Assembly (NCBI GenBank): GCA_023954685.1
Contig: JAGSHF010000009.1
Location: forward strand, 1 to 34,596
Length of the DNA stretch: 34,596 nt
Direction: 5' to 3'
Source of the DNA: Flavobacteriaceae bacterium
GTDB lineage: Bacteria > Bacteroidota > Bacteroidia > Flavobacteriales > Flavobacteriaceae
Part shown: piece by piece, positions 1 through 34,596 of the stretch
How the letters are laid out: each line of letters starts with the position of its first letter
How positions within the stretch are numbered: position 1 is the first letter of the stretch
Position numbers and translations under genes: made by a program
The notes under the pieces: generated by a model
Told to the model about the DNA's origin: nothing
The model's input: the letters and a program-made list of their open reading frames with translations, nothing else
The model's database searches: none

Positions 1-170
1 AAGTAAGAAACAGTATTGATCCTAACGTAAAAGTAAGATATGCTTATTATGCTAGTGACAACCCTCTTGAAACAGGAAGTACACTGGCGTCTGGAGGCCT
101 AGGCACGAGTGGCGTAAGACCAACATATTTAATTACGAGAAAAATAATTGAACAAATATTTAATCAATAA
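1..170 (+). CDS. 3' end of an unidentified protein (partial)
   Basis: An open frame enters from the left edge (first full codon at 3) and stops with TAA at 168-170, giving the last 55 residues of a protein. The tail is rich in Gly, Ser and Thr and ends in a basic helix-like stretch, ITRKIIEQIFNQ. I do not recognise a family from this fragment. The next start codon follows after only 5 bases, so it is probably cotranscribed with the Wzz-like gene and may belong to the polysaccharide locus. The frame is sound, but the function is unknown. Confidence 0.6.
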   Translation, partial: VRNSIDPNVKVRYAYYASDNPLETGSTLASGGLGTSGVRPTYLITRKIIEQIFNQ

Positions 171-175
171 ACAAT

Positions 176-1249
176 ATGAGTACGAATACACCTCAACCAC
201 AACGTAACGAAGAAGTCGATTTGGGTCAATTATTCAGACTTATTGGAAATATGTTTGACCGTTTTTTTAAGTTTATTGGAAGAATTTTCAATGCCATATT
301 TCTCGCATTTGTTTGGATGGTGTTTTTTGTAAAAAAACACATTGTCAAGCTTTTAATTACCGGGGCAATTGGTTTTGGTTTAGGGATTTTTAAAGAAATA
401 AAATCACCACCTAGTTATAAATCTTCTGTCATTGTTAAACAGAATTATAATACTGGAGAAAATTTGTACAATGCAATTACTTATTATAACGGATTAGTTG
501 GTGAAAATGATATTGAAACTCTTGCGCAAATACTTTCAGTTGACACAACAGACATAGCTTCTATTGGAAGCTTTTCTATTAATATTGCCATTGGCGATAA
601 TCAAAGACTGGTTGAATATAATGACTACATTGAAGATTTAGATTCTAGTTTAGTTTCGAAACTAGAATATCAAGATTATTTGGAAAATGTAGAGAATTAT
701 ATTTATGATCTCCAAGAAATAACAATTCAATCTAAAACGAATGAGAGTTATGGAAAAGTGTTTGATGGAATAATTAATAATATAAGCTCAAATTCACATT
801 TTAAGAGAGAGCAAGAAAAGGATTTAAAAGAATTGGAAAATAAGGCGCAAGCTATTAAGCAGGCTTTGGCACAATCTGATTCTTTACAAAAAACATATAA
901 AAAAGTTCTAGAAAGCGTTGTAGATAAAGAAAAAGGATCTCAAACCAACATTACAATAGAGGGAAGCGAAGATAGAAAAAGCACAAAAGAATTTGATTTA
1001 TACAAGAATGATATTCAATTAAGAGCAGAACTGGTTAGAATTGAACGCGAAAAACAAGACAAACAGTTTATTATTGAAATCATATCGAATACAGAAAATA
1101 AAGGGGTGATTGATACCGCTATGAAGGTGCTTAATAAATCTCTAAGCCCTAAATTGTTTTTTGCATTTACATTGCCTATGGCTCTATTAATATTATTATT
1201 GGTGCTTAGGTTTGTAAAGTATCTTGAGAAATTTCAAAATAGAATATAA
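176..1249 (+). CDS. Wzz-like chain-length determinant protein
   Basis: 357-residue inner-membrane protein with the layout of a polysaccharide co-polymerase. An amphipathic N-terminus (about 18-37) leads into hydrophobic stretches at about 38-51 and 57-72. Next come a periplasmic domain with a charged coiled-coil-prone part (about 208-300) and a C-terminal membrane helix (about 327-347) that contains a proline. Such proteins set the modal length of Wzy-polymerised chains. No Walker motifs or tyrosine-rich tail follow, so this is a Wzz type and not a Wzc-type kinase fusion. It heads the run of sugar-nucleotide genes, 5 bases before rfbB. The N-terminal membrane region looks longer than the single TM1 usual for Wzz. 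Family assignment rests on topology and context, because sequence similarity in this family is weak. Confidence 0.65.
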   Translation: MSTNTPQPQRNEEVDLGQLFRLIGNMFDRFFKFIGRIFNAIFLAFVWMVFFVKKHIVKLLITGAIGFGLGIFKEIKSPPSYKSSVIVKQNYNTGENLYNAITYYNGLVGENDIETLAQILSVDTTDIASIGSFSINIAIGDNQRLVEYNDYIEDLDSSLVSKLEYQDYLENVENYIYDLQEITIQSKTNESYGKVFDGIINNISSNSHFKREQEKDLKELENKAQAIKQALAQSDSLQKTYKKVLESVVDKEKGSQTNITIEGSEDRKSTKEFDLYKNDIQLRAELVRIEREKQDKQFIIEIISNTENKGVIDTAMKVLNKSLSPKLFFAFTLPMALLILLLVLRFVKYLEKFQNRI

Positions 1250-1254
1250 ATAAA

Positions 1255-2298
1255 ATGAAGATATTAATTACAGGGGGAGCAGGTTTTATTGGCTCTCATG
1301 TGGTACGTTTATTTGTGAATAAATACCCAAACTATCAGATTTTTAATTTGGATTGTTTGACTTATGCGGGTAATCTGGAAAACTTAAAGGATTTAGAACG
1401 TAATGCTAATTATACTTTTATAAAAGCAGATATTACGGATGAAAATGTAATTAATAAACTTTTTGCAAAGCATCAGTTTACTGATATTATACATTTGGCA
1501 GCTGAATCACATGTAGACAGGTCTATAACCGATCCATTGGCGTTTGTTAAAACAAATGTGATAGGAACAATGATCTTATTAAATGCTTTTAAAACAACAT
1601 GGCAAAATAATTTTGAAGGTAAGCGGTTTTATCATATAAGTACTGATGAAGTCTACGGAACTTTGGGAGAAACAGGTTTGTTTACAGAGACGACATCTTA
1701 CGACCCGAATTCTCCATATTCTGCTTCTAAAGCGAGTTCTGATCATTTTGTAAGAGCGTTTGGCGAAACCTATAATTTGCCTTATATAATTACAAACTGT
1801 TCTAATAATTATGGGCAAAATCAATTTCCAGAAAAACTAATCCCATTGTTTATTAATAATATTTTGAATAGCAAATCACTTCCTGTTTATGGTGATGGTA
1901 ACTATACAAGAGATTGGTTGTATGTAAAGGACCATGCGTTAGCTATTGATTTAGCTTTTCATAAAGGTAAAAATGGCGAAACCTATAATATAGGAGGGTT
2001 TAACGAATGGAAAAATATCGATTTGGTTAAACTTTTATGCCAACAAATGGATGAAAAGTTACACAAACCTATAAGGACTTCAGAAAAATTAATAACATAC
2101 GTAAAAGATAGACCGGGACATGATTTGCGTTATGCAATTGATGCTACTAAAATTAAAAACGAACTTGGATGGGAACCCGCTGTAACATTTGAAGAAGGCC
2201 TTTCAATAACGATTGATTGGTATTTAGAGAATGAACAGTGGCTTAATAACGTTACAAGTGGGGCCTATCAAAACTATTATCAAAAACAATATATTTAA
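1255..2298 (+). CDS. rfbB: dTDP-glucose 4,6-dehydratase
   Basis: 347-residue extended short-chain dehydrogenase that converts dTDP-glucose to dTDP-4-keto-6-deoxyglucose, the second step of dTDP-L-rhamnose synthesis, in the cytoplasm. The NAD-binding GGAGFIG is at residues 7-13. The catalytic T-D-E triplet lies at 130-132 and Tyr155-x3-Lys159 in YSASK. The DCLTYAGN stretch near 33-40 is typical of RmlB. Length is normal for the family. It begins 5 bases after the wzz-like stop and lies 5 bases before rfbA, so the block rfbB-rfbA-rfbC-rfbD is one transcription unit. Assignment is secure. Confidence 0.96.
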
Positions 2299-2303
2299 AA
2301 AAT

Positions 2304-3170
2304 ATGAAAGGAATAATACTTGCAGGAGGGTCTGGAACAAGACTTCACCCGTTAACACTATCTATTAGTAAGCAGCTTATGCCCGTCTATGATAAACCAA
2401 TGATATACTACCCCCTTTCTACTTTAATGTATGCAGGTATTAAAGATATATTGATTATATCTACACCTAAGGATTTACCTTTATTTCAAGACCTTTTAGG
2501 TGATGGTAAAAAATATGGATGTAATTTTCAGTATGAAGTCCAAGAATCTCCAAATGGACTGGCAGAAGCTTTTATAATTGGTGAAAAATTTATAGGAAAT
2601 GATAAAGTGGCGCTTATTTTAGGGGATAATATATTTTATGGAAGTGGTTTGTCTAAATTACTTCAGAGCAATAATAATCCTGAAGGCGGCATTATTTATG
2701 CGTATCGAGTACATGACCCAGAACGCTACGGTGTAGTTGAATTTGATAAAAATGGCCATGCTATTTCGATTGAAGAAAAACCAGAAAAGCCAAAATCAAG
2801 TTTTGCAGTTCCCGGCATTTATTTTTACGATAATTCTGTAGTTTCGGTTGCAAAGGGCATCGAACCTAGCCATCGTGGTGAACTTGAAATTACAGATGTT
2901 AATAGAGCATATTTAAAACAAGGAAAACTTAGAGTAAGTATTTTAGATAGAGGAACTGCTTGGTTGGACACAGGAACTTTTCAATCTTTAATGCAGGCTT
3001 CGCAATTTATTGAAGTGATAGAGGAGAGACAAGGTCTTAAAGTGGGATCTATTGAAGCGGCGGCTTTCGAAATGAATTATATTAATGAAGATCAGTTTAG
3101 AGCCCTAGCAGAGCCACTTTTGAAAAGCGGATATGGAAATAATTTATTAGGTCTCATAAACAACAATTAA
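2304..3170 (+). CDS. rfbA: Glucose-1-phosphate thymidylyltransferase
   Basis: 288 residues, normal for RmlA. It makes dTDP-glucose from dTTP and glucose 1-phosphate, the first step of the dTDP-rhamnose pathway. The nucleotidyltransferase signature GGSGTRL sits at 8-14, followed by the [11 protein letters not shown] region. The metal-binding GDN is at 107-109 and the EEKPEKPKS segment at 157-165. Its TAA stop shares its last base with the ATG of rfbC (TAATG), implying translational coupling. Confidence 0.96.
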
Positions 3171-3715
3171 TGAATTCAATTGAAACATTACTAGAAGGGT
3201 GTTTTATTCTAGAACCAAAAGTGTTTGAAGATAAACGCGGGTATTTTTTTGAATGTTTTAATCAAATTAGTTTAAACAGAACACTTGGTTATCAAGTAAG
3301 TTTTGTACAAGATAACGAGTCTTTTTCTACAAAAGGAGTGTTACGCGGGTTACATTATCAAACGGGTGAGTTTGCTCAAGCAAAACTGGTACGGGTAGTC
3401 CAAGGAACTGTTTTAGATGTGGCAGTTGACCTGCGAATAGGCTCTCCAACATATGGTCAACACATCGCTGTAGAACTATCCGGAATTAATAAGAAGCAAT
3501 TATTTGTACCAAGAGGCTTTGCGCATGGTTTTATTGTTTTAAGTGATACGGTAACACTTTCATATAAATGTGATAACTTTTACAATAAGGATTCGGAATC
3601 CGGAATTATCTACAATGATCCAGCTTTAAATATAGATTGGAAGCTGCCTGAAAGTGATTTTATTGTTTCTGAAAAAGATTTAATTTTACCAAAATTAGGG
3701 GATGTACAACTGTAA
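3170..3715 (+). CDS. rfbC: dTDP-4-dehydrorhamnose 3,5-epimerase
   Basis: 181-residue RmlC cupin. It epimerises dTDP-4-keto-6-deoxyglucose at C3 and C5 to the L-lyxo sugar. The catalytic His62 lies in RGLHYQ and the probable catalytic Tyr132 in SYKC. The substrate-binding segments DKRGYFFE (21-28) and VPRGFAHGF (113-121) are typical. It overlaps the rfbA stop by one base and lies 19 bases before rfbD. Assignment is secure. Confidence 0.95.
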   Translation: MNSIETLLEGCFILEPKVFEDKRGYFFECFNQISLNRTLGYQVSFVQDNESFSTKGVLRGLHYQTGEFAQAKLVRVVQGTVLDVAVDLRIGSPTYGQHIAVELSGINKKQLFVPRGFAHGFIVLSDTVTLSYKCDNFYNKDSESGIIYNDPALNIDWKLPESDFIVSEKDLILPKLGDVQL

Positions 3716-3734
3716 ATTCTTAAAAATTTAATTC

Positions 3735-4592
3735 ATGGTAAGTATTCTCGTTACTGGCGGTGATGGCCAATTGGCAATGTGTTTTAGAGATATAGAATCC
3801 AATTTTCCTAATTTTGAATTCACATATAAAAATTCATCCGAGCTAGATATCTCAAATTTCGAATCTGTTTCTAAGCTTTTTAAAGATAAAGCGTTTGATT
3901 GGTGCATCAACTGTGCTGCTTATACACATGTCGATAAAGCTGAAGTTGATTCAGAAAGGGCGTTTGAGGTCAATCAAATTGGCGCCAAAAACTTGGCACT
4001 AATGTGCAAAGCTAATAGCGTAAAATTAATTCATATTTCTACAGATTTTGTATTCAATGGCACTAAATCATTTGCATATTCTGAAACAGATGACACCGAC
4101 CCTATTGGAGTTTATGGTTTATCAAAGTTAAAAGGAGAGCAAGAAATCATTAAATATCACGACGCACACTTTATTATTAGAACGTCTTGGCTGTATTCCG
4201 AGCATGGTAATAATTTTATGAAAACCATGATTAAATTATCGAAAACCAAAAATCATTTAAAAGTTATTGTTGATCAAATTGGAACACCAACCTATGCAAC
4301 AGACTTAGCTCAGGCCATTTTGGATATAGTTAAAAAGAACCCAATTAATTATGGTCTTTATCATTACAGTAATGAGGGCGTTGCTAGTTGGTATGACTTT
4401 GCAAAAGCTATTTTTAAAGAAAAACAGGTTATATTAAACATAACGCCTATAAAATCTATAGATTACCAAACAGCAGCTGACAGGCCTCATTTTAGTGTAC
4501 TAGATAAAACTAAAATAAGAACTAATCTTCATATTGAAACACCATATTGGAGAGATAGTTTAATAAAAGCAATAAGAAAGAATAATGAATAA
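3735..4592 (+). CDS. rfbD: dTDP-4-dehydrorhamnose reductase
   Basis: 285-residue RmlD, the last step giving dTDP-L-rhamnose. The nucleotide-binding motif TGGDGQL spans 7-13. The STD of the active site is at 102-104, and Tyr127-x3-Lys131 forms the catalytic pair in YGLSK. Length is normal. The next gene, cysQ, starts 8 bases inside its 3' end, which ties the rhamnose and sulfate-activation blocks into one operon. Confidence 0.95.
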   Translation: MVSILVTGGDGQLAMCFRDIESNFPNFEFTYKNSSELDISNFESVSKLFKDKAFDWCINCAAYTHVDKAEVDSERAFEVNQIGAKNLALMCKANSVKLIHISTDFVFNGTKSFAYSETDDTDPIGVYGLSKLKGEQEIIKYHDAHFIIRTSWLYSEHGNNFMKTMIKLSKTKNHLKVIVDQIGTPTYATDLAQAILDIVKKNPINYGLYHYSNEGVASWYDFAKAIFKEKQVILNITPIKSIDYQTAADRPHFSVLDKTKIRTNLHIETPYWRDSLIKAIRKNNE

Positions 4593-5379
4593 AAACCTTC
4601 AAACAGCGATACTTGCAAGTTTACATGCAGGAAAAGTGATTATGCAAGTTTATGATACATCTTTTAATGTTGAATTGAAAGATGATAAATCTCCTTTGAC
4701 AGAAGCAGATAAACAGGCAAACGACGTAATTAACTCCTATTTAGTGAAAACGGAAATTCCAATTATTAGCGAGGAAAATAAGGAGATAGATTATTTAATT
4801 AGAAAAAATTGGGAAACATGTTGGATTGTGGATCCTGTTGATGGCACGAAGGAATTTATCAAAAGAAACGGAGAGTTTACCGTAAATATAGCATTAGTTG
4901 AATGTGGAAAACCGACATTAGGCGTTATATATGTGCCTGCATCTAAAACGTTATATGTTGCGGACACCACTACAAAAACAGCATTTAAAGCAAATTTACA
5001 AACCCATGAAACTACTATAGAAGAAATAATGAAATTAGCCGTAAACTTGGAACCAAAAAAAGCTAATTCGAACCCCGTACAGGTAGTAGGGAGCAGATCA
5101 CACATGAGTCAAGAGACACTTGATTTTATTGAAACAATTAAGCAAAACGGAAAAAAAGTAGAAGTGGTCTCTAAGGGGAGTTCCTTAAAGTTTTGTTTGG
5201 TAGCCGAAGGAAATGCTGACGTATACCCTAGGTTTGCCCCTACAATGGAATGGGATACTGCAGCGGGTCACGCCATTTGTGATGCTGTTGGAATTAACAT
5301 TATTTCAAAAAAAACAAATCAACCCTTACTTTATAATAAAGAAAACCTATTGAATCCATGGTTTTTAGTCTCTCAATAA
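4585..5379 (+). CDS. cysQ: 3'(2'),5'-bisphosphate nucleotidase CysQ
   Basis: 264-residue inositol-monophosphatase-fold enzyme that dephosphorylates 3'-phosphoadenosine 5'-phosphate (PAP), the by-product of PAPS-using sulfotransferases and PAPS reductase. The metal-binding Glu63-Glu64 is followed by DPVDGTKEF at 83-91, and WDTAAGHA at 223-230 is the second family signature. It overlaps the end of rfbD by 8 bases and precedes the DUF2061 gene by 10. Its place beside cysC, cysD and cysN indicates a role in recycling PAP during sulfate activation or sulfation. An inositol-phosphatase activity is possible but less likely in this context. Confidence 0.92.
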   Translation: MNKNLQTAILASLHAGKVIMQVYDTSFNVELKDDKSPLTEADKQANDVINSYLVKTEIPIISEENKEIDYLIRKNWETCWIVDPVDGTKEFIKRNGEFTVNIALVECGKPTLGVIYVPASKTLYVADTTTKTAFKANLQTHETTIEEIMKLAVNLEPKKANSNPVQVVGSRSHMSQETLDFIETIKQNGKKVEVVSKGSSLKFCLVAEGNADVYPRFAPTMEWDTAAGHAICDAVGINIISKKTNQPLLYNKENLLNPWFLVSQ

Positions 5380-5389
5380 TGATTTCGAT

Positions 5390-5845
5390 ATGTCAAAATA
5401 TAAAAAAGAATCACACTTACGGAGTGTCTTAAAAGGGGTTTCTTGGCGGATTATTGCCACATCGGATACAATTTTAGTAGTTTTAGCAATTACTTGTATT
5501 ACAGGGAGCTGTAGCATAGAAAATGCTTTAAAAATTGGAGCAGCTGAATTTTTAGTTAAACTGTTTGTGTATTATATTCACGAACGAGTTTGGCAGAATG
5601 TTACAAAGGAACGTGATGTAAATAACAAGATAACACTTTACAAATCAATTTCTTGGCGTATCATTGCAACGTCAATGACGTTCATTATTTCAGGAGCAAT
5701 TTTAGATGCTTTTGAGGAGGTGGCCTTGTATATTGCCATAACGGAATTATTTACGAAGTTTGGACTGTATTATATTCATGAACGTATTTGGCTTAAATTA
5801 CCCTTAGGTAAAATTCGTAACTTCTTTTACAAAAAGAATAATTAA
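5390..5845 (+). CDS. Double DUF2061 small membrane protein
   Basis: 151-residue membrane protein made of two copies of the DUF2061 unit, about 12-72 and 82-141. Both copies carry SWRIIAT near the start, a hydrophobic core, and YYIHERxW at the end. The molecular function of DUF2061 is not established. From memory of the family, it is often found between cysQ and cysC in Bacteroidota sulfate-activation clusters. It lies 10 bases after cysQ and 7 before cysC, so it is cotranscribed. A role in sulfate uptake or in handling activated sulfate at the membrane is a guess from context only. Confidence 0.85.
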   Translation: MSKYKKESHLRSVLKGVSWRIIATSDTILVVLAITCITGSCSIENALKIGAAEFLVKLFVYYIHERVWQNVTKERDVNNKITLYKSISWRIIATSMTFIISGAILDAFEEVALYIAITELFTKFGLYYIHERIWLKLPLGKIRNFFYKKNN

Positions 5846-5852
5846 AGTTTTA

Positions 5853-6455
5853 ATGACAAAAAATATTACCCATCATAATTATCATATTTCTATATCAGAT
5901 AGACGCAGTGCTAATAACCATAATTCATTTCTTATATGGTTCACCGGTTTATCAGGATCAGGTAAATCGACCATTGCCAATAGAGTAGAGCAAGAATTAT
6001 TTAATATGGGCATAAAAACGTATTCTTTAGATGGCGATAATATTAGAAACGGTATCAACAAGGATTTAAGTTTTTCTCCTGAGGATCGCACCGAAAATAT
6101 TAGACGAATTTCTGAAGTTTCAAACTTGATGATTGAAGCCGGAGTGGTAACTCTAGCCGCCTTTGTTTCACCCTATAAAAAAGACAGAAAGAATATCCGA
6201 AGTATCGTGAAAGATGTTAACTTTGTCGAGGTTTACATAAACACAAGTGTTGAAGAGTGTGAAAAACGAGACGTTAAAGGACTTTATAAAAAAGCACGAG
6301 CAGGAGAGATTAAAAATATGACTGGTATTTCGGCGCCTTATGAAGCCCCCGAAAGCCCAGATATTGAGATTAAAACTGAAAGCAGTTCTGTTGAATCGGC
6401 AGTTGAGCATATTATAGAATATATAACACCAAAATTGCAACTCAAAAATGAGTAA
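5853..6455 (+). CDS. cysC: Adenylylsulfate kinase
   Basis: 200-residue APS kinase that makes PAPS from APS and ATP. The P-loop GLSGSGKST is at 32-40, DGDNIR at 60-65, and the conserved SPY containing the probable phosphate-accepting serine region at 106-108. It is a stand-alone enzyme, not fused to CysN. The start at 5853 gives a normal-length N-terminus before the P-loop. It overlaps cysD by 8 bases. Its product serves either sulfotransferases or PAPS reductase. No reductase gene (cysH) and no sulfotransferase is visible in this window. Confidence 0.94.
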   Translation: MTKNITHHNYHISISDRRSANNHNSFLIWFTGLSGSGKSTIANRVEQELFNMGIKTYSLDGDNIRNGINKDLSFSPEDRTENIRRISEVSNLMIEAGVVTLAAFVSPYKKDRKNIRSIVKDVNFVEVYINTSVEECEKRDVKGLYKKARAGEIKNMTGISAPYEAPESPDIEIKTESSSVESAVEHIIEYITPKLQLKNE

Positions 6456-7353
6456 GTATTATTTAAATTATTTAGACGAATTAGAAAGCGAAGCTATTTT
6501 TATCTTAAGAGAAGTCTGGGCTCAATTTGAAAATCCAGTAATATTATTTTCGGGAGGTAAAGATTCAATATTAGTTACGCATTTAGCAAAGAAAGCCTTT
6601 TATCCAGCTAAAATACCGTTTCCACTAATGCATGTTGATACAGGGCACAATTTCCCTGAGACAATTCAGTTTAGAGATGATATTATTAAAGATCTTGGTG
6701 TTGAATTAATAGTAGGCTCTGTACAAGAATCTATTGATGATGGTCGAGTGGCGGAAGAAAAAGGAAAAAATGCTACGAGAAATGCACTTCAAATAACCAC
6801 GCTTTTAGATGCTATTGAGGCCAACAACGTAGATTGCGCTATTGGTGGTGGTAGAAGAGACGAGGAAAAGGCAAGAGCTAAAGAACGTTTCTTTTCTCAT
6901 AGAGATGATTTTGGTCAATGGGACCCCAAGAATCAACGCCCAGAACTTTGGAACATTTTTAATGGAAAACATTTTCAAGGCGAACACTTTAGAGCATTCC
7001 CAATAAGTAATTGGACAGAAATGGACGTTTGGAATTACATTAAACGTGAAAACATAGCGATTCCTTCTCTGTATTTCGCTCATGAAAGAGAAGTCGTTAA
7101 ACGACAAGGTACGTGGATTCCTTATTCTGAGTTTTTAATTCTTGAAGATCATGAAGAAATCATTACAAAGAAAATACGTTTTAGAACCTTGGGCGACATC
7201 ACAATCACTGGTGGAGATGAATCTGACGCCGATTCACTAGAGAAGATTGCTCTAGAGGTTGCCGGTATGCGCAATACTGAGCGAGGGAATCGAAGCGATG
7301 ATAAACGTTCGGAATCCGCAATGGAAGATCGTAAACGCCAAGGTTATTTTTAA
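6448..7353 (+). CDS. cysD: Sulfate adenylyltransferase subunit 2
   Basis: 301-residue PP-loop ATP pyrophosphatase subunit of the CysDN ATP sulfurylase, which makes APS from sulfate and ATP. The PP-loop SGGKDS is at 35-40. The family segments GGGRRDEEKARAKER and FPISNWTE are clearly present, and the C-terminus is Arg-rich as in other CysD proteins. It overlaps the end of cysC by 8 bases. cysN follows after 54 bases. Confidence 0.95.
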   Translation: MSKYYLNYLDELESEAIFILREVWAQFENPVILFSGGKDSILVTHLAKKAFYPAKIPFPLMHVDTGHNFPETIQFRDDIIKDLGVELIVGSVQESIDDGRVAEEKGKNATRNALQITTLLDAIEANNVDCAIGGGRRDEEKARAKERFFSHRDDFGQWDPKNQRPELWNIFNGKHFQGEHFRAFPISNWTEMDVWNYIKRENIAIPSLYFAHEREVVKRQGTWIPYSEFLILEDHEEIITKKIRFRTLGDITITGGDESDADSLEKIALEVAGMRNTERGNRSDDKRSESAMEDRKRQGYF

Positions 7354-7407
7354 TTTCTATAAGTAATACAGAACTGGTTTTAAGTATTTCTATAAAAAAC
7401 TTTACAA

Positions 7408-8661
7408 ATGTTAGATAACAATCAATTATTAAGGTTTACAACGGCAGGAAGTGTAGACGATGGAAAGAGCACATTAATCGGTCGTTTATTATACGACTCC
7501 AAGTCTATATTTGAAGATCAACTAGAATCGATTAAAAACACGAGTAAAAAGAAGGGGCATGACGGAGTGGATTTAGCTCTATTTACAGATGGATTGCGCG
7601 ATGAACGTGAGCAAGGAATTACAATCGATGTGGCATATAGGTATTTTACAACGCCTAAACGAAAATTTATTATAGCTGATACACCTGGACACATACAGTA
7701 TACTAGAAACATGGTTACAGGGGCTTCAACGGCAAACGTGGCAACTATTTTAGTAGACGCAAGACACGGTGTTATAGAGCAAACTAAAAGGCATGCCTTT
7801 ATTGCTTCTTTACTTCAAATCCCACACATTATTGTATGTGTTAACAAGATGGATTTGGTAGACTATTCAGAAGCTGTTTATAATAAAATAGTTAATGAAT
7901 TTGAAGAGATTTCTTCAAAAATGTTAGTTACGGATGTACGTTTTATTCCTATGAGTGCCCTTAATGGCGATAATGTTGTAAACAAATCTGAAAACATGTC
8001 ATGGTTTCAAGGAGCACCAATGCTGCATACATTAGAAACTATGCACATAAGTAGTGATATTAATAAAGTCGATGCACGCTTCCCAGTGCAAACTGTTTTA
8101 AGACCACAAAGTGTAGAGTTTATTGATTATAGAGGTTATGCAGGTCGTATAGCTAGCGGTGTCTTTAGAGAAGGTGATGAGGTAACGGTTATGCCTTCTG
8201 GTTTTTCTTCAAAAATAAAATCTATAGATACATTAAAGGCATCTTTAAAGGAGGCCCATGCACCAATGTCTGTTTCAATAACCCTTGAGGACGATATAGA
8301 CATTAGTCGTGGAGACATGATTGTGCGCTCAAATAATAAACCGGAAGCCATACAAGATATCGAGGTTATGTTATGTTGGTTAAATAATAAGCCGGCTAAG
8401 CCAAGAGCAAAATACACTATTAAACACACTTCAAATGATCAAAAAGCAATGATCAAAGAAGTTGTATATAAATTCAATATCAACACTCTAGAACGGGTAC
8501 ACGATAATAAAGAACTTGGTATGAATGATATATGTAAAGTAAAAATACGTACAACCAAACCTTTAATGGTTGATTCTTATAGAGAAAATAGAACTACAGG
8601 AAGCGTCATTTTAATTGACGATGCCACTAATGAAACTGTAGCTGCTGGTATGATTGTATAA
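7408..8661 (+). CDS. cysN: Sulfate adenylyltransferase subunit 1 (GTPase)
   Basis: 417-residue EF-Tu-like GTPase subunit of ATP sulfurylase; GTP hydrolysis drives APS formation by CysD. G1 is GSVDDGKST (14-22), G3 is DTPGH (91-95) and G4 is NKMD (146-149). Beta-barrel domains follow, and the protein ends without any C-terminal APS-kinase domain, consistent with the separate cysC upstream. It is the last gene of the sulfate block; a 124-base gap separates it from wzx. Confidence 0.95.
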   Translation: MLDNNQLLRFTTAGSVDDGKSTLIGRLLYDSKSIFEDQLESIKNTSKKKGHDGVDLALFTDGLRDEREQGITIDVAYRYFTTPKRKFIIADTPGHIQYTRNMVTGASTANVATILVDARHGVIEQTKRHAFIASLLQIPHIIVCVNKMDLVDYSEAVYNKIVNEFEEISSKMLVTDVRFIPMSALNGDNVVNKSENMSWFQGAPMLHTLETMHISSDINKVDARFPVQTVLRPQSVEFIDYRGYAGRIASGVFREGDEVTVMPSGFSSKIKSIDTLKASLKEAHAPMSVSITLEDDIDISRGDMIVRSNNKPEAIQDIEVMLCWLNNKPAKPRAKYTIKHTSNDQKAMIKEVVYKFNINTLERVHDNKELGMNDICKVKIRTTKPLMVDSYRENRTTGSVILIDDATNETVAAGMIV

Positions 8662-8785
8662 AAACATCTAGATTATAATTAGTCAATTAGATAGATAAAA
8701 GGGATTGTTTTCTTAAAAATAGTTTATAATTTTCAACAAACCATTTAAATGAAATTAGGGCTGGTTAATCATTTTGATTAAAAGG

Positions 8786-10081
8786 ATGAAAAAAATATTA
8801 GGAGCTGTTGCCAAAGAAAAAATAGTAGTTTTAAAAAATGCAGCTTCTTTATTGGTCATGCAAGGGACAAACTACCTCCTTCCTTTGATCGTTTTGCCTT
8901 ATTTATCTAGAATATTAGGGCCAGAAAAATTTGGAGCTGTTTTTTTTGCTCAAATGTTTATTAATTACTTCATGATATTGTCTGATTATGGATTTAACTT
9001 TGTTGGAGTAAGGCAAATTGCTCAAAATAAAGACAATACAGATAAAGTTAATTCAATAGTTTCTTCTATTTATACTTTAAGAGTGATTTTTGGCCTTATA
9101 GGTTTAATCATATTGCTAATTGTCATTAACGTCTTTAGTCGATTTGAAGAAGATAAATGGATCTATATTTTCACCTATGGTATGGTGGTAGGTAATATTT
9201 TATTGCCAACTTGGTTTTTTCAGGGTATTCAAAAAATGAAATACATTACCCTATTGAATTTTCTATCTAAGTTTACTTTTACAATTTCAATATTTTTTCT
9301 AGTAAAGAATCAAGGGGACTATCTTCTTGTGCCTTTATTGAACGGGATAGGGTATATTATCGCCGGAGTTATAGGGGTGATCATATTAAAAAAATATTAT
9401 TTTATAAAGTTCTTTATTGTTTCAAAGGCAAAAATAAGAGAGCAGTTACAAAATGGATTTAATGTGTTTATGTCAAACATGAGTATTTCGGCTTATACAA
9501 GTACTAACGCATTTATATTAGGGACCATAGTAAGTAATGTTCAAATGGGATATTATGGAGGTGTCGAAAAGTTAATCCAACCATTTAAGTTCATGTTTGC
9601 TCCTGTTTATAACGCTGTATTCCCATATTTTGCTAAACTTGTGACTAATAATCGTGATAAAGCTATTAAAGAAATGAAGTGGGGTGTCTTTTTATCTGTA
9701 ATACTCGGTCTTTGTGTTTTTATATGTATTGTCATTCTTGCTGAACCAATAATAATACTCGTTTTGGGGAATGAATTTCTTGAAGGAATAAATATATTTT
9801 ATGTGTTTTCTTTGTTACTTCTAATAACACCTATTTCTTATTTTTTATTTAATGTTGTATTTCTTTCTTTTTCATTAGAGAAGTATTCAATGAAAATTTA
9901 TATAGCGGGAGGTATCTTAAATATTATTATTCTAATAACTTTATTGCAAATACTTGAATCTGCTTCTATTGCGGCAGCTTTATCTAATGTTATAACTCAA
10001 TTCGTTAACCTTATATTAGCAACCTTATTTTTAAATTCTTTCATAAAAAAAGAACGACGACGATCTATCAAAAATGAGTAG
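8786..10081 (+). CDS. wzx: Wzx-type oligosaccharide flippase
   Basis: 431-residue polytopic membrane protein of the polysaccharide transporter (MOP) superfamily. It is expected to flip the undecaprenyl-linked repeat unit across the inner membrane. The N-terminus has the family pattern: a basic start, then GTNYLLPLIVLPYLSRILGP, with hydrophobic helices through to a lysine/arginine-rich end. I chose the ATG at 8786; a TTG at 8774 in the same frame would add four residues (MIKR), and no sequence signal decides between them. The next glycosyltransferase starts 8 bases inside its 3' end. The preceding 124-base gap shows no convincing promoter. Confidence 0.9.
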   Translation: MKKILGAVAKEKIVVLKNAASLLVMQGTNYLLPLIVLPYLSRILGPEKFGAVFFAQMFINYFMILSDYGFNFVGVRQIAQNKDNTDKVNSIVSSIYTLRVIFGLIGLIILLIVINVFSRFEEDKWIYIFTYGMVVGNILLPTWFFQGIQKMKYITLLNFLSKFTFTISIFFLVKNQGDYLLVPLLNGIGYIIAGVIGVIILKKYYFIKFFIVSKAKIREQLQNGFNVFMSNMSISAYTSTNAFILGTIVSNVQMGYYGGVEKLIQPFKFMFAPVYNAVFPYFAKLVTNNRDKAIKEMKWGVFLSVILGLCVFICIVILAEPIIILVLGNEFLEGINIFYVFSLLLLITPISYFLFNVVFLSFSLEKYSMKIYIAGGILNIIILITLLQILESASIAAALSNVITQFVNLILATLFLNSFIKKERRRSIKNE

Positions 10082-11147
10082 TATTATTTATGTTTTACAT
10101 GAAAGAGAATCGAGGAGCCATTTTTTAGCTCTAGAAACATATGCTAAGAAGGCAGATAGTATAATAAAATTTCGTGAGTTTTCTATATCAAGAGGTATAA
10201 TAAAAGGCCTTATTACTTTTAACTTTAAATTACTTTTTAAGCAAATACTAAATCTTACTTTTCTTTTTTCTATACTATTTTCTATGAATAAAACGATTAT
10301 TCTTGGAATAGCTCCATATGATTGGCGTTTGTATTTTTTAAGATGGGCCCTAAAGGGGCATAAGGTTTTTTATTTTACATCATGGGTGGATTGGAGTGGC
10401 GATTTTTTCCCAAAAAAGAAATTAGGAAATCACTACCAATTGCGAAAAGTTTGGAAACAATTTTTAGAAAATGAGATTTTCGGTATTTTTTCTGTTACCA
10501 AAACGGGGTTATTAAACTTACAAAAACATTACAGTATTAAGTGTTCATGTTCGGTAGTAAACCACGCATTTAATGATAGCAACATAACAAATAATGCAGA
10601 ACTAGTTGGAAGTGAAAAACTTCGACTAATCTATGTTGGGCGCTTAATTAAAAATAAGGGGATAGCTGAGATGCTTGATCTAATCTTGACATTAGACTCA
10701 AAATTAGTAGAACTAACTATTGTCGGCGATGGAGATTTAGTAGACCTTGTTACAACCTATTCAAAGCGGTATTCAAACATCACTTATTTAGGTTTTATTA
10801 ATTCTCAAATAAAATTATTTGATGCTTATAAGCAACATGATGTTCAGCTATTGTTTTCAAGAAAAACAGAGCTTTGGGAGGAGCTTTTTGGAATGGTAAT
10901 AGTAGAAGCAATGGCTAATGGTGTAATAACGATTTCTACCAACCATGCAGGGCCATTAGAAATTATTGAAAATGGCGTTAATGGATTTATAATTCCTGAT
11001 GATGAAAACATAGTCACCTCAGCGAAAGATATTGTATTGCATGAAATGGTTAACTTACAAACTATGAAAAAAAATGCGATAAGAGAATCCGAAAAATACA
11101 AGTCGAACCGGGTTGATTTAAAATGGAAAAAGTTGTTGGATGAATAA
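10074..11147 (+). CDS. Glycosyltransferase, GT4-type
   Basis: 357 residues with a GT-B fold C-terminal half. YVGRLIKNKG at 187-196 opens the nucleotide-sugar domain, and the E-x7-E-like motif lies in EELFGMVIVEAM (269-280). An LEIIENGVNGF stretch follows, as is usual in GT4 enzymes. The N-terminal acceptor domain is not recognisable. It overlaps wzx by 8 bases and the next GT2 gene by 8, so it sits in a coupled assembly block. Donor and linkage cannot be read from sequence; rhamnose, xylose or glucuronate are the donors made locally. Confidence 0.88.
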   Translation: MSSIIYVLHERESRSHFLALETYAKKADSIIKFREFSISRGIIKGLITFNFKLLFKQILNLTFLFSILFSMNKTIILGIAPYDWRLYFLRWALKGHKVFYFTSWVDWSGDFFPKKKLGNHYQLRKVWKQFLENEIFGIFSVTKTGLLNLQKHYSIKCSCSVVNHAFNDSNITNNAELVGSEKLRLIYVGRLIKNKGIAEMLDLILTLDSKLVELTIVGDGDLVDLVTTYSKRYSNITYLGFINSQIKLFDAYKQHDVQLLFSRKTELWEELFGMVIVEAMANGVITISTNHAGPLEIIENGVNGFIIPDDENIVTSAKDIVLHEMVNLQTMKKNAIRESEKYKSNRVDLKWKKLLDE

Positions 11148-12153
11148 TGTAAAAGTTTATGTTATAATAATAAATTATAATGCCGTTGAAGACACTATTG
11201 AATGTTTAGAAACGCTATATAAGCAAAGGTTTAATAACATTCAAACAGTCGTAGTGGATAATTCAACTGAAAATAGGACTTTAGAAAAAATTAAGCGCTG
11301 GGCCGATGCTGAGTGGAACTCTGAAATCAAAACACAGTATCCAGAATTGGTATTTCCATTATGTAATAAACCGATTACGTGCAATGTTATTTCGGAAAAT
11401 AATTTTAATAAAACTACACAAATAAGTGATGAATTAATTTTAGTTAAAGCAAAAAGAAACAATGGTTTTGCCGCAGCAAATAACATAGCACTTAATTATA
11501 TAAAACAAGACAATTCTGATTATTTATGCTGGCTTTTGAATAATGATACAGTATTATCTGCAAATGCTTTAAGCAAAATTGTAGAGTTTTATAATCAAAA
11601 TAAGGATTGCCATTTATTTGGCACCTCTTTGATGGAATACTATGAAAGAGATGAAGTACAAGCAATAGGCGGGCTATATGACTCAAGAACATCAAAGTTA
11701 AAGCTGCCTAAGAATAATAAAGATTTTTATCACTCTAATCTTATTAGATACCCAAATGGGGCTTCGATGATAATAAGTAAAGAATTCCTAAATAATGTAG
11801 GTGTTTTAAGTGAAGATTATTTTCTTTACTTTGAAGAATTAGATTGGACCTTAAGAGCAAAACATTTAGGATATAAGCCTAGTTTTTTGCATGACAAATT
11901 GGTATACCATAAAGGAGGCGTTTCAACTGGAAAGAACAGTGAATTAGCAGATTATTACTTTTTAAGAGGGAAATTTCTTGTCACCATTAAATTTTTTAAA
12001 AACAACTTTTTAGTTATCTTTTTGTTATCAATATTTGCATTTCCGATTAACAGAATTTTGCGAGGCGAAACTAAAAGGATAAAAATACTTTTTAAAGTAA
12101 TAAAGGATATTTATGGTTGGCGATTAAAAGGCAAACCCTTAAAACGCTTTTAG
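11140..12153 (+). CDS. Glycosyltransferase, GT2-type
   Basis: 337-residue GT-A enzyme. The N-terminal VYVIIINYNA leads to VVVDNST (37-43), the metal-binding NNDT at 134-137, and FEELDW (231-236), the usual catalytic-base region. A hydrophobic C-terminal segment at about 285-304 suggests membrane attachment. The overall pattern (PNGASMII, FLYFEELDW, a terminal membrane helix) resembles rhamnosyltransferase-like GT2 proteins, and dTDP-rhamnose genes lie upstream, so rhamnose is a reasonable donor, though unproven. Residues about 50-100 look like an insertion relative to compact GT2 enzymes. It overlaps the preceding gene by 8 bases. Confidence 0.88.
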   Translation: MNNVKVYVIIINYNAVEDTIECLETLYKQRFNNIQTVVVDNSTENRTLEKIKRWADAEWNSEIKTQYPELVFPLCNKPITCNVISENNFNKTTQISDELILVKAKRNNGFAAANNIALNYIKQDNSDYLCWLLNNDTVLSANALSKIVEFYNQNKDCHLFGTSLMEYYERDEVQAIGGLYDSRTSKLKLPKNNKDFYHSNLIRYPNGASMIISKEFLNNVGVLSEDYFLYFEELDWTLRAKHLGYKPSFLHDKLVYHKGGVSTGKNSELADYYFLRGKFLVTIKFFKNNFLVIFLLSIFAFPINRILRGETKRIKILFKVIKDIYGWRLKGKPLKRF

Positions 12154-12354
12154 TAATAGTTGTGAAATGATTTTTTTAAAGTTCATGGCACCATCCATTA
12201 GTTCTGTTTGATGTATTTGCATTTTACTTTTGCGAAAAAATGTATTCAAAAAACTAAATCTAAAGGTAGTACAGTATAAAATGCTTAGATTAAGAAAAGG
12301 TAAAATCGGCAAATTTTTAAAAGACGAATAGATAAAAGAAGAAAGGGTTACTAG
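12154..12354. other. 201-base intergenic gap before the first wzy-like gene
   Basis: The largest gap in the window. I see no supported gene in it. A long open frame on the minus strand across the gap reads as a low-complexity Phe/Leu/Ser-rich product and has no family features. The gap contains one good -7-like box (TACTTTTG, 12225-12232), listed separately. No hairpin with a U-tract is evident after the GT2 stop. Confidence 0.6.
12225..12232 (+). promoter_or_regulatory. Candidate internal promoter (-7 box TACTTTTG)
   Basis: TACTTTTG fits the Bacteroidota -7 consensus TAnnTTTG. The nearest TTTG (12207-12210) is 14 bases upstream, a little short for a -33 element, so the -33 match is imperfect. 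If active, it gives a leader of about 115 bases for the wzy-like gene at 12355. Confidence 0.4.
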
Positions 12355-13623
12355 ATGGTTATTAAAAAACAACACTTACTGTCAATTTTAGTATCATCAC
12401 TAATAATAGTGCTGTATTTTGTTAATAAAATTGAAGTCAATGTTATAGTATTTACACTTGGTTTATTTGCTTGCAAATTTACTCAATCTTCATTATTTAT
12501 TTTTAGATGTGTAAATTCTTTAATTCTAATTTTCTTAATAGGAGTAATTATTTCGTTGTTTACTCAATCACTCTTTTTTAACATATTTAAAGACGCTATA
12601 TACTTCTTAAAGCCAATTTCTGCAATAGTTTTTGGGTTTTACCTATTCAGTCTTTTGAATACTCGTAACGCTTTTAGAACGATTGTTTTAATAGGAGCCT
12701 TTCTTTCTATTTGCCATATTTATAATATTTTGAAGATTTATGATTTTAACGAGGTGTCAATTCACTACCTAAGGAATAATGCAGGATTAAATAATTTTAT
12801 AGAAATGATTTCTATTTTGGTTATACTAATTTATAGATTTAACGGTATAAAATTATTTAGTTCTATTACAACTAATATTATCGCAACATTGCTGGTTATT
12901 TCATTTGTTTTTTATTTTTCAAGAACCATGATAGTGGCGTCTTTAATTATGACAATGTTTGCATTGGGATATCACAGACTTTCTGCCAAGGGTTTTATCA
13001 TTTTAATAATAAGTATGTTGTCGGTGATACTTTTTTATTGGTACTTACTTACTTTAGATTTAAATTTAAGCGCAGTGGGATTTGAAGCATTTTTATACAA
13101 ATTAAGAATGGCACCAGGGGAATTATTTATTAGTTCTGACTTTGATGTTAATAATCTGCAACCTAAGGAGCTTAGATATTTGTATGACCACTGGAGGGGG
13201 TTTGAAGCCTCACAAGCTATTTCTCAATTAAATGGTTTTAATGTGATGCATGGCAATGGTTTTGGAGCACTTGTTGATTTGGGGCGTGAATTTAAGCTGG
13301 ACGGCGAAAATGTTAGGCATATCCCAATAATCCATAATGGCTTTGTCTACGTCCTTTTTAAAACAGGTATTGTAGGCCTAGTTTTATATTTAATTTTTTT
13401 AAGCAACCTATTTTTAAAATATAATCGAGTTTATAGTAATCGAGAATTAAATGCTGCGACATCAATTTCTTTGGCAGTAGTAATTTTTTATATGCTTTCT
13501 TCATTTGTAATTACAGGAATATATAATCAAGGCGATTTGATTTCTTTAATTTTAGGTGGAATGATGTGGATTCAAAAAGAATTACATTCGAAAGAATTCA
13601 CCTTTAATGATAGAATTGATTAA
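12355..13623 (+). CDS. Wzy/WaaL-like O-antigen polymerase or ligase
   Basis: 422-residue polytopic membrane protein with about ten hydrophobic helices and one large periplasmic loop (about 231-333). The loop ends in HNGFVYVLFKTGIVGL (327-342), the layout of the Wzy_C/O-antigen ligase superfamily. An Arg sits at 190 after the FYFSR turn, a position often basic in these proteins. In a Wzx locus this is most likely the repeat-unit polymerase, acting on the periplasmic side. A second protein of the same type is encoded at 15808, so which one is polymerase and which is ligase or accessory cannot be decided from sequence. It lies 3 bases before the next GT4 gene. Confidence 0.75.
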   Translation: MVIKKQHLLSILVSSLIIVLYFVNKIEVNVIVFTLGLFACKFTQSSLFIFRCVNSLILIFLIGVIISLFTQSLFFNIFKDAIYFLKPISAIVFGFYLFSLLNTRNAFRTIVLIGAFLSICHIYNILKIYDFNEVSIHYLRNNAGLNNFIEMISILVILIYRFNGIKLFSSITTNIIATLLVISFVFYFSRTMIVASLIMTMFALGYHRLSAKGFIILIISMLSVILFYWYLLTLDLNLSAVGFEAFLYKLRMAPGELFISSDFDVNNLQPKELRYLYDHWRGFEASQAISQLNGFNVMHGNGFGALVDLGREFKLDGENVRHIPIIHNGFVYVLFKTGIVGLVLYLIFLSNLFLKYNRVYSNRELNAATSISLAVVIFYMLSSFVITGIYNQGDLISLILGGMMWIQKELHSKEFTFNDRID

Positions 13624-13626
13624 AAA

Positions 13627-14736
13627 ATGAAAATATTAATTGACGCGCATGTGTTTGATGGGAAGTTTCAGGGTACAAGAACATATATCAAGGGGCTCTA
13701 TAATAAACTCATTGATAGGAATCCTCAGTGGGATTTTTATTTTATTGCAAACAAGAAAGAAAATCTTATAAATGAATTTCAACATTGTAAAAATGTTTAT
13801 TTTCTTGAGTATCATCAAAAAAATAGAATAGTACAATTGTTATTTGAAATACCTTGGAGAATTAACAAACTTAATATCGACTATAGCCATTTCCAGTATA
13901 TTTCTCCTTTAATTAAGATTGGTAAATATATAGTGACTTCACATGATATTTTGTTTGAAGAAAAAAGGTTTCAAAAATATTTCCCTTTAAATTACAGACG
14001 TATTAAGGGGCCGCTTTTTAAAATATCTGCAAAAAGAGCAGATAAATTATTGACGGTATCGGAGTATTCTAGAAATAAAATTAGTGAACTGTATAATATT
14101 CCAAAGCAATCAATAGTTCTTACGCCTAATGCTGTAGAAGTCATTACTGATTACTCTAATGAAATAACAAAACAAAACCTAGAAAAAATATTAATTCAAA
14201 AATACATTCTATATGTTAGCAGAATAGAGCCTAGAAAAAATCATATTTCTGTTCTTAAAGCTTATGATAATTTAAACCTAGTGAAACAAGGATATAATAT
14301 TGTTTTTGTAGGCAATTATGACATAGTTTCAAAAGAATTAGATGATTTTATTTCTATAAAAAGGGACTTATTTAAATCAAACTTACATATTTTTGAGAAA
14401 GTAAGTAACAACGAGTTGTGCGCCCTATACAAAAAAGCGAGTTTAGTTTTATATCCATCAATTTCTGAAGGATTTGGTATTCCTCCGCTTGAGGCCGCGT
14501 TGTTAAACAAAAAAGTAGTATGCTCTAAGTTAACTGCAATGTCCGAATTTAATTTTTTCCCGTATCATATAGATCCAACAAATCAAGATGAATTGGAGAA
14601 TTCAATAGTTAATGTTTTGCAAGATCAAGATTACCCATTTGAACTAATAAAAAACGAAATATTAAAAAAATATAGTTGGGAAAAATCGGCTCGCTCATTT
14701 GAAAACATGTTGCATCTAAAAAAAAATAATGAATGA
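13627..14736 (+). CDS. Glycosyltransferase, GT4-type
   Basis: 369-residue GT-B enzyme. The start MKILIDAHVF and the segment GTRTYIKGLY (16-25) are typical of the acceptor domain of mannosyltransferase-like GT4 proteins. TVSEYSRNKI (143-152) and YVSRIEPRKNH (196-206) mark the domain junction and donor site. The catalytic E-x7-E is EGFGIPPLE (281-289). The specificity is unknown. Its TGA overlaps the ATG of the next gene (ATGA), indicating translational coupling. Confidence 0.9.
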   Translation: MKILIDAHVFDGKFQGTRTYIKGLYNKLIDRNPQWDFYFIANKKENLINEFQHCKNVYFLEYHQKNRIVQLLFEIPWRINKLNIDYSHFQYISPLIKIGKYIVTSHDILFEEKRFQKYFPLNYRRIKGPLFKISAKRADKLLTVSEYSRNKISELYNIPKQSIVLTPNAVEVITDYSNEITKQNLEKILIQKYILYVSRIEPRKNHISVLKAYDNLNLVKQGYNIVFVGNYDIVSKELDDFISIKRDLFKSNLHIFEKVSNNELCALYKKASLVLYPSISEGFGIPPLEAALLNKKVVCSKLTAMSEFNFFPYHIDPTNQDELENSIVNVLQDQDYPFELIKNEILKKYSWEKSARSFENMLHLKKNNE

Positions 14737-15824
14737 AAATAGGAATTTTAGGAACAAGAGGAATTCCTAATTACCATGGAGGATTTGAACAATTTGCGGA
14801 GTATTTTTCTGTATATTTGAAAGAAAATGGACATGATGTGTCTGTCTATAGTTCTAGCTCACATCCTTTTAAAGAAAAAGTTTACAAAGGTGTTAATATA
14901 ATAAAATGCTATGACCCAGAGGGCAAAATTGGTACAGTTGGACAATTTATATATGACTTGAATTGCATTATAGATTCTAGAACACAAAACTTTGATATAT
15001 TGCTACAGCTTGGATATACCAGCAGTTCTATTTGGAGTAGATTATTTCCAAAAAAAACAATTATTGTAACTAATATGGATGGTTTAGAATGGAAACGAAC
15101 TAAGTATTCAAAATCAGTTCAATGGTTTTTAAAATATGCAGAAAAATTAGGTGTAAAGTATAGTAATTTCTTAATTTCAGATTCTTTAGGTATTCAGAGT
15201 TATTTAATGGAAAAATATAATGTAGCCTCAAAATTTATTGCCTACGGCGCTAATTTGTTCAATAACCCGAAGGAGTCTATTTTAGTTAAATATAACCTTG
15301 AAGCCTATAAGTATAGTTTATTAATTGCAAGGTTTGAACCAGAAAACAATCTTGAAATTATTCTTGATGGTGTGGCATCATCAAATAATAAAAATACTTT
15401 CTTAGTAATAGGAAAACATGATGTCAATGCGTTTGGCAAATACTTAAAAGAAAAATTTAAGAATGAACCGAACATATGGTTTATTGGTGGGGTATTTAAT
15501 ATTGAACATTTAAATAACCTTAGGTATTATTCAAACATCTATTTTCATGGTCATTCAGTTGGGGGAACAAACCCCTCTTTATTGGAGGCCATGGCGTCAA
15601 AGTCACTTATTGTAGCACATAACAATGAATTTAATAAATCGGTTTTGGGTAAAAGCGGATTTTATTTTGAAAACAGCGCAGACGTGAAATCATTTATTGA
15701 AACCAAGGTTAAAAAAGAACATCTGCAAATGGTAGAAAGTGGTTACAATCGAATATCAGAATGTTATAACTGGGAATTAATTAATAATTCCTATTTAGAT
15801 TATTTTTATGAATGTTCAAAATAG
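14733..15824 (+). CDS. DUF1972-containing glycosyltransferase (GT4 clan)
   Basis: 363 residues. The N-terminus carries the DUF1972 signature TRGIP and GGFE (8-19) and DGLEWKR (116-122). The C-terminal half has GGTNPSLLEAMA (277-288), the donor-site motif of GT4 enzymes. DUF1972 proteins include several described as rhamnosyltransferases, which would fit the upstream dTDP-rhamnose genes; that link is an inference. It overlaps the next membrane-protein gene by 17 bases. Confidence 0.88.
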   Translation: MKIGILGTRGIPNYHGGFEQFAEYFSVYLKENGHDVSVYSSSSHPFKEKVYKGVNIIKCYDPEGKIGTVGQFIYDLNCIIDSRTQNFDILLQLGYTSSSIWSRLFPKKTIIVTNMDGLEWKRTKYSKSVQWFLKYAEKLGVKYSNFLISDSLGIQSYLMEKYNVASKFIAYGANLFNNPKESILVKYNLEAYKYSLLIARFEPENNLEIILDGVASSNNKNTFLVIGKHDVNAFGKYLKEKFKNEPNIWFIGGVFNIEHLNNLRYYSNIYFHGHSVGGTNPSLLEAMASKSLIVAHNNEFNKSVLGKSGFYFENSADVKSFIETKVKKEHLQMVESGYNRISECYNWELINNSYLDYFYECSK

Positions 15825-17034
15825 TTTGAAAAATATTGTTTTTAAGCAAGAGTTTTTTTCTATTGTTATTGGTTTAATACTTTCATTTGGAATGATAGGA
15901 TTCGCCCCCAGTAGTATTTTATTGGGAGTCTTTTTTTGCGTTTCTGTTTTACACTTTCTTTTAATATCGAAGAAATTTAAATTTGAATTTGGATTATTAT
16001 TACCCATTCTCCTATATGGATTATTTATATTATCATGTATTTGGACATATAATATTGAACTAACCATTAAAGGTCTGGGCAGAACGATTTCACTGGTATT
16101 GGTCCCGTTATCTTTTATGATGATTCCTAAATTTGATAAACAAAACATTGATTTAATTTTTAAAATATTTACAAAGAGCAATCTTTTGTTTGCTTTTTTC
16201 TTTATAATTAATTCTTCTGTTAAGTATTTTGAAAATGGCGATTCAAGCGTGTTTATTTATCACAATTTAGTTTCAGTATTAGATTTGAACGCAATATACG
16301 TGTCGGTTTTTTTCCTTATCAGTTTTATCTACTTATTGGAGAAAAAGAAAAAAAGCAACTTAGATCTGTTTTCTTTAGTAGTATTTTTAGGGATGATATT
16401 GTTGTTATCTTCAAAAACAATAATCGTATGCCTATTATTACTAATTATAATCTATTTCGTTTTTTATAAGACGTCGAAAAAGGTATTAATGGGGAATAAG
16501 AAGATAATATTAATTGTTGTAATTGTTATGATTTCATCTTCAAAATATGTTATTGAGCGATTTTCTAGCGAAATGGACTCTAACTTTATTGAAGTCCTTA
16601 ATGTCGAAAAAGTTAATCATACTTACGCATGGACAGGGTCAACAATAAGATTATTGCAGTTGCGTTTTTTAAAAGAACAAATTTATGAGAATAAAATTTT
16701 CTTAAAGGGATTTGGTCTATTTGCATCTCGTGAAAGCCTAGAAAAGAAGCATTTACAATTGGGTACATACCCTACATACCATGATTATAATTATCATAAT
16801 ATGTATGCTCAGATGCTTGCGGAGCTCGGGTTATTGGGCTTATTATTATTGTTAACCATGTTAATTCTTAATCTTTCCGCATCTGTAAAAAAGAGATCAT
16901 TTTTATTTTTCAGCTTTTCTTTAATTATGGTCATTTGGTTTATTTCTGAATCAGTTTTATGGGTCCAAAAAGGTCTTTTTATGTTCATTATTATTTATTG
17001 CTTGCTATACAGGAATACGCTAACTTCAAAATAA
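15808..17034 (+). CDS. Second Wzy/WaaL-like O-antigen polymerase or ligase
   Basis: 408-residue polytopic protein with about ten or more membrane helices. SSKTIIV (201-207) follows a helix, as in O-antigen ligase superfamily members. A periplasmic loop (about 245-335) carries HNMYAQMLAELGLLG (330-344), the His-plus-hydrophobic signature that closes the large loop in Wzy_C proteins. The ATG at 15808 lies inside the 3' end of the DUF1972 gene. Compared with the protein at 12355, it lacks obvious close similarity outside the shared family layout. Polymerase, ligase and acceptor-specific transfer are all possible. Confidence 0.75.
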   Translation: MNVQNSLKNIVFKQEFFSIVIGLILSFGMIGFAPSSILLGVFFCVSVLHFLLISKKFKFEFGLLLPILLYGLFILSCIWTYNIELTIKGLGRTISLVLVPLSFMMIPKFDKQNIDLIFKIFTKSNLLFAFFFIINSSVKYFENGDSSVFIYHNLVSVLDLNAIYVSVFFLISFIYLLEKKKKSNLDLFSLVVFLGMILLLSSKTIIVCLLLLIIIYFVFYKTSKKVLMGNKKIILIVVIVMISSSKYVIERFSSEMDSNFIEVLNVEKVNHTYAWTGSTIRLLQLRFLKEQIYENKIFLKGFGLFASRESLEKKHLQLGTYPTYHDYNYHNMYAQMLAELGLLGLLLLLTMLILNLSASVKKRSFLFFSFSLIMVIWFISESVLWVQKGLFMFIIIYCLLYRNTLTSK

Positions 17035-17043
17035 ACACTAATG

Positions 17044-17090
17044 ATATTCTGAGATGACAGGTCTAATTTGTTCTTATAATAATATTCTGA
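17044..17090 (+). repeat. 9-bp direct repeat upstream of the ugd promoter
   Basis: ATATTCTGA occurs at 17044-17052 and again at 17082-17090, a 38-base period, ending 7 bases before the -33 TTTG of the ugd promoter. The flanks are also alike (GAT and AAT). It could be a paired activator site, or chance in AT-rich DNA. Confidence 0.3.
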
Positions 17091-17096
17091 AATACT

Positions 17097-17125
17097 TTTG
17101 TTTGTACTCTAACATCTTATATTTG
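17097..17125 (+). promoter_or_regulatory. Promoter for ugd-uxs-sugar transferase
   Basis: TTTG (17097-17100), 17 bases, then TATATTTG (17118-17125): a full match to the Bacteroidota TTTG / TAnnTTTG pattern. Transcription would start near 17131, about 20 bases before the GTG at 17152. This marks a separate transcription unit from the glycosyltransferase block. Confidence 0.7.
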
Positions 17126-17151
17126 TAAAGTAAAATCCTCATAATTAAATT

Positions 17152-18558
17152 GTGAAAAAAGTTAAAAACATTTGTTGCATTGGAGCGGGTTATGTAGGCG
17201 GACCCACCATGGCTGTAATTGCTCGAGAATGCCCACATATTAAAGTTACTGTAGTAGATATTAACGCTCCACGAATTGAGGCATGGAATGATGAAGATTT
17301 AACCAAGCTACCCGTTTTTGAACCTGGGTTAGATGACATTATTAAGGAGGCTAGAGGGCGAAATTTGTTTTTCTCAACAGAAGTGGATAAGGCCATTGAT
17401 GAAGCCGAAATGATTTTCATTTCTGTGAATACGCCGACTAAAACTTATGGTAAAGGGAAGGGCATGGCTGCCGATTTAAAATACATTGAATTGTGCGCAC
17501 GCCAAATAGCCAGAGTATCAAAAACGAATAAAATTGTAGTTGAAAAATCGACCTTACCAGTAAGAACAGCTTCAGCTATAAAAAGTATTTTGGATAATAC
17601 TGGAAATGATGTCCAATTTGAAATATTATCAAATCCTGAATTTTTGGCTGAAGGGACAGCAGTAACTGATCTTCTCAACCCAGACAGAGTTTTAATTGGA
17701 GGCGATAATAGCACCAAAGAGGGGGTTAATGCTATTCAATCTTTGAGCGATATTTATGCAAATTGGGTCCCAGATTCACAAATTTTAACTACCAATGTTT
17801 GGTCTTCGGAACTATCAAAACTAACGGCAAATGCTTTTTTAGCACAGCGCGTATCCTCAATAAATGCTATGTCGGAGATTTGTGAGCAAACTGGCGCCGA
17901 CGTGGATGAAGTTGCTAAGGCAATAGGAATGGATAGTCGTATAGGTTCTAAATTCTTAAAGGCCTCAGTGGGATTTGGAGGATCATGTTTTCAAAAAGAC
18001 ATTCTAAATTTAGTATATATAGCTAAAAGTTATGGATTAGAAGAGGTTGCAGATTATTGGGAACAAGTGGTTATTATGAATGATTACCAAAAGCAACGCT
18101 TTTCAGATAATATTGTCAAGACCTTGTATAATACCGTCTCGGGTAAAAAAATAACATTTTTAGGCTGGGCATTTAAAAAAGACACCAACGACACTAGGGA
18201 ATCTGCTGCAATAAAAGTGGCAGACAGCTTATTAAACGAGCAAGCCGAAATAGTAGTTTATGACCCTAAGGTTGTTGAAGAACGTATTTATGCTGATTTA
18301 GATTATTTAGGATCTAGAACACCTAATGAAAACAGAAATTTATTAAAGACGGCAAAAGACGCCTATAAAGCATGTACAAATTCACATGGTATAGCCGTAC
18401 TAACTGAATGGGATGAATTTAGAACTTATGATTGGGAGCGTATATATAATGATATGCAAAAACCAGCCTTTATTTTTGATGGAAGAGGCATTTTAAATCA
18501 AAGTGAACTTGAGAGAATAGGCTTTGTATATTACAAAATTGGTAGTGGAATAGGTTAA
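17152..18558 (+). CDS. ugd: UDP-glucose 6-dehydrogenase
   Basis: 468-residue enzyme oxidising UDP-glucose to UDP-glucuronate with two NAD+. The Rossmann motif GAGYVGG is at 11-17, EKST at 131-134, NPEFLAEG at 161-168, and the catalytic Cys279 in [10 protein letters not shown]. The long form and the segments [22 protein letters not shown] and AADLKYIE closely resemble animal and plant UGDH; common bacterial Ugd proteins are shorter (about 390-440 residues). The start is GTG, placed 20 bases or so after a good promoter. It supplies substrate to the next gene, UDP-glucuronate decarboxylase. Confidence 0.96.
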
Positions 18559-18559
18559 C

Positions 18560-18574
18560 TTTAGCAATGCTAAA
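18560..18574 (+). other. Small perfect hairpin between ugd and uxs
   Basis: TTTAGC-AAT-GCTAAA: a 6-bp perfect stem with a 3-base loop just after the ugd stop codon. No T-tract follows, so it is not a typical terminator. It could protect or pause the ugd transcript. Confidence 0.35.
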
Positions 18575-18596
18575 TAGGAATAAAAACTAATTAAGA

Positions 18597-19589
18597 TTGA
18601 AAAATAAGAACGTACTTATAACTGGAGCTGCAGGGTTTTTGGGCTCTCATTTGTGTGATCGATTTATTAATGAGGGCTTTCATGTTATCGGGATGGATAA
18701 CTTTATAACCGGTGACATAAAAAACATTAGCCACTTAATTGATCATTCAAATTTTAAATTCATCGAACACGATGTAACTGAATTTGTTTCCATTGAAGGA
18801 TGTTTAGATTATATTTTACATTTTGCTTCTCCAGCAAGCCCAATAGATTATCTAAAAATTCCTATTCAAACATTAAAGGTTGGGTCATTAGGCACACATA
18901 ATTTATTGGGATTAGCGAAGGCTAAAAATGCAAGAATTTTGATTGCATCTACATCTGAGGTTTATGGAGATCCATTAGTTCATCCACAAACTGAAGATTA
19001 TTATGGCAATGTGAATACAATAGGACCAAGAGGTGTTTATGATGAGGCTAAACGTTTTCAGGAATCAATAACCATGGCATATCATAGATTTCATGGATTA
19101 GAAACAAGAATCGTGAGAATTTTTAATACGTATGGGCCAAGAATGCGACTCAATGACGGTCGTGTTATTCCTGCTTTTATGGGCCAAGCATTGCGAGGTG
19201 AAGACTTAACCGTATTTGGAGACGGATTACAAACTAGATCTTTTTGTTACGTTGATGATCAAGTAGAGGGAATTTTTAATCTTTTATTTAGCGATTATGC
19301 ATTGCCTGTTAATATTGGCAACCCAAATGAAATTACCATTAAGGACTTTGCTGAGGAGATTATTAAGTTGATAGGAACGAATCAAAAGGTGATTTATAAG
19401 GACCTTCCTATAGATGATCCTATGCAGCGCCAACCTGATATTAGTTTAGCAAAAAAACTCTTGAACTGGGAACCTTATGTAAATAGAAGAGAAGGTTTGC
19501 TTAAAACATATACCTATTTTAAAAGCTTATCAACAGAGGAACTGTATAGAAGTGAACACAAGAATTTTTCCAAGAATATCAAACGATAA
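18597..19589 (+). CDS. uxs: UDP-glucuronate decarboxylase (UDP-xylose synthase)
   Basis: 330-residue extended SDR that converts UDP-glucuronate to UDP-xylose. GAAGFLG is at 10-16, the ASPASP segment typical of UXS at 77-82, the catalytic TSE at 119-121, and Tyr148-x3-Lys152 in GVYDEAKR. The TRSF motif with Arg214 contacts the uronate or UDP in the family. The only start giving the full N-terminus is TTG at 18597; an ATG further in would remove the Rossmann motif. It lies 38 bases after ugd and directly abuts the sugar transferase gene (TAA then ATG). Confidence 0.93.
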
Positions 19590-20942
19590 ATGGAGTATAA
19601 ACAAGGACGATATTCAAGCTATATAAAGCCTCTATTCGCGATTATTGATTTAATTATCATTGTCGCCTCTTTGTTTTTTTTTAATACTAATGTAATTGAT
19701 AATTACGTTTTTGCAAGTTATATTGGGTTAAGTTGGATAATCATTGCTATGAGTAATCATTTTTATGAAATTCAAAGGCACACAAGAATAGTTCAAATAA
19801 TTACTTTATTGCTAAAACAATTTATTCTTTTATCCATTGTTCTTTATGCTTTTATAGGGTTTTTTAAGCAGCCAAATGTTAGCCGCTTGACTTTAGGAGG
19901 TTATTTATTTTTTATTTTTTTAGTGGTTTCAATATTTAAGTTTACATCGTATATTTTACTCAAGAAATACCGTGCGATTTTGGGAGGAAATAGAAGAAAT
20001 GTTGTCGTAATTGGAAGTAATAACAGGACAAAAAATCTCATAACAATCTTTAATACGAGATCAGATTTTGGTTATATTTTTAAAGCGAAATTTAATGTAA
20101 AATCTGGAAATTTTTCGTTAGATAATTGTTTTGACTTTATAAGAGAAAATAATATTGATGAAATTTATTTTTCCGCAAAAGAATTAACAAACAAACAAAT
20201 TAATAGACTTATCGATTTTGCAGATAATAATTTAAGGGAATTAAAATTTATACCAGATGATAAGGATATTTTTTCTAAAAAATTGAAGTATGAGTATTAT
20301 GATTATATTCCGATTTTGTCTCTTAGAGAAATACCTTTGCAAGACCCAATAAATAAATTCTTAAAGCGTTTGTTTGATATTGTTTTCTCTACCTTCATCA
20401 TAGTATTTATACTGTCATGGTTAACACCTATCCTAGCTATATTAATTAAATTAGAATCTGAAGGACCAGTGTTTTTTAAACAATCTAGAAATGGATTTAA
20501 CTATGAAGAGTTTGAGTGTTATAAATTTAGATCTATGACACCTAATGCTAATGCTCATATACATCAAGCGACACGTAATGATCAGCGTATCACTAAAATG
20601 GGAAAGTTTCTTCGCAAAACAAGTTTGGACGAATTGCCACAATTTTTTAATGTCTTATATGGAGATATGTCTGTTGTTGGACCAAGGCCTCATATGGTGA
20701 GTCATACAAATATGTACGCAAAGCGCATTGATAAGTTTATGGTTCGACATTTTGTGAAACCAGGCATAACGGGATTAGCGCAAACCACCGGATTTAGAGG
20801 TGAAGTAGAATCTGATAACGACATTATTGGCCGTGTAAAATATGATATTTTTTACATAGAAAACTGGTCGTTATTATTGGATCTAAAGATCATTCTTCAA
20901 ACAGCTCAAAATGCCATAAGAGGAGAGGATAAGGCGTATTAA
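19590..20942 (+). CDS. Polyprenyl-phosphate sugar-phosphate transferase (WcaJ-like)
   Basis: 450 residues, the long membrane form. Membrane helices fill about 13-125 (four), then a CoA-binding-like soluble domain with VVVIGSNNRT (138-147). The bacterial sugar transferase core starts at KRLFD (259-263). Core motifs are YKFRSM (311-316), TSLDELPQ (344-351), GPRPH (364-368) and PGITGLAQ (391-398). The enzyme transfers a hexose 1-phosphate (commonly glucose or galactose) from its UDP-sugar to undecaprenyl phosphate and so begins the repeat unit. It abuts uxs, and its stop overlaps by 4 bases the stop of the convergent GT4 gene. Confidence 0.93.
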   Translation: MEYKQGRYSSYIKPLFAIIDLIIIVASLFFFNTNVIDNYVFASYIGLSWIIIAMSNHFYEIQRHTRIVQIITLLLKQFILLSIVLYAFIGFFKQPNVSRLTLGGYLFFIFLVVSIFKFTSYILLKKYRAILGGNRRNVVVIGSNNRTKNLITIFNTRSDFGYIFKAKFNVKSGNFSLDNCFDFIRENNIDEIYFSAKELTNKQINRLIDFADNNLRELKFIPDDKDIFSKKLKYEYYDYIPILSLREIPLQDPINKFLKRLFDIVFSTFIIVFILSWLTPILAILIKLESEGPVFFKQSRNGFNYEEFECYKFRSMTPNANAHIHQATRNDQRITKMGKFLRKTSLDELPQFFNVLYGDMSVVGPRPHMVSHTNMYAKRIDKFMVRHFVKPGITGLAQTTGFRGEVESDNDIIGRVKYDIFYIENWSLLLDLKIILQTAQNAIRGEDKAY

Positions 20943-22102
20943 ATTAGTTTTACAAGTTGATTTAACTGTTTGTGAAAATCAAAGTTACTTGACGCTGTAG
21001 CTATAATTTCATTTCTAAATTGAGAGGTCAAATCACTCTTATTAATTTTATTAATAGTTGTATTTAAGTGTTCGTAGTTGCCAGAATCGCTTGTCCATCC
21101 CAAATTATATTGTTCAACTAGTTTTTCACCTTCACCACCTCCAAAATATAGGATTGGCACACCTAATTTTGCGTATTCAAATATTTTTGAAGGCACTGAA
21201 CCATAAATACGATTGAGTAAAGGTATAATAGTTATGTCATATTTTAATATGGCTTTATGCAAAGCAAGTCTTGTTAGGCTTCCGTGATAATACACTGGAA
21301 CTTTTGGGTGTTTATTGATAAAGTTTTCTATCTGTTTTTGTTCTGGTCCAGATCCGTATATGTGAAACTCTATTTTAGTGTAATCTAATTGATTGCAAAG
21401 TTTAGAAACACCTTGTGCAACACCCAAAAGACCAGCGTAAACTAGTTTGATTTTCTCTTGAGATTTTTCTTTGATCTCTGTTTTGGATGTTTTGAAATCT
21501 GGAAAATTTCTATATAAAAAGGTGTCTTTATTTTGATTTATTGATAAAACATAAGTACGTATTTCCTCACTTTGCGCTAATATAAGAGCTGCTCTTTTAT
21601 AATTGAATTTCTCTATTTTTTCTAGGCAATGGTAGGTAAAATTCTTTTTTAAAGCACCAAGCTCTAAGCCAGCTCTAGGCCATAAATCACTTACATTTAG
21701 AATTAGTTTTCTGTGTTTTGAAGCTAAAAACAACATTGATGTGAATGCAACTAGTAAAGGGGGGGATTGTACAATAACAGTTTTTGGTATTTTATTGAAT
21801 AAGAAAAACCAAATCAAACTAAAACTATAAGAGAGCATAGCAATTAAGCGTAAAAACTTATTTTTTGATACACTTGCGAAAATCCACAATCTATGAATTG
21901 TAATATGGTTTTCAATAGAAGTATGATTTAATTTACCTTTAAAACCGTCAAATATTTTACCGGTAGGATAGTTGGGCAAAGGGGTAACCACAGATACGTT
22001 ATAATTTCTATAATTTAGCCCTTCTGCGAGATGAAAAATTCTATTAGATGCAGCTCCTATTTCGGGAGGAAAATAACTGGTGATTATAAGAACCTCTTTC
22101 AT
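20939..22102 (-). CDS. Glycosyltransferase, WbuB-like GT4
   Basis: 387-residue GT-B enzyme. The N-terminus YFPPEIGAASNR (10-21), PNYPTG (43-48), DLWPRAGLELGAL (139-151) and SVPSKIFEYAKLGVPIL (302-318) are typical of WbuB/WcaI-like transferases, several of which act on N-acetylated or fucose-type sugars. Donor here is unknown. It is transcribed opposite to the main cluster, one base overlapping the stop of the PaaK-like gene upstream of it (TAATG), so the two are coupled. Confidence 0.88.
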   Translation of the reverse strand: MKEVLIITSYFPPEIGAASNRIFHLAEGLNYRNYNVSVVTPLPNYPTGKIFDGFKGKLNHTSIENHITIHRLWIFASVSKNKFLRLIAMLSYSFSLIWFFLFNKIPKTVIVQSPPLLVAFTSMLFLASKHRKLILNVSDLWPRAGLELGALKKNFTYHCLEKIEKFNYKRAALILAQSEEIRTYVLSINQNKDTFLYRNFPDFKTSKTEIKEKSQEKIKLVYAGLLGVAQGVSKLCNQLDYTKIEFHIYGSGPEQKQIENFINKHPKVPVYYHGSLTRLALHKAILKYDITIIPLLNRIYGSVPSKIFEYAKLGVPILYFGGGEGEKLVEQYNLGWTSDSGNYEHLNTTINKINKSDLTSQFRNEIIATASSNFDFHKQLNQLVKLI

Positions 22103-23421
22103 TAATTTGTTTGATTAATTAGAGAGGAAAACTGTCTTAATTTTCCATTTTTTAAACGTTTGATTTGATCATGCTTTTCAAATATGATAGTCAATCCATT
22201 TTCAAGATAAGTTTCCATTTGCCCCTTGATAATTTCTTTTTTGGAATTAGCAAGTTCTTCATCTGAACTATATAGAACTTTAAATGTGTCTAGTTTAGTT
22301 TGGACAATGATAAATTCTTTAACGCTCCCTTCGTCTTCAATAATGCTTTTTGTAATATAGTAAAAGGTTAATCCTGCTGCTTTTTTTCCACTTGGTAAAA
22401 TCGCCGTATCATTTGATCTACCTGATAATTTTTTTAAGACTGGACGTTGAGTTGAGCCATGTATAGAAAGAATCCCTGTATCGCCAATGTCGTATCTAAT
22501 AAAAGGATGAGCTTTATTGTATAATGACGTTACGACAACCCTTCCTTCTTCACCAAGCGGAAGAATTTTATTATTTTCATCTAATATTTCTACATATAGC
22601 GTTTCGCTATTTACAAGCCATTCATTACTAGGGCTTTGAAAGGCAATTACATCAAGCTCTGAAGCCCCATATTCGTTAATAATTGGAACCCCAAACTGTG
22701 ATTCCATGAGTTGTTTGTCTTTTTCGAACAACATTTCAGATGTCACAACACAAGCTTTCAGGGTTGGGCAAATGGAATTTAATAAAATATTTTTTTTCTT
22801 AAGAAATTTAGCGAACTGAACTATAACACTCGTATATCCGTTAATATAGTCGAATTTATTTTTTTTAAATTTTTTTAAATTATTCTCAAATGCAGAATCA
22901 CTCAAATCAAAAACTGAGAATCGAACCCGCTTACTTAAAGAATCTTTGAAACGTTCTTTATAATATCCTTTTTTGTCTAAAGGAATACCATAAAATCGAG
23001 CCTGTTTTGAAACATTAAAATCTAAGTCAAACCAACCAAATCTATTTTGAATAATAGCCCATGTTAAAGCATGACAAAACTTATCTTTTGCAAAAATAAA
23101 TGGATCTCCAGAAGAACCAGAAGTTTTATTGACATAAACATTTTTTGTTGTATACTTATTAGAAAGTCTTTGCGGTAATGGGACTTGTAAATTTCGTTTT
23201 GTCATTATTGGGATAGCTTCCCAGCTTCCCATATTAGAATCTTTTACTAAATTTTGATAATATGAATTATTTTGCAAATGGTAGTTTACAATGGCCTGCT
23301 TTCTATTATTAATATAAATGTTGAAATCTCGTTCATTGTAGTTTTGAATTTTAGACAAAGTCAAAATGGCCTTATCAATAGGAAAACCACATAATTGCAA
23401 TGAAAGATTAAAAATGTTCAA
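22102..23421 (-). CDS. PaaK/CapK-like adenylate-forming enzyme
   Basis: 439-residue member of the ANL (acyl-CoA synthetase-like) superfamily in its phenylacetate-CoA ligase/CapK branch. The ATP-binding loop TSGSSGDP is at 100-107, the adenine-binding EYGASE at 250-255, and RYDIGD at 309-314; a C-terminal lid domain follows, with a lysine-rich KRLKNGKLRQ near the end. CapK-like proteins occur in many capsule and O-antigen loci, but their substrate is rarely known; acyl or aminoacyl decoration of a sugar is possible. The start is TTG at 23421, the only start that precedes the N-terminal domain (the next Met is residue 64). It is coupled to the GT4 gene downstream. Confidence 0.85.
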   Translation of the reverse strand: MNIFNLSLQLCGFPIDKAILTLSKIQNYNERDFNIYINNRKQAIVNYHLQNNSYYQNLVKDSNMGSWEAIPIMTKRNLQVPLPQRLSNKYTTKNVYVNKTSGSSGDPFIFAKDKFCHALTWAIIQNRFGWFDLDFNVSKQARFYGIPLDKKGYYKERFKDSLSKRVRFSVFDLSDSAFENNLKKFKKNKFDYINGYTSVIVQFAKFLKKKNILLNSICPTLKACVVTSEMLFEKDKQLMESQFGVPIINEYGASELDVIAFQSPSNEWLVNSETLYVEILDENNKILPLGEEGRVVVTSLYNKAHPFIRYDIGDTGILSIHGSTQRPVLKKLSGRSNDTAILPSGKKAAGLTFYYITKSIIEDEGSVKEFIIVQTKLDTFKVLYSSDEELANSKKEIIKGQMETYLENGLTIIFEKHDQIKRLKNGKLRQFSSLINQTN

Positions 23422-23474
23422 AATGTTAGCTAATTATTTTTGTAAAGTAAATAAAAATAGTTGTGTCTTGAAGC

Positions 23475-23503
23475 ATTGGAAGCGGTAATTAGTTTTATTT
23501 TTG
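23475..23503 (+). promoter_or_regulatory. Candidate purD promoter
   Basis: ATTG (23475-23478), 17 bases, then TATTTTTG (23496-23503), matching TAnnTTTG. Transcription would begin about 12 bases before the ATG at 23521. The box lies inside the reading frame upstream of that ATG, which argues against the upstream TTG start at 23461. A second TATTTTTG lies at 23435-23442, without a clear -33. Confidence 0.55.
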
Positions 23504-23520
23504 TGCAAACAAATTACAAC

Positions 23521-24792
23521 ATGACTATATTAATCCTTGGTTCAGGAGGAAGAGAACATACTTTCGCTTGGAAGATCGCTCAAAGCTCATTATGTCAATC
23601 GCTTTTTGTTGCTCCTGGAAATTCAGGAACGGCAGAAATAGCTACAAATGTAAATATTAATGTAACAGACTTTGAAGCGATAAAGGCGTTAGTTATAGAT
23701 AAGGAGATCGATATGGTTATCGTTGGGCCAGAAGATCCGCTAGTTCAAGGTATTCATGATTTCTTCTTGAATGATGAGACTTTGAATCATGTGACGGTGA
23801 TTGGCCCTGAACGTGCTGCTGCAGAACTTGAAGGCAGTAAAGAATTTGCAAAAGAGTTTATGTATCGTCATAATATTCCTACGGCAGCTTATCAAAGTTT
23901 TGATGCCTCTAATGTAAAGGAAGGTTATGCCTTTCTAGAGACGCTAAATCCTCCATATGTTCTAAAAGCAGATGGACTTGCGGCGGGTAAAGGTGTACTT
24001 ATACTTAACGATTTGGTTGAAGCAAAGACTGAATTAAAAAGCATGTTAGTAGATGCTAAGTTTGGAGAAGCAAGTACAAAAGTAGTTATAGAGGAGTTTT
24101 TAGACGGTATAGAATTAAGTTGTTTTGTATTAACAGATGGGAAAAATTATAAAATTCTACCTACAGCTAAAGATTATAAACGTATTGGTGAAGGCGATAC
24201 GGGTTTAAATACAGGTGGAATGGGAGCGGTATCACCAGTGCCATTTGCAACGGATAAATTTTTATACAAAATTGAACAACGTATTGTAAAACCAACTATT
24301 CAAGGTTTACAAAAAGACGATTTACCATATAAAGGGTTTGTTTTTATTGGTCTTATAAAAGTGGGAGATGACCCAAAAGTGATCGAGTATAATGTAAGAA
24401 TGGGTGATCCAGAAACTGAAGTGGTTTTACCTAGGCTTAAAAATGATTTGGTTGAAATATTTCAAGCTATTGCCAATCAAACTTTAGACACTATTGATCT
24501 TGAAATAGACGAACGTGCGGCAACCACGGTAGTGTTGGTGTCTGGTGGTTATCCGGAGGCCTATGAAAAAGGTAAAGAAATTATTGGGATTGAAAACATT
24601 ACCGATTCAATTCCGTTTCATGCTGGAGCAAAACTTGATGATGGTAAAGTTATTACGTCTGGGGGTCGTGTTATGGCAGTCACAAGTTTTGGCAACACTT
24701 ACCAAGATGCTATAAAAAAATCTTATCAAAGCATAGAAAATCTAAGCTTCGACAAGATGTATTATCGTAAAGATATTGGTTTCGATTTATAA
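23521..24792 (+). CDS. purD: Phosphoribosylamine-glycine ligase
   Basis: 423-residue GAR synthetase, ATP-grasp family, second step of purine synthesis. GSGGREH is at 7-13, KADGLAAGKG at 149-158, and the metal-binding NVRMGDPETE at 291-300. The frame is open back to a TTG at 23461, but the ATG at 23521 gives the usual PurD N-terminus (MTILILGSGG) and follows a promoter-like box. Its last 6 bases overlap the end of a convergent small gene. Confidence 0.96.
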   Translation: MTILILGSGGREHTFAWKIAQSSLCQSLFVAPGNSGTAEIATNVNINVTDFEAIKALVIDKEIDMVIVGPEDPLVQGIHDFFLNDETLNHVTVIGPERAAAELEGSKEFAKEFMYRHNIPTAAYQSFDASNVKEGYAFLETLNPPYVLKADGLAAGKGVLILNDLVEAKTELKSMLVDAKFGEASTKVVIEEFLDGIELSCFVLTDGKNYKILPTAKDYKRIGEGDTGLNTGGMGAVSPVPFATDKFLYKIEQRIVKPTIQGLQKDDLPYKGFVFIGLIKVGDDPKVIEYNVRMGDPETEVVLPRLKNDLVEIFQAIANQTLDTIDLEIDERAATTVVLVSGGYPEAYEKGKEIIGIENITDSIPFHAGAKLDDGKVITSGGRVMAVTSFGNTYQDAIKKSYQSIENLSFDKMYYRKDIGFDL

Positions 24793-25014
24793 ATACGAAT
24801 GAGACGTAATACTTTTGTCTTCTTCGTTATTATCGTTAAACCCTTTTAATTGCATCATCCAATAAACAAACGCTACTATGCCAATAGCGCTGAAAATCCA
24901 AGACATGAAATTAGCAGCGAACCAATTTTCTAGTTCTAAGGAACGCAATTGATCTAATGGCCAAAATAATACGTTAACAAATAAGTCTTGAATGGCATAA
25001 AAGAAATCTTTCAT
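24787..25014 (-). CDS. Small one-TM membrane protein (DUF6341-like)
   Basis: 75 residues: an amphipathic, Trp-rich N-terminal half, one membrane helix (about 36-55), and an acidic C-terminal tail. I recall this small family next to upp and purD in Flavobacteriia as DUF6341, with no known function. It overlaps the end of purD by 6 bases. A TATATTTG box on this strand (25040-25047) supports it as a real gene. Confidence 0.75.
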   Translation of the reverse strand: MKDFFYAIQDLFVNVLFWPLDQLRSLELENWFAANFMSWIFSAIGIVAFVYWMMQLKGFNDNNEEDKSITSHSYL

Positions 25015-25039
25015 CAGTAATAATCTTATATTTACAGTG

Positions 25040-25071
25040 CAAATATACTTAACTCTTTAAATGATAACAAG
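25040..25071 (-). promoter_or_regulatory. Promoter for the small one-TM gene
   Basis: On the minus strand, CTTG (25068-25071), 20 bases, then TATATTTG (25040-25047). The leader would be about 20 bases before the ATG at 25014. The -33 part lies inside the first codons of the divergent gene at 25061. A weaker plus-strand box, TATATTTA (25027-25034), faces the other way. Confidence 0.55.
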
Positions 25072-25987
25072 ATTTTTTAATACTTCTAGACCAATTCATT
25101 TTGTACTTGTTGCATTTTATGCTTTAATCACATTTGTTTTGATTAGAATGGGGCAGTATCAAGGCCATGTTGGAATTGATTTGTTACTTAAAGAATTAGC
25201 GTTATTTGGTGTTATGTTGTTTTCAATATTTCTACTAGATTTTTTCGCCAGCAAAAATAATTTGACTAAAAAGAACAATTTTATAATTCTTATCTTTTGT
25301 TTGTTCTTTGCACTAATTCCAAATACGTTAGAGCATGCTAATGTTTTATTATCTAATTTATGTGTGTTGTTTGCTTTGAGGCGACTATTAAGTTTGAAAA
25401 CAAATTTGAGGATTAAGAAAAAATTATTTGATGCAGCGTTTTGGATTACTTTAGCATCTCTATTTTATTTTTGGTCTATTTTGTTTTTTATATTAATTAT
25501 TGCCGCATTAGTTTTTTATGGCATTGGACAGATAAAAAATTGGATAGTTCCTTTAGTAGGTCTCTTTACGGTATTATTGTTAGTGATAACATATAATGTG
25601 ATTTGGGATGATACCTTAGGTGATTTTTCGAAATATTTTGAGCTACCAAGTTTTGATTTATCAAGCTATAATAACTTAAGTTTTATTGTTTTTATTACCA
25701 TTTTTATTACACTTAGCTTATGGGCAACATTCTATTATTTTAGATTGCTCAAAGAAAAATCAAGATCACAAAAACCATCTTTTATTTTGGTTTTTATCGC
25801 AGCATTAATCGGTATGACAATTATAATAGTCTCACCAAATAAAAATGGAAGTGAGTTCATATTTCTCTTTGCGCCAATGGTAATCATAATGACCAATTAT
25901 ATTGAAAGCATGAATAGCCACTGGTTTGCAGAGGTCTTTGTGTGGTTGCTTTTAATAACTCCAATTGGAGTTTCGTTAATTTTGTAG
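25061..25987 (+). CDS. Polytopic membrane protein (DUF6427-like)
   Basis: 308 residues with about nine hydrophobic helices spread over the whole length and short polar loops. No catalytic motif is visible. I recall this as the Flavobacteriia family DUF6427, function unknown. It is divergent from the small one-TM gene (46-base gap) and its 3' end overlaps the end of upp by 12 bases. That tight arrangement of purD, the small gene, this gene and upp suggests a long-conserved neighbourhood. Confidence 0.8.
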   Translation: MITRFFNTSRPIHFVLVAFYALITFVLIRMGQYQGHVGIDLLLKELALFGVMLFSIFLLDFFASKNNLTKKNNFIILIFCLFFALIPNTLEHANVLLSNLCVLFALRRLLSLKTNLRIKKKLFDAAFWITLASLFYFWSILFFILIIAALVFYGIGQIKNWIVPLVGLFTVLLLVITYNVIWDDTLGDFSKYFELPSFDLSSYNNLSFIVFITIFITLSLWATFYYFRLLKEKSRSQKPSFILVFIAALIGMTIIIVSPNKNGSEFIFLFAPMVIIMTNYIESMNSHWFAEVFVWLLLITPIGVSLIL

Positions 25988-26635
25988 TTTTTCACCAAAA
26001 GCTAAATCACCAGCATCACCTAGGCCAGGGACAATATAACCTTTATCGCTCAGGGTTTCGTCAATTGTAGCAATCCACAAATGAGTGTTTTTGTCAAAAT
26101 GATTTTCAATAAAACTCACACCTTCCTTAGCACCAATAACACTCACTAAATGTACTGATTTAGGTTTACCAAAAGGCTTTAAGGCTTCAAATGTGGCGAG
26201 CATAGATTGCCCGGTTGCTAACATAGGATCTGCAAGAATTAAGGTTTTGTTTTCAAGGTTTGGACATGCCAAATATTCTACAATAATTTCGAAGTTATCG
26301 GAGTTGTTTTTATGGTGTCTGTAAGCAGAAATAAATGCATTTTCAGCACCATCAAAATAATTAAGCAGGCCATTGTGTATTGGAAGACCGGCTCTTAGAA
26401 TTGAACATAATACAATATCGTTTTCAATCGTTTCTGTCTTGCTTGGCCCCAATGGTGTTTGAATATTTTTAGCCGTATAGTTTAAAATTTTGCTTAATTC
26501 ATAGCCTATAATTTCCCCCGTTCGCTCTATATTTCTCCTAAATCGCATGCTGTCTTTTTGAATATCTTTATCGCGCATTTCTAAGATGAAACTATTTAAA
26601 ATAGAATTTTGATTGGAAAGGTTGTGGATATGCAT
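25976..26635 (-). CDS. upp: Uracil phosphoribosyltransferase
   Basis: 219-residue type I phosphoribosyltransferase that salvages uracil to UMP with PRPP. The PRPP loop DPMLATGQS is at 136-144 and the uracil-binding C-terminal GYIVPGLGDAGDLAFG at 199-214. RAGLP at 81-85 is also typical. Length is slightly above the 208 of E. coli Upp, with an N-terminal extension MHIHNLSNQ. It is convergent with the DUF6427-like gene, overlapping by 12 bases. Confidence 0.95.
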   Translation of the reverse strand: MHIHNLSNQNSILNSFILEMRDKDIQKDSMRFRRNIERTGEIIGYELSKILNYTAKNIQTPLGPSKTETIENDIVLCSILRAGLPIHNGLLNYFDGAENAFISAYRHHKNNSDNFEIIVEYLACPNLENKTLILADPMLATGQSMLATFEALKPFGKPKSVHLVSVIGAKEGVSFIENHFDKNTHLWIATIDETLSDKGYIVPGLGDAGDLAFGEKLQN

Positions 26636-26678
26636 AATATATTGAGATTTTGAAATAGTAAAGTTAATTATTTAGAAG

Positions 26679-26686
26679 TATATTTG
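26679..26686 (+). promoter_or_regulatory. Candidate promoter for the DUF4254 gene (-7 box)
   Basis: TATATTTG, an exact TAnnTTTG match, 19 bases before the ATG at 26706. A TTTG at 26649-26652 is 26 bases upstream, longer than usual, so the -33 element is uncertain. Confidence 0.5.
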
Positions 26687-26705
26687 GGCTTTAAAATGTC
26701 ACGAT

Positions 26706-27314
26706 ATGTTTTCAAGTAAGGCCAATTCAATTTTTCAAGAGGTTATTAAAAAATACCACATTATTAATACTGTAGATCAGTCGTTTACGAATGTATATGA
26801 TAAAAACACACATCTTTTAGAGCATTTATTGTACAGAAAATGTTGGATTGATACCGTACAATGGCACTTTGAAGACATTATTCGCGATCCACAAATTGAT
26901 CCTGTGGCTGCCTTAAAGTTGAAACGTCAAATTGATGCTTCAAATCAGGACCGTACGGATATGGTTGAATTTATTGACAGTTATTTTTTGGATAAATATA
27001 AAAACACATCAGTAAAAGATAACGGAACGATCAATACCGAAAGCCCGGCTTGGGGGGTTGATAGACTTTCTATTTTGGCTCTTAAAATATACCATATGGA
27101 GGAAGAAGCGACACGAACTGATGCCAGCGAAACACACCGAGAAGCTTGTCAAAAGAAATTAGATATTTTATTGGAGCAACGTGAAGATTTGTCTACAGCA
27201 ATTGACACTTTACTTGATGATATAAGCAAGGGTGATAAGTACATGAAAGTTTATAAGCAAATGAAGATGTACAATGATGATGAGTTGAATCCTGTTTTAA
27301 GAAATCAGAAATAA
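26706..27314 (+). CDS. DUF4254 family protein
   Basis: 202-residue soluble, mainly helical protein recognised as DUF4254 by its LLEHLLYRKCWIDTVQWHFEDIIRDP segment region (residues about 38-63) and the charged C-terminal helices. No function is established. No signal peptide or membrane segment is seen. The GT9 gene follows after 38 bases on the same strand; this pair recurs in Bacteroidota to my knowledge, hinting at a role linked to lipopolysaccharide core or lipid A sugars. Family assignment is good; function is open. Confidence 0.85.
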   Translation: MFSSKANSIFQEVIKKYHIINTVDQSFTNVYDKNTHLLEHLLYRKCWIDTVQWHFEDIIRDPQIDPVAALKLKRQIDASNQDRTDMVEFIDSYFLDKYKNTSVKDNGTINTESPAWGVDRLSILALKIYHMEEEATRTDASETHREACQKKLDILLEQREDLSTAIDTLLDDISKGDKYMKVYKQMKMYNDDELNPVLRNQK

Positions 27315-27352
27315 ATTCCTGAGAAGACCAGAATCACGTGCTATAAGTTGAG

Positions 27353-28372
27353 ATGTCAAAACCACCAAAACACATACTGGTAATAAGACTCTCAGCAATG
27401 GGAGACGTTGCCATGTCAGTGCCGGTATTAAGGGCGTTTACAAAAACATATCCCGAAATTAAACTTACGATTTTAACACGTCAATTCTTTACGCCATTTT
27501 TTAGAGATTTAGATAATGTAACTGTTTTTTCTCCAAATTTAAAGGGAAATCATAAAGGCATTTTAGGAATTTATAAGCTTTCAAAAGAATTAAAAGTACT
27601 CGACATTGATGCTGTGGCAGATTTGCACAATGTCTTACGCACAAAAATTCTAAAAGCCTTTTTCTTTGGAATACCTTTTATTCAAATTGATAAAGGCAGA
27701 GCTGAAAAAAAAGCACTTGTTTTAGGCGTAAACGTTACACCATTAAAAACGACTCATTCACGTTATGTTGATGTTTTTAGGCAATTAGGTTTTCCCATTG
27801 ACATTTCAAATCCAATCTTTCCTGAAAAAAGAAAATTATCGAATACATTAAAAAACTTAATTGGAGATCGCTCTAAACCACAAATAGGCATAGCACCGTT
27901 CGCAGCTTATGAAAGTAAAATGTACCCGTTGAGTACAATGAAAAGTGTTATTTCTGAATTGACAAAAGATTACACGATTTTACTTTTCGGTGGCGGAAAA
28001 AAAGAAATAGCACAGCTTAACGGAATTGAAAATATGCTGGGAAATGTAATTAACGTGGCAGGTAAATTAAGCTTAGAAGAAGAACTAGATGTTATTTCAA
28101 ATCTTGACGTAATGCTGTCTATGGATTCCGGGAATGCACATATTGCAGCAATGCTAGGCGTAAAAGTGATTACCATTTGGGGTGTTACACATCCTTATGC
28201 TGGCTTTGGACCGTTCAATCAGCCAAAAGATTATGCACTATTGGCCAATCGTGTGCAATTTCCTAAAATACCAACTTCAATCTACGGTAATAAATATCCA
28301 CAAGGTTATAAGGAAGCTGCAGGTAGCATTGCTCCAGATACTATCATTACCAAAATAAAATCTGTTATTTAA
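27353..28372 (+). CDS. Glycosyltransferase family 9 (heptosyltransferase-like)
   Basis: 339-residue GT9 enzyme. The N-terminal IRLSAMGDVAMSVPVL (11-26) is the family signature around the catalytic Asp18. The donor-binding segment MDSGNAHIAAMLG (257-269) is followed by VTIWG-like residues and THPYAGFGP. GT9 enzymes add heptose or related sugars to lipid A or core in the inner membrane's cytoplasmic face. No heptose-synthesis genes are in the window, so the donor is uncertain. It follows the DUF4254 gene and converges on the reductase gene across a 33-base gap. Confidence 0.9.
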   Translation: MSKPPKHILVIRLSAMGDVAMSVPVLRAFTKTYPEIKLTILTRQFFTPFFRDLDNVTVFSPNLKGNHKGILGIYKLSKELKVLDIDAVADLHNVLRTKILKAFFFGIPFIQIDKGRAEKKALVLGVNVTPLKTTHSRYVDVFRQLGFPIDISNPIFPEKRKLSNTLKNLIGDRSKPQIGIAPFAAYESKMYPLSTMKSVISELTKDYTILLFGGGKKEIAQLNGIENMLGNVINVAGKLSLEEELDVISNLDVMLSMDSGNAHIAAMLGVKVITIWGVTHPYAGFGPFNQPKDYALLANRVQFPKIPTSIYGNKYPQGYKEAAGSIAPDTIITKIKSVI

Positions 28373-28405
28373 AAAGGCTTTGTTAATCCTGTTTTTATAA
28401 GATTT

Positions 28406-29461
28406 TTAAACATCATCATAATCAACAATAATATTAGGAGTTGTTGGTTGCGCCTGGCATGTTAAAATTAGACCGTCTGCAATTTCGCCTTCAGTTAGAA
28501 TATTATTTTGACGCATGATAGCCGCTCCTTCTTTAATTTTAGCAATACAACTGCTACAAATTCCTCCTTGACAAGAATATGGAGCATCTACATCCTCATC
28601 TAACGCAGCTTCAAGTATGGTTTGCTTTTGAGACATTTCAAAAGACACTTCTTCATCATCAACAATAATTGTAATTTTTGATTTCCCTTGTGCTATTACA
28701 TCTTTTTCAATCGCAGTAGGCTTGGCAGCTTTAAACAATTCAAAATGAATTGCAGAATCATCAATATCATGCTCTGTTAATACATCTTTAACGGTGTGTA
28801 TCATAGCTTCTGGTCCACATAGATAAAAGGCATCAACTTCAACGTGCTTGTGTTTGTTTTTCATTACGAAATTCACGGTGCTCTTTTCAATGCGACCAAA
28901 AATCGCATCTCCTTCTTGAGTTTGACTGAATACAAACTGAATAATAAATCGATCATTGTGTTTATGTTGAAGTTCTAACAATTCGTTCAAGAACATCGTG
29001 TCTTGCGTAGATTTATTGCCATAAACCAAAATTACTTTACTATAAACTTCTTCTTCAAGTGCACATTTAATAATACTAAGCACTGGTGTTATTCCGCTGC
29101 CTGCGGCAAAGGCGGCAATGTTTTTAGTTTTTTTATCATTTGGTTCAAAAACGAAACGCCCATTTGGCGTTCCAACTTCTAGCTCATCTCCAATTTGAAG
29201 TATATTGTTTGCATAAGCAGAAAACGTACCATCATTAACCTCTTTAACAGCCACCTTTAACTCTCCGCTTTTTGGTGATGAACATAAGGAATAGTCACGT
29301 CTAATTTCAACACCTTTAATGATAGTTTTTAAGGTAACGTATTGTCCAGCTTTAAAGGTAAAAGTATCTTTTAGAGCTTCAGGTATATTGAAACTAATGC
29401 TAACACTGGCTTTAGTTTCTCTATGGATGTTTTTTATAGATAATTTATGGAATTGTGACAT
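28406..29461 (-). CDS. PaaE-like FAD/NAD(P)H reductase with C-terminal 2Fe-2S domain
   Basis: 351 residues in three parts: FAD-binding barrel with RDYSLCS (55-61), NAD(P)-binding domain with GSGITP (121-126) and CGPEAM (215-220), then a plant-type ferredoxin domain whose cluster ligands are Cys297, Cys302, Cys305 and Cys335. It passes electrons from NAD(P)H to a partner oxygenase, hydroxylase or other acceptor. The order matches PaaE, the reductase of phenylacetyl-CoA epoxidase, but no paaABCD genes are here, so the partner is unknown. The gene is monocistronic as far as seen and divergent from padR. Confidence 0.9.
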   Translation of the reverse strand: MSQFHKLSIKNIHRETKASVSISFNIPEALKDTFTFKAGQYVTLKTIIKGVEIRRDYSLCSSPKSGELKVAVKEVNDGTFSAYANNILQIGDELEVGTPNGRFVFEPNDKKTKNIAAFAAGSGITPVLSIIKCALEEEVYSKVILVYGNKSTQDTMFLNELLELQHKHNDRFIIQFVFSQTQEGDAIFGRIEKSTVNFVMKNKHKHVEVDAFYLCGPEAMIHTVKDVLTEHDIDDSAIHFELFKAAKPTAIEKDVIAQGKSKITIIVDDEEVSFEMSQKQTILEAALDEDVDAPYSCQGGICSSCIAKIKEGAAIMRQNNILTEGEIADGLILTCQAQPTTPNIIVDYDDV

Positions 29462-29478
29462 GCTAAATAATTTTTAGC
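29462..29478. other. Inverted repeat at the reductase start
   Basis: GCTAAA (29462-29467) and TTTAGC (29473-29478) form a 6-bp inverted repeat with a 5-base spacer, immediately before the ATG of the reductase gene and touching its -7 box. It could be an operator or a short leader hairpin. Confidence 0.35.
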
Positions 29479-29485
29479 AAAAATA
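29478..29485 (-). promoter_or_regulatory. Candidate reductase promoter (-7 box)
   Basis: On the minus strand the sequence reads TATTTTTG, matching TAnnTTTG, 16 bases before the ATG at 29461. No well-spaced TTTG is found upstream, so the -33 element is weak. Confidence 0.45.
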
Positions 29486-29539
29486 GCGAAGCCTACAAAC
29501 AATAAGTGTAGTTTTTAAGAAAAAATAATACATAACAGT

Positions 29540-29566
29540 TATATGCATAAGTATTTTATGCATATA
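29540..29566. promoter_or_regulatory. Probable PadR operator: perfect 11-bp inverted repeat
   Basis: TATATGCATAA (29540-29550), spacer GTATT, TTATGCATATA (29556-29566): 11-bp arms with no mismatch. It lies 8 bases before the padR start codon. Its right arm overlaps the -7 box at 29563-29570, so a bound dimer would block the polymerase. PadR proteins are known to bind AT-rich palindromes in their own promoters, so autorepression is the likely use. Confidence 0.75.
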
Positions 29567-29570
29567 TTTG
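29563..29570 (+). promoter_or_regulatory. padR operon promoter (-7 box)
   Basis: TATATTTG, an exact TAnnTTTG match, ends 4 bases before the ATG at 29575. The start of transcription would fall at or next to the start codon, so the mRNA would be leaderless or nearly so. No TTTG is seen at the -33 position, which is occupied by the left arm of the inverted repeat. Confidence 0.65.
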
Positions 29571-29574
29571 ATTC

Positions 29575-29913
29575 ATGGCGAACTCAAAACTTTATAAAGG
29601 AAGTTTAACAACAATCATTTTGAAACTCTTGAATGATAATCAAAAAATGTATGGTTATGAAATTACGCAAAAAGTAAAAGCACTTACAAATGGAGAGCTT
29701 AACATTACGGAAGGTGCTTTATATCCATCATTGCATAAGCTTGAGGCAGAGGGCTTATTAGATGTTGAAGTAACAAAAGTGGATAATAGACTGCGGAAGT
29801 ATTATAAATTAACAGAAAAAGGAACTAAAGAAACTTCTAATAAGTTAAATGAATTACAGGCGTATATCAAAACCATTCAAGCCTTGGTAAATTCTAACTT
29901 TAGTTTAGAATAA
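29575..29913 (+). CDS. PadR family transcriptional regulator
   Basis: 112-residue PadR winged-helix protein of the small (subfamily 2) type: helix-turn-helix from about 10-70 with MYGYEITQKV and ITEGALYPSLHKLEAEGLL, then a charged wing (DNRLRKYYKLTEKG) and one long C-terminal helix for dimerisation. It probably represses its own operon through the inverted repeat at 29540-29566. Many PadR repressors of this type respond to small hydrophobic compounds and control ABC transporters, as the genes downstream suggest; the ligand is unknown. Its stop overlaps the next start (TAATG). Confidence 0.94.
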   Translation: MANSKLYKGSLTTIILKLLNDNQKMYGYEITQKVKALTNGELNITEGALYPSLHKLEAEGLLDVEVTKVDNRLRKYYKLTEKGTKETSNKLNELQAYIKTIQALVNSNFSLE

Positions 29914-30614
29914 TGAAGAAGCTCACCAAAAACCAAATGGATCAATTATACATTTTTACAAGACAGCATTTTGTAGAATGGTATGATGTGCAAATTGAAT
30001 TAGTTGATCATTTAGCAAATGGGATTGAAGAACAATGGGAAACTCAACCTAATTTAAATTTTGAAACTGCACTAAAGATTGAATTCAAAAAGTTTGGCGT
30101 GTTTGGGTTCTCAGAACTAGTTGAACAAAAAACTAATGCACTGGATAAATATTATCGAAAAGAAATATTTATGCATTTTAAAGCGTATTTAGGTTTGCCA
30201 AAATTAATAATTACACTTTTTAGTATTTGGATAATTTATTTGCTATTGATAAGTGTAGATAATAAAACATTTGTGACCATTCCGTTTGTTGGTTCGGCCT
30301 TGATTGTACATTTTTTGTTCTTATTTAAACAACAAAGGGAAATGAAAATAAGATATAAAACCACCGGTAAAAAGTGGCTGTTTGAGCAATCTATGATTCA
30401 GTTTGGCGGTTTGATTCATCTTCTAAATTTGGCCATTTATTTTCCAATTATTATTGATTCGAATAAACAATGGACATCAACCTCAACTTTGGTATTATCG
30501 TGCTGCCTTGTTATTTATGTTCTTCTTTTATACATTGCCATTTCGGTAGTAATGCCAAGCGTAAAAGAGAGCGCTATAAAACAGTATTCAGAATATAGAC
30601 TAATCAAGGTGTAA
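29913..30614 (+). CDS. PadR-associated membrane protein (HAAS-like N-terminus, four TM)
   Basis: 233 residues. A soluble helical N-terminus (about 1-75) carries VQIELVDHLANGIEEQW and a second helix ending in FGFSELVEQK. Four hydrophobic helices follow, about 96-116, 121-139, 160-180 and 191-213. The N-terminus resembles the alpha-helical HAAS/DUF1700-type domain often encoded next to PadR genes and thought to sense or transmit signals; this match is by eye and not certain. It overlaps padR by one base, so the two are translationally coupled. Confidence 0.65.
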   Translation: MKKLTKNQMDQLYIFTRQHFVEWYDVQIELVDHLANGIEEQWETQPNLNFETALKIEFKKFGVFGFSELVEQKTNALDKYYRKEIFMHFKAYLGLPKLIITLFSIWIIYLLLISVDNKTFVTIPFVGSALIVHFLFLFKQQREMKIRYKTTGKKWLFEQSMIQFGGLIHLLNLAIYFPIIIDSNKQWTSTSTLVLSCCLVIYVLLLYIAISVVMPSVKESAIKQYSEYRLIKV

Positions 30615-30663
30615 CTTTTCATGGTTTATCTATACTAATACAATCAACAACCTAATCATCAAT

Positions 30664-32142
30664 ATGATAAAACTATTTTTAAGCTTAGAATGGAAATCCT
30701 TTTTAAGGTCTGCAAGTTTCGGAAAAAGTCTCGCCATTAAAATACTAATGGGCTTTTTTGCACTTTATTTTATTGGAATGTTCCTCTTTATAGGATTTTT
30801 TATGGATAAAATCTTAAAACAGGTATTTCCAGATATTGATCCTCTCGTCGCGTTTAATGGCCTTTTGTTTTTTTGGATAATAGGAGATTTACTTATCCGT
30901 TTTTTCTTTCAAAAACTACCGGTAATGACGGTGAAGCCTTTATTAACATTGCCTGTAAAAAGAAAAGCTGTAGTCAATTATGTTTTAGGTAAATCTGCGG
31001 TTTCATTTATTAATTTTTTACCCTTATTTGCAGCCGTACCTTTCGGAATTAAACTAATATCTAGTGGATATAATACGTCAACAGTTTTAATCTGGATTTT
31101 AGTCATAATTATTATCACACTAATAAATAATTTCTTAAATTTTATTATAGAAAGTTTATCTGCAAAGACGGAACTTTCCTTTTTACCTATTATAGTCTTT
31201 GTAGGATCTCTATTCGCTCTAAATCATTTTAATATTATTAATGTTTCTGAAGCACTTTCAAAAGGTGTTACTTCAATTTTAGAAAACCCAATATTTATAC
31301 TAATACCTATTTTAATATTAGTTGGATTATACATTTATAATTTTAAAATTTTACGAGATAAGCTGTTTTTGGACAGCGGATTAAAGACTAAAATTAAAGA
31401 AGTAAACGCATCTAACCTTGATTGGACAAAGAATTTTGGAGATATAGCGCCTTTTCTGCAATTAGATTTAAAACTCATTTGGCGAAATAAACGAACGAAG
31501 TCATCAGCTTTTATGGTCTTAATTGGCTTATTTTATGGCTTGTTTTTTTACCCTCAACCCATTTATCAAGATATGCCTTGGTTCTTTTTGTTTATTGGCG
31601 TGTTTTCAACAGGGATATTTTTAATAAACTTTGGACAATTCATTCCTGCTTGGGACAGTGGTTATTATAAGTTATTAATGAGTCAAAACATAAAATATGA
31701 GCAATACTTAAAATCAAAATTCACATTAATGGCAGTTAGTGTTGTTATATTGTTTGTTTTGGGGATTCCGTATGTGTTTTTTGGATGGAAAATTTTACTC
31801 GCACATTTCGCGGCGGCCATTTATAATGTAGGTGTTAATACTCATGTCATTTTATGGGGAGGGTCTTTTAATAGAAAGAAAATTGATTTAAACAAAAAAG
31901 CAGCTTTCAATTATCAAGGGACAGGTGCAGTACAATGGTTAATTGGTATTCCTTTGTTAATATTACCTTTAGGTTTATTTGCGTTGTTTTACTTTTTAAT
32001 TGGTTTTGAATGGGCCTGTTTAATACTTGCGCTTTTCGGGGTGATTGGAATTGTATTTCATCAAAGCTTCATGAAATATATTACAGCTAAATATTTAAAA
32101 TCAAAATATAAAATGGTCAACGCGTTTGATCAAGATAACTAA
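30664..32142 (+). CDS. DUF5687 ABC-type permease
   Basis: 492-residue polytopic inner-membrane protein with about twelve hydrophobic helices in two halves, separated by a soluble stretch around 235-270. The start MIKLFLSLEWKSFLRS and LLTLPVKRKAVVNYVLGKS (about 92-110) match what I know of DUF5687. The family is the membrane partner of an ABC ATPase, which is encoded 11 bases downstream. The substrate is unknown; there is no periplasmic binding protein, so export is more likely than import. Confidence 0.85.
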   Translation: MIKLFLSLEWKSFLRSASFGKSLAIKILMGFFALYFIGMFLFIGFFMDKILKQVFPDIDPLVAFNGLLFFWIIGDLLIRFFFQKLPVMTVKPLLTLPVKRKAVVNYVLGKSAVSFINFLPLFAAVPFGIKLISSGYNTSTVLIWILVIIIITLINNFLNFIIESLSAKTELSFLPIIVFVGSLFALNHFNIINVSEALSKGVTSILENPIFILIPILILVGLYIYNFKILRDKLFLDSGLKTKIKEVNASNLDWTKNFGDIAPFLQLDLKLIWRNKRTKSSAFMVLIGLFYGLFFYPQPIYQDMPWFFLFIGVFSTGIFLINFGQFIPAWDSGYYKLLMSQNIKYEQYLKSKFTLMAVSVVILFVLGIPYVFFGWKILLAHFAAAIYNVGVNTHVILWGGSFNRKKIDLNKKAAFNYQGTGAVQWLIGIPLLILPLGLFALFYFLIGFEWACLILALFGVIGIVFHQSFMKYITAKYLKSKYKMVNAFDQDN

Positions 32143-32153
32143 TAGAAAACATT

Positions 32154-32855
32154 ATGATTACAACATCAAACCTATCAAAAAAATACAGTGGCAATCTTGT
32201 ATTAAATATAGAAAATTTAGATATTCCTAAAGGTCAAAGTTTTGGATTAGTTGGAAATAATGGAGCTGGCAAGACAACATATTTTAGTCTGCTCTTAGAT
32301 TTAATTCAACCGAGTTCGGGGCAAATAGAAAATAATGGTATTCTGGTTCATGAAAGTGAAGACTGGAAACCATTTACTTCGGCTTTTATTGATGAAAGTT
32401 TTTTAATTGGCTACTTAACTGCTGAGGAATACTTTTATTTTATTGGAGAGTTAAGAGGACAGAATAAAGCCGATGTTGATACTTTAGTATCTCAGTTTGA
32501 GGACTTTTTTCATGGTGAAATTGTTGGTCAAAAGAAATATTTAAGAGATCTCAGTAAAGGAAATCAAAAGAAGGCTGGGATTGTTGCCGCTTTAATAGGA
32601 AACCCGGAGGTCATTATTTTAGACGAACCTTTTGCCAATCTAGATCCTACAACTCAAATTAGATTAAAGCAAATCATAAAAAACCTTGCTGAACAGCAAG
32701 GTGTGACAGTATTGGTCTCAAGTCATGACCTAATGCATGTTACTGATGTTTGTGAGCGAATTGTCGTTTTAGAAAAAGGTGAAATAATTAAAGATTTAGC
32801 CACAAGCGATGCAACCTTAAAAGAATTGGAAGCACATTTTGCACAAACCGCTTAG
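32154..32855 (+). CDS. ABC transporter ATP-binding protein
   Basis: 233-residue ABC ATPase. Walker A GNNGAGKTT is at 34-42, a degenerate signature LSKGNQKK at 133-140 (in place of LSGGQ), Walker B VIILDEP at 153-159, D-loop NLD at 162-164, and the switch His191 in SSHD. It is the last gene of the padR operon and pairs with the DUF5687 permease. A strong hairpin follows its stop by about 42 bases. Confidence 0.93.
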   Translation: MITTSNLSKKYSGNLVLNIENLDIPKGQSFGLVGNNGAGKTTYFSLLLDLIQPSSGQIENNGILVHESEDWKPFTSAFIDESFLIGYLTAEEYFYFIGELRGQNKADVDTLVSQFEDFFHGEIVGQKKYLRDLSKGNQKKAGIVAALIGNPEVIILDEPFANLDPTTQIRLKQIIKNLAEQQGVTVLVSSHDLMHVTDVCERIVVLEKGEIIKDLATSDATLKELEAHFAQTA

Positions 32856-32897
32856 TTAAAAACACACATAATAGGTCGATAAGACTCTTAGGGCATT

Positions 32898-32939
32898 AAA
32901 AAACACCATTTCGCTTTATCTAAAAGTATGGTGTTTTTT
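32898..32939 (+). terminator. Rho-independent terminator after the ABC operon
   Basis: AAAAAACACCAT (32898-32909) pairs perfectly with ATGGTGTTTTTT (32928-32939), with an inner CTTT/AAAG pairing possible in the loop. The 3' arm ends in six T, giving an intrinsic terminator; the 5' arm's A-run would make it work on the opposite strand too, though no gene converges here. Confidence 0.8.
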
Positions 32940-32969
32940 CTTGTTAATTCGAAAAGATGTTTATTTTTA
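32940..32969 (+). promoter_or_regulatory. Candidate promoter for the SprE-like gene
   Basis: CTTG (32940-32943), 18 bases, then TATTTTTA (32962-32969), one mismatch from TAnnTTTG. It lies directly after the terminator and gives a leader of about 55 bases before the TTG at 33029. Confidence 0.4.
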
Positions 32970-32975
32970 CAGCAT

Positions 32976-32990
32976 TGCATAATATATGCA
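32976..32990. other. Short inverted repeat in the SprE-like leader
   Basis: TGCAT-AATAT-ATGCA, 5-bp arms with a 5-base spacer, just after the candidate -7 box. It shares the ATGCAT core and 5-base AT spacer with the padR operator but has much shorter arms, so chance is possible. Confidence 0.25.
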
Positions 32991-33028
32991 GTCGTTTTTA
33001 GTTATTCTATTAACCAAACTCAAGCTCG

Positions 33029-34596
33029 TTGAAAACGTCTTTTAAAGCCATATTAATTCTACTTATCTCAGTACTTTTTATAGCGGGTTGTTCACGTAAA
33101 AAAGATAGTTTTGTTAATAGGAACTTTCATGCTGTAGCCACAGAGTATAACGTCTTATATAATGGCTATAATGCTCTGGAATCAGGACGTAAATCATTGA
33201 ATGACTCTTATGAAGATGATTATTGGGAAATCCTTCCTATTGAGCGAATGCAAATTACGGATGAAATTATACTTCCCGGGCAATCTAAAAATTCTGATTT
33301 TGAAAAAGCAGAAGAAAAAGCAGTAAAAGCAATCCAAAAGCATGGTATGAACATCGATGGCAAGGAAAAAAACCCTCAAATTGATGAAGCTTACCTTTTA
33401 CTGGGGAAAGCTAGGTATTTTGATGAACGCTTTGTGCCATCTCTTGAAGCATTTAATTATATTTTATTTAAATACCCAGCTAGCGATAAAATTAATCAGG
33501 CAAAGATATGGCGTGAAAAAACGAATATTCGTTTAGAGAATGATGAGTTGGCAATAAAGAATTTAAAGCGTTTATTGGAACAAGAACAGTTAGAAAAACA
33601 AGACCTTGCTGATGCTACGTCAATGCTCGCACAAGCATATATTAATACTAAATTTCTGGACAGTGCAGTATGGCAATTAGAAATTGCTGCAAATGCCACA
33701 AAAAGTAACGATGAGCGTGGGCGTTATAGGATTATTCAAGGACAGCTTTACAATGCGCTTGGGAAACGCGATAGTGCTAATTATGCGTTTGACAAAGTTA
33801 TAGAATTGCACAGGAAAACACCTAGAATATATTTTATTGCGGCACACGTAGGAAAATCTAAAAATTTTGATATTAAAACCGGAGATAAAATCCAGTTTTT
33901 AGAATTACTTACAGAGCTTGAAGAGAATAGAGAAAATCGACCATTTTTAGATAAAATATACCATCAAATTGCAGAGTATCACCTTGCCGATAGCTCTTTG
34001 TTTTTGGCAGAAGATTATTATAAAAGAGCCCTAAACGTTGATTCTAGGGATAAGCACCTCATGGCATTGTGTTATGAAGCGTTGGGCACGATGAACTTTG
34101 ACTATAATGATTATAAAGTTGCAGGAGCATATTATGATAGCACCTTGTTAAATTTAAAAGATAACAGCAAATCGTTTAGAGCGATTAAACGAAAAAGGGA
34201 CAATCTTGATGATGTTATTTTTTATGAAGCTATTGCTCAGCGAAATGACAGTATCTTAAATTTAGTAAGTTTAACAGAAGAAGAGCGTTTGATTGTTTTT
34301 AATGAATATGTAGCTAAACTGAAGGCAGAAGCTGAAGCGCAAAAACAAAGAGATGAAATAGCAAAGCGAAATAATATTGGTATTGGAGTAAGTCCAATTT
34401 CTAATGCGGTAGGTATGACGGCAGTTCAAAACGTGACTTCGTTCTATTTTTATAATCCCACTACCGTATCTTATGGGAGAAATGAATTTAGAAAAGTATG
34501 GGGTCAACGACCGTTAGAAGATAATTGGAGATGGGCAAATAAGGGAATTGGTGGATCTGGAATTGAAATTGTAGATGATGTCATTAGAAACGCAAC
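33029..34596 (+). CDS. sprE: SprE/PorW-like TPR lipoprotein (partial, runs off the right edge)
   Basis: About 522 residues are visible before the window ends. A lipoprotein signal peptide spans 1-20 with lipobox FIAGC and the lipidated Cys21. Next comes the NFHAVATEYNVLYNGYNAL segment, then helical TPR-like repeats (for example LLLGKARYFDERFVPSLEAF and LGTMNFDYNDYKVAGAYY). This matches SprE/PorW, an outer-membrane-associated lipoprotein needed for type IX secretion and gliding. The start must be TTG at 33029: an in-frame TAA lies at 33011-33013 and no ATG precedes the signal peptide. Full-length relatives are considerably longer, so the C-terminus lies outside the window. Confidence 0.85.
   Translation, partial: MKTSFKAILILLISVLFIAGCSRKKDSFVNRNFHAVATEYNVLYNGYNALESGRKSLNDSYEDDYWEILPIERMQITDEIILPGQSKNSDFEKAEEKAVKAIQKHGMNIDGKEKNPQIDEAYLLLGKARYFDERFVPSLEAFNYILFKYPASDKINQAKIWREKTNIRLENDELAIKNLKRLLEQEQLEKQDLADATSMLAQAYINTKFLDSAVWQLEIAANATKSNDERGRYRIIQGQLYNALGKRDSANYAFDKVIELHRKTPRIYFIAAHVGKSKNFDIKTGDKIQFLELLTELEENRENRPFLDKIYHQIAEYHLADSSLFLAEDYYKRALNVDSRDKHLMALCYEALGTMNFDYNDYKVAGAYYDSTLLNLKDNSKSFRAIKRKRDNLDDVIFYEAIAQRNDSILNLVSLTEEERLIVFNEYVAKLKAEAEAQKQRDEIAKRNNIGIGVSPISNAVGMTAVQNVTSFYFYNPTTVSYGRNEFRKVWGQRPLEDNWRWANKGIGGSGIEIVDDVIRNA

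Follow-up and report, generated by a model that had tools for sequence, protein, structure and literature searches.

Described PadR systems and leaderless repressor genes

The PadR-type regulator LmrR of Lactococcus lactis, which is encoded beside an ABC transporter, represses itself and LmrCD, and two of its dimers bind each lmrCD operator (PMC5428041). The canonical PadR consensus is given in the same paper as ATGT-N8-ACAT. The AphA site is of another type, TATGCA. In Listeria, LltR, LftR and LstR are autorepressing PadR proteins, and the gene after LltR encodes a DUF1700 membrane protein (PMC6624303). The HAAS domain has been described as a helical domain which relays membrane signals to PadR (PMC11237479). 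Repressor genes transcribed without a leader are also known. In the acuR-acuI-dddL operon of Rhodobacter sphaeroides, the first gene encodes the autorepressor AcuR and the mRNA begins at its AUG; mutations in the acuR operator lead to constitutive expression, and AcuR is translated less than the downstream genes (PMC3017554). Phage lambda cI and tetR of Tn1721, cited in the same paper, have leaderless repressor mRNAs as well (PMC3017554). Bacteroidota are without Shine-Dalgarno sites (PMC6847099), and a limited literature search found no description of a PadR operator in this phylum.

We analysed a window of 34,596 nt from a member of the Flavobacteriaceae (contig JAGSHF010000009.1), in which an inverted repeat lies directly ahead of a padR gene. 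The features of this locus are as follows.

28406..29461, minus strand: divergent PaaE-like ferredoxin reductase (TIGR02160, 338.6 bits, below the cut-off of 420.8)
29528..29548, plus strand: upstream operator copy op1, ATACATAA-CAGTT-ATATGCAT, with one mismatch to ATRCMTAA-N5-TTAKGYAT, overlapping op2 by six bases
29540..29566, plus strand: perfect 11-5-11 palindrome, read from the sequence
29543..29563, plus strand: downstream operator copy op2, ATGCATAA-GTATT-TTATGCAT, exact, the core of the palindrome (at most one mismatch in 75 of 80 loci)
29563..29570, plus strand: -7 promoter element TATATTTG (TAHHTTTG), whose TATA is common to the right arm
29575..29575, plus strand: predicted transcription start, the first base of the ATG (leader length 0), if the 4-5 nt between box and start in F. 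johnsoniae apply here
29575..29913, plus strand: padR, PadR-family winged-helix regulator of 112 aa (PF03551, E 1e-21, 77.1 bits against a cut-off of 27)
29913..30614, plus strand: membrane protein of 233 aa with an N-terminal four-helix "DH" domain (about residues 1-92); its ATG overlaps the padR stop (TAATG), and its membrane character is read from model and sequence
30664..32142, plus strand: DUF5687 membrane protein (PF18940, E 6e-188), probably an ABC permease, as suggested by the adjacent ATPase
32154..32855, plus strand: ABC transporter ATPase (PF00005, E 9e-22)

The locus resembles LmrR/LmrCD in that a PadR-type repressor adjoins an ABC transporter, and two dimers sharing one site, as proposed here, are known from LmrR (PMC5428041). 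It differs from LmrR, which has the motif ATGT-N8/10-ACAT and separate lmrR and lmrCD operators; the part of PMC5428041 used here describes no DH membrane gene. PadR proteins that repress themselves and are encoded beside a membrane partner have a precedent in Listeria (PMC6624303), but the LltR/HAAS-PadR dyad is different, since HAAS/DUF1700 was not detected here by Pfam or profile comparison. AcuR is a precedent for the logic proposed for padR, with an autorepressor gene in first place, an mRNA starting at its AUG and an under-translated repressor; however, AcuR belongs to the TetR family, responds to acrylate as inducer and has Shine-Dalgarno sites on its downstream genes (PMC3017554). Lambda cI and Tn1721 tetR have the kind of leaderless repressor message that is predicted for padR, but belong to other protein families and hosts.

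The probable operator and its link to padR

The first-pass annotation had described a perfect palindrome of PadR type with 11-bp arms, sharing four bases with a -7 box and followed closely by the ATG, all within 29540-29577. The geometry was borne out. The arms match without error (TATATGCATAA-GTATT-TTATGCATATA), the right arm has the TATA at 29563-29566 in common with the box, and the box is followed by ATTC and then by ATG, with A as the fifth base past the box (four intervening bases). Palindrome, -7 box and padR start codon are indeed combined in this 38-base stretch, but the operator is longer: with the overlapping copy that begins at 29528, the whole double site covers 29528-29563 (36 bp), or out to 29570 with the box, and the reported palindrome is half of it.

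In the window this is the sole perfect inverted repeat with 11-bp arms and a spacer of 0-10 nt. Among 20 dinucleotide shuffles of the window the mean was 0.2 such repeats, and four shuffles had one; thus the palindrome alone was not beyond chance, and it required independent support. That it is a chance feature of AT-rich DNA, for which this expectation speaks, is nevertheless hardly credible, because the site is conserved upstream of padR both in relatives and in loci across the class. At the level of sequence, it is this conservation and not the palindrome itself that establishes the site as real.

We fetched 80 relatives of the PadR protein, mostly Flavobacteriaceae by record title, and took the best match in up to 500 nt upstream of the padR start in 80 loci (79 relatives and the window; an 81st locus, L074, was dropped with just 20 nt upstream). 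The motif ATRCMTAA-N5-TTAKGYAT was found in all 80 loci, in 75 with at most one mismatch and in five with two. Many relatives carry the longer form ATACMTAA-N5-TTATGCATAA-N5-TTATGTAT, which is two operators sharing the central TTATGCATAA, with dyads 15 bp apart; of the 75 loci with no more than one mismatch in op2, 61 also have op1 with at most two. The label "PadR-type" is right for the gene and for the position of the site, which lies beside padR in the genomes examined, but the motif is unlike the canonical ATGT-N8-ACAT, which is absent here (no ATGT within 29520-29575). One contig, labelled as a Sphingobacterium thalpophilum MAG (L080), carries the operon genes with a Flavobacterium-like operator and is possibly mis-binned. 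In the window itself, a short palindrome with related letters and a different spacer, TGCATA-ATA-TATGCA, lies at 32976-32990, upstream of an open frame that leaves the window end.

The site is tied to padR. In 60 genomes of the family, evenly drawn and not selected by PadR, a pattern search gave 17 exact sites in 14 genomes against two for the reversed pattern, and each of the 17 sits upstream of a padR gene. By protein search (E 1e-20), PadR was present in 16 of the 60 genomes; all 16 have the site (14 exact, two with one mismatch), and an exact site occurs in none of the 44 padR-free genomes. Two diverged second PadR copies (L201 and L202, 46-50% identity) have 4-mismatch sites at best. One genome of the draw (G009, L200) has a further palindrome, ACCTAA-GATTC-TTAGGT, immediately next to the start codon of padR.

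A genome scan for further copies that would define a regulon had been proposed as a check, and a wider regulon is not visible. In the own genome, a first scan gave 11 places against five for the reversed control, with nothing clear beyond padR; with at most two mismatches there were 31 places against 39 for the control, and no further site stands out. Loci L002-L004, L105-L107 and L109-L113 contained no homologue of the five operon-region proteins, and not every one of the 31 matches became a locus. The regulon is therefore most likely one operon, as read from the restriction to padR in the family draw and the lack of a further site in the own genome, where a site could be missed because this genome is 80% complete. 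The second PadR of this genome (contig C206, 34% identity) has no such site upstream by eye. As a separate observation, this different padR gene (L086, L116) adjoins a frame with a weak HAAS match (21.4 bits, below cut-off), as in the published HAAS-PadR dyad.

The pairing extends beyond the family. A draw of 197 genomes of the class, among them two from the same family as the window and one from the same order, gave a PadR match (E 1e-12) in 56 genomes, own included. Outside the own genome there were 57 matches, and 56 loci were read, a copy with two internal stops (G212) being left out. Much the same padR layout recurs in these distant bacteria: the site was found with at most one mismatch within 200 nt in 40 of the 56 loci and in 0 of 1120 shuffled sequences, while the remaining 16 loci have 2-5 mismatches. 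Their PadR proteins are 39-75% identical to that of the window, and with the site kept over such distances the pairing of regulator and site looks old.

The same site might also regulate the PaaE-like reductase. In 75 of 80 relatives and in 12 of the 14 exact-site family genomes, padR and the reductase gene are a divergent pair, which speaks for such two-way control. We regard it as unlikely, because the padR-reductase gap varies from 91 to 455 nt (two loci at about 1.95 kb) and the site in most loci keeps its place at the padR box, and because the reductase is present in just two of 29 class loci with 1.5 kb flanks, most of which keep the site. The frequent divergent reductase in relatives, although the operator does not track it, is an observation in its own right; paaA/paaC-family matches occur in the own genome on another contig (C32), which bears on a possible link to phenylacetate degradation through the PaaE-like gene.

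Promoter and predicted length of the padR leader

The box TATATTTG fits the -7 element TAHHTTTG, the consensus of Bacteroidota sigma-ABfr promoters (PMC6847099). No TTG or TTTG was found near -33, and by eye there is no TTTG anywhere in 29528-29552; the -33 element is faint in F. johnsoniae as well (PMC6847099). In the latter species many -7 elements lie 4 or 5 nt ahead of the start, at -12 to -5 (PMC6847099). If this spacing rule holds here, padR transcription probably starts on 29575, the A of the ATG. The first-pass annotation had gone further, with a transcript that must begin at or beside the start codon; the spacing agrees with the place, and "must" is to be softened to "probably".

An exact box abuts op2 (offset -3, -1 or 0 from the op2 end) in 56 of the 75 loci with a good site. 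Of these 56 loci, 30 have a box-to-ATG gap of 3-7 nt, 24 have one of 16-44 nt and two have one of more than 130 nt. With a gap of 3 nt, transcription would have to begin 3 nt past the box, whereas a gap of 6-7 nt corresponds to a leader of 1-3 nt; it is therefore safer to call the message leaderless or nearly so. Long leaders occur for example in Flavobacterium, Aquimarina and Kordia loci, so the operator does not force a leaderless message.

For comparison, 463 other ORFs in the relatives' loci were scored with the first ATG as start; orthologous neighbours are among them, and the ORFs are not independent. An exact box at a gap of 3-7 nt was found in four. In bins, there were none at gaps of 0-4 nt, four at 5-9 nt and a peak of 46 at 15-19 nt, against 0, 4 and 4 for a reversed box, a control which is not flat (22 at 10-14 nt). 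Among class padR loci, the exact box stands at a gap of 3-7 nt in 23 of 54 (two of the 56 without an ATG start were left out). In published transcriptomes, 5.5% of mRNAs are leaderless in F. psychrophilum (PMC9723704), about 3.7% of leaders are shorter than 10 nt in B. thetaiotaomicron (PMC7366714), and in F. johnsoniae 87% of the transcripts to which a probable promoter could be assigned have leaders longer than 10 nt (PMC6847099). The layout is thus generally rare, yet recurrent for padR. On a tree of the divergent reductase (66 of 81 loci, one quick method without a mixture model), the gap state changes five times over 65 labelled rows, and the window's clade (29 rows, SH-aLRT 98) holds 28 short gaps and one long.

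Of 54 class padR genes (loci L119-L174), 24 have ATGTAT as their first two codons together with a hexamer resembling the right arm (ATGTAT, ATGCAT or AGGTAT) that begins exactly 15 nt further upstream. A half-site seems to include the start codon in these loci; the pattern could also reflect conservation of the second residue.

The mRNA might instead have a normal leader from another promoter further upstream, with PadR bound to the same site and TATATTTG as mere operator sequence. The overlap of box and right arm lets the operator explain the TATA of the box, and 19 of the 75 good-site loci are without an exact abutting box. However, the operator does not reach as far as the TTTG, which is retained with the box at the three offsets given above, a box with at most one mismatch was found in 76 of the 80 loci, and the entire space to the divergent gene is just 113 nt, so we judge this reading to be quite improbable. 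The same geometry bears on the idea that the palindrome is an RNA hairpin or terminator-like element and not an operator. A perfect inverted repeat could fold if transcribed, but the palindrome lies mostly upstream of the box, so this promoter would not transcribe most of it, and in long-leader loci it is again upstream of the box; a role in RNA is very improbable.

The putative operon, the DH domain and a proposed mechanism

By tblastn, 75 of the 80 relatives have the divergent reductase, 72 have DUF5687, 70 the ATPase and 69 the membrane protein. A limited literature search met nothing on DUF5687. The number of genes of the DH-domain membrane family at a locus ranges from 1 to about 5, with 1 or 2 the commonest, and many relatives (L005-L084) have at least two. 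Solved PadR proteins were among the matches of the window PadR.

The DH-domain protein of the window has no Pfam family. Its N-terminal part is predicted to fold into four helices, followed by long helices which we read as membrane-spanning. In the family draw, a DH profile (E 1e-5) matched 31 times, in 15 of the 60 genomes, and no match starts further than 2.23 kb from a PadR match; the domain is present in 15 of the 16 padR genomes (G041 had no match) and in none of the padR-free ones. Across the class, the longest downstream ORF has an N-terminal [IL]xDHxxxxxE domain in 26 of 29 loci, while the membrane part of the gene after padR varies (GldL/GldM-like, M23 peptidase). The invariant D, H and E in the alignment of these domains (A2) are partly a result of selection, because L125, L135 and L140, whose longest downstream ORF is not of the DH type, were left out.

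The DH domain is like HAAS in idea, as a helical partner domain beside PadR, but it fails the HAAS profile tests, and a HAAS identity was rejected on sequence profiles. Pfam found no HAAS family (PF22564/DUF1700/DUF1129/DUF1048) in the window protein or in 10 class partners, none was among the best 25 of 113 families listed for 40 members, and hhalign of the DH domain against 12 HAAS sequences gave a probability of 0.5%. In one of the 10 class partners (L142), "permease prefix domain 1" matched weakly, at E 0.0013, which does not reach the cut-off. Structure comparison with the PDB gave a best Z of 6.3 and no convincing match; the matches listed did not include 2o3l, the DUF1048 entry to which PMC11237479 refers.

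We consider it likely that the element is the self-operator of padR, through which PadR would repress one operon (padR, DH gene or genes, DUF5687, ABC ATPase) from a leaderless mRNA until a signal releases it. PadR dimers would occupy two overlapping sites with an offset of 15 bp and so mask part of the -7 box together with the adjoining upstream DNA; this offset would put the two dimers on roughly opposite faces of the helix. Bound PadR would shut off the single promoter that serves padR and the other genes of this operon. Transcription would begin with the A of the padR ATG and give a padR mRNA without leader. Translation of such a message may hold the amount of PadR low in comparison with the membrane proteins encoded downstream, of which the first has its start codon in the overlap with the padR stop; the precedent for a less translated leaderless first gene, AcuR, comes from a host that uses Shine-Dalgarno sites, whereas Bacteroidota are without them. 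A membrane or drug signal, perhaps through the DH domain, would release PadR.

On a wider scale, we tentatively propose, as a possibility not quite at even chances, that PadR and a membrane-anchored DH domain form an old class-level signalling pair distinct from the HAAS-PadR dyad. It would have one self-operator with 15-bp periodicity, its repressor message would often have been kept leaderless by selection for a low ratio of repressor to sensor, and different outputs (DUF5687-ABC transporter, GldL/GldM-like modules, M23 peptidase) would be plugged in behind or fused.

The layout stands in a phylum without Shine-Dalgarno sites, where messages that are leaderless or have leaders under 10 nt are rare. 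A one-gene site which is merged with promoter and start codon, and which can be read in dozens of species, allows direct tests of the binding rule, of the start site and of what the lack of a leader does. For a membrane-stress switch, the DH domain is a ready candidate as the sensor half.
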